In this document: piece by piece, positions 1-43,673 of the stretch
Position numbering within the stretch: position 1 is the stretch's first letter
Layout: each line of letters opens with the position of its first letter
From: Rhizobium sp. Q54
Lineage (GTDB): Bacteria; Pseudomonadota; Alphaproteobacteria; Micropepsales; Micropepsaceae
Length of the DNA: 43,673 nt
Assembly (NCBI GenBank): GCA_945860165.1
Contig: CAMAPL010000019.1
Location: forward strand, 1-43,673
Direction of reading: 5' to 3'
Translations under genes and position numbers: made by a program
The notes under the pieces: model-generated
The model's database searches: none
Seen by the model: the letters and a program-made list of their open reading frames with translations, nothing else
Told to the model about the DNA's origin: nothing

Positions 1-1
1 T

Positions 2-148
2 CTGTACGGGCAGATTGATAATCTTCTGAACAAAAATGCGCCCCCTTATCCTGTTAATTGGCAAAACCCACCCAATAACGGAGCAAACTTCATGTTGTAC
101 GATCTAATTGGTCGCATGTTCCGCGTTGGTGTTAGAATTAACAACTGA
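2..148 (+). CDS. TonB-dependent receptor, C-terminal end (partial)
   Basis: The window opens inside this gene; only the last 48 codons are present. The tail contains the QIDNLLNK motif typical of the last strands of a TonB-dependent outer-membrane barrel (equivalent to 'DNLFDK' turns) and ends on alternating hydrophobic residues (FRVGVRINN). TonB receptors import chelates or oligosaccharides across the outer membrane. The final residue is Asn rather than the usual Phe. A strong terminator follows 16 bases later, so this is the end of its transcript. Substrate cannot be judged from this fragment. Confidence 0.75.
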   Translation: MYGQIDNLLNKNAPPYPVNWQNPPNNGANFMLYDLIGRMFRVGVRINN

Positions 149-163
149 CATAGTTTGGAATCT

Positions 164-205
164 TCCGCTGTCAGCGCTTAAGTCGCTGACAGCGGAGTTT
201 TCTTT
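164..205 (+). terminator. Rho-independent terminator after TonB receptor
   Basis: A perfect 12-bp stem (CCGCTGTCAGCG at 165-176 paired with CGCTGACAGCGG at 184-195) with a 7-nt loop is followed by TTTTCTTT. It ends the transcript of the partial receptor gene. Confidence 0.9.
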
Positions 206-514
206 ATTCGTTATGGCCAACCTGGTCCTCCTCTAGATAAGCTCTGGATTAAGCGGCCTGAAGCAAGCGAGCGGAGGCCGCCTGAAAATGCTGCCGCATT
301 ACCAGATCAAAAATAAGAGTTGTGTCCATTGTCCGCCGTCAGCGCCTATGGCCCAGAATTTTGGATACGCTCTATGCGCCCGCGGGCGTCACGCTGGATG
401 GCTGGTGCTGACGGTGTGGGTATTGGCGGCACGGCTGTGCAAGCCGACAGCAGGGCGAAGGCTAGGATGAGCCAGAGTTTGAGGCGGTGGGCTGCATTCG
501 CTAGACCTATTGGC
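206..514. other. Intergenic stretch without a convincing gene
   Basis: About 300 bases between the terminator and the next minus-strand gene. Short open frames exist but lack ribosome sites and recognisable composition. A GC-rich imperfect hairpin (gcggcctgaa...gaggccgcctg) lies near 253-284. Nothing functional is seen. Confidence 0.5.
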
Positions 515-739
515 CTATTTACCCTTCCTAAGAAGCCCCAGCGCGAAATAGCTTAATGCTCCACACGCCATGACAGCGATCCAGCTTAACCACATAGGGA
601 CCGTCCAGCCGCCGATGATGGCCGACCAGTCATAGTAAATCCTCGCAAAATGGAGCAGCCCGATACCGGCGAAAACGGCTGAGATCATTAGTGCAGTGCG
701 CTTGCGGTTCATGGCGGCGGTCCCTATTTCTTGCACCAT
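515..739 (-). CDS. Small two-helix membrane protein, hypothetical
   Basis: A 74-residue protein with two predicted membrane segments (about ALMISAVFAGIGLLHFA and WLSWIAVMACGALSYFALGLL), a basic MNRKR stretch before the first helix and a basic RKGK end. The start at 739 is chosen because GAAAGGG lies 4-5 bases upstream and because this start region is duplicated at 1180-1235. A start at 712 (MNRKR) is the alternative. No family is recognised and the function is unknown. The gene converges with nothing and is separated from the next plus-strand small gene by a shared 80-base intergenic region. Confidence 0.55.
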   Translation of the reverse strand: MVQEIGTAAMNRKRTALMISAVFAGIGLLHFARIYYDWSAIIGGWTVPMWLSWIAVMACGALSYFALGLLRKGK

Positions 740-791
740 AGCCCTTTCACCCGCCCTGTGCATCCCGGCTGGATGGCTCGTCGTGCTGATC
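737..791 (-). repeat. Duplicated leader/start segment, copy 1
   Basis: Covers the start codon, ribosome site and upstream 45 bases of the 515-739 gene. It matches 1180-1235 at most positions, including CATAGCCC, CTGGATGGCTCG and GTGCTGATC. It is a direct repeat in the same orientation. Confidence 0.6.
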
Positions 792-822
792 TAGGCTAGG
801 GTTTGGGCGGATTTAGGCGGCG

Positions 823-1056
823 ATGGCGATGCCACTAAGCACCATGAACTGGAGGCGCGGACTGCTGCGGCTGTGGGCCGTCGCGGCTGTGCTGTGGTTG
901 GTGCTATCGGTATTTAAGATTTTAAAACTGAATAATTTCAGACTTTTAGACTTTAACGAGTTTTACACGTTGCTGATAATCTTGAGCATCCCGCTGCTAT
1001 TGCTGCTTGCGCTGGGATACATTGGCATATGGATCGGGCGCGGGTTTAGGAAGTAG
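823..1056 (+). CDS. Small two-helix membrane protein, hypothetical
   Basis: A 77-residue protein with two clear membrane segments (around LWAVAAVLWLVLSVF and LLIILSIPLLLLLALGYIGIW) and basic ends (NWRRGLLR; GRGFRK). The start at 823 has AGGCGGCG just upstream; the ATG at 844 (MNWRRG) is an alternative. The 'LRLWxVxxVLWL' beginning is common among small inner-membrane proteins of alphaproteobacteria, but no named family can be assigned. Local DNA is less GC-rich than the rest of the window, which fits the accessory nature of the first 3.4 kb. Confidence 0.6.
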   Translation: MAMPLSTMNWRRGLLRLWAVAAVLWLVLSVFKILKLNNFRLLDFNEFYTLLIILSIPLLLLLALGYIGIWIGRGFRK

Positions 1057-1179
1057 GGCTATGACGTAGCCCATCGCACAATAAGTTCGACCGGCTCTGC
1101 CTCGCCTTCGGCTGAGATCGCCAAGCTGGGTCGGCATTACGTTCTGTTGAGCAACGCCTCGCTGGGGCAATTTTCACCC

Positions 1180-1235
1180 CATAGCCCCTTTCGCCCGGCA
1201 AGCGCAGTCGGGCTGGATGGCTCGCTGTGCTGATC
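1180..1235 (-). repeat. Duplicated leader/start segment, copy 2 (orphan)
   Basis: Second copy of the 737-791 segment. It retains a GAAAGGGGCT ribosome site and an ATG on the minus strand, but a TGA follows at codon 3, so no protein is made. It is probably the leftover 5' end of a duplicated copy of the small membrane gene. Confidence 0.5.
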
Positions 1236-1334
1236 AAGTTACATTCTGCCCTTAAATCCCTGGAGGCTATTTCCAGCCTGTGGCGAATATCCTCAGGCCG
1301 CAGAATGGCCTGGTAGCAGTGGCGCTGGAGTAGG

Positions 1335-1385
1335 TGACCTGACGGATGTTTTGTACCAGCGTGATAGAGACTAGACGAAATCCTG
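1335..1385 (-). mobile_element. IS3-family end remnant (orfB-side terminus)
   Basis: Starts TGACCTGACGGATGTTTTGT and runs on through ACC, AGCGTGA and GAGAC. It aligns with the orfB-side end at 28002-28024 and the adjoining bases (GGCCTGCC, GGATATTTTGTACC, AGCATGAG, read in reverse). The rest of the element is missing. Confidence 0.6.
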
Positions 1386-1410
1386 GCCGTTCTGGCCTTC
1401 ATCAAACACT

Positions 1411-1490
1411 TGACCTGACCGGGTCTTTTTGTACCAAGCGGTTTGATAGAAGCTGGCTTGGAAAGAAGCTAGGATATGCCGAAGAAGAGA
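1411..1490 (+). mobile_element. IS3-family left-end remnant with start of orfA
   Basis: The first 41 bases are identical to the left end of the element at 38136 (TGACCTGACCGG, TCTTTTTGTACC, AAGCGGTTTGATAGAA, read inward). About 35 further bases match well, up to ATGCCGAAGAAG, which is the orfA start (MPKKR). Similarity stops there. It is an 80-bp relic of the same IS type as at 37450-38136. Confidence 0.8.
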
Positions 1491-1540
1491 CCGCCGCCGG
1501 CGCAAACGCCCGCCAGCGGAGTCCGCAGAGTCTGGTCGCA

Positions 1541-1584
1541 CTACCAGCGATCAAGCAACGGGTAACGTCGCCTATCGCTGGTAG
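1541..1584. repeat. 11-bp inverted repeat beyond the umuC stop
   Basis: CTACCAGCGAT (1541-1551) pairs perfectly with ATCGCTGGTAG (1574-1584) across a 22-base loop. It lies 7 bases past the umuC stop codon. No U-run follows on the umuC strand, so it is not a canonical terminator; it could be a 3' structure on the mRNA. Confidence 0.5.
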
Positions 1585-1590
1585 TAGAAT

Positions 1591-2859
1591 TTACCAAGCC
1601 TGAGCAGCCAGCACGTCCTCCAGCTTCGTCGTGAACTGCCGTGACAGACGCCGACTACGTGCAGACCATGGGCGGGCAATGCCTATAGCCAGCGGTGAGA
1701 TGGTGTTCCTGCCGTAGCGGGCGTTGATCGCGTCCATCGCGGGCATCAGAAGCTTTGATTGGCTATCCGACAGACTGAAGAATAGCTGCTTGGGGCGTTC
1801 AACAGCTGGCTCTAGATTGCTCAACATCACGCCTGCCTTCGCGTAGCGGTAACCGTCGCGCCATACAGGCTTCAGCATCCGCACGGCTTGTGTGATCAAT
1901 ACCATCGTGTCGTTGGTTGGCTCGATCTGGGCAGCCTTCTGACCGCTGTGCCATGGCTCACCCTTAGCATGAGGGTTGGTATGCAAGAACACTGCGATAT
2001 GCCCGGCCTGTAAGCCCTGCTGCCGTAGCTTCTCGGCGGCTCTGGTTGCGTAGGTGGCAATGGCCTCCCGCATTTCATGCCACGCTGTGATGGGCCGCCC
2101 GAAAGACCGCGTACAGGCAATGCTCTTGCGGTCGGCGGGAGCGTCTACGAACGGCAAGCATGATACGCCCCGCAGTTCCGCTTGTGTGCGCTCACCAACC
2201 ACGGTCAGAAGGCCGCGCACTTCAGGCACAGGGGCATCAATGAAGTCTTGGATGGTTCTGTAACCGGCCTTCTCCAGCTTCGTGGCGCTCTTGCTGCCTA
2301 TGCCCCAGACTTCTCCAACTGGCAGGGCTGCATAGTAGCTGTCGCGTATGGCTGGATCAGTGAGATCACATACGCCGCCAAGATCGGGATTGTCCTTAGC
2401 TATGCCATTAGCCAGTTTGGCGATGGTCTTGGTCGGCCCCCAGCCAATGCAGGTCGGGATTTTGGCAATACGCCGGACGTCATCTCGTAGGGACCGGCAC
2501 CGCTCGGTCAGATCACCCGGTAAGCCGGTCAGGTCTAAGAACATCTCGTCGATGCTGTACGGCTCGACCCTAGGAACCCGTTCAGCCAGCACTTGGTACA
2601 TCCTACGGCTCATGTCCCCGTACAGTGCGTAGTTGCTGCTGAACCACTCCACGGCTGCCAGTTCAGGGCGCTTGCGGATCAGGTGCCACGGATCACCCAT
2701 CTTGATGCCAAGGGCCTTAGCCTCCGTTGTGCGGGCAATTGCGCAGCCATCATTGTTGCTCAGGACCACTACAGGCAGCAGCCGCAGGCGTGGCTGGAAC
2801 ACCCGCTCGCATGAGCAATAGAAGGAATTGGCATCTATGAGGCCGTAGACGGGCTTCAT
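1591..2859 (-). CDS. umuC: UmuC, Y-family DNA polymerase V catalytic subunit
   Basis: A 422-residue, full-length UmuC, the translesion polymerase that copies damaged DNA in complex with processed UmuD. The N-terminus carries the palm motif [16 protein letters not shown], with the metal-binding Asp of DANS and the Tyr steric gate region. [13 protein letters not shown] holds the second acidic pair (S-I-D-E), and [16 protein letters not shown] matches the fingers/thumb junction. A helix-hairpin segment ([16 protein letters not shown]) and the little-finger region (SRSFG-like CTRSFGRPI) follow in order. It starts 2 bases after the umuD stop and is evidently co-transcribed and SOS-controlled. The catalytic residues look intact, unlike those of its partner. 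Confidence 0.95.
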
Positions 2860-2861
2860 GG

Positions 2862-3251
2862 TTAGACGTCCGTGCGTACAAGGCCAGACACGGTCGCCCA
2901 GACTTCGACATCATCGCCCACACAGACAGCCGGACTACTGCGGGATGGCTGTAGCCACCATTGGGCCTCTTTGTAGGCGAGTTCGCACACCACAACGTCA
3001 CCATGGACCATCGCCACGACAACGCGTCCGGGCATAGGCGGTGCAGCAGCGTCCGCGATCAGGATGTCGCCATGCCTGATACCGCGCTGGTTCAGGGCGT
3101 CTCCGCGAACCCTGACCGGGTAGCGGCTGGGGCTACGCAGATCGAGAACCGCCGAAAGGTCTATGCTGCCTTCGAGGCTATCGCCTGCTGGTGACGCGAA
3201 GCCCGTTGTATTCCCGCCGTTATATTCGCCTCCAGACACCCTTGACCCCAT
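2862..3251 (-). CDS. umuD: UmuD-like protein lacking the Ser-Lys catalytic dyad
   Basis: 129 residues, aligning along its length with UmuD (S24 family). The cleavage-site region ([10 protein letters not shown]) corresponds to the Cys24-Gly25 site of E. coli UmuD (CGFPSPAAD). The S24 core VRVRGDAL...[11 protein letters not shown] is present, but the catalytic Ser60 position (GDSM in UmuD) is Ala52 (GDAL). The general-base Lys97 position (TVKKL) is Cys89 (VVCEL). By family knowledge it therefore should not self-cleave. The ATG at 3251 is chosen because the SOS box lies immediately upstream; no good ribosome site is visible, so the mRNA may have a very short leader. It is followed after 2 bases by umuC. 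Whether it acts uncleaved, or another protease or LexA-type protein cleaves it, is open. Confidence 0.85.
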
Positions 3252-3264
3252 ACGAAAGGGATGG

Positions 3265-3279
3265 GAACATATAGAGAAC
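3265..3279 (-). promoter_or_regulatory. SOS (LexA) box of umuDC
   Basis: GAAC-ATATAGA-GAAC (GTTC-N7-GTTC on the gene strand) exactly matches the alphaproteobacterial LexA operator. It ends 13 bases before the umuD start codon. A TTGCTA/TATATG promoter-like pair overlaps it. Confidence 0.85.
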
Positions 3280-3408
3280 ATAAATTCTAGCAAGTCCGAA
3301 TATGCTGGGCTTTGCCCCACCGACCGCCACAGGCTCTACGGACCCCGCAGGCATCGGCAGAATTACATGCCGTGATCCGGTTCCCAAGCATGCGCGTATT
3401 ACACAGGG

Positions 3409-3819
3409 ATGCTCAGTAACCGCGATATCCTCATCTATGCCGCCATCGGCTTCAGCGTCTGGCTGAACGGCGCACTGACCTTCTGGCTGGGCGGCACAGC
3501 GCTGTTTGAAAGTGGGCCGCTGGTCAGCGTGCTGTCCGCCATTGGTGTCGCCATCGCAGTCTGCATGGTGCTGCGTGGCACTATGGCCTGGCGCAAGGCC
3601 GACACGGCCCAGTCGGTGACGGTCGCCGTCGTGATGGCCCTGCCCGGCCTGTTTGGCGAGGCGGTCCGCCAGCTCGTATTCCCTTGGGCGACCGGGTTGC
3701 AGCCCATGACCCAGCCTGCATTTGCCGCCGCGATCTTCTTCGGCAATGGCGTGCTTCTGGCCTATGCGGTCTGGCGGGCCGAGCTCGGGCCCGACACTTT
3801 TCTTAGCCGTGCGCCATAA
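3409..3819 (+). CDS. Four-helix membrane protein, DUF5367-like
   Basis: 136 residues with four predicted membrane segments (ILIYAAIGFSVWL; LVSVLSAIGVAIAVCMVL; SVTVAVVMALPGLFG; AFAAAIFFGNGVLLAYAV). The pattern F-WLGGTALFESGP early and ALPGLFGE followed by an aromatic/Pro stretch (FPWATG) resembles small integral membrane proteins of the DUF5367 type. That assignment is from memory of the pattern and is tentative. The ribosome site is weak (ACAGGG directly before ATG). Divergent from umuDC with about 150 bases between, including the SOS box, so the SOS promoter does not obviously serve it. Confidence 0.65.
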   Translation: MLSNRDILIYAAIGFSVWLNGALTFWLGGTALFESGPLVSVLSAIGVAIAVCMVLRGTMAWRKADTAQSVTVAVVMALPGLFGEAVRQLVFPWATGLQPMTQPAFAAAIFFGNGVLLAYAVWRAELGPDTFLSRAP

Positions 3820-3904
3820 GCCGGCAAAGCCGGTGTTCAAGCCAACACTACACGCCAAGCCCTTCGCCCGTCCGCTTCTACCTTCAGGGCCATGCCCCGG
3901 ATAA

Positions 3905-3993
3905 ATCATCGACCATGTGATCGCCCTGAAGCGCGGCGGGTCGGATACCCCGGCCAACATGCAATGGCAGACAGTTGAAGAAGCTAAGGCGAA
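3905..3993 (+). pseudogene. HNH-endonuclease-like fragment cut by an IS end
   Basis: The frame encodes IDHVIALKRGGSDTPANMQW followed by QTVEEAKA. This is the D-H-x-I-x-L-x-x-G-G...N-M-Q-W-Q-T signature seen at the C-terminus of small HNH nucleases. A TAA sits directly upstream (3902-3904) and there is no start codon. At 3994 the similarity ends exactly where an IS terminus begins, so the gene was broken by insertion. Confidence is high for the remnant and moderate for the HNH label. Confidence 0.65.
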
Positions 3994-4016
3994 TGGCCTG
4001 CCGGATATTTTGTACC
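3994..4016 (+). mobile_element. IS3-family solo end (orfB-side type)
   Basis: The 23 bases running from TGGCCTGCC to TTTTGTACC are identical to the reverse of 28002-28024, the orfB-side terminus of the same IS type. Only the end is left. It abuts the HNH fragment on its left. Confidence 0.75.
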
Positions 4017-4074
4017 GAGCGAATGGGCAGAAGCAGCCCGAAATCGCCCTGAGCCGCAGGCTGGCGCGCCGCTG

Positions 4075-4617
4075 CTAGTCGGTGTTGTTCGGATCGTTCG
4101 GATTGCGGCCCTGAAATCCGTTCCAGCCGCTGGACTGTGGCGGGTTGCTGGGTGGCGAATAGACGGGCGCGGGAGCGGGTGCCGGTGCCAGCGGCGCGGC
4201 GTTGCCACCACCAAAAAGCTGGGCGCGCGGCGAGACGTATTGCGGCTGGGCCTGTTGCTGCGGGCGCTGTTGCTGATAGGCTTGGCCGTCGCGGCGGCCG
4301 CCATCCGGCCTCAAGCCATCAGGTCTGGCGCCATCGCGGCGATAATTGTTGCCGTCGCGGTCGTCCTGGCGATAGTCGCCGCGGCCGTCATGGCCACGAC
4401 CCGGATTGTAGGCGCGATAGTCGCCGCCGCGATAATCGCGATAATAGGGGCTGCCCGCATAATAGTCGGGGCCGTAATAGGTGTCGTAGCGCGTCGGGCC
4501 GGTGTCATAGGGGCCATAGGCGTATCCGCCGGTGTTATAGGGGTCGTAGGGGCTGACGCAGCCGCCCAGCATCGCCAGACCCAGAACCGCACTAAAAGTG
4601 ATCGCGATCTTTTTCAT
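4075..4617 (-). CDS. Tyr/Gly/Asp-rich lipoprotein, hypothetical
   Basis: 180 residues. MKKIAITFSAVLGLAMLGGC is a textbook lipoprotein signal with lipobox L-G-G-C. The mature protein is low complexity: first a Y/G/P/D-rich part (PYDTG, YYGPDYY, RDYRGGDYR), then R/D/G repeats (DGRGDYRQDDRDGNNYRRDG), then Q- and P-rich runs (QQQRPQQQAQPQ; APAPAPAP). Start chosen at 4617, with GGGAGGCG 6 bases upstream. The composition suggests an unstructured, envelope-anchored protein; no enzymatic domain is visible. Confidence 0.8.
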   Translation of the reverse strand: MKKIAITFSAVLGLAMLGGCVSPYDPYNTGGYAYGPYDTGPTRYDTYYGPDYYAGSPYYRDYRGGDYRAYNPGRGHDGRGDYRQDDRDGNNYRRDGARPDGLRPDGGRRDGQAYQQQRPQQQAQPQYVSPRAQLFGGGNAAPLAPAPAPAPVYSPPSNPPQSSGWNGFQGRNPNDPNNTD

Positions 4618-4667
4618 GGACGCCTCCCGAATAGCCTTCAGGTTGATCCTGCGAAGCTGAACCCTAC

Positions 4668-4826
4668 ATGAACGCAAAGGCACCTGCCAAAACCTGGCTG
4701 ACCTGCCTGATCGGGATATTCGGCCTGAACGGCTTCATCCTGGGCCCGCTGATTGCCGCCATCTTCATGGTGAGCTGGGAGATTTTCCGCAAACCGGATG
4801 GGGCGGACGACCAGGGCGAATCGTAG
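4668..4826 (+). pseudogene. C-terminal fragment of an AI-2E-family permease
   Basis: 52 codons. The membrane segment GIFGLNGFILGPLIAAIFMV followed by SWEIF matches the highly conserved last helix of AI-2E/PerM-family transporters (FGLxGxxxGPxxxALF). A full permease is about 350 residues, and an in-frame TGA at 4644-4646 closes the frame upstream. It could still be translated from the ATG at 4668, but it is most simply a truncated relic. Confidence 0.6.
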
Positions 4827-4843
4827 CGGGGATAGGCCAGAAC

Positions 4844-4983
4844 TGTCATTCCCGGCGAGCCCCATGCGAAGTATGGGGTGAGGGAGTTCGTAGCGTCAGC
4901 GTACGAACAGACCAGGTTTTGAAATCTGTGCGGTATCACCGCCAGGATGCCCTTCCCCTCGCTTCGCTCGTCCGGGAATGACA
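4844..4983. repeat. Interspersed intergenic repeat, copy 1
   Basis: Begins TGTCATTCCCGGCGAG and ends CGGGAATGACA (terminal inverted repeat), with an internal CCCATGCG...ATGGGG hairpin and CCCTTCCCCTCGCTTCGCTC near the right end. The same architecture recurs at 8704, 11077, 12970, 21671 and 33036. It resembles REP/BIME- or MITE-like elements and contains no gene. Confidence 0.8.
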
Positions 4984-5086
4984 ATTGAGGTGGCGCGCGC
5001 AGCGGCGACAGGCCGCTGGTCCTCCAGAAAAGCGAAAGGGCGCGACGGTCACCCGCGCGCCCTTCACTCATGTCTTGCTTGCCGTC

Positions 5087-5221
5087 TTACTTCGACGGCC
5101 GCTTGGCGCGCTGGGGCGTGTCCTTGGTGGTGATGGCCGCGGCTTCGCGCTGTGCCTTGCGGGCGCCGGCGTGACGGCGGCGTTTTTCTTTCTTCCGGGC
5201 ATTGTTCCTGCGCGCGGCCAT
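5087..5221 (-). CDS. Very basic 44-residue protein, hypothetical
   Basis: MAARRNNARKKEKRRRHAGA start, followed by an Ala/Lys/Arg-rich tail ending KRPSK. Start chosen at 5221, with ACAGGA 8 bases upstream. About 40% of residues are Lys or Arg, which suggests nucleic-acid or ribosome association, but no family is recognised. The next minus-strand gene (OmpH-like) lies upstream at 5289-5915, so the two could be co-transcribed. Confidence 0.55.
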   Translation of the reverse strand: MAARRNNARKKEKRRRHAGARKAQREAAAITTKDTPQRAKRPSK

Positions 5222-5288
5222 GGTCGTATCCTGTCTTCGTTTTGCGGGCGGCAAACTACGCCACCAGCGGGGGTTTAGATAGCCGCCA

Positions 5289-5915
5289 CTATTGGGCGGC
5301 GGGAACCGGCTGGGCCGGGGGCATCTTGACCTCATAGGTCTGGATCTTGGCGTTCAGCGCCGTGACCACCTCCTGGGAGATGTCCAGGCGGGGGTCGGGC
5401 AGCATCGACGCCGCCCGCCGGTCCATGACCAGGTTGGCGCCGCGCGCGGTGACGATCTGGCGCAGGATCGGCTCGATCACCTTGCCCAAATCGGCGCGCG
5501 CATTGCCGAACGCGGCCTTGAGCTGGGCATCCTTGGCCTGCGCCTTCTGCTGGAACGCGATCCGGCGCGGCGCCAGCGCCTCAAGGCGCGCGCTCCGCTC
5601 GCCAGCCGGCAGATTGCCGATCGCGGCTTCATCGCGTTGCAGCGCCTGCCCCTCGGCGGTCAGTTCTTCCTTGGCCTGGGCGGCGATGGCCTGGATCTGG
5701 GTGATGATGTTCTGGCCCACATTCGAGGCCTGGGTGACGGCATCCATGCTGACCAGCACGATCACCGGATCGGGCGGGATGCCGCGGCTGTCGGCGGCGG
5801 CAGTGGCCGGGCCTTCCGCAGCAGGGCCTTTCAGCAGGAAATACGCCCCGATGCCGCCCGCCACGACAAGGACGGCGGCGGCGATGATAATGAGGGTGTT
5901 ACGCGACAGGGCCAT
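5289..5915 (-). CDS. OmpH/Skp-family periplasmic protein
   Basis: 208 residues. An N-terminal membrane segment (LIIIAAAVLVVAGGIGAYFL) is an uncleaved anchor or signal. It is followed by a conserved 'VIVLVSMDAV' strand, a long charged/Ala-rich coiled-coil region (about residues 70-150, QAIAAQAKEELTAEGQALQR), and a C-terminal 'ANLVMDRRAASMLPDPRLDI' block. That block corresponds to the OmpH motif (G-x-x-x-V-h-D...-D-I-T). Skp/OmpH proteins are trimeric chaperones for outer-membrane proteins. The usual bamA neighbour is absent, so this may be a paralogue. The N-terminal anchor is longer than in classic Skp. Confidence 0.8.
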   Translation of the reverse strand: MALSRNTLIIIAAAVLVVAGGIGAYFLLKGPAAEGPATAAADSRGIPPDPVIVLVSMDAVTQASNVGQNIITQIQAIAAQAKEELTAEGQALQRDEAAIGNLPAGERSARLEALAPRRIAFQQKAQAKDAQLKAAFGNARADLGKVIEPILRQIVTARGANLVMDRRAASMLPDPRLDISQEVVTALNAKIQTYEVKMPPAQPVPAAQ

Positions 5916-6122
5916 GGCTGTTTTTCCGGGCTTCCAAGGGGATCTGCGCAGGTTCTAAAGCTTTTTTCCGGGGTGTGCCAATGACACGCGGTTCACCTGT
6001 TTTTAGCGCCTTTGGGCCTTCGGGCGGGGCGGTCCGGCCCGACCGGGGCGAGGGTGCCGGGGGCCCCAAAATGCCATACCAATTTTGCGCGCGAAAAAAG
6101 GCAGGCCCATACCGCACCTTAA

Positions 6123-6653
6123 GAAGAGCCGCCCTTCGCAAGAGCCAAGCTGGGCCGCGTGCATCTGATGTTTTACGCGCACCGTTCGTATCTCGAAGAG
6201 CATGGCACGCCGATCTGCGTGGCGGATATTTCCCAGCACCGTTTCATCGTGCAGTGCGACGAAAAGGGAAAATGGCTGATTTCGGAAAAGCATTTCTTTC
6301 CCGGCATTCCGCCCACCGGGCTTCTGGCCCTGCGCTGCAATGCCAGCAGCACCAATCTCTGGTCCATCGCCAACGGGCTTGGCATCGGCGTGTTGCCCAC
6401 CCATGTCGAAGCAATGTGCCGCGGCGCGGTGCCGGTGGATCTGGTGCCGGCCTTTCCCGTGGATATCTGGATCATCTATCATGCCGACGCCAAGAAGGTC
6501 GCGCGCGTGCGCAAGGCCAGCGAATGGCTGACCCAGGCTTTCGATTCGCGCCGCTTCCCCTGGTTCCGCGATGAATTCGTCCATCCGCGCAAATTCTCCC
6601 AGCTCACCAGGGGCGAGACGCTGCAAAATCTGGCGATGGTGCCGGGCCGTTAG
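6123..6653 (+). pseudogene. LysR-family regulator lacking its DNA-binding domain
   Basis: About 176 codons encode only the effector-binding half of a LysR protein: KLGRVHLMFYAHRSYLEEHG, then the substrate-binding fold with SSTNLWSIANGLGIGVLPTH (the hinge region of the periplasmic-binding-like domain) and a C-terminal helix. The winged-helix N-terminus (about 90 residues) is missing: an in-frame TAA stands at 6120-6122, and the only starts are internal (GTG 6159). It cannot bind DNA in the LysR manner, so it is a 5'-truncated gene. Confidence 0.75.
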
Positions 6654-6668
6654 TGACCGGGCCGAAGC

Positions 6669-6950
6669 TCAGCCGCGCCGGGCGCGGGACTTGAGCCACA
6701 GCGAAGCGGGCAGCGCGCCAACAATCGCCCCCAGCATCGCCTGGCCGGTGATGATGGTGAAATCGAACACAAGCTGTCCGGGCGAAAAGCCGCCCTGCCA
6801 GTTGATGGTGGTGACGGCGGCGGTCAGGGCGGCGGTGAACAGGTAGACCAGCGCCGCCACCGCCGGAATGCGGCGGATGACAAGGACGCAGAGGGTGGAG
6901 GCGAAGAGGGCCAGAAGCGCGCTGGCGAAGAACACAAACGGAAAGGTCAT
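6669..6950 (-). CDS. Small three-helix membrane protein, hypothetical
   Basis: 93 residues with three predicted membrane segments (FVFFASALLALFASTLCVLV; AVAALVYLFTAALTAAV; FTIITGQAMLGAIVGAL) and a basic end (LKSRARRG). The start at 6950 (MTFPFVFF) is preferred; a second ATG 15 bases upstream is possible. No ribosome site is strong. No family recognised. Confidence 0.55.
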   Translation of the reverse strand: MTFPFVFFASALLALFASTLCVLVIRRIPAVAALVYLFTAALTAAVTTINWQGGFSPGQLVFDFTIITGQAMLGAIVGALPASLWLKSRARRG

Positions 6951-7006
6951 GGCGGCTTGTAGCATGCCGGGGCAGTCGCCGCTTCAAGCAGCCATGGCCC
7001 CGGCGC

Positions 7007-7195
7007 TCACATGCTTTGGGTGCTGCCGGAGCCGTAGCTGTCATAGATGACATGCACGGCGATGCCGGCCTGGCGCTTGGCGATCAGCAGGTCGCGCAGC
7101 CGCTTGGTGCGGTTGCCCGCGATCAGCGGGTCGTCGGCGAGGGCCGTGAAAGCTGGCATTCGCAGGTAACGCACAGGCAGAGAGCTTTGGTCCAT
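7007..7195 (-). pseudogene. Phospholipase D / cardiolipin synthase fragment
   Basis: 62 codons. The run DLLIAKRQAGIAVHVIYDSY followed by GS matches the segment just before the first HKD motif in bacterial cardiolipin synthases (LxxxxxxGVxVRVLYDxxGS). No HKD motif is present and the frame ends six residues later, so both catalytic halves are gone. It is a short relic of a gene normally about 480 codons long. Confidence 0.55.
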
Positions 7196-7200
7196 ATATA

Positions 7201-7238
7201 AAATGAGGGCGCACCCGGGAACGGATGCGCCCTCATTT
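7201..7238. terminator. Hairpin terminator after the enolase-superfamily gene
   Basis: AAATGAGGGCGCA (7201-7213) pairs perfectly with TGCGCCCTCATTT (7226-7238) around a 12-base loop. The A/T ends give T-runs on either strand. It lies 6 bases past the stop of the 7244-8419 gene. Confidence 0.75.
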
Positions 7239-7243
7239 CAGGC

Positions 7244-8419
7244 TCAAACCTCCGGCGTCCGGTAGAGAACCTTGCCGCCCACCTTGATCTCGGTCTCGAC
7301 CAGGTATTTGCGGATCGCCGCTATGTCCGGCTCCACGCCCAGGCCGGGCTTTTCGGGGACATGCACCAGGCCATCGGCGTCGCGCTCCAGCCGGTCGCGG
7401 CTCAGCTCTTCGGCCAGGGGCTTTGCCTCGACGGGGTACTCGCAGATGCGGTGCGCCTCCAGCCCGGCAAAGGGCTGCAGCGACGCTGACAGCGCCAGGT
7501 GGGTGGTGAAGGTGTGGTTTACATAGGTGACATCGCGCTTCGCCGCATAGTCCGCGACTAGCTTGGCGTCGGTGATGCCGCCGATGCGCCCGGTATCGAT
7601 CTGGACATAGCCCAGGCCCGCATGATCGATCATGTGCTTGGCCATATGGAAATTGTGACAGCCTTCGCCGCCCGCCATCTTCACCGTGCCGCTTTCCTTC
7701 GACAGTTCGGCATAGGCGTCGATTGCGCCCGACACGAAGGGCTCTTCCAGCCAGGTCGCGCCGCACGCTTGCAAGGCCGCCAGCCGCTGGCGCGCCTTCG
7801 CCACGGCATCGACCCACACCGTGCCGGCATCGACCAAGAGGTGGCCATCAGCGCCCAGCCCTTCGCGCGCGGCATGTACCTGGTCGGCGTCCGCCTTGGC
7901 GCTGCCGCGGCCATAGGGGCCCCAGCCGAACTTGATGGCGGCAAAGCCCTTTGCGCGCAGCGCCTTTGCGGCCACGCGCGTCTGTTCGGGTGTATCGGCG
8001 AACAGCAGAGAGGCATAGGGCGTCTTGGGGTAGGCGCGGGCGTAGCCCAGCAGGTCGAAGACGGGGACGCCTTTCTTTTTGCCGACAAGGTCCCACAGGG
8101 CGATATCGATTCCGGCCAGCGTATGGTCGGCCTGCAGCAGGTCCAGGCTGTTATCGCGCACCAGCCGGCTGATGCGCGCGATGTCCTCTGGCCCGTCCAG
8201 CTGCTGGCCCAGCACCGACGCCTGCACCGGCTTGCAGGCGCTGTGCGACATCGGACAGACCAGGCTGGCGATAGAGACCAGGGGCGCGGCCTCGCACTCA
8301 CCCCATCCCACCAGGCCCCCGGCGCGCACGCGCACCAGAAGCGCGTCCTGGCTGCCGTCGCCTATATCCAGCACCTGCGGCATGGAGAGATAGAAGAAAT
8401 CAACGGACTCGATCTTCAC
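7244..8419 (-). CDS. Mandelate racemase/muconate lactonizing enzyme family protein
   Basis: 391 residues, full length for the enolase superfamily. An N-terminal capping domain is followed by a TIM barrel carrying the expected metal ligands: Asp in LLVDAGTVW, Glu in WLEEPF, Glu in MAGGEGCHN. A barrel-strand lysine sits in FAAIKFGWGP, and VNHTFTTHL holds a C-terminal His. Members abstract a proton alpha to a carboxylate (sugar-acid dehydratases, racemases); the substrate is not determinable here. The GTG at 8419 is chosen because AGGAG lies 10 bases upstream and the residues after it (KIESVDFF) are the typical beginning. A fragment of a second family member lies directly upstream. Confidence 0.85.
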   Translation of the reverse strand: MKIESVDFFYLSMPQVLDIGDGSQDALLVRVRAGGLVGWGECEAAPLVSIASLVCPMSHSACKPVQASVLGQQLDGPEDIARISRLVRDNSLDLLQADHTLAGIDIALWDLVGKKKGVPVFDLLGYARAYPKTPYASLLFADTPEQTRVAAKALRAKGFAAIKFGWGPYGRGSAKADADQVHAAREGLGADGHLLVDAGTVWVDAVAKARQRLAALQACGATWLEEPFVSGAIDAYAELSKESGTVKMAGGEGCHNFHMAKHMIDHAGLGYVQIDTGRIGGITDAKLVADYAAKRDVTYVNHTFTTHLALSASLQPFAGLEAHRICEYPVEAKPLAEELSRDRLERDADGLVHVPEKPGLGVEPDIAAIRKYLVETEIKVGGKVLYRTPEV

Positions 8420-8522
8420 GGATCTTGGTCTCCTGCGTTTTGAAACTTCCGGCCTGTCCCGTCGGTTGAAGTCGTGGAAACTTGGCATAATCGCGCCGGG
8501 TGGTCATCCGGCTTCCGCCGGG

Positions 8523-8631
8523 CCTGTCCCAAAGCAAAGGAGATGACATTGCCGCCCGCCGTCGGGTGCGGTTTTTTCAGCGGTACATCCACGGCGCGCG
8601 CGGTAATCTTTGTGATCTTGAGCGTTTCCAC
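8523..8631 (-). pseudogene. N-terminal fragment of a second enolase-superfamily gene
   Basis: From a GTG at 8631 the frame reads ETLKITKITARAVDVPLKKP then HPTAGG. This is the standard start of a mandelate-racemase/MLE capping domain (KITxIxxxxVxVPLxxPxxTAxG). Recognisable similarity is lost after about 36 residues, and the frame runs into the start of the intact family member at 8419. It is probably the relic of a tandem pair that lost about 350 codons by deletion. Confidence 0.65.
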
Positions 8632-8703
8632 GACGGCCCCTTTTCTTTCAGTCTGGCCGGGGCCGGGTGCGGCGGCAAGGGGCGGTGCGGGGCCGCCCCT
8701 GTT

Positions 8704-8831
8704 TGTCATTCCCGGGAAGCATCGCGCGGTAGCGCGATCTGAGGGAAGGGAAACCAGGCGGTGAAATTTGCCCGGTGGATAGGCCTGGTTTCCCTTCCCT
8801 CAGCGCTAACGCGGCCTCGCCGGGGATGACA
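8704..8831. repeat. Interspersed intergenic repeat, copy 2
   Basis: TGTCATTCCCGGGAAGC at the left and CCGGGGATGACA at the right. The interior holds a perfect 21-bp inverted repeat: CTGAGGGAAGGG then AAACCAGGC, paired with GCCTGGTTT then CCCTTCCCTCAG. Same family as copy 1. Confidence 0.8.
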
Positions 8832-8894
8832 GGGAGTATGCCACGCGCGCGCAGGTGATACCGGTCGCCATCCGGTGCAGGGCGCCAAAGGAAT

Positions 8895-8937
8895 TCGACA
8901 GGCCCCGACGCTTGCGGTATAAATCCTATGCCCATAG
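8895..8937 (+). promoter_or_regulatory. Probable blaI promoter with palindromic operator
   Basis: TCGACA (8895-8900) and TATAAA (8918-8923) are spaced 17 bases apart. The palindrome CTATG-CC-CATAG (8926-8937) lies immediately downstream, ending 11 bases before the repressor start. BlaI/MecI repressors normally autoregulate through such dyads; that this dyad is the operator is inference. Confidence 0.5.
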
Positions 8938-8948
8938 TAGGACTGCCC

Positions 8949-9341
8949 ATGGTATCACCGCGCCTGACCAAGCTGGAACTGTCCATCATGGAAACGCTGT
9001 GGACCGGGGGTGCGCGCTCGGTGCGCGAAATCCAGGAAGAATTCCCCAGGAAGGGCCGCCCCGCCTACACCACCATCCAGACCACGGTGGTGCGGCTGGA
9101 AGGCAAGAAGGCGGTCGCCCGCCTGAAGAAAATCGGCAACGCCCACATCTATGAGGCCGCGGTGTCACGCAATGCGGCGCAGCGCCGGCTGGTTGACGAC
9201 CTGCTGGCCTTGTTCGGCGGCCGCACCCAGCCGGTGATGACCCATCTGGTGGAAACCGGAAAAGTCACGCTGGAAGAGGTGCAGGAAGCCGAAAAGCTGG
9301 TGCGCCAGATGAGCGATAAGATGGCGAACAAGACGCCATGA
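8949..9341 (+). CDS. BlaI/MecI/CopY-family transcriptional repressor
   Basis: 130 residues. A winged helix-turn-helix is visible in LTKLELSIMETLWTGGARSV, REIQEEF, PAYTTIQTTVVRLEGKK (recognition helix TTIQTTVVRL). AHIYEAAVSRNAAQRRLVDD is the wing and dimer linker, and a helical C-terminal dimerisation region follows (TLEEVQEAEKLVRQM). The family represses its own operon, classically with a BlaR1-type membrane sensor. The start at 8949 has AGGA 8 bases upstream. Its stop overlaps the start of a BlaR1-like gene (ATGA), but that partner is broken, so the repressor has lost its usual inducer-sensing protease. Confidence 0.88.
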   Translation: MVSPRLTKLELSIMETLWTGGARSVREIQEEFPRKGRPAYTTIQTTVVRLEGKKAVARLKKIGNAHIYEAAVSRNAAQRRLVDDLLALFGGRTQPVMTHLVETGKVTLEEVQEAEKLVRQMSDKMANKTP

Positions 9342-10023
9342 TCGACCATCTGTGGCAATCCACGCTTTTCGCGCTGGTCATCGCCGCAATGGTTCCGCTT
9401 TTCCGCCGGCAGAGCGCGGGCTCGCGATTCTGGCTGTGGAGATGCAGTTTTGGTTCCACTCGCTGGTGTAGTGGGTCGGGGACAGCCTGATCGCCGAGCG
9501 CGAACGCGCCTGTGACGAGGCGGTTCTGGAAACCGGCAATGCGCCGCACAGCTATGCGGAAGGACTTCTCAAGGTCTGCCGCTTCCGCCTGCAGCCGCAG
9601 CTGCCCTGCGTCGCGGGCGCGCCGTGCCATGGCCGCGTCTGTCACCGCCGCGCCTGTTGATGTGGCGCCGGTTGCTATGGAGCCCGCGCCCGCGCCGGTG
9701 ATGGAAAGCCCGCCGTCGCAAACGTTGATCGTGACATAGGTCCGGCCCACCACAGCTTTGCCGATGGATGATGAAGTGACGTGCCGCAAGCCGCAGCGCC
9801 TGCCCGGATCGCGCCTGCTGGGGCCAGCCGTCTGTCTTTCGGACGGCGCCTGGGCCGAGCATGTCGAGCCGGGCAAGGACATCAGCCCGGACGGTCGCAA
9901 CTATGTGCTTGCCGCTACGGACTTCGAAAAAAAGAACAGCACAAACCCGCCGTCCTGCGTGCCGCAAAGCACCGGCAGCGCCACCACCGCCATGGCGGGC
10001 CTGACGCGCGTGGTCTGTTTCTA
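9338..10023 (+). pseudogene. BlaR1/M56-family sensor, broken, with CRxPQ-type tail
   Basis: The start (MIDHLWQSTLFALVIAAMVP) is a typical M56/BlaR1 first helix. About 34 codons later the frame shifts and roughly 150 codons are lost. The reading then resumes at FWFHSLV, a TAG in place of the Trp codon, then GDSLIAERERACDEAVLE, the conserved M56 segment after the zinc site. The HExxH helix itself is deleted. A further frame change leads into a Pro/Ala linker, another TAG (9737-9739), and a tail with VTCRKPQRLPGSRL and GPAVC ending at 10023. Several disabling changes make this a clear pseudogene. The tail domain is related to the protein at 39234-39491. Confidence 0.8.
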
Positions 10024-10033
10024 GGTTAGCGGC

Positions 10034-10987
10034 TCACTCCGCCGGACTCTGGATGGCGACACCCATCGCCGCAAGTTTTTCCAGCACGCCGCCCTTGCGC
10101 AGCAGTGGGCCGAGATTGACCACCGCGATAGTCTTGCCGGGTTTTTTCAATGCGGCATCGATCGCGGATACGGTTTCGGAGACATTGCGTGCCTCGATGG
10201 CGGCGGCGCGGGTGACGGTGCCGATGGCGCAGTTCATCAGGCGGGATTCGGCGTAATGGGCCTTCATCGCCTTCACATCGCCCACGGCCCAGGCGCGCGC
10301 GGCGGGCGCCATGTGATCGCTGGCCCACAGCACATCGTCCACCGCCTGGGACAGGCATTGGCGCTGCTGTTCGGGGGACAGTTTTAAAAGATCGCGCACC
10401 ACATCCATGGCGTCGAAGCGGATGACGGAGCGTCGCTCCACTTTCTTGGCGCGGGCGATGTCGCCGATACGCCCGCGCGGCTGGCCGCCCTCGGCGTTGG
10501 AGGCTTTCATGAAATCCTGCTGCAGCCGCACGGCGGCGCGGATGGGAATGTCGGTGGCATAGTCGCCCGTATCGCCCTTCACAGCATCACGCGCCGCGAG
10601 GAAGCGGCGGCGCAGGTCGTCGGACAGCTGCGCTTCCAGGTTCTGGCCGCGCGGCAGCGAAAGCTTGCCGCCATGCCAGAGCAGGAACCAGGCGACATCG
10701 ACGAAATTGATGCTGGGGCGGGGCGGCGACAGCACGGCGTCGGCGCCTTCCATCACATCGGCGAGCACGTCGCTGTTCCAGGTGAGACCCTTGGGTACAG
10801 GCCAGACCTGGCCCAGCACCCAGACTTCCGCATTGCCGCGCGTCAGCTGCCACAAGGCAGGGCCGGGCTGGGCCCGCACCGTGACGGTTTCGATCTCCGA
10901 CCATTCCGGCTGGATAGCAACGTCCTGCGCCCGCGCAGGAAGCACGCAGGCCAGCAGCAGGAGGGCGATCAGTGGTCTGATGGGCAT
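10034..10987 (-). CDS. TraB/GumN-family exported protein
   Basis: 317 residues with a signal peptide (PLIALLLLACVLPARAQ). The mature part starts with PALWQLTRGNAEVWVLGQVW, the GumN/TraB pattern (P-x-L-W-x-h...G-T-x-H), although the family's GTxH is GQVW here. It continues with ADAVLSPP and a C-terminal NLGPLLRKGGVLEKLAAMG, which matches the family's closing 'GALHLPGxxGLLxxLxxxG'. The family is linked to the Tiki-like metalloprotease fold; loss of the usual His makes activity uncertain. The start at 10987 is chosen for the signal peptide. It converges with the BlaR1 relic. Confidence 0.78.
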   Translation of the reverse strand: MPIRPLIALLLLACVLPARAQDVAIQPEWSEIETVTVRAQPGPALWQLTRGNAEVWVLGQVWPVPKGLTWNSDVLADVMEGADAVLSPPRPSINFVDVAWFLLWHGGKLSLPRGQNLEAQLSDDLRRRFLAARDAVKGDTGDYATDIPIRAAVRLQQDFMKASNAEGGQPRGRIGDIARAKKVERRSVIRFDAMDVVRDLLKLSPEQQRQCLSQAVDDVLWASDHMAPAARAWAVGDVKAMKAHYAESRLMNCAIGTVTRAAAIEARNVSETVSAIDAALKKPGKTIAVVNLGPLLRKGGVLEKLAAMGVAIQSPAE

Positions 10988-11076
10988 CGAGTTTCTCGTC
11001 ACCGGCAGACTGCCATACGAGAATGGCGGACCCAAGGCAGAAAACAGTCCTGCCTGTCGCCCGTCGCCATCCTGTT

Positions 11077-11238
11077 TGTCATTCCCGGCGTGCGCCATGC
11101 GCAGCATGGGGCGAGGGAAGGGAAACCAGTTGGCAACGCCGCGCAGGTAGATAAACCTGGGTCGTTCATAAGCGTCTTTCGCTGTCGCTCAAGACCTATG
11201 AACTCGCTCGATGTTAACGCGCCTCGTCGGGGATGACA
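11077..11238. repeat. Interspersed intergenic repeat, copy 3
   Basis: TGTCATTCCCGGCGTGCGCC at the left with a GCGCCATGCGCAGCATGGGG hairpin, and GTCGGGGATGACA at the right. The interior CGCAGGTAGATAAACCTG... and CGTCTTTCGCTGTCG... is shared closely with copy 4, making these two a subfamily. Confidence 0.8.
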
Positions 11239-11276
11239 GTGAGTGAGTTGGTCTCCGCGCCGCGCGCGCAGGGTAA

Positions 11277-12881
11277 TTACTTCCGCCCAAACCGCATCCC
11301 GAAGAAATCGCCGTTGTTCCATTGTGGTGCGGCATCGGCATCGGCCAGTTCTTTGGTAATCTCGTAATTCAGCTTGGCGAACTTGGCGCCCACGGAATAA
11401 TTGATCTTCTGCTTCAGGTCGTCGCTGGGCTTGTGATAATTGGTCTTCATGAAATGCGTGAAGGCCTTTTCGCCGCCATTGGCGAAGCCGGTCATCAAAA
11501 ATACCGCCGGGATGCCCTGTTCGACAAAACGGTAATGGTCGGAGCGGGTGAAGACGCCTTCATCGGGCATCGGATCGGGCGATAGTTTGATGTTCATCTT
11601 GGCCGCGGCGCGTTTCACCGCCGGGCCGATACTGGAGCGGTCGGCGCCGAAGGCCACCACATCGGTGAAGTCATAGGTCAGGATCGGCATGTCGAGATTG
11701 ACATCGCCCACGATTTGCGACGCCGGCACCGGGGGATTGCGCGCGAAATATTCCGCCCCAATCATGCCCTTTTCCTCGGCGGTGTTGACCAGGAAGATCA
11801 TCGAGCGGCGCGGCGCCTTGCCGGCGAACAGGCGCGCCACTTCCAAAGTGGTGGCGACGCCCGCTGCATTGTCCAGGGCGCCATTGTTGATGGTGTCGCC
11901 ACTTTTATCACCCTTGACCGGCGGGGTGATGCCCAGGTGATCGAGATGGGCCGACAGCACGATATACTCGTTCTTCAGTTTGGGATCGCTGCCCGGCAGC
12001 AGGCCGACGATGTTGCGACTTTCTAGGGTTTTGGTTTCGCTGTCGGTGGCGACGGTGAGCGATAGGCCAAGATCAAAGCCCTTGATGGCGCCCTGCGCGG
12101 TTTCGGCCCTGTCGAGAATGTCCTTGGTCTTGGCGCCGAACAGCTTTTGCGCTCCCGCCACGCTGATGCCGGCGATGATGGGTAGGCGCACTTGCGCGAA
12201 AGCCGTGCCGTCCTTCCGCCGCCAACTCATGCCCCAGCTTTTGTAATGCCGCACGCGATTGGCGAAGGGATAGAGTTTTTCGCCGGTCAGGGTATTGACG
12301 CTGAGATAGCCGATGGCGCCGCGGTCCAGCGCCGCTTTCAGCTTGGCGCGGCCGCCGCGGTAATAAGCACGCTCCTCGGTCTGCAGGAATTTTGGGGCGC
12401 CCGCCAGCGCCACCACGATCTTGCCCTTCACGTCGAGCCCGGCGTAATCGTCGCGGCTCTTTTCGGGCGCCACCAACCCATAGCCGACAAAGACCAGCGG
12501 CGCGTTTATGCGGAGCTTGGGGAAAACCTCGTCGCCACTGCTGATATAATCGGTGCCGAAGACCAAAGGGGTTTCCTTGCCGGACACATCCTTCAACGAC
12601 AGCTTGCCTTCGCTCATGGCGCGGGCGGCGACCAGCGGCACCGGCTGGAAATAACCGCCATTGGCTCCCATCGGCTTCAGCCCCAGCGCTTTCATCTGGC
12701 GGGCGACATAGTTGGCGGCTGCCTCATAGCCGGGGGAGCCGGCTTCGCGGCCCTTGAGTTCGTCACCCGTTAGGTACGCCATGTGCGCCTTGATGTTGGC
12801 GCTGGGGTCCGGACCGGTCTGGGCGGTGGAGGGAATGGTGGCCAGCAAAAAGAAGGAAAACAGGACAGACGTGCGGCGCAT
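11277..12881 (-). CDS. M28-family zinc aminopeptidase, exported
   Basis: 534 residues. A signal peptide (VLFSFFLLATIPSTAQ) is followed by an N-terminal helical part, an inserted PA-like domain (about residues 115-260, LVFVGYGLVAPEKSRDDYAG) and the M28 catalytic domain. Zinc ligands appear in order: His in LSAHLDHLG, bridging Asp in GALDNAAG, catalytic Glu-Glu in NTAEEKG, Asp in NLDMP, and His in NYHKPSDD. M28 enzymes remove N-terminal amino acids from peptides. The start at 12881 has GAGGAG 6-10 bases upstream. Flanked on both sides by copies of the intergenic repeat. Confidence 0.92.
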   Translation of the reverse strand: MRRTSVLFSFFLLATIPSTAQTGPDPSANIKAHMAYLTGDELKGREAGSPGYEAAANYVARQMKALGLKPMGANGGYFQPVPLVAARAMSEGKLSLKDVSGKETPLVFGTDYISSGDEVFPKLRINAPLVFVGYGLVAPEKSRDDYAGLDVKGKIVVALAGAPKFLQTEERAYYRGGRAKLKAALDRGAIGYLSVNTLTGEKLYPFANRVRHYKSWGMSWRRKDGTAFAQVRLPIIAGISVAGAQKLFGAKTKDILDRAETAQGAIKGFDLGLSLTVATDSETKTLESRNIVGLLPGSDPKLKNEYIVLSAHLDHLGITPPVKGDKSGDTINNGALDNAAGVATTLEVARLFAGKAPRRSMIFLVNTAEEKGMIGAEYFARNPPVPASQIVGDVNLDMPILTYDFTDVVAFGADRSSIGPAVKRAAAKMNIKLSPDPMPDEGVFTRSDHYRFVEQGIPAVFLMTGFANGGEKAFTHFMKTNYHKPSDDLKQKINYSVGAKFAKLNYEITKELADADAAPQWNNGDFFGMRFGRK

Positions 12882-12969
12882 ATGGTCTCCTCGTGTGGAC
12901 GAAGCCTGCCACACGGGACGGCGCAAAGACCAGCCGGGCGCGGGATCGAATTTGCGGGCCACCTCTGTT

Positions 12970-13132
12970 TATCATTCCCGGCGAGCGCCATGCGCAGCAT
13001 GGGGCGAGGGCAGGGAATCCAGGTGGAAACACCGCGCAGGTAGGTAAACCTGAGCCTTTATATACGCGTCTTTCGCTGTCGTTCAAGATCTATGAACTCC
13101 CTCGGCGCTAACGCGCCTCGCCGGGGATGACA
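12970..13132. repeat. Interspersed intergenic repeat, copy 4
   Basis: TATCATTCCCGGCGAGCGCC at the left (one change in the terminus) and GCCGGGGATGACA at the right. It shares long stretches with copy 3, including the CGCAGGTAG, CGTCTTTCGCTGTCG and CTATGAACTC blocks. Confidence 0.8.
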
Positions 13133-13233
13133 GTTGTATCTCGGCTTCGCGGCGAGAATGAGAGGGGAGGCAGCCCGTTGCTCCGGCTTTCTGATGCGCG
13201 CATTCTAGTGCGGCAATGGACCGGAAGAGCCCC

Positions 13234-14640
13234 ATGATGATTTCACGCAGGATGGTGCTGGCGGCGTCGGCGGCGATGCCGTTTGCAGGTATGGCGCACG
13301 CCGCCGATGCGGTGTCCATCCAGATCCATCCGCAGCGCCTGTTGCGCAGGCTGCCGGGCGATTTCATAGGACTGGGTTTCGAGGCATCGGCGGTGGCGGT
13401 GCCGGGATTCCTGTCCAGCGGAAACCGGGCCTATGTGCAGCTGGTGCGCAACCTGGGCCGGGGCGTAATCCGCATTGGCGGCAATGTCTCCGATTATACG
13501 CGTTACGAAGTGGGCGCGGCGCCCGCCTGGAGCTATAAGGCGACGGTGCTGAATTATGAAAGCCTGCGCCAGCTGCGCGGCTTCCTGGATGCGACCGGCT
13601 GGAAGCTGATCTGGGGCCTGAACCTGGGCACCGGCACGGTGGAAAATGCCGTGGCTGCGGCGCGCGCCGTGACCGAGCTGATGGGAGACCGGCTGGTCGC
13701 CTTCCAGATTGGCAACGAGCCCGACCTGTTCGTGCTGGCGGGCCATCGCGCCGCGCCTTATGGCTATGGCGAATGGCTGACGCAATATCGCCGCTTCAAG
13801 GCGGCGATCCGCGCAGCGCTGCCCGGCGCTCGCTTTGCCGGACCGGACATCAGCGATGCGGGCGTGGACTGGGTGGAGGCTTTCGCACGTGACGAAAGCG
13901 GCGAAGCCGCGATGCTGACGGCGCATCATTACATTGCGGGGAAGGACAATCTGGCCAGCACGCACGCACTGCTGCTGCGCGATGAAATCCGCTTCCAGCA
14001 AAACAACCTGGCCCGGTTCCAGGCCAGCGCCGTCAAGGCCGGCATCGCTTGGCGAATGAGCGAAACTGCGACCCTGTATGGCGGAGGCAAGAAGGGCGTC
14101 AGCGATAGTTTTGCGAGCGCGCTGTGGGTGCTGGATTACCTATTCGTGCTGGCGGGTCATGGCGCGGCGGGCGCAAACCTGCAGACCGGCATCAATCACC
14201 TGGGGCGACTGAGTTATTATTCGCCCCTCACCGACGACCAAAAGGGCAATTACGGTGCGGCGCCGGAATATTACGGGTTGCTAGCCTTCGCGCAGGTCAG
14301 CCAGGGCGACCTTGTGGCGGTGGATTTGAACAAGAGCGGCGTCAATATCACCGCCTATGCCGTGCGCGAAGAGGGCGGGATCATTTCCGTCGCGGTGATC
14401 AACAAGGACATCAATCGCGATGCGGCGGTGGCGATTTCCGGTGCGCCGCAGGGCGAGGCACAGGCTATGCGGCTGGCGGCGCCATCGGTGTCGGCGCTCA
14501 GTGGCGTGACCCTGGGCGGGGCGGGCGTCAGCGGCGACGGGCGCTGGGGCGGCCAGAGCGAGGCGGTGCGAATTCGAGGCGGTCAGGCGCTTCTGAACGT
14601 GCCCGCTGGCAGCGCGGCCCTGGTGACGTTTACCGCCTGA
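13234..14640 (+). CDS. Exported GH79-like glycoside hydrolase (beta-glucuronidase/heparanase type)
   Basis: 468 residues. A Tat-like signal (SRRMVLAASAAMPFAGMAHA) precedes a clan GH-A barrel. The acid/base Glu stands in FQIGNEPDLF and the probable nucleophile Glu in RMSETATLYGGG. VIRIGGNVSDYT matches the 'LRIGGxxxD' strand of family 79, and the C-terminal beta-sandwich (ISVAVINKD...VPAGSAALVTFTA) fits the GH79 C-terminal domain. Such enzymes release glucuronate or related sugars from polysaccharides. Start chosen at 13234, with CGGAAGAG upstream. The nearby mannonate-dehydratase-like protein (21.8 kb) would fit uronate use, but the link is inference. Confidence 0.8.
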   Translation: MMISRRMVLAASAAMPFAGMAHAADAVSIQIHPQRLLRRLPGDFIGLGFEASAVAVPGFLSSGNRAYVQLVRNLGRGVIRIGGNVSDYTRYEVGAAPAWSYKATVLNYESLRQLRGFLDATGWKLIWGLNLGTGTVENAVAAARAVTELMGDRLVAFQIGNEPDLFVLAGHRAAPYGYGEWLTQYRRFKAAIRAALPGARFAGPDISDAGVDWVEAFARDESGEAAMLTAHHYIAGKDNLASTHALLLRDEIRFQQNNLARFQASAVKAGIAWRMSETATLYGGGKKGVSDSFASALWVLDYLFVLAGHGAAGANLQTGINHLGRLSYYSPLTDDQKGNYGAAPEYYGLLAFAQVSQGDLVAVDLNKSGVNITAYAVREEGGIISVAVINKDINRDAAVAISGAPQGEAQAMRLAAPSVSALSGVTLGGAGVSGDGRWGGQSEAVRIRGGQALLNVPAGSAALVTFTA

Positions 14641-14710
14641 TCCGCTGGCACGGCCATTGCGACACACAGGGTACAAACACCACAGGCTTTTCCGCCTGTA
14701 TCAAACTGGA

Positions 14711-15016
14711 TCAACCCTGCAGCCCACCATGGGCATCGAAGCGCGGAAAGATCGCGCGCGAAGCCTGCAGCGCGGTGACGCCGAAATAGGTCAGCATGTA
14801 TTTGGCGTCAGCAAATTCCAGGCGGATGTTGGGGGCTAGCAGTAGTTTCTCGCCCAGCGGCAGGGCGGCGAAAACGCCGATGTCGGACAGGATTCCGTCA
14901 TTCTGCTTGCCGGTATATTTGGTGACCGCGGTGCCGAACTCCAGGAAGCTCCAGCGCCAGGTGGCAACCAGGAAAGCCGCCGCGGCGGCGGCAAAATTTG
15001 CGGTTCTGGGGGCCAT
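14711..15016 (-). pseudogene. MipA/OmpV-family outer-membrane protein fragment
   Basis: About 100 codons. The segment LAPNIRLEFADAKYMLTYFG then VTALQASR matches the conserved MipA/OmpV block (W-A-D-x-x-Y-M-x-x-Y-F-G-V-T-x-x-Q-S). A full protein is about 250 residues with a signal peptide and twelve-strand barrel; here both the N-terminal half and the last strands are missing. It could be translated from 15016, but an intact barrel is impossible. Confidence 0.65.
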
Positions 15017-15090
15017 TTCAGGACCTTAATATGCGCGCTGTTAGGGGTAAGTGCGGAAAAGCGAAATTGGGTTACCGGCTCTCCGCCGCG

Positions 15091-15795
15091 CTATTTCCGG
15101 CGGCGGGCGTAGGCAACTTCGCGGGCGAAATCGATGTCGCCGGAGTCGGCCAACAGGATATGGCCGCCCACGATATAGGTGGGGGTCTGGAAGGCGCGGA
15201 TGCCGCGCGCTAGGTTGAAATTGGCGATGATCTCGTCGCTCACATCGGGAGCAACCATGTCGCGGCGGGCGCGGGGGACATCCAGGCCGGCGGCGCGCGC
15301 GGTCTCGAAGATCCCGGCTTCATCCAGCGCGCCTTCGCGGCGCATCAGGGCCATGTGGAAGGTGCGGTACTTGCCTTGGAGCTGCGCGGCCAGGGCCAGG
15401 CGCGACGCGATCATCGAGGGCCTGGTGAGGATGGGATACTCCTTCATCACTACCCTGATGCCCTTGTCGGCGGCGGCCAGCGCCATCAGCCGTGGCTCGG
15501 CCAGCTTGCAATAGGGGCAGGCGTAATCAGAAAAGACGATGATGTTGACATCGCCTTTCGGATTGCCCAGCACGGGCGAGGCGGGATTACTGGCTAGCGC
15601 ATCGATGCGGTCGGCGACGCGCGCATCGCGCGCCTTGCTGTCCTCGGCCTGCATCTGGCGCAGGTAATCCTGGACGGCGCGGGCAGCGCGCTGGTCGGCG
15701 GGCAGGGGCGGCGCCGATAGTGCGGGAAGGGTCAGTGCCGGAAGGGTAACCGTCGCAGCTACGACCGCGGCCAGGATGACGCGCCAGAATTTCAT
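15091..15795 (-). CDS. DsbA-family thioredoxin-fold protein, exported
   Basis: 234 residues. Signal peptide (VILAAVVAATVTLPALTLPA), then a short helical N-terminal region (YLRQMQAEDSKARDARV) like that of Com1/ScsC-type proteins, then the thioredoxin fold. That fold carries the redox motif C-P-Y-C in VFSDYACPYCKLAEP, the inserted helical domain, and the cis-Pro loop in AFQTPTYIVGG. It should act as a periplasmic thiol oxidase or isomerase. The start at 15795 has GAGGAG 6 bases upstream. Monocistronic as far as can be seen. Confidence 0.9.
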   Translation of the reverse strand: MKFWRVILAAVVAATVTLPALTLPALSAPPLPADQRAARAVQDYLRQMQAEDSKARDARVADRIDALASNPASPVLGNPKGDVNIIVFSDYACPYCKLAEPRLMALAAADKGIRVVMKEYPILTRPSMIASRLALAAQLQGKYRTFHMALMRREGALDEAGIFETARAAGLDVPRARRDMVAPDVSDEIIANFNLARGIRAFQTPTYIVGGHILLADSGDIDFAREVAYARRRK

Positions 15796-15855
15796 GCCCA
15801 CTCCTCGAATTAAATGTCCATCAACCGCTAGACTACGCGGGGCGATAGTAGTCAA

Positions 15856-16165
15856 TTTAGCAATAAGTAAAACAATCCGGTCATTTGAAAGCGATCATGC
15901 GGATGCAACAAAAATGACCGTTTTGTATGAGCTCTACAAATAAAATATACGCCAGATGAAAGGCGCCGTGACCCTTCGGGGTACCCATCTGCCGCGCTAC
16001 TTCTCGTAGTCTTTAGCGAAACCCTTCCGCTTTTATAGTCGAACACAAAACCAGAACACGCGCCTTCTTGCCTCAGGCGTAACGTGAAAACGTCACAAAA
16101 AATAAGACGCCCTGTCATACGCCTCCCCTAAGTATCAAACTTCATAACCAAACGGGGCAAATTTA
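15856..16165 (+). promoter_or_regulatory. Upstream region of the receptor-phytase operon
   Basis: 310 bases without a gene, AT-richer than the surroundings. It contains an inverted repeat TTTGTA-N7-TACAAA (15922-15940), a small dyad ACGTGAAAACGTCAC near 16082-16096, and one CTGTCAT heptamer (16112-16118) that matches half of a Pho box. A second properly spaced heptamer is not evident. Two weak promoter-like hexamers (TATAGT near 16035) are present. Confidence 0.4.
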
Positions 16166-18940
16166 ATGACTTCCTATTCCTGCGCGCAGCGTCTGCGCGG
16201 CCTGATGCTCCTGGGTGCAGCGGTCCTGCCTGCCGCACCAGCACTAGCCCAGTCGCCCACTCAGGTGGAGACCGTTGTCGTCACCGGCACCCGACCGATC
16301 GCGGAATCGGAAGCCGCCGCGCTGTTCGTGCAGAGAAACTCAGATTCTCTTGTGGCAGTGGTCGCATCAGATTCTGTGGGGCGTATGCCAGACCAGAACA
16401 TGGCCCAAGCCGCCAGCCGCCTGCCGGGCTTAGCCATTGAGCGCGACCAGGGCCAGGCGCGCTATATCAGCCTGCGTGGCGCCCCCAATTACTGGACTAC
16501 TTTGTCGTTCGACGGCATCAATATCGTGAGCCCGGAAGGACGCGATTCGCGCTTCGACACCATCCCCTCCGCCATCGCCTCGCAGATCGTGGTGTCGAAG
16601 GCGGTTACGCCCGACATGCCCGGCGAAACCGTGTCAGGCAACGTCAACGTCATCACCCGCTCGGCCTTGGATTATGACGGCTTCCGATTCTTCGGTAAGG
16701 CGGGAACTGGCACGGTTACGCTGGGTGGACGTAAGGAAATTGACGTGTCCGCCGTGGTATCCAATGTGTTCCCGGCCGGTGACGGCGTAATCGGTGCATT
16801 GGTCTCCGCCAGCTATTACCAGCGCAACATGATCACGGACAATTTCGAAATTGACTGGGAGCAAGTGACCCAGGATACACGTCCGGGCTCCGAAACGCGC
16901 TTCTGGGCGCGTGAATTCGAGAACAAGCTTTACCGGCTGATGCGCCGCAACCAGTCGCTTTCGGGGCGCCTGGACTGGGCTCCGAACAGCGATCACAGCG
17001 TCTCGCTTCGTTCGCTCTACACCATATTCCTGGATGACGAGGCGCGCGACAACTACATATTCGATGCCGATGATCGCCAGGCCGATCTGACGCCATCCAC
17101 CGCCGCTTGCTCCACCGCGGTCAACCCCACACCCACCACGACCGGCTATGCCGATGTCTGCATCGGCAATACGCCGCTGAATGGCACCCTCTACGGTATC
17201 GACATCAATCAGCGTTCGACACTGCGTGCCTTCCGGCAATCGGTCTTCACCAACACGCTGGAAGGCAATCACGGTTTCGGAGACGGCTGGCACTTAAACT
17301 GGCTAGCCAATTTCACCGAATCCAAGGATGACCGCTCTGTGGTTGGTGAGGCGCGCTGGGACAGCCCCTCCACCCGCACCCAGCGTCCGACCGTGACATA
17401 TGACTTCACAAATCCCCAAATTAGCGCACGCCAGCTATTCACGACCAATCAACTATCCGGCCCCACTCGTTTCCAGGCGGGCAGTCCGGTGTCTTTGATC
17501 GATAGCTTCACAAAGCCTCTCTCGTCTCTGCGCCATCAGGATTTAGTCGATACTAACACCGCACATACCGCAAAACTGGTGTTGTCGAAGGATGGGCGCT
17601 TCTTAGATGGGGACGCGATCTTTAAGGCCGGTTTTCAGTTCGACCAGCGGACCAAATCGGCTAATGAGAAAGATATCAATCTGACGACCGCCAGTCAATT
17701 TACGACCGTCGGAATCCCCACGAGCTATACCGCATTCTCTCTGGACGAGCCTTTCCAGGGCAAGATACCGCTAGGCTACACCTTTCGTTATTTCGACACC
17801 TTGGAGATGCGCGCGGCCAGCGCGCTAGCCAAGACCAATTTCCCGCTCACGCCCATTCCGGCTAACAATTACAAGGTCGGCGAACAGGTGATGGCAGGCT
17901 TCTTGATGGGCACTATCAAATGGGACTGGGGTTCCATGATCGGCGGCGTGCGCGTCGAGAAACTGGAGAACAACGGCACGGCGGCGGCCACCATTGGGTC
18001 CATTACCGGCCCGGTCTCGGCTAAGTCCAGTGACACGCTGATCTTCCCCAGCCTGCACCTGAATTATAACATTGACGACACCAAGAAGCTGCGAGTGTCC
18101 TTCAACAGTGGCGCGGCGAGGGCCGATTATGACCAAATGCGCCCCAATGTGGTGGTTAATGATACCAACCAGACCATCTCGGGGGGCAATCCGGCGGTGA
18201 AGCCAGAACGTGCCTATGGCGTGGACGCCTATCTTGAATGGTATGTCGAGCCGCAGGGATATTTGATGGCGGGATTATTCTACAAGGAAGTGAAGGATGT
18301 GCTCTACACTCAGCGCAATACTTTTGCCTCCGACGCTCTGAATTCTGGCGGCATTGACCGTTCCGGCTATGCTTTTAGCGGCATAACTAACGGCGGTGAA
18401 GGACACCTGTATGGTTTTGAGCTGGCGGCGCAGATGCAGCTCGAGCCATGGACCCCCAATCTAGGCCTGCCCGACTGGATGGGCGGCTTCGGGATCAATG
18501 CCAACCTGACCCTGAACAACAGCGCAGTGACCAAGCCTGCCGTGGGTACAATCCCTGCGCGAAAAGTACGCCTGCCAGGCACTTCCGACATGGTCTACAA
18601 TCTCGGAGGTTACTACGAGAGATACGGTATGTCGCTGCGGGCCCAATATCAGCGCCGCTCCACCTGGATGGATGGAATCGCAGACACGTTGTCCGATGCG
18701 GGTGATACCTATTGGGCAGCAGATGACGAACTGGACCTGTCGGCTCGGTATACCGTCAGCGAAAACTTCGAAATATATGCGGATGCCTCCAACGTCCTAA
18801 GCAAGCCGGGCCGTCGATATTCCGAACCGGGTAATCTCCTGGCCGCGACCGGAATTTCTACCCCGCGCACCGACCGTTACACTATCGAATGGGAACAGTT
18901 CGGGTCACGCTACAGCGCGGGTATTCGGGTTGCATTTTAG
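16166..18940 (+). CDS. TonB-dependent receptor linked to phytase
   Basis: 924 residues. Signal peptide ending PAAPALAQ; TonB box VETVVVTGTRP (about 34-44); plug domain (about 65-170) with VGRMPDQNMAQAASRLPGLA and YISLRGAP; then a 22-strand barrel ending YSAGIRVAF with the terminal Phe needed for assembly. The plug pattern is that of the large sugar/organophosphate receptors of Caulobacter, Sphingomonas and Xanthomonas. The phytase gene begins 11 bases after the stop, so the receptor most likely takes up phytate or its breakdown products. The substrate is inferred from the neighbour, not from the receptor itself. Confidence 0.93.
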   Translation: MTSYSCAQRLRGLMLLGAAVLPAAPALAQSPTQVETVVVTGTRPIAESEAAALFVQRNSDSLVAVVASDSVGRMPDQNMAQAASRLPGLAIERDQGQARYISLRGAPNYWTTLSFDGINIVSPEGRDSRFDTIPSAIASQIVVSKAVTPDMPGETVSGNVNVITRSALDYDGFRFFGKAGTGTVTLGGRKEIDVSAVVSNVFPAGDGVIGALVSASYYQRNMITDNFEIDWEQVTQDTRPGSETRFWAREFENKLYRLMRRNQSLSGRLDWAPNSDHSVSLRSLYTIFLDDEARDNYIFDADDRQADLTPSTAACSTAVNPTPTTTGYADVCIGNTPLNGTLYGIDINQRSTLRAFRQSVFTNTLEGNHGFGDGWHLNWLANFTESKDDRSVVGEARWDSPSTRTQRPTVTYDFTNPQISARQLFTTNQLSGPTRFQAGSPVSLIDSFTKPLSSLRHQDLVDTNTAHTAKLVLSKDGRFLDGDAIFKAGFQFDQRTKSANEKDINLTTASQFTTVGIPTSYTAFSLDEPFQGKIPLGYTFRYFDTLEMRAASALAKTNFPLTPIPANNYKVGEQVMAGFLMGTIKWDWGSMIGGVRVEKLENNGTAAATIGSITGPVSAKSSDTLIFPSLHLNYNIDDTKKLRVSFNSGAARADYDQMRPNVVVNDTNQTISGGNPAVKPERAYGVDAYLEWYVEPQGYLMAGLFYKEVKDVLYTQRNTFASDALNSGGIDRSGYAFSGITNGGEGHLYGFELAAQMQLEPWTPNLGLPDWMGGFGINANLTLNNSAVTKPAVGTIPARKVRLPGTSDMVYNLGGYYERYGMSLRAQYQRRSTWMDGIADTLSDAGDTYWAADDELDLSARYTVSENFEIYADASNVLSKPGRRYSEPGNLLAATGISTPRTDRYTIEWEQFGSRYSAGIRVAF

Positions 18941-18951
18941 TAGGTAAAATC

Positions 18952-19971
18952 TTGAAAATTGTGGCTATACTCTGCGGCGCTGCCTTGCTTATAGCGCCGC
19001 AGGGGCATGCACAGCCAATCACGGCGGATGTCATCGCGCGCGGCGAGACCGTACCGGTCGGTGCGGGCGCTGATGCCGATGCCGCTGACGACCCTGCAAT
19101 CTGGCGCAACACACGCCGTCCCGGCCAAAGCCTGATCGTCGCCACCGATAAAAAAGCAGGGCTTTATGTCTACGGGCTGGACGGAAATGTGAAGAGCTTC
19201 CTGCCAGCCGGGCGGGTCAACAATGTAGACCTGGTCGATATGGGCAGGCCGGGCGTGATCGTGGTTGCCAGCGACCGCAACGATCCCACCAAGGCGCTCC
19301 TGCAGATTTACCGTTTAGACACCGGCAACGCCAGGCTGGAGGCACTGGGCGCGGTAGCAGGCGGAGCGGGCGAAGCTTATGGCGTCTGTTTGATGCGCGA
19401 TGGCCGTGCTCTGCATGCCTTCTCGGTATTAAAGGACGGTACCGTGGCGCAGGTTGTGATAGCGATGGATAACGATACGCCGCAGGGCGAAATCGTGCGC
19501 ACCCTGAAACTGGCTACCCAGACCGAAGGCTGTGTGGTCGATGGGCGCAGCCGCACGCTCTATGTCGGCGAAGAAGATCGCGGCATCTGGGCGTTTGATG
19601 CGGGCGCCGGTGCGTCTAGCCAAGGCAGACTGGTGGCGCAGGTGGATAACAGTCAATTGGTCGCGGACGTCGAAGGGCTGACGCTGATACCGGTGGGCCG
19701 CAAGGGCGGCTACCTGGTCGCGTCTAGCCAGGGCGACAATGCCTATACTTTGTTTTCACTACCCGACATGACGCCCGCCGGGCGCTTCCGTATCGCGGCC
19801 GGGGCTGTCGGTGCCACGCAAGAGACCGATGGCATCGCGGTAGCCCCGGGTACCTTCGGGGGCGACTTCCCCGAAGGTCTTTTCATCGCCCAGGACGGCG
19901 ACAACGCGCCTGCGGCACAAAACTTCAAGCTGGTATCCTGGCGCGATGTGATGCGCGCCGTCAAAAACTGA
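18952..19971 (+). CDS. Beta-propeller phytase (3-phytase)
   Basis: 339 residues with a signal peptide (VAILCGAALLIAPQGHAQ) and a single six-bladed propeller. Family motifs are seen in order: DAADDPAIW (Ca-binding), GRVNNVDLVD, TEGCVVDGRSRTLYVGEED, ADVEGLTL, YLVASSQGDNAYTLF and QETDGIAVAP then GGDFPEGLFIAQDG. It hydrolyses phytate (inositol hexakisphosphate) in a Ca-dependent way in the periplasm or outside the cell. The TTG start at 18952 has TAGGT 8 bases upstream and gives the signal peptide; upstream in-frame starts lie inside the receptor gene. Coupled to the TonB receptor. Confidence 0.9.
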   Translation: MKIVAILCGAALLIAPQGHAQPITADVIARGETVPVGAGADADAADDPAIWRNTRRPGQSLIVATDKKAGLYVYGLDGNVKSFLPAGRVNNVDLVDMGRPGVIVVASDRNDPTKALLQIYRLDTGNARLEALGAVAGGAGEAYGVCLMRDGRALHAFSVLKDGTVAQVVIAMDNDTPQGEIVRTLKLATQTEGCVVDGRSRTLYVGEEDRGIWAFDAGAGASSQGRLVAQVDNSQLVADVEGLTLIPVGRKGGYLVASSQGDNAYTLFSLPDMTPAGRFRIAAGAVGATQETDGIAVAPGTFGGDFPEGLFIAQDGDNAPAAQNFKLVSWRDVMRAVKN

Positions 19972-19986
19972 CAGAAACTTGATCCC

Positions 19987-20180
19987 ATGCTGATCCTGTC
20001 GCAGGGGCAATATTACGACACCTGCCTGGACATTCCGAGCATCACCAACCTGATGGCGCCTGGCTAGGGCCTCGAGATGTCACCTATCCGCGCGGCCTTT
20101 ACCGGATGAGAGCGGGGCTTTCCTATATCGCGCAGCGCGGCTCCATCGCCTTCAGCATAAAAAAGACCCTGGGCGGGTAC
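19987..20180 (+). other. Decayed coding fragments downstream of phytase
   Basis: One frame reads from ATG 19987 to a TAG (LILSQGQYYDTCLDIPSITN...). A second frame, ending TAG at 20178-20180, contains YPRGLYRMRAGLSYIAQRGS then IAFSIKK, with an amphipathic alternation like a terminal outer-membrane beta strand. Together they look like pieces of one broken gene, possibly an outer-membrane enzyme; no family can be assigned with confidence. Confidence 0.35.
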
Positions 20181-20202
20181 TAGCGCGTCAGCAGGGTGGT
20201 TT

Positions 20203-20715
20203 TCAGGCGCGGACCAGGCGGGCTTGCCAGATCGGACCCGTCACCGTCATCACCTTGGCCAGGGCGATCCTGTCGCCGGGACCGATCACGCCCAGGTCCA
20301 CGCCGCGATCCGGCAGGATGATGGTGGTGCGGCCATGTTCCATCACCAGCACCATGGCGCCCCGGTCTATATTGCGGGCGGATTTTTCCAGCAGTTGGGA
20401 ATAGAACGGTTCCCTGCGCCAGGGCGTGTTAGCGCCGGGATCGACATGCACCGCCAATGCATCGTCCTTGGCATGCATAACCATCTTGCATTTGTTCGGC
20501 TTCCACTCCGGACCCAGGGTGGGATCAATCAGCCAATGGCAGGAGAAGTCGCGGCAAGAGGGCGGGCGATCCTGATAGATGTTGCAGCCGAGCCCCCGCG
20601 CATAATGCAAACACCATGTGTCCTTGGGCTTGTTAAGCTCCGGGATCACCATGGTCTTGCAGCATAGCGAACAGTCGCCACATTGCTTGCCGGGGGCGGG
20701 TGGAAGGCTGGCCAT
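20203..20715 (-). CDS. YkgJ-family cysteine-cluster protein
   Basis: 170 residues. The N-terminus carries the family signature C-x2-C-x2-CC (QCGDCSLCCKTM), followed by CLHYARGLGCNIYQDRPPSC and RDFSCHW, together eight conserved cysteines likely to bind zinc or an Fe-S cluster. The C-terminal part (VMEHGRTTIILPDRG) has no known motif. The role of the family is unclear; metal chelation is assumed. Its ATG directly follows the stop of the alpha/beta hydrolase gene (TGAATG), so translation is coupled. Confidence 0.85.
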   Translation of the reverse strand: MASLPPAPGKQCGDCSLCCKTMVIPELNKPKDTWCLHYARGLGCNIYQDRPPSCRDFSCHWLIDPTLGPEWKPNKCKMVMHAKDDALAVHVDPGANTPWRREPFYSQLLEKSARNIDRGAMVLVMEHGRTTIILPDRGVDLGVIGPGDRIALAKVMTVTGPIWQARLVRA

Positions 20716-21564
20716 TCAGACGGCGGCGGGCCGGTGCGCCTTGAGAAAAGACCGTATCTGGCGCACGGCCAGGGGTATGCGCTCTTTGGGTTCCTTCCAG
20801 GGGTACATGCTCACTTCGGCTTTCGGCGCCAGCATCGCGGTCTCCATGGCGACGGCATAGGGATGCGCCGGAACATCATCGGGCAGGATCAGCACCGGTG
20901 TCTGGCAGTTGCGCACAAAATCGCGTGTCACGGTGAAGACAAAATCCGGGTTGGTGCGATACATACTGGTGAGATATTTCTCGACTGTCGTCATCGCGAT
21001 GTCTGGCCGGCGCTTGACCAGGTCCGTGCCCCAGCCCTTCATGTTGTTGTCGTAATATAGCGTGGGTAGTTCGGGGCGGAATCCGCTAGGCTGGGCGATA
21101 ACGGCGGCGACGACACGATCGCGCGCCCGCTCCAGCAGGTTCCAGATGAAGGGGCCGCCAATGCAGAAGCCCATCACCATGAACTTGTCGATCCCCAGAT
21201 GATCCATCACGCCGAGCTGGTCATCGGCATGTGAATCCCAGGGCCGGGCGATATCCAGCGGGCCGGAGGATTGGCCCAGGTTGGAGTTGCGCAGGTCCGC
21301 CGCGATGCAGTGATAGTCACCCTTGAATTCCTCGATCGGATCAAACGGCCCGGTGCGCAGGCCGGCAATGGACGAATTCAGGCCGCCGCCGGAAATAAGC
21401 AGCAGGGGATAACCCGAGCCGTGCTGCTCGTAACGAATCCGCACCGGTCCATTTTCGGTGAAAGACAGTGCGGGGGCGCCTTGCTGCGCCGATGCCGGCG
21501 CCCCGGCCATCGCTGCCGCGGCGGCGCCGGTCGCCAGAAGATTGCGTCGGAACTGATCGATCAT
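20716..21564 (-). CDS. Exported alpha/beta hydrolase with Cys in the nucleophile elbow
   Basis: 282 residues. A Tat-like signal (FRRNLLATGAAAAAMAGAPA-SA) is followed by the alpha/beta-hydrolase core: oxyanion region LLLISGGGLNSS, central strand CIAADLRNSNLG, and nucleophile elbow MVMGFCIGGPF. The elbow is G-F-C-I-G, with Cys where most members have Ser, as in dienelactone hydrolases. PVLILPDDVPAHP provides the acidic-residue strand and a His. The start at 21564 has GGGGAG upstream. The substrate is unknown. Overlaps in transcription with the YkgJ gene downstream. Confidence 0.85.
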   Translation of the reverse strand: MIDQFRRNLLATGAAAAAMAGAPASAQQGAPALSFTENGPVRIRYEQHGSGYPLLLISGGGLNSSIAGLRTGPFDPIEEFKGDYHCIAADLRNSNLGQSSGPLDIARPWDSHADDQLGVMDHLGIDKFMVMGFCIGGPFIWNLLERARDRVVAAVIAQPSGFRPELPTLYYDNNMKGWGTDLVKRRPDIAMTTVEKYLTSMYRTNPDFVFTVTRDFVRNCQTPVLILPDDVPAHPYAVAMETAMLAPKAEVSMYPWKEPKERIPLAVRQIRSFLKAHRPAAV

Positions 21565-21623
21565 CTGTGTTCTCCCCACCCCTATTTTGGGCCATTCGAT
21601 CACGGGGGCGGGCTTGCCTCAAC

Positions 21624-21811
21624 TGTCATTCCCGGCCGAGGCCAGGGCAAAGCGCGGGGCCACCCCTGTTTATCATTTCCGGCGAGCATCGCGCGGCAGT
21701 GAGATGTGAGGAAAGGGAAACCAGCTGGTTGATTTCGCGCAGGTGGATGGAGCTGGGTTCCCTTCCTCTCGCTTCGCTCGGCCGGGAATGACAGTTGAGG
21801 GGAATGACAGG
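21624..21811. repeat. Interspersed intergenic repeat, copy 5 (nested)
   Basis: An inner copy spans 21671-21793 (TATCATTTCCGGCGAG to CCGGGAATGACA). It is flanked by an outer half-end TGTCATTCCCGGCCGAGG at 21624 and an outer GGGAATGACAGG at 21800-21811. This looks like one element inserted in, or nested with, another. The interior has GGGAAACCAGCT...AGCTGGGTTCCC. Confidence 0.75.
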
Positions 21812-21816
21812 GGTGT

Positions 21817-22965
21817 TTACCGCGTCAGCAACGCGGCCTGGAGCATCGCGCGCGTGTAAGCGGCGTGATAGGCCCAGGCGGCGTAGCTGTTGAGGTTGGG
21901 GTCTTCGTCGGCGGCGAGTTTGCTGCCGCGCTCGCCGGCGGGATCGCGCAGTTTTTCCACCACATTGTCGTTGACGTTCAATCCGCGCGCATGTTCAGGA
22001 TGGACCATGCGGGGATATTTCTGGCGCACCAGTTCTTTCATCACCGCCAGCATGTCGACCATGCCATTGTCGGGCCAGACCTCGGTATAGTCTTCGCGCT
22101 CCTTGCGCACGATCACGTTGCGGAAATGGACATGGCTGATGCGGTCGCGCTCCCCCAGCCAGCGTGCCACCGCCGCCGGGTCCTCGCCGATTTCGCGGCT
22201 GACGCCGCAGTCATAGGTCATGCCGTTGCTGGGCGAATCCACCAGACCAACCAGTTTTTTCCAGTCGGCGAAGGTGGTCATGATCTGGGCCGAGCCGCGG
22301 CTGATCGCGGGCGGCGGGTCGTTGGGATGCAGCGACATCCGCACGTTGACGCTTTGCGCCACCGGCACCACGGCCTTGAGGAAATATTCCAGGTTGGCCC
22401 AGAGCCGGTCGGCGGTCTGGATGCCGGTTTCCGGCAAGGGCGGCAAATCTTTCACCTGGTTATAATGGAAGGATTCCACCACCGCGCCGCCGCGTGCGGG
22501 ATCGGGAGCGTGGAAATAGCCTTCCTCCAGCCGGTGGGCATAGAAGTTGTATTCCACCACCGGGATGCCGGCTTTGCCCGCGGCGCGTATGGCGGATTTG
22601 ACGATTTCGATGGCCGCGTCACGGCCCGGACGGCCCAATATAATGTCGCGCATGGTTTCGCGTGCCGCCCCGACATAGGGAAGCACGATGTCGCCGGTGG
22701 TCAGGCCGTGCGCCTTCAAGAGCTGTACGCGGGCCGTGAGCGCATCGGCCTCCCAGGGAAAGCCGGTATTGTTCAGTATCACATGGGTGATGCCGATCTG
22801 GCGGAAGCGCTGGAAGCCGCGCGGATTCATTTCCGTTTCCACCACCGGGCCCAGGCAGATTTTCGGCGTGTCGGGGCCTTCGTTCGGCATGAAGGCGTGT
22901 GCGGGGAAAGCCAATGCTGCGCCGGAGGCGGCGAGCAGCGTGCGGCGGCTGAAGGTGGTGATCAT
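21817..22965 (-). CDS. Tat-exported mannonate-dehydratase-like (UxuA family) protein
   Basis: 382 residues. A Tat signal (FSRRTLLAASGAALAFPAHA) precedes a TIM-barrel resembling D-mannonate dehydratase. Supporting motifs are the metal-binding MSLHPNDPPP (UxuA: H-P-D-D-P-P), YDCGVSREIGEDP, ISHVHFRNVIVR (H-x-H region), DNGMVDMLAVMKELV (UxuA 'NGDVDMxxVxKxxV') and MVHPEHARG. Classical UxuA is cytosolic and converts D-mannonate to 2-keto-3-deoxygluconate, so a signal peptide is notable. Family membership is fairly sure; the reaction is inferred. RBS GAGGGA is 5 bases before the ATG. Confidence 0.78.
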   Translation of the reverse strand: MITTFSRRTLLAASGAALAFPAHAFMPNEGPDTPKICLGPVVETEMNPRGFQRFRQIGITHVILNNTGFPWEADALTARVQLLKAHGLTTGDIVLPYVGAARETMRDIILGRPGRDAAIEIVKSAIRAAGKAGIPVVEYNFYAHRLEEGYFHAPDPARGGAVVESFHYNQVKDLPPLPETGIQTADRLWANLEYFLKAVVPVAQSVNVRMSLHPNDPPPAISRGSAQIMTTFADWKKLVGLVDSPSNGMTYDCGVSREIGEDPAAVARWLGERDRISHVHFRNVIVRKEREDYTEVWPDNGMVDMLAVMKELVRQKYPRMVHPEHARGLNVNDNVVEKLRDPAGERGSKLAADEDPNLNSYAAWAYHAAYTRAMLQAALLTR

Positions 22966-23122
22966 GCGTCCCTCTTTATAATGAGGCGCATTCAGCCATA
23001 GGGGCGGGAGGGCGGCAACCGGCGGGCCTGATCCGCCTGCTTGCGGTCATGTTGCGCTGCCCAATTGCTGGGGCGGCGGGCATCTGTATGATCCCGGCCA
23101 ACGAATAATCAGGGGCCTCATC

Positions 23123-24298
23123 ATGTTTTCCGTAAAGCGCGTTCTTCCCATTCTGTCGCTGGTCGGCGTTGCCGCCTCGGCCATCGCCGTAACCAGCGGG
23201 TCATGGGCGCAGGCCCCCACCTTGCCGCCCGCCGTCGCCATTTCGCGCGAACCGCTGGAGCTGGACGTCTCCAAGTGGGTGGGCTGCAAGAAGGTGCCGG
23301 GCGGTTCGCTCTGCGCCCCCGCGATCCAGACCGGCACGCCGGAAATCCAGGCGCAGCTGCGCGCCCAACAGGTTGCCGCCCAGGCAGCCGGCGTCAAGCC
23401 GCTGCCGCCTAATCCGCTGGTCCCCATGACCTGCGGCGTGCCGATGAAGGGGGCAGATGGCCAGAACCTCGTGCGCCCGCCACAGGGCGGCCGTGGCCCG
23501 ATCCGCGTGCTCTTTATCTCCAAGGGCCATGAGTTCGAGCGCGAACATCTGCTGGGCATGCTCGACTGCCTGGGCGACGACATTACCTACGCCCATGCCG
23601 AGCATCCCGCCGCTGATATCCTGATGACACCGGAAGGCTCGAAGAATTTCGACGTCTTCGTATTCTACGACCTGGGCGGCCCCGGCGTATTGCAGCTTGG
23701 CCCCAAGGGCGAGCGCAACCGCTTCTATCCCGATCCCTCGCCGGAACTGAAGCGTGGCTTTGCGGCTTTGCTGAAGCAGGGCAAGGGCATGGTGTTCCTG
23801 CATCACGCCTCGGCGGCCTGGACGCATGTCTGGCCGGAATATGCCGAAGTGGTGGGCGGCGCCTGCGACTGGTATTCGCCGGTGACGGTGCGCGGCATTC
23901 TCGATCCGCATCACGGTTACTATCCGCGCACGGCGCAGCGCCAGACAGCGGTGGACAAGAACCATCCCGTGGTCGCCGGCCTAGGTGACGGTTTTGACCT
24001 GACCGACGAAGCCTATGGCTGCGCCTGGTTCCCAGAATCAGTGACGCCGATCATGACCACCAGCTTCACGCCGCCCGATCCGCGCGTGAACTTTGGCCCC
24101 GGTCACCAGTATTCCAACCTGTCGACCTGGGTGAAGGCGTCGGAGAACAGCCCGGTTTTCTATACCCAGATGGGCCACGACAATAATGCCTGGCGCGTGC
24201 CGGCCTATCAGCAGCTGGTGCGCAACGCCATCAAGTGGGCGGCCTCGCCTGAGGCCCATGCCTGGGCCAAGGCCAACCGGACGCGCATTTTCAAGTAG
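23123..24298 (+). CDS. ThuA-like exported protein
   Basis: 391 residues. A signal peptide (RVLPILSLVGVAASAIAVTS...WAQ) and a Cys-containing linker (VGCKKVPGGSLCAP...MTCGVPM) precede a ThuA domain (about 130-370). Visible motifs are IRVLFISKGHEFERE, DVFVFYDLGGPG, GMVFLHHASAAWTHVWPEY, and a C-terminal PVFYTQMGHDNNAWRVPAY with the family's G-H motif. ThuA has a glutamine-amidotransferase-like fold and is tied to trehalose and related disaccharide use, but the biochemistry is unsettled. Likely periplasmic. Ended by a strong terminator. Confidence 0.85.
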   Translation: MFSVKRVLPILSLVGVAASAIAVTSGSWAQAPTLPPAVAISREPLELDVSKWVGCKKVPGGSLCAPAIQTGTPEIQAQLRAQQVAAQAAGVKPLPPNPLVPMTCGVPMKGADGQNLVRPPQGGRGPIRVLFISKGHEFEREHLLGMLDCLGDDITYAHAEHPAADILMTPEGSKNFDVFVFYDLGGPGVLQLGPKGERNRFYPDPSPELKRGFAALLKQGKGMVFLHHASAAWTHVWPEYAEVVGGACDWYSPVTVRGILDPHHGYYPRTAQRQTAVDKNHPVVAGLGDGFDLTDEAYGCAWFPESVTPIMTTSFTPPDPRVNFGPGHQYSNLSTWVKASENSPVFYTQMGHDNNAWRVPAYQQLVRNAIKWAASPEAHAWAKANRTRIFK

Positions 24299-24321
24299 TC
24301 AGAGCGCCGCAAGAGCAACAA

Positions 24322-24355
24322 CGAAAAAGGGCCGTGGCAACACGGCCCTTTTTCG
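24322..24355. terminator. Bidirectional Rho-independent terminator
   Basis: CGAAAAAGGGCCGTG pairs perfectly with CACGGCCCTTTTTCG around a GCAA tetraloop. The T-run on either strand ends both the ThuA transcript and the convergent acyl-carrier-protein gene. Confidence 0.95.
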
Positions 24356-24359
24356 TGCG

Positions 24360-24602
24360 CTATGGTTTGTTCTTGAGATGGCTCTGGATATAGCTGACGA
24401 TGTCGCCGACCGATTTCATCTGCTCCTGGTCCTGCTCCGGCAGCTCGATGCTGAATTCTTCTTCCAGGCCCATCAGCAGCTCGAAACGGTCGAGGCTGGA
24501 GACACCCAGATCCTCCACCAGAAGTGCCTTGGGCGTGATCTGGTCCTGAGTGACCTGCAACGCCTTTTTGAGCACTTCGCTGACACGGGCTTCGGTATCC
24601 AT
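24360..24602 (-). CDS. Acyl carrier protein
   Basis: 80 residues, the standard length. Helix I (EARVSEVLKKALQ), then the phosphopantetheine site DLGVSSLDRFELLM with Ser36 in place of the DSL serine (here S-S-L), then acidic helix II/III (GLEEEFSIELPEQ) and the closing VGDIVSYIQSHL. It carries acyl chains as a 4'-phosphopantetheine thioester. The gene stands alone, away from fatty-acid genes, so it may be a specialised or secondary carrier protein. It converges on ThuA. Confidence 0.92.
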   Translation of the reverse strand: MDTEARVSEVLKKALQVTQDQITPKALLVEDLGVSSLDRFELLMGLEEEFSIELPEQDQEQMKSVGDIVSYIQSHLKNKP

Positions 24603-24733
24603 GGACGGCCTTATAATACGGCGGAACCCCAGCTTACCATGGCAGGGTCGCCCTAGAAGTGCAGTTAAGCTTCTTTTAGCCCTAACACGCAGTTCCGGTT
24701 CGGACCCAGGCAGGACCGTGCTAGGCGTAGCGC

Positions 24734-24928
24734 ATGGGTCAATCCATCACGTCCGTTGTGGATATGGTTTCGCTGGCCGGCGATCTGCCGCGCGCGGCCA
24801 AACAGGCTGGCGCGCCCGAGCTGGCGGAAAAGATTCAGCGTTCGGCCGCCGAGCTGGAAAAGACCGCGCTGGCCCGGGTCAGTCAGGCCGGTCCCGGCAT
24901 CGGCGCCCTGCTCGACACGTTTGCATAA
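24734..24928 (+). CDS. Small Ala-rich helical protein, hypothetical
   Basis: 64 residues (MGQSITSVVDMVSLAGDLPR, then a helix ELAEKIQRSAAELEKTALARV, then GPGIGALLDTFA). Start with AGGCG upstream; two stop codons in close succession follow. The helical pattern and normal codon use argue for a real gene. No family recognised. Confidence 0.5.
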   Translation: MGQSITSVVDMVSLAGDLPRAAKQAGAPELAEKIQRSAAELEKTALARVSQAGPGIGALLDTFA

Positions 24929-24946
24929 TAGCGGGTTCGTCGGGGC

Positions 24947-25502
24947 CTACAAATTGCGCTGCTTGACGGGCAGGAAATCCACGGCGCGCGCCAACTGTTC
25001 CGCCAGCAGGATGGAGCCGTCATGCTTGCCGTGGCGGCTGATCTTGCGGGCATTGACCAGCATGATGCGCTGCCCGATGGCGGGAAAATCATGCGCGACC
25101 TCGAATTTCTCGACCGAGGCGCGGTTGAGGATGACGTCTTACAGCAGGGTATGGAGCGCGGGAATATTCCATTGCCCGTTTCCCGGTTCGAAGACATGGC
25201 AGCCTTCGGTCTCGCTGCGGCTGGTGCGGAACATCTGGTAGAAGACGCGATTGGCGCAGCTGATCGTCGGCATAAGGCTTGCGCAGGCAGACGGCGGTTG
25301 TGGCAAGATCGCAGCCGCCCAGAGCCGCTTTCTTGAGGTAGATGTCGGTAAAAAGCACATCGATGATTTGGTCGGAATTCAGAAAGGCGAGGGCTTCCTC
25401 GACGCCGTCGGCGGCCAGTGTCTGATAGCCCCAGTCCTGCAGCGCCATCTCGGCGATCTGACGAATGAAGGCATCGTCTTCGATGATTAATATCACGGCC
25501 AT
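24947..25502 (-). pseudogene. Decayed response regulator fused to a PAS-domain remnant
   Basis: The 5' part encodes a receiver domain (VILIIEDDAFIRQIAEMALQ ... VLFTDIYLK, with the acidic pair and phosphoacceptor Asp). It breaks after GCDLATTAV: about 25 residues are missing and the reading resumes at LRKPYADDQL, which contains the conserved Lys-Pro. A frame change then gives a PAS segment (ANRVFYQMFRTS, ETEG, FEPGNGQWNIPALHTLL). It is stopped by a TAA (Glu position, about 25139-25141) and continues in the same frame as DVILNRASVEKFEVAHDFPA, GQRIMLVNARKI to a final TAG. The PAS portion resembles that of CheR/histidine-kinase proteins. At least two genes have been fused by deletion and disabled. 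Confidence 0.7.
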
Positions 25503-25672
25503 TTGCTGCTCTCACTGTGACGCTGGCGACATGGCCCGGCTATTTCAGCCGGTATGCCAAGAGCATTTTTGCTCTGTTGCGGGTACACAAAAAACACACA
25601 GGAACGCATTTGGTTCCATGTTTCCTGATTAAGTGACCGGATATTTGTAAAAAAATCGCTGTTTTTGGCGCT

Positions 25673-25855
25673 TTACTGGGCTTTTCCCGTGGCTTCGGCG
25701 AAGCCCTGATCCCAACGGGCATGCTCCGGCCCCGGCGTGTAGGGATTGAGCGCCGCTTTGCCCAAGGATGCGGCACGGGCCGCATTCCAGCCCTGGGCAT
25801 AGATCCGGCTGGCCCGGAAATCGCTCAGTGTGGGATTGTTCTTCTGCACGTCCAT
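25673..25855 (-). CDS. Small protein with Rmf/CrpP-like pattern
   Basis: 60 residues. The central pattern A-x-x-x-G-W-N-A-A-R (YAQGWNAARAAS), then NPYTPGPEHARWDQGF and AEA, matches the short ribosome-modulation-factor/CrpP fold (G-x-x-A-A...N-P-Y...W-x-x-G-F). Rmf dimerises 70S ribosomes in stationary phase; CrpP-like members have other roles. It is a weak but position-consistent match over a short protein. No strong ribosome site is visible. Confidence 0.55.
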   Translation of the reverse strand: MDVQKNNPTLSDFRASRIYAQGWNAARAASLGKAALNPYTPGPEHARWDQGFAEATGKAQ

Positions 25856-25955
25856 GGCGGTCTCGTTTGAGGGCGATCAAATGCCGCTGCATATGATGTG
25901 GTGAGTGCGCCTCGTGTTACAACTGGCATGCGCGAAAAGCCGCGGGCGCTAAACG

Positions 25956-26153
25956 TCAGGCGCGGGCGACCATGCGGCCCGCGGGTGTCGCGATCAGCCC
26001 GCCCATAATGGACTGGATCAATCCCAGTTCGACCAGGCGTTCTTCATGCGCGCGCGGGATGGTGCGCATGATGAAGCCGCGGCAGGTCAGCACAAGCGAG
26101 GCAAGTTCTGGCTCGGTCAATTCGAGGGCGCTGGGGATGCGGTCCATCACCAT
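25956..26153 (-). CDS. Small conserved hypothetical protein
   Basis: 65 residues from ATG 26153 (or 63 from ATG 26147). Contains ASLVLTCRGFIMRTIPRAHE followed by ERLVELGLIQ and a closing GGLIATPAGRMVAR. I recall this pattern as a small conserved protein of Rhizobiales and relatives with unknown role: a helical, amphipathic protein with one Cys. The ribosome site is weak, so the start is uncertain. Confidence 0.55.
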   Translation of the reverse strand: MVMDRIPSALELTEPELASLVLTCRGFIMRTIPRAHEERLVELGLIQSIMGGLIATPAGRMVARA

Positions 26154-26378
26154 CAGCGGCAAGCGACATAAATGGCGCCCAGGAGAAGCGACGCTTCCGG
26201 CACGACACGTCGGGACACGAACCAGGCGCGCATTGCTTGAATCCTTTGTTTGCGGGCCGGTAAGGCACAAGGGTGCCAAGGGCGGTAAGAATGATAACAC
26301 ACACACACGGCAATCACCTCAAACGCCAAAGGCTTTTCTGGGGGAAGGCCTTTGGCGCAGAAGCAGTCGCAATGCGTT

Positions 26379-26545
26379 TTAGAGGGGCTGGTCGGCCATG
26401 AGGCGAAGATCGGTGCGATTGAGGTAGGTCATCCCACGCTATCGGCGCGTTTGTAGCGGACATCGGCGGTATCGATTCAGACGATCTTGTTGTGGTCCAG
26501 GCGCATAAGAAGGGCGGTGACATCGCCATTGGCGGCATGGGCGGT
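26379..26545 (-). pseudogene. Degenerate minus-strand coding fragment, family unclear
   Basis: The minus strand reads NGDVTALLMRLDHNKIV, a TGA, then IDTADVRYKRADSVG. After a one-base shift it reads MTYLNRTDLRLMADQPL followed by a stop. The codon pattern and clean end argue that this was a coding sequence carrying one nonsense and one frameshift change. I cannot name the family. Upstream on the plus strand lies an (AC)6 run (about 26298-26309) and a GCCAAAGGC/GCCTTTGGC hairpin (about 26325-26360). Confidence 0.4.
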
Positions 26546-26553
26546 GCCGTTGC

Positions 26554-26820
26554 ATGAACATCCCGGCGCGCTATTGCACCGTTTACCTGGGCGATATCGG
26601 TGTGCCGCCTGACACGGCGCCGATGGATTTCAGCGTCTGGTTCGAAGTCTATCTCGACGGATGCTGGCATATGGCCGATGCGCGCCACAACAAGCCGCGC
26701 ATCGGCCGCATCCTGATGGCGCGGGGCCGCGATGCTATCGACGCAGCGATTTCTACCGCCTTCGGCGCCAACACGCTGGTGTAGTTCAAGGTGATTACGG
26801 AAGAAGTTGCGGGCCGGTAG
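26554..26820 (+). pseudogene. Transglutaminase-family protein, C-terminal fragment
   Basis: Encodes MNIPARYCTVYLGDIGVPPD, then PMDFSVWFEVYLDGCWHM and ADARHNKPRIGRILMARGRD, the conserved second half of bacterial transglutaminase-like proteins. The Asp of DARHN is the third member of the Cys-His-Asp triad. The half with the catalytic Cys is missing, and a TAG (26782-26784) splits off the last eleven residues (FKVITEEVAGR). It is truncated and non-functional. Confidence 0.72.
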
Positions 26821-27187
26821 GCTGGTCGTCCTGCCGCGGCCCGGCGAGCATCGCCTCTGCGCGTTCGGGGTGAAACGCCCAGACTTCGCCGGCGGTGTCA
26901 CGCGGGCGATAAAAGGGTGCATTCTCTATGGCGCAGACGCGGGTGTCGGCATTTTCGGCGCAATAGCGGCGGAAAACGCGCTCAATGTCTTCTTCGAATT
27001 TTTGGGGAACGTCGCGCGACTGGCGCTTGCGGTTTTCACGCAACGCCCGCATCACCGACCAGCGGCGCAGGCCGCGCGCATGCAGCTTGAGTACGGCGAT
27101 CAGTTCGAGAAGAAGCGGCTCGCCGCCAGGAACTGACGCATCCGCCTGGCGGGTGCGGAAAGCCGGGGTTCGCCTGTCTTGGGTCAT
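26795..27187 (-). CDS. Conserved hypothetical alphaproteobacterial protein
   Basis: 130 residues. An N-terminal charged, probably disordered stretch (MTQDRRTPAFRTRQADAS) is followed by a compact helical domain with LHARGLRRWSVMRALRENRK, PQKFEEDIERVFRRYC, and a C-terminal FYRPRDTAGEVWAFHPERAE. The 'LRRWSVMRA...KFEDDVERxFR...AGEVWA' pattern recurs in uncharacterised alphaproteobacterial proteins. The start at 27187 has GAGGAGAC 6 bases upstream. The 3' end overlaps the transglutaminase relic on the opposite strand. Function unknown. Confidence 0.72.
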   Translation of the reverse strand: MTQDRRTPAFRTRQADASVPGGEPLLLELIAVLKLHARGLRRWSVMRALRENRKRQSRDVPQKFEEDIERVFRRYCAENADTRVCAIENAPFYRPRDTAGEVWAFHPERAEAMLAGPRQDDQPTGPQLLP

Positions 27188-27258
27188 GAACAGTCTCCTC
27201 AGATCGTATCGCGTACCACAGGCGGCCGCCTTTGGGACGGCCGCCCGCAACAGTGACT

Positions 27259-27462
27259 TTAAACTGCCTTCAGATTGCCGGCCTTGGCGCCGCGTGCATC
27301 CGGCTGGATATCGAACGAGACCTTCTGGCCTTCGCTGAGCGACGTCATGCCCGCCTGTTCCATGGCCGTGGCATGGACGAACACGTCCTTGCCGCCGTCG
27401 TCCGGGGAGATAAATCCAAAGCCCTTGGCCGCATTGTAGAACTTCACTGTACCGATGGTCAT
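27259..27462 (-). CDS. cspA: Cold-shock protein, CspA family
   Basis: 67 residues, a complete cold-shock domain. RNP1 is KGFGFISPDDGG and RNP2 is DVFVHATAM; it begins with TVKFYNAAKG and ends with ARGAKAGNLKAV. Such proteins bind single-stranded RNA and melt secondary structure at low temperature or on growth change. The start at 27462 has AAGGA 7 bases upstream. A promoter and a leader of about 150 bases precede it, which allows cis-acting RNA regulation as in other csp genes. Confidence 0.93.
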   Translation of the reverse strand: MTIGTVKFYNAAKGFGFISPDDGGKDVFVHATAMEQAGMTSLSEGQKVSFDIQPDARGAKAGNLKAV

Positions 27463-27624
27463 GGAGATTTCCTTAATTCGTCGACCCCACTCGTACAGAA
27501 CGCACGGATGGCTGCGGAACATTCACATCGGGGTCGGGAAGTGTTCAGTTCGTCCGGCGCGCTTTAGCGGGTCAGAGTGACAGAAGTGCTTCGTCTGACA
27601 GGGACATAAGATCCACGTCCTGAA

Positions 27625-27653
27625 TATATATAAGGATAGCCCCACAAATACAA
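27625..27653 (-). promoter_or_regulatory. Probable cspA promoter and start of long leader
   Basis: On the minus strand TTGTAT (27648-27653) and TATATA (27625-27630) are separated by 17 bases, a good sigma-70 pair. The transcript would have about 155 bases of untranslated leader before the cspA start, a known feature of cold-shock genes. The spacing is seen directly; use as the promoter is inference. The remaining stretch 27654-27871 holds no convincing gene. Confidence 0.55.
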
Positions 27654-27871
27654 GGTGGGCGAGTTCCGCCTTCAGGGCATGCCTGGCAGGATCAGCGAAA
27701 CGATGAAGGATACTATCGGCATCAAGGCGCCCGCCGCGATCACGCGCACGCCTTTCCTGAGGCATTCGCCGCGCCAAGCGCTAGCCGGAACAACGATTTC
27801 CCCGCGCAGGCCCGAAGACGCACTCTCCCGGATTAAAGTGAAAACCGAAGATGACCAGGCCGGCCCAGGGA

Positions 27872-28024
27872 TGGCGTCACCACTACAACACCGTCAGGCA
27901 CCATTCATCGCTGGGATGTCAACCGCTAGCGCCACAGATTTACATGCCCGTGCCACCCCATCTGGGTAGAACGCCAGCTATGCAGTCGTCTCACTCATGC
28001 TGGTACAAAATATCCGGCAGGCCA
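27872..28024 (+). mobile_element. IS3-family relic: orfB C-terminus and right end
   Basis: The frame reads WRHHYNTVRHHSSLGCQPLA then PQIYMP. This is the C-terminus of IS3-family OrfB transposases (W-R-x-x-Y-N-T-x-R-P-H-S-S-L-G-Y-x-x-P-x). It is followed by the terminal inverted repeat at 28002-28024 (GGTACAAAATATCCGGCAGG-CCA), which pairs with the left end at 38112-38136. About a kilobase of the element is missing. Confidence 0.8.
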
Positions 28025-28196
28025 CTGGCGGGCGACCTCAAACACAGTTTTAATTTCTCAGTTCAGTTCTATTTTGTGCCAGATCGATAGTAATTTCACA
28101 TTCGGGTACTATGGTTACAACCTAAGTCGATGTAGCTTAAGTTGCACGAGATTGATTCACAGACCTGGTGCATTTCACTCCTTAAAGGCGAGGACT

Positions 28197-28502
28197 TTGG
28201 GTAAGGCAATAAATGCGTTCGTGTTGGTGCTGGCACTGGCTAGTGCCGCGGCATGGGCCGATAGACGTAGAGCGGAAAGCAAAAAACCTAATTCATTAGC
28301 CATTGATCACGCGAGATCTGCGCCTGATCGCTTACCGACGCCTGCGGGCCAATTTTCTAGTCTAATATCCACGGACCGTATCAATGCTATGCGCGTAGAA
28401 ATCCACGAGGAGCTTTGCAGACATAAGGGCGAACCCCTCTGCCTCGGAACGTTCTGTTTAAAAGTGTGGGCACCGTCAGTTTCGTGCCGCCAGGCTAGAT
28501 AA
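28197..28502 (+). CDS. Small exported protein, hypothetical
   Basis: 101 residues from a TTG at 28197, preceded by AGGCGAGGA. The start gives a clean signal peptide (GKAINAFVLVLALASAAAWA) cut before DRRRAES. The mature part is basic, then Ser/Pro-rich, and ends with a Cys cluster (ELCRHKGEPLCLGTFCLKVW...SCRQ; four to five Cys) suggesting disulfides. No family recognised. The DNA is visibly less GC-rich than the flanks and lies between two IS relics. Confidence 0.55.
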   Translation: MGKAINAFVLVLALASAAAWADRRRAESKKPNSLAIDHARSAPDRLPTPAGQFSSLISTDRINAMRVEIHEELCRHKGEPLCLGTFCLKVWAPSVSCRQAR

Positions 28503-28516
28503 AGTGTAGTGCCGCT

Positions 28517-29059
28517 ATGCAGCATAGCTTTAGTAATTTGATAGTCGGATACTGGGCTGGCTTGCATGGAGGGCCAGGCACTGGGCAGACCAAGCTTTAT
28601 GATGCCGTCGTCCGGTGCATTGCGCTGAACGTGTTCATTTTACGTCCTGCTTCTAATGGGGGCGGAACGTTTTGTGCTGCTGGTAGCGCTGTTCAAAAGT
28701 TGTTCCCAGAGCATCTGATGAGGAGCGACATTCTGGACTATTGGAATGCGACTGATCAGAAATTGATACGAAACTTGCTGGGTCAGTTGCATGCCGAGGC
28801 GGCACTCCTACTTCTCTCGGCTGAAACACGGCCCGAAGGTCGTGGACCTGTTCCAGTGGAACTGGTGCTTATGCCGGTTGGTTCAAAGAACGGCAGGGCC
28901 ACTTTGATTTTGGGAATGTTTGTATTTCTCGGTGAAGATACTGAATGCGCCGGAATAGAGAGGCTCTGGCTCACGAAGGCGGGCTTCTTTGGGGGAGCTG
29001 AAGCCGAGGAGGCCACGGTTCACTCGTTGGAAACGTATCGGTACTCGAAGCGGGGCTGA
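28517..29059 (+). CDS. PAS-domain protein, PF07310 (PAS_5)-like
   Basis: 180 residues. The region from about 35 to 140 follows the PF07310 layout: TFCAAGSAVQKLFPEHLMRS (G-T-x-h-x-x-h-F-G-x-x-h), then ILDYWNATDQKLIRNLLGQL (W...D...h...h), then PVELVLMPVGSKNGRATLIL then GMFVFL (the h-x-h-L-P-L...h-G-h strand pair). PF07310 proteins are soluble PAS sensors of alphaproteobacteria without an output domain. The match is by pattern only. The stop codon lies directly before the left end of an IS relic, so the original C-terminus could be clipped. Confidence 0.6.
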   Translation: MQHSFSNLIVGYWAGLHGGPGTGQTKLYDAVVRCIALNVFILRPASNGGGTFCAAGSAVQKLFPEHLMRSDILDYWNATDQKLIRNLLGQLHAEAALLLLSAETRPEGRGPVPVELVLMPVGSKNGRATLILGMFVFLGEDTECAGIERLWLTKAGFFGGAEAEEATVHSLETYRYSKRG

Positions 29060-29078
29060 TTGAATAGCCTCGAGTTTT

Positions 29079-29524
29079 CTAGACGGCCTCGGTTCTCATT
29101 TCCTGCTGCCGTTCGAATTCGACGGGCGACAGCACCCCATTTCTCACATGCATGCGCTTCGGGTTGTAGAACATCTCGATGTAGTCGAACACATCCTGCC
29201 GCGCCTCGGCGCGGATTTTGTAGGGCCAGCGCCGTATCCGTTCCCGCTTGAGCAGGTTGAAGAAGCTTTCCGCCACGGCGTTGTCGTGACAATTTCCGCG
29301 ACGGCTCATCGAGTGTTCCAGATTTTGGTGCATTAGGAATGAGGCCCAGTCCATGCTGGTGAACTGGGAGCCTTGGTCCGAGTGTATCAGTACCTTGTTG
29401 TCCGGCTTTCTGCGCCACACCGCCATCAGCAGCGCTTGCAGGAAAACGTCCGTTGTTTAATGGCCCTGCATGGACCAACCGCCAACCCGGCGCGAATAGA
29501 AATAAAATACGAAGGCCAGATATC
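29079..29524 (-). pseudogene. IS3-type orfB transposase, C-terminal part
   Basis: Encodes the DDE core with VLIHSDQGSQFTSMDW (second Asp) and MSRRGNCHDNAVAESFFNLL (Glu). The C-terminal 'YKIRAEARQDVFDYIEMFYN-PKRMH' follows. The upstream segment LAFVFYFYSRRVGGW has Tyr where the first catalytic Asp should be, and a TAA follows shortly after. The N-terminal HTH region is deleted. Inactive. Confidence 0.82.
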
Positions 29525-29799
29525 TCACTTTGCATCCTTGGCGAAATACGCGGTGGCTTTTTTAGGGTGTCGCGCTCCTCGGTCATCCTGACCAGTTCGC
29601 ACTTCAATCCTAGAATCTCGGCGGCCTGATCGTCGTCGCCAGTACCGGAAGACTTCACGAAATTCCTCTTCCACGCGTAGAGCGAGTGCTGGCTTATGCC
29701 CAGACACTTCGAAACTTCCGCAATCGGATAGTCCCGCTCGGTGATTTGAACCACCGCATACCGTTTGAATTCGTCGCCGAATTTGGCTTTGTCCATCAT
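29525..29799 (-). pseudogene. IS3-type orfA, frameshifted
   Basis: MMDKAKFGDEFKRYAVVQIT then a helix-turn-helix (AEVSKCLGISQHSLYAWKRN), followed by the leucine-zipper region (AAEILGLKCELVRMTEERDT then LKK). The expected end KKATAYFAKDAK is present but in a different frame, so a small indel near 29560 disrupts the gene. Confidence 0.82.
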
Positions 29800-29858
29800 G
29801 GCCTCAAAATTAGGGAAGAAGACTTCTGCAAATCCAGGGGCTATTCAAAGTGCGGACC

Positions 29859-29887
29859 CCGCCAGCCTTTGGCCGGCGGTTTTTTTG
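29859..29887 (+). terminator. Rho-independent terminator, orphan
   Basis: CCGCC-A-GCC-TTT-GGC-C-GGCGG followed by TTTTTTT. It stands just past the right end of the IS relic with no intact gene directly before it, so the gene it served was probably displaced by the IS. Confidence 0.8.
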
Positions 29888-29905
29888 TTTGCCGATGTGC
29901 TCACG

Positions 29906-29942
29906 CCATCCTCACCCTGAGCTTGTCGAAGGGCGAGGATGG
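29906..29942. repeat. Palindromic element with GAGCTTGTCGAAG core
   Basis: CCATCCTCACCCTGAGCTTG runs into TCGAAGGGCGAGGATGG, giving arms CCATCCTC and GAGGATGG with a CCCT/AGGG inner pair. The CTGAGCTTGTCGAAG core is a REP-like palindrome seen repeatedly in proteobacterial intergenic DNA. Confidence 0.7.
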
Positions 29943-29979
29943 CCTCATTATTCGGCCGGCTCACCATGAGGAAGCGCCC

Positions 29980-30303
29980 ATGACCAAGGACGAAATCACC
30001 GCCTGGGCGCTGGCCAATGGCTGGGCCATGATCGATGGCTTTCCCAGCCTGACTAAGCCGACCAAGCCGCATCCGGCCATCGTGCGGCTGGTGCTGAAGG
30101 CCACCGTCGCCAGTGTTGAGATCAAGAAGCCGGCCGGGAAATGGGAAAAAGTCTCGGGCGAGAGCTATTCCAGAATCGCGGCGGATCCCGACAGTGGCAT
30201 GCCCGGCGGGCTGGGCCTGGGCACGATTTCTGGCCTCACTCTATTAATGCAGGACAACCAGGACCGGAAAATGATGGCCGGCATAGGCGCTATGAAGCCC
30301 TGA
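29980..30303 (+). CDS. Hypothetical 107-residue protein
   Basis: Starts MTKDEITAWALANGWAMIDG and continues with SLTKPTKPHPAIVRLVLKAT, VASVEIKKPAGKWEKVSGESY and a closing PGGLGLGTISGLTLLMQD-NQDRKM. An AGGA lies 6-9 bases before the ATG. The composition is that of a soluble alpha/beta protein; no family is recognised. It lies 29 bases upstream of the helicase start, so it may share its transcript. Confidence 0.65.
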   Translation: MTKDEITAWALANGWAMIDGFPSLTKPTKPHPAIVRLVLKATVASVEIKKPAGKWEKVSGESYSRIAADPDSGMPGGLGLGTISGLTLLMQDNQDRKMMAGIGAMKP

Positions 30304-30332
30304 AACGGGGTTTCAGCTATCTTTTTGCGCCG

Positions 30333-32372
30333 ATGGGGATAAAGGAGGGGCCGAAAACCCCCATCCGAAAGTTCCCTTTGAGCTTCCCCGCCACCCATCC
30401 CGCCCTTTCCCGCGCCCTTGCCGAGCGCGAATACACCATTCCGACGCCCGTTCAGGAGGCGGTGGTGGAAGAGGGAGTACAGGAGCGCGACCTGCTGGTG
30501 TCGGCCCAGACCGGATCGGGCAAGACCATCGCCTTCGGCATGGCGATGGCCGACACATTGATGGAAGGCGCCGAGACATTGGGCCGGGCGGGCGATCCGC
30601 TGGCGCTGATCATCGCGCCGACCCGCGAACTGGCATTACAGGTGCAGCGCGAACTTTCCTGGCTTTATCATTATGCGGGTGCGCGCATCGTGTCGTGCGT
30701 TGGCGGTATGGACCCGGGCCGCGAACGCCGCGAACTTTCCGATGGCGCCCATATTGTCGTTGGCACGCCGGGCCGTTTGCGCGATCACCTGGAACGCCGC
30801 GCCCTGAAAGTGTCGTCGCTGAAGGCGGTGGTGCTGGACGAGGCGGACGAAATGCTCGACATGGGCTTTCGTGAAGACCTTCAGTTTATTTTGGAGACTA
30901 CGCCCGAGACGCGCCGCACGCTGCTGTTCAGTGCCACCCTGCCCAAGGCGATTGTAACCCTGGCGACGCATTACCAGAAGGATGCGCTGCGCATCGCGGC
31001 GCGCGGTGAGACCGCCGCCCATGCCGACATCGAATATCGCGCCATGCGCATCGCCGGCAACAAGATCGAACGCGCCGTAGTCAACCTGCTGCGCTTCATG
31101 GACCCGCCGGGCGCGCTGGTCTTCTGCAACACCCGCAATGCGGTGCGCCACATGGAGGCCCAACTGACCGAGCGCGGTTTTTCCTGTGTTGCGCTGTCGG
31201 GCGAACTGTCGCAGAGCGAGCGCAACCATGCGCTGCAGGCGCTGCGCGACGGCCGCGCCAAAGTGTGTGTTGCCACCGACGTGGCGGCGCGCGGCATCGA
31301 CCTGCCCAGCCTCAGTCTGGTGATCCATGCCGACCTGCCCAATGACGCCCAGGTCATGCAGCATCGCAGTGGCCGCACCGGTCGCGCCGGCAAGAAGGGC
31401 GTGAGCGTTTTGCTGGTGCCGCCGTCACGCCGCCGCAAGGCCGAGGAAATGCTGGGCCGCGCCAAGGTCACAGCGACCTGGGGCAATGCGCCATCGGCCG
31501 ATGATATCCGCAAAGTTGATCACGAGCGGCTGCTCGCCAATCCGCTGTTGACCGAAGGCGCCAGCGAAGACGAACTGGTTCTGGCCGACGAATTGCTGGC
31601 CAGCAGCGATCCGCGCCAGGTGGCGGCGGCCTTTGTGAAGATGTACCGCGCCGGTCTGCCGTCGCCGGAAGACATTGAGGAAGAGGTGCCGTTCCAGCCC
31701 CGTGGGGAAAAGCCACACCGGGAACACAAGCATCGTGAACCGCGGGAACCTTCGCTGCGCCAGCATACGCCGCGTGAACAGATTCCGCGTGAGCACAAGG
31801 ATCATAAACCGCGCACCTTCGACAAGGCGCTGCGCGAAGAGCGCGGTTCCAAGCCGGGCGGGATGGAAGATGGCGTCTGGTTCCGGCTGAATGTGGGCCG
31901 CGAACGCAAGGCCGACCCCAAATGGCTGCTGCCGGAAATATGTCGTCAGGGCGAAGTCACCAAGAAGGAAATCGGCGCCATAAGGGTGTTCGAGACCGAG
32001 ACCCTGTTCCAGGTCGCCCCCGGCGTGGTGGAAAAGTTCAGCGAGCTGGTGACGGCGCGCAAGAAGGGCGGGGTGCGGATTCTTCCGGCCCGCGACCAGA
32101 GCGGCGAATCCCATGGCCGTCCCTATGGCGAGCGCGATGCGGCCGACAAGGCGCCAGACGCGCCCATCGCCGAAGCCAAGGCGCTGGGCGAGCCCCGGGC
32201 CGATTTCCACGGCAAGAAAAAGTTCGACGCCAAGCCCGAATTCAAGAAGTCCGAAGGCGGCGAGAAGAAGTTCACCGGCAATAAATTCGGCGACAAGAAA
32301 TTCGGTGGCAAGAAGTTCGGAAAGCCCGGTGGCGGCTACAAGGGCAAGAATCCCCGCAACCCCAGCGCCTGA
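30333..32372 (+). CDS. DEAD-box RNA helicase with DbpA-type RNA-binding domain
   Basis: 679 residues. All helicase motifs are visible: Q-motif (TIPTPVQEAVV), I AQTGSGKT, Ia PTRELALQ, Ib TPGRLRD, II DEADEMLDMGF, III FSATL, IV VFCNT, V ATDVAARGIDL and VI HRSGRTGRAG. After a basic linker rich in EHK/REP comes a DbpA/CsdA-type RRM (VWFRLNVGRERKADPKWLLP), then a Lys/Phe/Gly tail (FGDKKFGGKKFGKPGGGYKG). It probably remodels rRNA or mRNA. The ATG at 30333 has no ribosome site; a strong AAGGAGGGG lies 10 bases inside it, so the real start may be further in (TTG 30378 or an unusual codon). Confidence 0.92.
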   Translation: MGIKEGPKTPIRKFPLSFPATHPALSRALAEREYTIPTPVQEAVVEEGVQERDLLVSAQTGSGKTIAFGMAMADTLMEGAETLGRAGDPLALIIAPTRELALQVQRELSWLYHYAGARIVSCVGGMDPGRERRELSDGAHIVVGTPGRLRDHLERRALKVSSLKAVVLDEADEMLDMGFREDLQFILETTPETRRTLLFSATLPKAIVTLATHYQKDALRIAARGETAAHADIEYRAMRIAGNKIERAVVNLLRFMDPPGALVFCNTRNAVRHMEAQLTERGFSCVALSGELSQSERNHALQALRDGRAKVCVATDVAARGIDLPSLSLVIHADLPNDAQVMQHRSGRTGRAGKKGVSVLLVPPSRRRKAEEMLGRAKVTATWGNAPSADDIRKVDHERLLANPLLTEGASEDELVLADELLASSDPRQVAAAFVKMYRAGLPSPEDIEEEVPFQPRGEKPHREHKHREPREPSLRQHTPREQIPREHKDHKPRTFDKALREERGSKPGGMEDGVWFRLNVGRERKADPKWLLPEICRQGEVTKKEIGAIRVFETETLFQVAPGVVEKFSELVTARKKGGVRILPARDQSGESHGRPYGERDAADKAPDAPIAEAKALGEPRADFHGKKKFDAKPEFKKSEGGEKKFTGNKFGDKKFGGKKFGKPGGGYKGKNPRNPSA

Positions 32373-32418
32373 CGCCTTCGCGCAGGGTTACCCTTTTTAT
32401 AATAGCGTAAAAGGTTGC

Positions 32419-33000
32419 GTGGCTTTCATGACGGCGACAGACGGCAAGGTGCGCCCGGTTCAGATTCCGGGCCGCAATTTTTTTCTTTGCGACAACCTGG
32501 TCGATTCTGCGATGGTCACACAGCTGGGCATCGCGGTGAAATGTCTGCATTACATACGCAAGGAAAAAAGTCGTCCCGATGTGCCGGCGCTGGCGGCGGC
32601 GGCCGACATCGAGCCTTCGATCGTGGCGGCCGATCCCTTTTTCCAGCGGACGAAAGCCATTGCCGAGAAGATGTTTCCGGGCGAGGTTCTGGGCCACCTG
32701 CGCGCTTATGTGAACTCCAGCGTTTATGGCGACAGCTATGCCTCGCATCGCGACTCCCCCGAAACCAGCCAGAATGTCACCGTGCTCTATTGCGCCAACC
32801 TGATCTGGCAGGCGGACTGGGGTGGCGAGACCATCTTCTACAATGACGATGAGGATGCGGTGCTTGCGGTGTCGCCCAAACCCGGCCGGCTGGTGGTGGC
32901 GCGGGGCGCCATCCTGCACCGGGCCAATGTCCCGACACGATCCTGTTACGAAGAGCGGCTGACGATGGCCTACAAGCTGACATCGAGCGGACCCGAATAA
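32419..33000 (+). CDS. 2-oxoglutarate/Fe(II)-dependent oxygenase family protein
   Basis: 193 residues. The double-stranded beta-helix iron site is visible: H-x-D in SYASHRDSPETS, the distal His in ARGAILHRANVP, and an Arg in CYEERLTMAYK for 2-oxoglutarate binding. The strands NVTVLYCANLIWQADWGGET and GRLVVARG fit the prolyl-4-hydroxylase-like (SM-20) type. The substrate is unknown; protein or small-molecule hydroxylation is possible. The GTG at 32419 is preferred because AAAAGG lies 5 bases before it; ATG 32428 is the alternative. It is 46 bases after the helicase, probably the same operon. Confidence 0.82.
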   Translation: MAFMTATDGKVRPVQIPGRNFFLCDNLVDSAMVTQLGIAVKCLHYIRKEKSRPDVPALAAAADIEPSIVAADPFFQRTKAIAEKMFPGEVLGHLRAYVNSSVYGDSYASHRDSPETSQNVTVLYCANLIWQADWGGETIFYNDDEDAVLAVSPKPGRLVVARGAILHRANVPTRSCYEERLTMAYKLTSSGPE

Positions 33001-33004
33001 AAAA

Positions 33005-33032
33005 GCGACGCTTCGCAGCGCCGCCTTTTTTT
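33005..33032. terminator. Terminator after the oxygenase gene
   Basis: GCG-A-CGCT / AGCG-C-CGC hairpin with a TCGC loop and one mismatch. A-run on the left and TTTTTTT on the right, so it can act for both strands. Confidence 0.75.
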
Positions 33033-33035
33033 ATT

Positions 33036-33162
33036 TGTCATTCCCGGCGAGGCCCATGAGCAGCATGGGGTGAGGGAAGGGAAACCATCTTTCCGTCCGG
33101 CACGATCTTGACCACCTGGATGCCCTTCCCCTCGGCGCTGCACGCCTCGGCCGGGAATGACA
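33036..33162. repeat. Interspersed intergenic repeat, copy 6
   Basis: TGTCATTCCCGGCGAGGCCC at the left with CCCATGAGCAGCATGGGG hairpin and GAGGGAAGGGAAACCA. GGATGCCCTTCCCCTCGGCG and GGCCGGGAATGACA at the right. Closest to copy 1 in its right half. It sits between two convergent genes. Confidence 0.8.
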
Positions 33163-33168
33163 GGTTGG

Positions 33169-34257
33169 TTAGTTCCGCTCGATCTTGTGCACCTTAGCCA
33201 GCACGGAGTCCGCGATCCAGATGGTTTTCTGGTCCTTCGACACCGCCATGTAATGGCCTTCGCCGACATCGTTGGAATCGCGCACCGTGCCGGCCTTGCC
33301 GAACCAGCCCTGCACCTTACCGTCCCAGCCCATCTTCAAGACCTGGCCGTGGCGGCCGGTGGACATCCATAGCTGCCCCTGGGCGTCTTCATAGAAACCG
33401 CAGGTGAGATTCTGCAGCTGGATTTCGCGGTTGCGCGTCTTGAGATCCTTGTCGAACACCACGATCTTGGACGATGCGCGGTCGGTGACCCAGACTTCGC
33501 CGACCGGTGACACGATCACCGAATGGATCACCGGCAGCAGGCCGTCGGCATGCGCCATGTTGGCGCTGGCCAGGAATTTCCCGTCCTTGTCGAATTTCAT
33601 CACCCGGGGATCGCTGCCGGGAATAGCGGGCGGATGCACGAAGGCGCCGCGCGGCTTGGCGGCGCGCACTTGGGGCAGGTCATAGATGGCGCAGAAGGTG
33701 CAGTCGGCGGGCGGCGAGGTGCCGCCATGGCTCTGCACGACATAGAAATTGTCGTCCTTGTCCCAGGCGACGTCCAGCGGCTGGTTGAACATGCCGTTCC
33801 ACTGGGCATCGTCCCAGGCGGCATTCTCGCCGCGCACGCCAAAGGTGCGGATCACATCGCCATTGGGGTTCAGCTTCCAGATCACATTCATGAAGCTGTC
33901 GATGATCCAGATATTGCCATGGCGGTCGATGCGGATGCCGTGCGGGTTTATGGCGATGTTGGGATTGAAAACGCGCAGAACTTTCGTGCCAGTGGGATCG
34001 TATTCCACCATCATGATGGCGGGGTTGCGGTTGAAGACGATCAGGTTGCCGTTGGCGCGCAGCGCCAGCGCTGCGACATTGCCGAACTGCTCGCCATTGG
34101 GCGCGACGGGGCGCTTGCCGAAATGATAGGGCAGCTGCGGTGCATCGGGGACCGGCACCGGGCCGGGCGGCTCGGGCTGCTGCTTGATGAAGGTTTGGGC
34201 CGAGGCGGCGGTCGAAAGCAGCATTGCGGCGGCCAGAAATCCGGCGATCTTGTTCAT
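33169..34257 (-). CDS. Exported NHL-repeat beta-propeller protein
   Basis: 362 residues with a signal peptide (IAGFLAAAMLLSTAASA-QT). The mature protein consists of repeated propeller blades of NHL type: FNPNIAINPHGIRIDRHGNI then WIIDS, FNQPLDVAWDKDDNFYVVQS, IHSVIVSPVGEVWVTDR, and the closing VGEGHYMAVSKDQKTIWIAD. It probably binds a ligand or partner protein in the periplasm; some family members are lactonases or lyases. Two Cys lie close together (DCTFC). It is the last gene of a minus-strand operon after the cytochrome c and the 639-residue Tat protein. RBS GAGGGA is 5 bases upstream. Confidence 0.85.
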   Translation of the reverse strand: MNKIAGFLAAAMLLSTAASAQTFIKQQPEPPGPVPVPDAPQLPYHFGKRPVAPNGEQFGNVAALALRANGNLIVFNRNPAIMMVEYDPTGTKVLRVFNPNIAINPHGIRIDRHGNIWIIDSFMNVIWKLNPNGDVIRTFGVRGENAAWDDAQWNGMFNQPLDVAWDKDDNFYVVQSHGGTSPPADCTFCAIYDLPQVRAAKPRGAFVHPPAIPGSDPRVMKFDKDGKFLASANMAHADGLLPVIHSVIVSPVGEVWVTDRASSKIVVFDKDLKTRNREIQLQNLTCGFYEDAQGQLWMSTGRHGQVLKMGWDGKVQGWFGKAGTVRDSNDVGEGHYMAVSKDQKTIWIADSVLAKVHKIERN

Positions 34258-34324
34258 GACATTCCCTCAGGCATCTTGGTTTTATCGGCCAAGAAAACGC
34301 CTGTTTGGGAGTGTTGGCAACCGC

Positions 34325-36244
34325 TTAGTGCTGCTGCGGTGCCGAGGCGGGAATTTCGCCCAGGTCCGCCACTATCGCTTCCCAGGGGAAAGACAGGGTG
34401 GGATCGTTGGCGTACCGCTTCATGCGAATGGTCAGGCGCGCGCCGGCGCCCGGCGCCAGCCGCAGCGGGAAGCAGGTGCCATCCACCTTTGTGGTGGTCT
34501 TGCCATCCGAAACTGACGCGATCTGGTGCTCGGCATAGGCACCGCCCTGGACGATGACGCTTTTGCTGGCGCTCTGGTTCAGGTTGACCAAACTAACGGT
34601 GACGCTGTCGGCGGTCCAGCCATCGACCAAGGCGGCGACATCCTCGGGAATTCCCGCACGGCGTCTTTCCGGATCGAAATATCGCAGGCGGGAGAATTGC
34701 AGCGCGCCGCCCTGACCCGGCGTGGTGGGGGCCCAGCCGGGATGGCCGATATAAAGCCCGGCTTCCATCAGCTGGGTCAGCGCCGCCGCCACGGCCGTGC
34801 CTGTATTGAACTCCAGCGCCGAGTCGGCCAGGCGCATGTCGGCCGAGGTGGTATCGGCATCGACGTCCTGCATGCGCTTGCGGATGGCGGTCAGCGCATC
34901 GCGCAGCGCCTTGGCGGGATAGCCGGGGTTTTTGCCTTCGAGATAGGAATACCAGCCGGTCTCCTCGGCGCGCGCTCGGTCGGACGGCCGCATGGAGAGA
35001 TAATAGATTTCCAGGAAGTTGAAATTGTAATTGCCGGGACGAAAGCTGTACCAGCCCTGGTCGCCATGCATGGTGGGCGAGGATTTCTGGCCACCCACCA
35101 CCTTGGCTTGGGCGTCGACACGATCGGCCTGGCGGCGCCAGACATCCAGGTATTTGTCGTCGCCCTTGGTCATCAGGTAGGCGTTCATGAATCCGACAAA
35201 GGAACGCGGCAGGCGGTTGCGGTCAGCGCGCTTGCCGGTCTGGGGCACGATGGGCGAAAAGCTCCAGCCATAGACGCCGCCATACCATTTGCCGCCGGCA
35301 TCGCTGCCGATCACCCCGTCGCGCCCGACATTGCTGGGCAGGACGTCGTTGTTGGCGCGGGCGCGTTCGACCCAGGCATCGGTATATTCGACGATCCAGT
35401 CTTTATATTTCACCTCATGCGTCAGCATATAGGCGGTGGCGGCCAGTGAGGTGGCGACCAGGTTGAGCGGGTTGTCGCCCACCACATCGTTGTAATCCTT
35501 GAAGTGGTCCAGGAAGCCCTGATAGTCGGATTCGCCATGCGCCAGGGTGGGGAAGCGGTGGGCCAGGTTGATGGGATCGCCGGCCCAGTCCAGCCCCGTG
35601 GCCTTGCGCAGCATCGGGCCTTTGCTCCCGTTCATCATGCTGCGGATCAGCTTCAGCTTGGGATCGTAGTTCGGCGCGCCGGGATCTTCGTCCATGTAGA
35701 AGCCGGCGAAGCGCTTGACGCGGGCGCGATAGAGCCGGTCATAGGGATTGCCCAGCGGCATCTGGGCGAAGACCGTCAGGCCTTCGCCGTTATGCTGCCA
35801 GTCCATGTTGACCGGCCATTCCTTGTAATACATGCCCGCCTTGGCGAAGGGCACGTCGGTGGTCCTGGCGGCGGTGAACTGGCGGACATGGCCTTCATAG
35901 GCTTTCTCATACATGTCCTTCAGCACGCCATCGCCGCCCAGGGCATAGATGTGCGGCCAGTCGTTGAGATATTCGATCGCATCGTCGGGGCCGTCATTGC
36001 CGCCCCAGCGTTCGGTAATCTCCAGATAGCCGTTGGCTGGGTTGAAGTAACGCTGGAAATACTTGACGCAGGCCACGGTGTTGGCGCGCAGCACTTCGCG
36101 CTCCAGCAGCGCCCATTCCGGCGGCTCCATCGGCGTGGTGATGGTGACCGCCGCTTCGGCCGCGTTCAGTCCCATCGGCAGCAGCCCGGCATAGCCGGCC
36201 GCCGCCGAGGCCATCAGGAATCCACGGCGCGTGCGGTTCATCAT
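34325..36244 (-). CDS. Tat-exported 639-residue protein, probable alpha/alpha-barrel, unknown function
   Basis: A clear Tat signal (NRTRRGFLMASAAAGYAGLL). The mature part is helix-rich with repeated aromatic/charged motifs (YLNDWPHIYALGGDG, AGMYYKEWPVNMDW, LVATSLAATAYMLTHEVKYK then DWIVEYTDAWVERA, SFVGFMNAYLMTKGDDKYLD then VWRRQADR, DQGWYSFRPGNYNFNFLEIY). This is the spacing of an (alpha/alpha)6-toroid as in polysaccharide lyases and glycosidases. It ends in a beta-rich region (VTVSLVNLNQSASKSVIVQG...GARLTIRMK). I cannot assign a family. It starts 10 bases after the cytochrome c stop, so it is co-transcribed. A role in handling a sugar-like substrate is inferred from context. Confidence 0.8.
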   Translation of the reverse strand: MMNRTRRGFLMASAAAGYAGLLPMGLNAAEAAVTITTPMEPPEWALLEREVLRANTVACVKYFQRYFNPANGYLEITERWGGNDGPDDAIEYLNDWPHIYALGGDGVLKDMYEKAYEGHVRQFTAARTTDVPFAKAGMYYKEWPVNMDWQHNGEGLTVFAQMPLGNPYDRLYRARVKRFAGFYMDEDPGAPNYDPKLKLIRSMMNGSKGPMLRKATGLDWAGDPINLAHRFPTLAHGESDYQGFLDHFKDYNDVVGDNPLNLVATSLAATAYMLTHEVKYKDWIVEYTDAWVERARANNDVLPSNVGRDGVIGSDAGGKWYGGVYGWSFSPIVPQTGKRADRNRLPRSFVGFMNAYLMTKGDDKYLDVWRRQADRVDAQAKVVGGQKSSPTMHGDQGWYSFRPGNYNFNFLEIYYLSMRPSDRARAEETGWYSYLEGKNPGYPAKALRDALTAIRKRMQDVDADTTSADMRLADSALEFNTGTAVAAALTQLMEAGLYIGHPGWAPTTPGQGGALQFSRLRYFDPERRRAGIPEDVAALVDGWTADSVTVSLVNLNQSASKSVIVQGGAYAEHQIASVSDGKTTTKVDGTCFPLRLAPGAGARLTIRMKRYANDPTLSFPWEAIVADLGEIPASAPQQH

Positions 36245-36254
36245 CTTCAGTCTC

Positions 36255-37262
36255 TTACGGATTGAGCGAGGAGAGATAGGCGACGATGTCGATGCGCTGG
36301 TCGGCCGTCATCTTTTCGACCTGCGGTTTCATCATCGCTGCGCCAGGTCCGTTGCGCGCGCCGGTCTTGAAGTCATAGAGCTGGCGCGTCATCTGGCTGG
36401 GCGAACGGCCCGCCAGCGGCGGCACATCGCCATTACCCTTGAACTCCGGGCCGTGACAGGCGGCGCAGGGGAAACCGCCGGCGCCGCTTTCCACCAGCGC
36501 CTTGCCGCGGGCGACCGAGCCTTTGGGGACATAGGCGATGAAGCCCATCATCGAACCGCGCGCCTCGATATGGTGCTCATCTTCCGGGGTTTCGATGATG
36601 CGCTTGCCGAGTTTTTCCTTCGGGCCTGGCACAATGATGATCATGTTGCGCCGGTCGATGTCGGTCTTGCCGACCATGTCGGTTTCCACCACCCGGATCC
36701 ATTTCTTGTATTTCAGTTTGGAGAAATAATCGGCGGCGATCTTCACTTCGGCATCGTTGGAATGCAGGGCGACCTTCAGCATGGAATTGATCGAGCCCAT
36801 CAGGTTGGTCGAAGATTTGCGCGTGCCTTCGCGCATGTCTTTGACCTGCTGCACGATATAATTGGCGGGTAGCCCGGCTACAGAGTGGTTCTCCGGCTTG
36901 CCCTGGCCGTTGGGCAGGTGACAATAGCCGCAGGCTGAGACTTCGGGCTTCCTGCCATGTTCGACAATGGTCGGCATCTTGGGGTGGGTATCGGGGAACC
37001 AGTCCGGCACGTTCCAGCGGTCATTGACGCTGGCGTTGGTGAAGGTCTTCTTCGAGCCCTTCAGGGTGAGTTTCTGGTTGGGGTCGAGCGGCGGCCAGGG
37101 ATGCGTCGCCACCGCGAAGGCCCAGTAGGGCAGGGGATCGTTGGCCAGCATTTTGCCGTTCTGCGGCGGCAGCTTGGGTGCGCCATTGGCGCCGCTTTGC
37201 GCCAGCGCCGCGCCGCCTGCCAACAGGCCTGAAATTCCCAGAAAAATTATGATCTTGCGCAT
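36255..37262 (-). CDS. Diheme cytochrome c, exported
   Basis: 335 residues with a signal peptide (IIIFLGISGLLAGGAALAQS). Two heme-binding motifs: CGYCH within VSACGYCHLPNGQGKPENH, and CAACH within FPCAACHGPEFKGNG. Both are followed by Met-rich stretches that can supply axial ligands (INSMLKV; AAMMKPQVEKM). The C-terminal DIVAYLSSLNP is the usual last helix of class I cytochromes c. It would pass electrons from a periplasmic dehydrogenase to the terminal oxidase. First gene of the operon with the Tat protein and the NHL propeller; a PQQ dehydrogenase lies 4 kb away. RBS GGGGAAA upstream. Confidence 0.92.
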   Translation of the reverse strand: MRKIIIFLGISGLLAGGAALAQSGANGAPKLPPQNGKMLANDPLPYWAFAVATHPWPPLDPNQKLTLKGSKKTFTNASVNDRWNVPDWFPDTHPKMPTIVEHGRKPEVSACGYCHLPNGQGKPENHSVAGLPANYIVQQVKDMREGTRKSSTNLMGSINSMLKVALHSNDAEVKIAADYFSKLKYKKWIRVVETDMVGKTDIDRRNMIIIVPGPKEKLGKRIIETPEDEHHIEARGSMMGFIAYVPKGSVARGKALVESGAGGFPCAACHGPEFKGNGDVPPLAGRSPSQMTRQLYDFKTGARNGPGAAMMKPQVEKMTADQRIDIVAYLSSLNP

Positions 37263-37449
37263 GCGTTTCCCCTGTTGGCCCTTTGGGCGTTATTGGCCGG
37301 AAGTGGCGCATGAAAACCTCCCCCCGGGCAAGCGCAAATCGCGCCAAAATCCGCATTCTCAAAGACGTTTGAGGCGCCACATCGCACATGCGAAAGGCGC
37401 AGGAATGCACTTCTCTCCCCTTGGACTTCCCCTTCCGAAAGAGTTTTGC

Positions 37450-37802
37450 GGTCTTAGCCGGATGCAAGACCCATCATTGAGCCATAAACGGCTCCTAGCC
37501 CTCTGCTTACTGGGAACTTTAAGCCCCTCACGGCGCCAGATCCGTTGCACGCGGTCCGTGCCAACAGTCCATCCTGCTTCCTTGAGAAGCCACGTGATCC
37601 GACGATAGCCATAGCGGCCATACTCTGACGCCAAACCAATAATGGCCTGGGTCAGAGCATCTTCGTCCGCACGAGCAATCACTGCATAACGCTGCGTAAC
37701 ACGTGGCTGATTAGTAAGCCGGCAAGCACGACGTTCCGAGAGACTGTACTTCTCACAAGCCCCCGTAACTGCCTGCCGGCGACGTTCGGGGCTTACAAGT
37801 TT
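37450..37802 (-). pseudogene. IS3-family orfB transposase, N-terminal third only
   Basis: Reads VSPERRRQAVTGACEKYSLS, ERRACRLTNQPR, then ASEYGRYGYRRITWLLKEAG, WTVGTDRVQRIWRREGLKVP and RLWLNDGSCIRLRP, the N-terminal helix-turn-helix of OrfB (HTH_21 region). Similarity stops just before the catalytic DDE domain. There is no own start codon; the frame is entered from orfA by -1 frameshifting. Confidence 0.82.
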
Positions 37803-38071
37803 CCCGAGGCGATATCCTTGAGGACTTGCTTATCCAGTGAGAGATCTGCAACCAGCCGTTTCAGCCGGGCATTCTCTTTCTCCAGGTCCTTCATACGCCG
37901 AGCCTGATCCAGCTCTAAATCGCCATATTCCTTGCGCCAGCGGTAGTAGCTCTGCTGCGATATCCCAGCTTCTCGGCACGCCATCGGGACACCCTTGCCC
38001 TGCGATATCAAAACCTCAATCTGGCGCAGCAAAATCACAATCTGCTCCGCGCTAAAACGCTTCTTCGGCAT
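37793..38071 (-). CDS. IS3-family orfA
   Basis: 92 residues from MPKKRFSAEQIVILLRQIEV. A helix-turn-helix (ACREAGISQQSYYRWRKEYG) is followed by a leucine-zipper region (ENARLKRLVADLSLDKQVLK) and ends DIASGNL. A slippery heptamer G-GGA-AAC (37799-37805) lies two codons before the stop, as expected for -1 programmed frameshifting into orfB. OrfA alone binds IS ends and can be an inhibitor of transposition. Confidence 0.85.
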   Translation of the reverse strand: MPKKRFSAEQIVILLRQIEVLISQGKGVPMACREAGISQQSYYRWRKEYGDLELDQARRMKDLEKENARLKRLVADLSLDKQVLKDIASGNL

Positions 38072-38172
38072 AACTAAAGTCATTTCCAAGTCAGTTTCTA
38101 TCAAACCGCTTGGTACAAAAAGACCCGGTCAGGTCACTATATCGCAAACAGTCGCGATTGAGCTCAGGAATA

Positions 38173-38694
38173 ATGCTGGCTATGGTGATCTTCACTGGGG
38201 CCGATGCAGGTGCACAGGAAGTGTTCCAGCTTAACCAGCCTGCCAATGCACTCATCGAGAGCATCTGCGCCGATATTATGCTGGTGCAACGCGGTACTAT
38301 CCAGTTCATTGCCTGCTCGGAAAGCTTGGCGCGGGCACTTGGCACCCAGTCGCGCGGTTCTTCAATCCAGTCGGCGATTGCGGAATGTGAAAAAGGCAGC
38401 CTGCGGGAAGGGACCGGGGAATTCGCCACCTGCGTACTCGATCAGCGCAACCATATTGAAGACACTCAACTGCCCGGCGGCGAAATCGAGTCTGTGGTCG
38501 TGACCGCAGGAAAGTTGCGTTTTCCCGCTGCGCTTAGCCGTGCCTCTTTTGCGAGCAGCACTCCTAAGGAACGTCGCCGCAAGCAGGAGTATGCCTGCGC
38601 CCGACTTGGCTTGCTTCCCGGGTTTGGTGCATTTTCCCAGTGTGTGGCCGACCTGGCCGTGTCGCTTAGTTCAGCCGACGGGACCCCTGGCTAG
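38173..38694 (+). CDS. Exported protein with three C-x14-C repeats, hypothetical
   Basis: 173 residues from ATG 38173 (AGGA 5 bases upstream). The N-terminus (MLAMVIFTGADAGAQ) is a short signal-like segment, possibly shortened because an IS terminus lies 37 bases upstream. Three repeat units follow: ICADIMLVQRGTIQFIAC, then ECEKGSLREGTGEFATCV, then ACARLGLLPGFGAFSQCV. Each has the pattern C-x(5-7)-G-x(3-4)-F-x2-C, with C-x14-C in units 2 and 3 and C-x15-C in unit 1. Disulfides within each unit are likely if exported. No named family; the unit resembles a motif in small alphaproteobacterial secreted proteins. Confidence 0.65.
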   Translation: MLAMVIFTGADAGAQEVFQLNQPANALIESICADIMLVQRGTIQFIACSESLARALGTQSRGSSIQSAIAECEKGSLREGTGEFATCVLDQRNHIEDTQLPGGEIESVVVTAGKLRFPAALSRASFASSTPKERRRKQEYACARLGLLPGFGAFSQCVADLAVSLSSADGTPG

Positions 38695-38726
38695 CACCGT
38701 TTATTCTGCATGAAATTATCGGCCAC

Positions 38727-39170
38727 CTATTTCGGAATCAGCACGTCCGTGGAAGGCGTGCGCGGCACGGTGCCTTTGTCCAGCACCAGCGTCACCGCCA
38801 CATGCACCGGGCCGCTGCCGGCGGCGGGGCGTCCGTCATGCACGGCTTCGCGCGGCACCATGAAGCTTTCGCCCGCCTTGATCACCTTGGGCGGCTTGCC
38901 CTTGATGAAGATCTCGAAATTGCCGCTGACCACCTGGGTCATCTCCACGCCGTTATGGATGTGCGCGCCGACGGTTTCGCCGGGCTTGAAATCGCGAGTG
39001 GTGATGATGACGGTCTGGGGCTTGCCGGCGGCCGGAATGTCATAGCTCTGGGTGTTGGCGCCTTGCGCCACCGCCATCACGCCGCCCGACTGGGCCAGGG
39101 CGGAGCCTGCAACAACAAAGGCGCCGCCCGCCAAGACAAAAGCCGCGATCCAAAATGCACCGGTTTTCAT
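38727..39170 (-). CDS. Exported cupin-domain protein
   Basis: 147 residues. A signal peptide (FWIAAFVLAGGAFVVAGSALA-Q) precedes a small cupin barrel. Motif 1 is PGETVGAHIHNGVEMTQVVS with the metal-binding pattern H-x-H...E; motif 2 is GESFMVPREAVHDGRP with Pro and His. The conserved G-x5-H-x-H-x3,4-E-x6-G spacing is met. Such single-domain cupins in the periplasm often bind or isomerise sugars, or have unknown roles. The start at 39170 has GGAGAAA 7 bases upstream. Confidence 0.85.
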   Translation of the reverse strand: MKTGAFWIAAFVLAGGAFVVAGSALAQSGGVMAVAQGANTQSYDIPAAGKPQTVIITTRDFKPGETVGAHIHNGVEMTQVVSGNFEIFIKGKPPKVIKAGESFMVPREAVHDGRPAAGSGPVHVAVTLVLDKGTVPRTPSTDVLIPK

Positions 39171-39233
39171 ATTTTTCTCCCCGTCTGTTTCCGCAAAGGT
39201 GGCGTTCTGCGGCGCTGTTTGCAAGCGGCGGAC

Positions 39234-39491
39234 TTAGGGCCTGGGTGCCCTGACCCGCACATCATGCTTGCCGTCCGGGGTGACATCCATGCCGTCCTTA
39301 TAATACTGCGCCCATTCCGCATTGGTCTTGCAGACCTTCGGGCCAGAGAAGTTCGAGCGTGGAAGCTTCTGCGGCGGCCTGCAGGAAATTTTGGCCGGAT
39401 CGCCTTCATCGGTTGGTGTTTGCGCCCAGGCGATGGACGGCGAAAAGGTAAGAAAGCCGATCAGAACAGCGGTCGAAGATTTGAAATACGT
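39234..39491 (-). pseudogene. Small exported CRxPQ-domain protein lacking a normal start codon
   Basis: An open frame of 85 codons with a signal-like beginning (TYFKSSTAVLIGFLTFSPSI-AWAQ) and the mature domain SCRPPQKLPRSNFSGPKVCK followed by TNAEWAQYYKDGMDVTPDGK. The frame contains no ATG, GTG or TTG between an upstream TAG and the signal; the codon where Met would be expected is ACG (39489-39491), one base from ATG. It is either a start-loss pseudogene or uses a rare initiation codon. The domain (C-R-x-P-Q...G-P-x-V-C...W-A) is shared with the tail of the relic at 9758-10023. Confidence 0.6.
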
Positions 39492-39667
39492 GGCTTTGCC
39501 CCGGTGTGTGTTTCCCCAAGGAGAAGCCTAGGCCCGCCAGCCACCGCCCTCAACCGGGTCCCGGACCCAAAACAGGAGGCTTGCCGTGCAGCAATGCCTC
39601 TGCCCGTAGTGGGTGCAGCGGAACAGGAATAGCTGGCAGTGCTGGCTTTGCACGGCTATGGTGCGCC

Positions 39668-39901
39668 ATGGCTGACAACATCAAGAAAAAGACCACCAAT
39701 GCCGACTCCCGGCAGGATGCCGCCGACCGGCGCACCCTGATGGTCCGCGACCAGATGGAAAAAGAGCGCATCGCCACCGATGCCAAGACCGCAAGGCTCA
39801 AGGCGCTGCGGCTGGCCCAGGAGGAGGAGGAGGCGGCCAAGCCCAAACCCCCGCCCGTGCCCCGGGCCAAGAAGCCTTCGCGGGCCAAGCCCAAAGCCTG
39901 A
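39668..39901 (+). CDS. Small Lys-rich coiled-coil protein, hypothetical
   Basis: 77 residues: MADNIKKKTTNADSRQDAAD, a long helix (MEKERIATDAKTARLKALRL-AQEEEEAA), then a Lys/Pro tail (PPPVPRAKKPSRAKPKA). The heptad-like, highly charged helix and basic tail suggest a structural or nucleic-acid-associated role. No ribosome site is evident and no family is recognised. It converges on the AraD1 gene with 2 bases between the stops. Confidence 0.55.
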   Translation: MADNIKKKTTNADSRQDAADRRTLMVRDQMEKERIATDAKTARLKALRLAQEEEEAAKPKPPPVPRAKKPSRAKPKA

Positions 39902-39903
39902 CC

Positions 39904-40902
39904 CTAGAGCGCCGTCACCTTTGCGCACCGTACCGGGGCGTTGTCCAGCGCATTGCGCAGCGGGAACAGGAAGGCGTCGGCCTCGATCTCGAACACGTCG
40001 CCGGTTTGCGTCTTCACGCCCGCGCTGAACGATAGCGTCGCCGTGCCGAAGAAATGCACATGCACGTCGCCGGGGCGGCGAAAGCCCTCATACTTGAAGT
40101 GATGCGCTTCAAGGTTGGCGATGGTGTGGCTCATATTGTTTTCGCCCGACAGGAACGGCTTGTCGAAGATGATCTCGTTGCCCCGGCGCACCTTTGACGT
40201 GCCGGTCACGGCATCGGGCAAGGGACCGGTGCGCAGCTCTGGCCCGAAGGCGCATTGGCGCAGCTTGGAATGGGCCAGCCACAGATAGTTGAACTTCTCG
40301 GTGACATGGTCCGAGAATTCATTGCCCAGCGCATAACCCAGCCGATAGGGCTGGCCGTCATCGCCGATGATATAAAGTCCCGCGATCTCCGGTTCCTCGC
40401 CGCCGTCCTGCGCGAAGGCAGGCGATGCGAAAGCTGCTTCCGGCGCCACGACGGATGCGCCGTCACCTTTGTAAAACCATTCCGGCTGCGCGCCCTCTTC
40501 GCCCGCCTTGGGTTTTCCCTTTTCCACGCCCAGCTTGAACATCTTCATGGAGTCGGTGAGCGTATCTTCTCCCGAAAATTTCTTGTGCATGGCGTCGCGC
40601 CCTTCCGCCGAACCCAGATGCGTCAGGCCGGTTCCGGTGACGATCAGATGCGCGCTGTCGGTGGGATGATCCAGCGGCGGCAGCACGCGCCCCTCGGCCA
40701 AGGCGGCGCGGATATCGACATGGTCGCCCAACCCCAGATCAGCCAGCCTGGCTTCCAGTGAAACGCCGTCGGCGATGGCGCCGCGCGCCAGATCATAGGT
40801 GGTGGCGACGCCGTTGATGATGCGGCCCCTGGCATCCGTATCCAGGGCGGCGACGGCGCGGCTGCCCTCCTTGGTTGTGAACTGCACCAGCCTGAGCACC
40901 AT
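39904..40902 (-). CDS. AraD1-family protein (fumarylacetoacetase-like fold)
   Basis: 332 residues. Family hallmarks in order: LRLVQFTTKEGSRAVAALD; a 'LPPLDHPTDSAHLIVTGTGL' then THLGSAEGRDAMHKK stretch; DSMKMFKLGVEKGKP; PEWFYKGDGASVVAP; GGEEPEIAGLYIIGDDGQPY; GYALGNEFSDHVTEK; and near the end HHFKYEGFRRPGDVHVHFFG then TATLSF. The fold is that of fumarylacetoacetate hydrolases, with acidic metal ligands in the EEPE and NEFSDH regions. Members act in non-phosphorylative sugar-acid breakdown, as dehydratases of keto-deoxy acids. The start at 40902 has AAGGACAAGG upstream; a much longer frame upstream is not used. Confidence 0.88.
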   Translation of the reverse strand: MVLRLVQFTTKEGSRAVAALDTDARGRIINGVATTYDLARGAIADGVSLEARLADLGLGDHVDIRAALAEGRVLPPLDHPTDSAHLIVTGTGLTHLGSAEGRDAMHKKFSGEDTLTDSMKMFKLGVEKGKPKAGEEGAQPEWFYKGDGASVVAPEAAFASPAFAQDGGEEPEIAGLYIIGDDGQPYRLGYALGNEFSDHVTEKFNYLWLAHSKLRQCAFGPELRTGPLPDAVTGTSKVRRGNEIIFDKPFLSGENNMSHTIANLEAHHFKYEGFRRPGDVHVHFFGTATLSFSAGVKTQTGDVFEIEADAFLFPLRNALDNAPVRCAKVTAL

Positions 40903-41006
40903 GAACCTTGTCCTTATGCGTGAAGACGTCTTTTTCGCCCCCCTTTTGCCCAAAGGCAAATGCCGCGCTGCGGCAACCCGATGGTGCCCGGTGCGTTCAA
41001 GAGGAC

Positions 41007-41183
41007 ATGAAGCTGACCATCTTCGCCGTGATCGTATTTGTGGCCGCACTGTGGCCGGGACTGGCGAAATACTACGGTCCGGTGCCGGAGCCCCAAAAAC
41101 ACGCGCTCCGGTCGCTGAAGGAAGTGCCCACGCCGCCGACCCGGCTGCATGTTCTGGCTGACAGATTGAAGCTGCGATTGTGA
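41007..41183 (+). CDS. Small membrane-anchored or exported protein, hypothetical
   Basis: 58 residues: a single N-terminal hydrophobic segment (LTIFAVIVFVAALWPGLA) followed by a Pro/Lys/Arg-rich tail (KYYGPVPEPQKHALRSLKEV-PTPPTR). The start at 41007 has AAGAGGAC 5 bases upstream. Too short for family assignment. Confidence 0.5.
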   Translation: MKLTIFAVIVFVAALWPGLAKYYGPVPEPQKHALRSLKEVPTPPTRLHVLADRLKLRL

Positions 41184-41229
41184 TGCTTTGAAAAGGGCAA
41201 GTGGAGGCCTGCGGCAAGGGGGGGCAAAC

Positions 41230-41403
41230 ATGGGAAAATTCTAAATAATCGTGGCACTGGTACTGGCGGGCATCTTGTTCGTGGTGTTCAAGCTGCTCGG
41301 GCTGTTTCTCAAATTCGCCTTAATCGCGGCGGTGCCGGGCTCTGTTGCCGAGCTGCTGTTGAGGCGTCTGGTCCGTGGCCTGTTTTCGCGGCGCAGCAAT
41401 TGA
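41230..41403 (+). pseudogene. Small membrane protein with nonsense codon 5
   Basis: The frame from ATG 41230 reads MGKF, a TAA (41242-41244), then IIVALVLAGILFVVFKLLGL, FLKFALIAAVPG and a basic end (RRLVRGLFSRRSN). The region after the stop is a convincing membrane helix with a basic tail, so the TAA most likely interrupts a small membrane gene. A GTG three codons later could restart translation. Confidence 0.5.
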
Positions 41404-41535
41404 GATTATGTCAAAGTATGTCGGGTCGATGCGGCCTCATGACACAAGAATCTCCTTCCTTTCGCCGCCTTTTAGCCGGTTAAATGGCGCCGACAGGCCG
41501 GCCAACGGCCCGCGCACGCGTTCGCAGGAGAGGTT

Positions 41536-43599
41536 ATGTCCGTTATCAATCGCAGAAACATGATGGCCGCATCGTCGGTGCTGGCGCTTTTGGGCAAGGA
41601 AGCCTGGACACAAAATGCCTCAGCTGCGCCCGCAGCCGCGTCCAAGATTCCCGACACCGACTGGTCGCAGTTCGGCGGCAACCTCGCCAGCCAGCGCTAT
41701 GCTCCGCTCGACCAGATCGACGCCGCCAACTTCAACAAGTTGGAGCTGGCCTGGAAGTTCAGCACCGACGCGCTGGGCCCGACGCCCGACGCCTATTTCA
41801 ATTCCACGCCCCTGATCGTGAAGGGCCGCATCTACACCACTGCCGGCATGCGCCGTGACATGGTGTGCCTGGACGGCGCCACCGGCGAACTGCTCTGGGC
41901 TTACCGCCATGACGAAGGCGCGCGCATCGGCACGCGCGGCGGCCCGGGCTTCGGCTGTTCCTACTGGACCGATGGCACCAACGAGCGGGTGATCTTCGTC
42001 ACCCGCGGCTACACGATGATTTCGCTGGACGCCAAGACCGGTCTGCCCGATTCGGCCTTCGGCACCGGCGGCATTGTCGACCTGCGCCTGAACAACGACC
42101 AGGAGATCGATCCCAATCGCGGCGTGATCGGCATTCATGCCCCGCCGCTGATCGCCAGGAATGTGATCGTGGTCGGCTGCGCGCCATCGGCGGCGGTGAA
42201 GGGCTATCTGCGCGGCTTCGATGTGAAGACAGGCCAGCGCAAATGGATCTTCCACACCATCCCGCGCAAGGGCGAGTTCGGTTACGACACCTGGATCACG
42301 CCAGGCCAGGCCGAGAAGGCCGGCAATGTCGGTGTCTGGGCGCCGATGTCGGCGGACGAAGAACTGGGCCTGGTCTATGCTGGCGTCGAACTGCCGCCGA
42401 CAGACCTGAACGGCACCGAGCGTCACGGCACGGCGCTGTTCAGCGAAAGCGTTGTGGCGCTGGACCTGGAAACCGGTGTGCGCAAGTGGCACTACCAGCT
42501 CACCCATCACGGCTTGTGGGACTATGATATTCCCTGCGCCACGATCCTGTGCGACCTGAACATCAATGGCCGCCCCGTCAAGGCGCTGGCCCAGCCCAGC
42601 AAGCAGGGCTACCTCTATGTTCTGAACCGCGAAACCGGCAAGCCGGTCTGGCCGATTCCGGAAAAACCCGTTCCGAAGGGCGATGTGCCGGGCGAATGGT
42701 ATTCGCCCACCCAGCCGATCCCGTCCAGGCCGCCGCGCTATGACGAGAACGGCATGCTGGAAAAGGACCTGATCGACTGGACGCCCGAGCTGAAGGCGCG
42801 GGCGGTGGCGATCTCCAAGCATTACAAGATGGGCCCGGCCTTCACGCCGCCGCCCTTTGTGACGCCCGGCCAGGGCATCTTCGGCCTGATGATGCTGCCC
42901 GGAACCCAAGGCGGCGCCAACTGGCCCGGCGGTTCCTACGATCCTGAAAACCGCATGGTCTTCATCTATTCCAAGACCCGGATGGAAGCCGTCGGCATCC
43001 AGCGCAACACCACCGACCCCACCATGATGGCGCAGGTCGGCCTTGTCACCGCGCCCAACACAGCAGATGCCAATGGCGGCATCTTCGGCTCGTCCGCCAG
43101 CCTCAAGGGCGGCACGTCGCGCAGCTTCGCCGGTCCCAGTGACGCCATCGACGCGCCTATCGTGCCGCGCGTGATGTCGATCGAGGGTCTGCCGCTCAAC
43201 AAGCCGCCTTTCGGCCGCATCACTGCGCTCGACCTCAACCAGGGCACCATGGCCTGGCAGGTTGCGCATGGCGAAACGCCGGACTTCATCAAGAATCATC
43301 GCCTCCTGAAAGGCGTGAAGATTCCTCGCACCGGCCAGTCGGGCATCCTGGGCACCCTGGCGACCAAGACCCTGGTGATCTGCGGCGATTCCGGCGTATT
43401 CACCGACGAGCAGGGCCGCAAGGCGGCGCGTCTGCGGGCCTATGACAAGAAGACGGGCGAGGAGAAGGGCGCGGTCTATATGGAGAAGGTCCAGACCGGT
43501 TCGCCCATCACCTATATGCTGAACGGCAAGCAGTACATCGTGCTGGCGGTCAGCAACGGCTATGGCGCCGACCTGGTCGCCTATCGCCTGCCGGGATAA
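41536..43599 (+). CDS. PQQ-dependent dehydrogenase (glucose/quinate type), soluble, exported
   Basis: 687 residues. Tat-like signal (NRRNMMAASSVLALLG...) and then an eight-bladed quinoprotein propeller: DWSQFGGNLASQRYAPLDQI, NSTPLIVKGRIYTTAG, DGATGELLWAYRHD, THHGLWDYDIPCATILCD (proposed catalytic Asp as in the HHDLWDxDxP motif of membrane glucose dehydrogenase), QGYLYVLNRETGKPVWPIPE and PVPKGDVPGEWYSPTQP, closing with GKQYIVLAVSNGYG. It lacks the five N-terminal membrane helices of Gcd and has no heme motif, so it must hand electrons to a separate carrier such as the 36255-37262 cytochrome c. The substrate is likely a sugar or cyclic polyol. RBS AGGAGAGG upstream. Confidence 0.92.
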   Translation: MSVINRRNMMAASSVLALLGKEAWTQNASAAPAAASKIPDTDWSQFGGNLASQRYAPLDQIDAANFNKLELAWKFSTDALGPTPDAYFNSTPLIVKGRIYTTAGMRRDMVCLDGATGELLWAYRHDEGARIGTRGGPGFGCSYWTDGTNERVIFVTRGYTMISLDAKTGLPDSAFGTGGIVDLRLNNDQEIDPNRGVIGIHAPPLIARNVIVVGCAPSAAVKGYLRGFDVKTGQRKWIFHTIPRKGEFGYDTWITPGQAEKAGNVGVWAPMSADEELGLVYAGVELPPTDLNGTERHGTALFSESVVALDLETGVRKWHYQLTHHGLWDYDIPCATILCDLNINGRPVKALAQPSKQGYLYVLNRETGKPVWPIPEKPVPKGDVPGEWYSPTQPIPSRPPRYDENGMLEKDLIDWTPELKARAVAISKHYKMGPAFTPPPFVTPGQGIFGLMMLPGTQGGANWPGGSYDPENRMVFIYSKTRMEAVGIQRNTTDPTMMAQVGLVTAPNTADANGGIFGSSASLKGGTSRSFAGPSDAIDAPIVPRVMSIEGLPLNKPPFGRITALDLNQGTMAWQVAHGETPDFIKNHRLLKGVKIPRTGQSGILGTLATKTLVICGDSGVFTDEQGRKAARLRAYDKKTGEEKGAVYMEKVQTGSPITYMLNGKQYIVLAVSNGYGADLVAYRLPG

Positions 43600-43603
43600 T
43601 GGG

Positions 43604-43635
43604 ACAGACCGCCGTATCCCGCGCGGTCTGTCTTA
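43604..43635 (+). terminator. Hairpin terminator after the PQQ dehydrogenase
   Basis: ACAGACCGC (43604-43612) pairs perfectly with GCGGTCTGT (43623-43631) and is followed by CTTAT. The U-run is weak, but position and stem fit. Confidence 0.65.
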
Positions 43636-43673
43636 TGCCGTTCTTGGTATCTTTCCTGATACTTTCTTGTCAT

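What the first reader, a model, noticed from the sequence alone, without database searches (positions are those of the whole stretch)
2862..3279. SOS-controlled UmuD without Ser-Lys dyad, paired with an intact UmuC
The protein aligns along its length with UmuD, including the cleavage-site region (TGFASPAGD). The catalytic Ser (GDSM) is Ala (GDAL), and the Lys of TVKKL is Cys (VVCEL). The gene has a textbook alphaproteobacterial SOS box and a full UmuC with its catalytic residues. UmuD normally must self-cleave to activate polymerase V, so this pair must work differently: uncleaved UmuD active, cleavage in trans by another S24 protein, or a permanent inhibitor. Both dyad positions being changed while the rest of the fold and the operon are kept suggests selection for a non-cleaving form.
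Basis: partly seen in the sequence, partly recalled or inferred. Interest (0 to 1): 0.72.

Follow-up and report, generated by a model that had tools for sequence, protein, structure and literature searches.

The report
UmuD born short and catalytically dead
This bacterial gene pair makes an error-prone DNA-copying enzyme whose partner protein, which normally must cut itself to switch the enzyme on, has lost its cutting site and is probably made nearly pre-cut, so damage-induced mutation would be controlled at the gene's switch alone.

Summary
The protein (minus strand 2862-3281) is UmuD-like; the catalytic Ser and Lys are Ala and Cys, with an SOS box in front and intact umuC behind. It is neither sequencing error nor decay: dN/dS is 0.04-0.09 and the type occurs patchily in Acetobacteraceae genomes, plasmids and viral contigs. 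In 61 distinct relatives the Lys is never present, the Ser in 4, and Thr (60) or Ser (1) stands before the old cleavage site. The conserved starts leave 16 or 12 residues before the cleavage-site Gly; relatives mostly 9-16 (some up to 22), against 24 in E. coli. The arm that self-cleavage removes is largely missing, so cleavage may be unnecessary. Best reading: a 'born-active' UmuD'-like manager with its own UmuC, controlled by LexA, in the manner of phage P1 HumD. Of 200 Acetobacteraceae genomes, 9 carry the dead type, 7 the classical, none both. The short arm carries a conserved Y-x-G-x-x-T-T-G-F motif of unknown function. Activity is inferred, not shown.

The parts
3265..3279 (-). SOS box (LexA operator) GTTCTCTATATGTTC
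   Evidence: conserved in L005 and L014; same box type upstream of the genes read as lexA (L001) and recA (L226) of this genome
2862..3251 (-). umuD-like gene, most likely reading from the conserved ATG 3251 (or GTG 3239): dyad-less, short-arm UmuD; Ala for Ser60, Cys for Lys97 (E. coli numbers), Thr before the old cleavage-site Gly
3204..3224 (-). residual arm and former cleavage site, Y-N-G-G-N-T-T before the Gly at 3201-3203; motif Y-x-G-x-x-T-T-G-F
   Evidence: Y 59 of 61, G 60 of 61, first T 61 of 61, second T 60 of 61
1591..2859 (-). umuC, full-length Y-family polymerase of 422 aa with catalytic Asp9, Asp103, Glu104
1592..3301 (-). unit shared with another genome of the genus (L029): SOS box, umuD and umuC, 92% identical over 1710 bp, starting at the umuC stop and ending 22 bases upstream of the SOS box

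Best explanation
A 'born-active' polymerase V manager. LexA cleavage after DNA damage releases the SOS promoter; the operon then makes UmuC with a UmuD that already lacks most of the N-terminal arm and cannot cut itself. It dimerises through the kept S24 core, as UmuD' does, and supports UmuC at once. Control is thus one lock (LexA) instead of two (LexA plus RecA-driven UmuD self-cleavage). Shown: dyad loss, short arm in most members, SOS box, intact UmuC, purifying selection, UmuD' fold in a predicted model. Inferred: dimerisation, UmuC binding, activity without cleavage. RecA may still be needed to activate the polymerase, as for E. coli pol V (recalled).
For: Full dyad absent in 61 of 61 distinct relatives, the Lys always. 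Short arm: the SOS box ends 46-65 bases before the Gly codon in 46 of the 47 genes with a box within 150 nt, and the starts after it give 9-16 residues (L070 also 17 or 19); annotated starts of nine dead-type plasmid genes give 9-13 residues in seven, 21 (L021) and 44 (L015) in two, against 25-30 in three dyad-intact alphaproteobacterial ones. In 200 Acetobacteraceae genomes, 9 of 9 dead-type proteins have TTGF without dyad and 7 of 7 classical ones [AC]GF with dyad, no genome both. Dyad and Ala/Cys in 60 of 60 high-scoring UmuDs (chosen by score). No classical UmuD over cut-off in 30 of 30 genomes with the dead type. UmuC catalytic residues in 65 of 67 rows, duplicates included. dN/dS 0.04-0.09 for umuD, 0.064 for umuC. 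Model core pLDDT mostly about 90, arm under 50; matches UmuD' 1ay9 at Z 14.7. E. coli UmuD 18 is not cleaved, resembles UmuD' in replicase binding and gives low but detectable mutagenesis (PMC5342242). P1 HumD is a natural short UmuD (PMC7092418 passage; sequence).
Against: Arm length does not separate the types cleanly: in 6 of 61 dead-type genes the nearest ATG/GTG gives 18-22 residues, and 2 of 60 classical dyad-bearing genes have no ATG/GTG giving more than 15 (L156, L165). UmuD 18 mimics UmuD' only partly: its mutagenesis was reduced, and the dead type keeps at least 2 more residues than its 7. UmuD 8 S60A (17 native arm residues, dyad dead) gave greatly reduced mutagenesis and sensitised cells to UV when over-expressed; in the window, ATG 3251 would give 16 residues, GTG 3239 gives 12. 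The residual arm is strongly conserved, which a plain leftover would not need. No expression, binding or mutagenesis data were found for any member.
Confidence: 0.65

Rival explanations
1. Standing inhibitor or checkpoint form: the uncleavable protein keeps UmuC in the UmuD2C-like state that blocks mutagenesis and slows replication.
For: E. coli UmuD S60A and UmuD 8 S60A reduce UV mutagenesis and sensitise cells to UV (review PMC3901139 passage; PMC5342242). If ATG 3251 is the start, the arm (16) is nearly that of UmuD 8 (17); six relatives have nearest starts at 18-22.
Against: Most relatives have their nearest start at 9-13 residues before the Gly (51 of 61). No classical UmuD over cut-off accompanies it in 30 of 30 genomes, so UmuC would lack an activator, yet its active site is kept in 65 of 67 rows.
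Confidence: 0.15
2. Cleavage in trans: another S24 protein such as LexA cuts it at T-T/G-F to give UmuD'.
For: G000 holds a gene that I read as an intact LexA; E. coli UmuD S60A can be cut in trans by UmuD 18 in heterodimers (PMC5342242).
Against: Thr (60 of 61) or Ser (1 of 61) instead of Ala/Cys at the cut. UmuD 18, with a working active site and 7 native arm residues, is not cut. No classical UmuD partner over cut-off in 30 of 30 genomes.
Confidence: 0.06
3. Changed role: the protein no longer serves UmuC as UmuD' but is, for example, a scaffold that tethers UmuC to another partner through the conserved Y-x-G-x-x-T-T-G-F peptide.
For: The residual arm is strongly conserved; the fold and the umuC neighbour are kept.
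Against: No partner identified; the operon layout is the ordinary umuDC one.
Confidence: 0.1
4. Decay or artefact: a pseudogene or sequencing errors at both codons.
For: Broken or partial copies do occur among relatives (such as L006, L020, L025, L073, L074, L076), so the module is dispensable.
Against: Same state in independent genomes and plasmids; dN/dS 0.04-0.09.
Confidence: 0.02

Closest known systems
HumD of phage P1 and gp26 of phage N15 (HumD family, NF051876)
   Same: UmuD-like protein without the removable arm; P1 humD is annotated with a LexA site and described in print as an already activated, shorter UmuD (PMC7092418 passage).
   Different: HumD and gp26 start one residue before the Gly; P1 has no umuC in the 1.35 kb read. 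In my reading of the letters HumD keeps a Ser and the Lys (ADSH, RIKR), and N15 gp26 has Thr for the Ser and keeps the Lys (ATHY, RIKR). The window protein scores 29.6 bits against a cut-off of 120 for that model, so it is not a member.
E. coli UmuD/UmuD' with UmuC (DNA polymerase V); MucA, SamA (recalled)
   Same: S24 core, umuDC gene order, LexA-type box, full UmuC with DUF4113.
   Different: No Ser-Lys dyad, Thr before the old cut, arm 12 or 16 residues in the window instead of 24.
E. coli laboratory variants UmuD 18 and UmuD 8 S60A (PMC5342242; abstract, passages, section 14)
   Same: Shortened arm, not cleaved; nature appears to have made a similar construct.
   Different: The natural family has a conserved arm motif, and most of its arms lie between the two in length.
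UmuDAb of Acinetobacter (titles and abstract beginnings in the listing; N-terminal extension from a passage of PMC3901139)
   Same: A UmuD relative with a changed role.
   Different: UmuDAb has an extended N-terminus and represses genes; the window protein is shortened.

Membership tests
UmuD (pol V autoproteolytic subunit, NF007621) | S24 core homologous to UmuD' | tested here: met
   but 67.5 bits against the curated cut-off of 110
UmuD (pol V autoproteolytic subunit, NF007621) | Ser-Lys catalytic dyad | tested here: not met
   Ala and Cys; Lys in 0 of 61 and Ser in 4 of 61 distinct relatives
UmuD (pol V autoproteolytic subunit, NF007621) | cleavable N-terminal arm of about 24 residues with Ala/Cys-Gly cut site | tested here: not met
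   Thr-Gly; arm 12 or 16 residues in the window; nearest start 9-16 in 55 and 18-22 in 6 of 61 relatives. Arm length rests on start-codon choice.
UmuD (pol V autoproteolytic subunit, NF007621) | operon with umuC under LexA control | tested here: met
   umuC match starts 3 bases after the umuD stop in the window and close behind umuD in most relatives; exact SOS box within 150 nt in 47 of 61 and 414-874 nt upstream in 11 more. LexA binding itself not tested.
HumD family (NF051876) | model score over cut-off (120 bits) | tested here: not met
   29.6 bits; four other members 23.5-40.6
HumD family (NF051876) | works as UmuD' without cleavage | not testable with these tools
   needs complementation of a umuDC-deleted strain
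UmuC (pol V catalytic subunit) | Y-family domains, catalytic Asp/Asp-Glu, DUF4113 | tested here: met
   385 bits against the NF002955 cut-off of 431, so a divergent member

The most novel reading that the evidence does not exclude
The short arm is not a leftover but a rebuilt docking peptide: Y-x-G-x-x-T-T-G-F recruits a partner (UmuC, the sliding clamp or RecA) and replaces the arm's old switch function. The same TTGFASPA start with a dead or deleted dyad arose more than once, also in UmuC-carrying viral contigs, so 'single-lock' polymerase V may be a recurrent evolutionary outcome.
Probability: 0.25. Interest if true: 0.75.

Novelty: new variant of a known kind. Interest (0 to 1): 0.58.

Why it matters
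UmuD self-cleavage is taken as the step that delays mutagenic repair in E. coli. Here is a natural, selected umuDC lineage, found in plasmids, predicted viral contigs and large genome contigs of acetic acid bacteria, Acidiphilium/Acidocella and Roseomonas types, that seems to lack that step. It offers a ready natural test of what the delay is for: compare mutation rate and survival in related hosts carrying the single-lock or the classical two-lock version, which both occur in one bacterial family and were not found together in the 200 genomes looked at. It also suggests that the name 'S24 family peptidase', given to this gene in 9 of the 11 plasmid records opened, is wrong as to activity.

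Tried and rejected
Sequencing error and pseudogene: rejected. Realignment to another Ser/Lys: rejected; I had no residue-level superposition, only the fold match, so the dyad positions rest on sequence alignment. Claim that the dead type is universal in Acetobacteraceae: rejected, 9 of 200 genomes (where at most 21 candidates per genome were scored, so a lower bound). Claim that arm length alone separates dead from classical: rejected; odds of the best reading lowered from 0.68 to 0.65, and those of the inhibitor rival raised from 0.13 to 0.15, for this. Claim of several independent losses (two viral groups, L103-L105/L122 and L106-L121/L123-L131, also lack the dyad): the best tree of 41 rows needs 3 changes, but one common origin is not rejected (p-AU 0.095); these loci were found by patterns that include TTGF[AV]SPA, so their Thr may be by selection of the search. 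The claim that Thr goes with a dead dyad everywhere fails: L008 of the same genus has TTGF with Ser and Lys kept. tRNA in the window as an integration site: none found. Phage collection search with P0001: 3 unannotated matches. Taxon of the host beyond Alphaproteobacteria (title of L029, the record of G063): not determined. Papers: ten searches listed nothing that I recognised as describing a dyad-less umuDC lineage; most listed papers were not opened, and the library lacks most subscription journals, so this is no proof of novelty. PMC5101192 ('naturally truncated') used that phrase for Ssb, not UmuD. Passages of PMC11541004 (umuCD homologues in plasmid leading regions), PMC3765255 (SRAP beside umuCD) and PMC1839093 (no umuCD in Caulobacter) were seen and do not bear on the dyad. 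A PHROGs scan gave only 'UmuD-like protein'.

Rows dropped: from the 61-protein count I left out fragments or broken copies (L006, L020, L025, L049, L073, L074, L076-L079, L081, L084, L085, L102), duplicates (L003, L004 and identical proteins), the dyad-intact L007, L008, L026-L028 and the distant L080, L082, L083. The UmuC tree used 92 of the 144 rows aligned. The classical set (60 loci, the best 30 each) was chosen by high score to NF007621. One search covered the genomes of 30 of the 57 loci.

Full report
What is there. The minus strand of the window carries, in order, an SOS box (3279-3265), a UmuD-like gene ending at 2862 and umuC (2859-1591). The UmuD-like protein matches Peptidase_S24 (E 2.2e-10) and, below its cut-off, the UmuD model NF007621 (67.5 bits against 110). 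Against E. coli UmuD and UmuD' the alignment has no gap near either catalytic position: Ser60 is Ala (GDAL) and Lys97 is Cys (VVCEL). UmuC passes the Pfam cut-offs of the IMS, IMS_C and DUF4113 domains and keeps Asp9, Asp103 and Glu104.

The ATG at 3281 lies across the SOS box and is absent in the two nearest complete relatives, L005 and L014, which keep the box, the later ATG and the GTG. A start after the box leaves 16 (ATG 3251) or 12 (GTG 3239) residues before the Gly that follows the cleavage site in E. coli, where UmuD has 24. In the Acidiphilium plasmid gene L018 a GGAGG stands just ahead of an ATG that gives 10 residues. Over 61 distinct full-length relatives, 47 have the exact box within 150 nt; it ends 46-65 bases before the Gly codon in 46 of these (107 in L075), and the starts that follow it give 9-16 residues, with 17 and 19 also possible in L070. 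In L026 and L027, dyad-intact alphaproteobacterial relatives, the box ends 81-82 bases before that codon. Annotated starts agree with a difference: of nine dead-type plasmid genes seven give 9-13 residues, L021 21 and L015 44; three dyad-intact ones give 25-30. Of the 14 genes without a near box, 11 have an exact box 414-874 nt upstream; L036 and L042 do not (L042 has one with a mismatch nearby; L036 has only 210 nt upstream) and L091 was not scanned further for lack of upstream sequence. Background is 0.02 boxes per 150 nt on one strand, about 0.2 per 1500 nt, so one far box is weaker evidence.

Limits of the arm argument. Starts are chosen, not measured. In 6 of the 61 genes the nearest ATG or GTG gives 18-22 residues. 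Of 60 classical, dyad-bearing genes, 2 (L156, L165) have no ATG or GTG that gives more than 15 residues, and in others a nearer start also exists. So a short arm is typical of the dead type, not unique to it.

The family. Plasmid, genome and viral-contig searches gave relatives in Acetobacter, Gluconobacter, Komagataeibacter, Acidiphilium, Acidocella, Roseomonas/Pseudoroseomonas, Lichenicola, Swingsia and Neokomagataea, among others. In the 61 distinct proteins the residue before the Gly is Thr in 60 and Ser in 1; the Ser position is Ala 38, Thr 16, Ser 4, Gly 2, Pro 1; the Lys position is Ala 36, Cys 18, Gly 7. No protein keeps both. No alignment column has Lys in 30% or more of the 61. So no substitute dyad is in sight.

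A less selected comparison. Of 200 genomes drawn evenly from the family of Gluconobacter kondonii (L050, handle G836), 7 hold a classical UmuD over the cut-off and 9 hold the dead type (a lower bound, since at most 21 candidates per genome were scored). No genome was found with both. Reading the loci, 9 of 9 dead-type proteins have TTGF and no dyad, and 7 of 7 classical ones have [AC]GF and a dyad; two pairs of the classical ones are near copies. In the genomes of 30 loci known to carry the dead type, none has a classical UmuD over the cut-off. In the window's own genome the three S24 matches are this gene, one that I read as LexA, and a C5 gene with an in-frame stop and a repressor-like reading; the Y-family matches are umuC and one on C8, perhaps dinB (not tested), so no ImuB-like match beyond these.

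Selection and descent. Among the window gene and three near relatives the umuD dN/dS is 0.04-0.09, and for umuC (one pair) 0.064; six pairs of other relatives give 0.02-0.13 for umuD. On a UmuC tree of 92 rows the 45 partners of dead UmuDs form one group (SH-aLRT 100) beside UmuCs of three dyad-intact alphaproteobacterial plasmids (99) (quick tree, midpoint root, with warnings about long branches elsewhere). The loss is therefore most simply one old event in this lineage. The unit moves: 1710 bp from the umuC stop to 22 bases upstream of the SOS box is 92% identical to L029, while the flanks match only in short pieces, and only 3 of 96 genomes of the window's family hold a complete near copy, one of them in another genus.

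Structure. The AlphaFold2 model (51 sequences) has mean pLDDT 78, a core mostly near 90 and an arm under 50. The best solved matches are the lambda repressor C-terminal domain and UmuD' 1ay9, both Z 14.7. I did not obtain a residue-level superposition.

How it most likely works. In E. coli, UmuD must lose its first 24 residues to switch UmuC on (review PMC3901139, passages). Murison et al. (PMC5342242; abstract, passages and section 14) shortened the arm: UmuD 18, with 7 native residues left, is not cleaved, resembles UmuD' in binding to the replicase, and gives reduced but detectable mutagenesis; UmuD 8 with a dead dyad, 17 residues left, gives greatly reduced mutagenesis and sensitises cells to UV when over-expressed. 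(The abstract and the section disagree on whether UmuD 18 confers UV resistance.) Most arms of the natural family lie between the two. P1 HumD is described as an already activated shorter UmuD (PMC7092418 passage), and its sequence starts one residue before the Gly. I therefore read the window pair as a single-lock polymerase V: LexA alone decides, and the UmuD works uncut. What is inferred: dimerisation, UmuC binding, and activity. RecA may still be needed for the polymerase itself (recalled).

What does not fit. The residual arm is conserved as Y-x-G-x-x-T-T-G-F (Y 59, G 60, T 61, T 60 of 61). A mere remnant should drift. It may dock UmuC, the clamp or RecA. Viral relatives with UmuC nearby and a dead or deleted dyad also begin near TTGFASPA, but they were found by patterns that include it, and a single origin is not rejected (p-AU 0.095). 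L008, of the window's genus, has TTGF with the dyad intact, so Thr alone does not mark the dead type.

Comparison and novelty. By model score the protein is neither a standard UmuD nor a HumD. It works like HumD if my reading is right, but it has its own UmuC, has lost the dyad, and has an arm motif of its own. Ten paper searches listed nothing that I recognised as describing such a lineage; the library is partial. I rate it a new variant of a known kind.

Noticed in passing
window 3881-3993; L029 5193-5305; L081 547-654 and 355-413: The same stretch of about 110 bases, which in my reading is the end of an HNH endonuclease-like gene, lies upstream of umuD in the window and downstream of umuC in L029: a possible mark of the mobile unit.
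   Followed up: partly
L029 1233-2318: A tyrosine recombinase-like gene (my reading of the translation) stands upstream of the nearest relative of the umuDC unit.
   Followed up: no
L106-L121, L123-L131: Viral contigs, up to 321 kb, carry UmuD-like proteins with the catalytic Ser region shortened and a TTGFASPA start; 16 of these loci stand in the UmuC tree with a UmuC of at least 330 residues.
   Followed up: partly
L103, L104, L105, L122: Another viral group has UmuD with a possible start only 5-6 residues before the Gly and Cys near the Lys position (LCRL; my alignment by script and by eye), with UmuC close by.
   Followed up: partly
L015 112-831, L016 3292-3966, L017 and L018 3231-3941: An annotated SOS response-associated peptidase (SRAP) gene is divergent to the umuD gene in three plasmids (L017 and L018 nearly the same island) and further off in L015, where Pfam confirms SRAP. 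SRAP beside umuCD is a known context (PMC3765255 passage).
   Followed up: partly
L021, L040, L041, L044, L046, L047, L055, L066, L086, L101: In these loci, mostly Roseomonas-type, the SOS box lies 414-744 nt upstream of the Gly codon; in L021 and L040 short ORFs of unknown function lie between it and umuD.
   Followed up: partly
L002 (G000 C5): A gene with a repressor-like reading in the same genome has an in-frame TAG inside the S24 match.
   Followed up: no
L030: A copy 98% identical in protein sits in a MAG labelled Acidobacteriia on a 3.3 kb contig; perhaps binning contamination.
   Followed up: no
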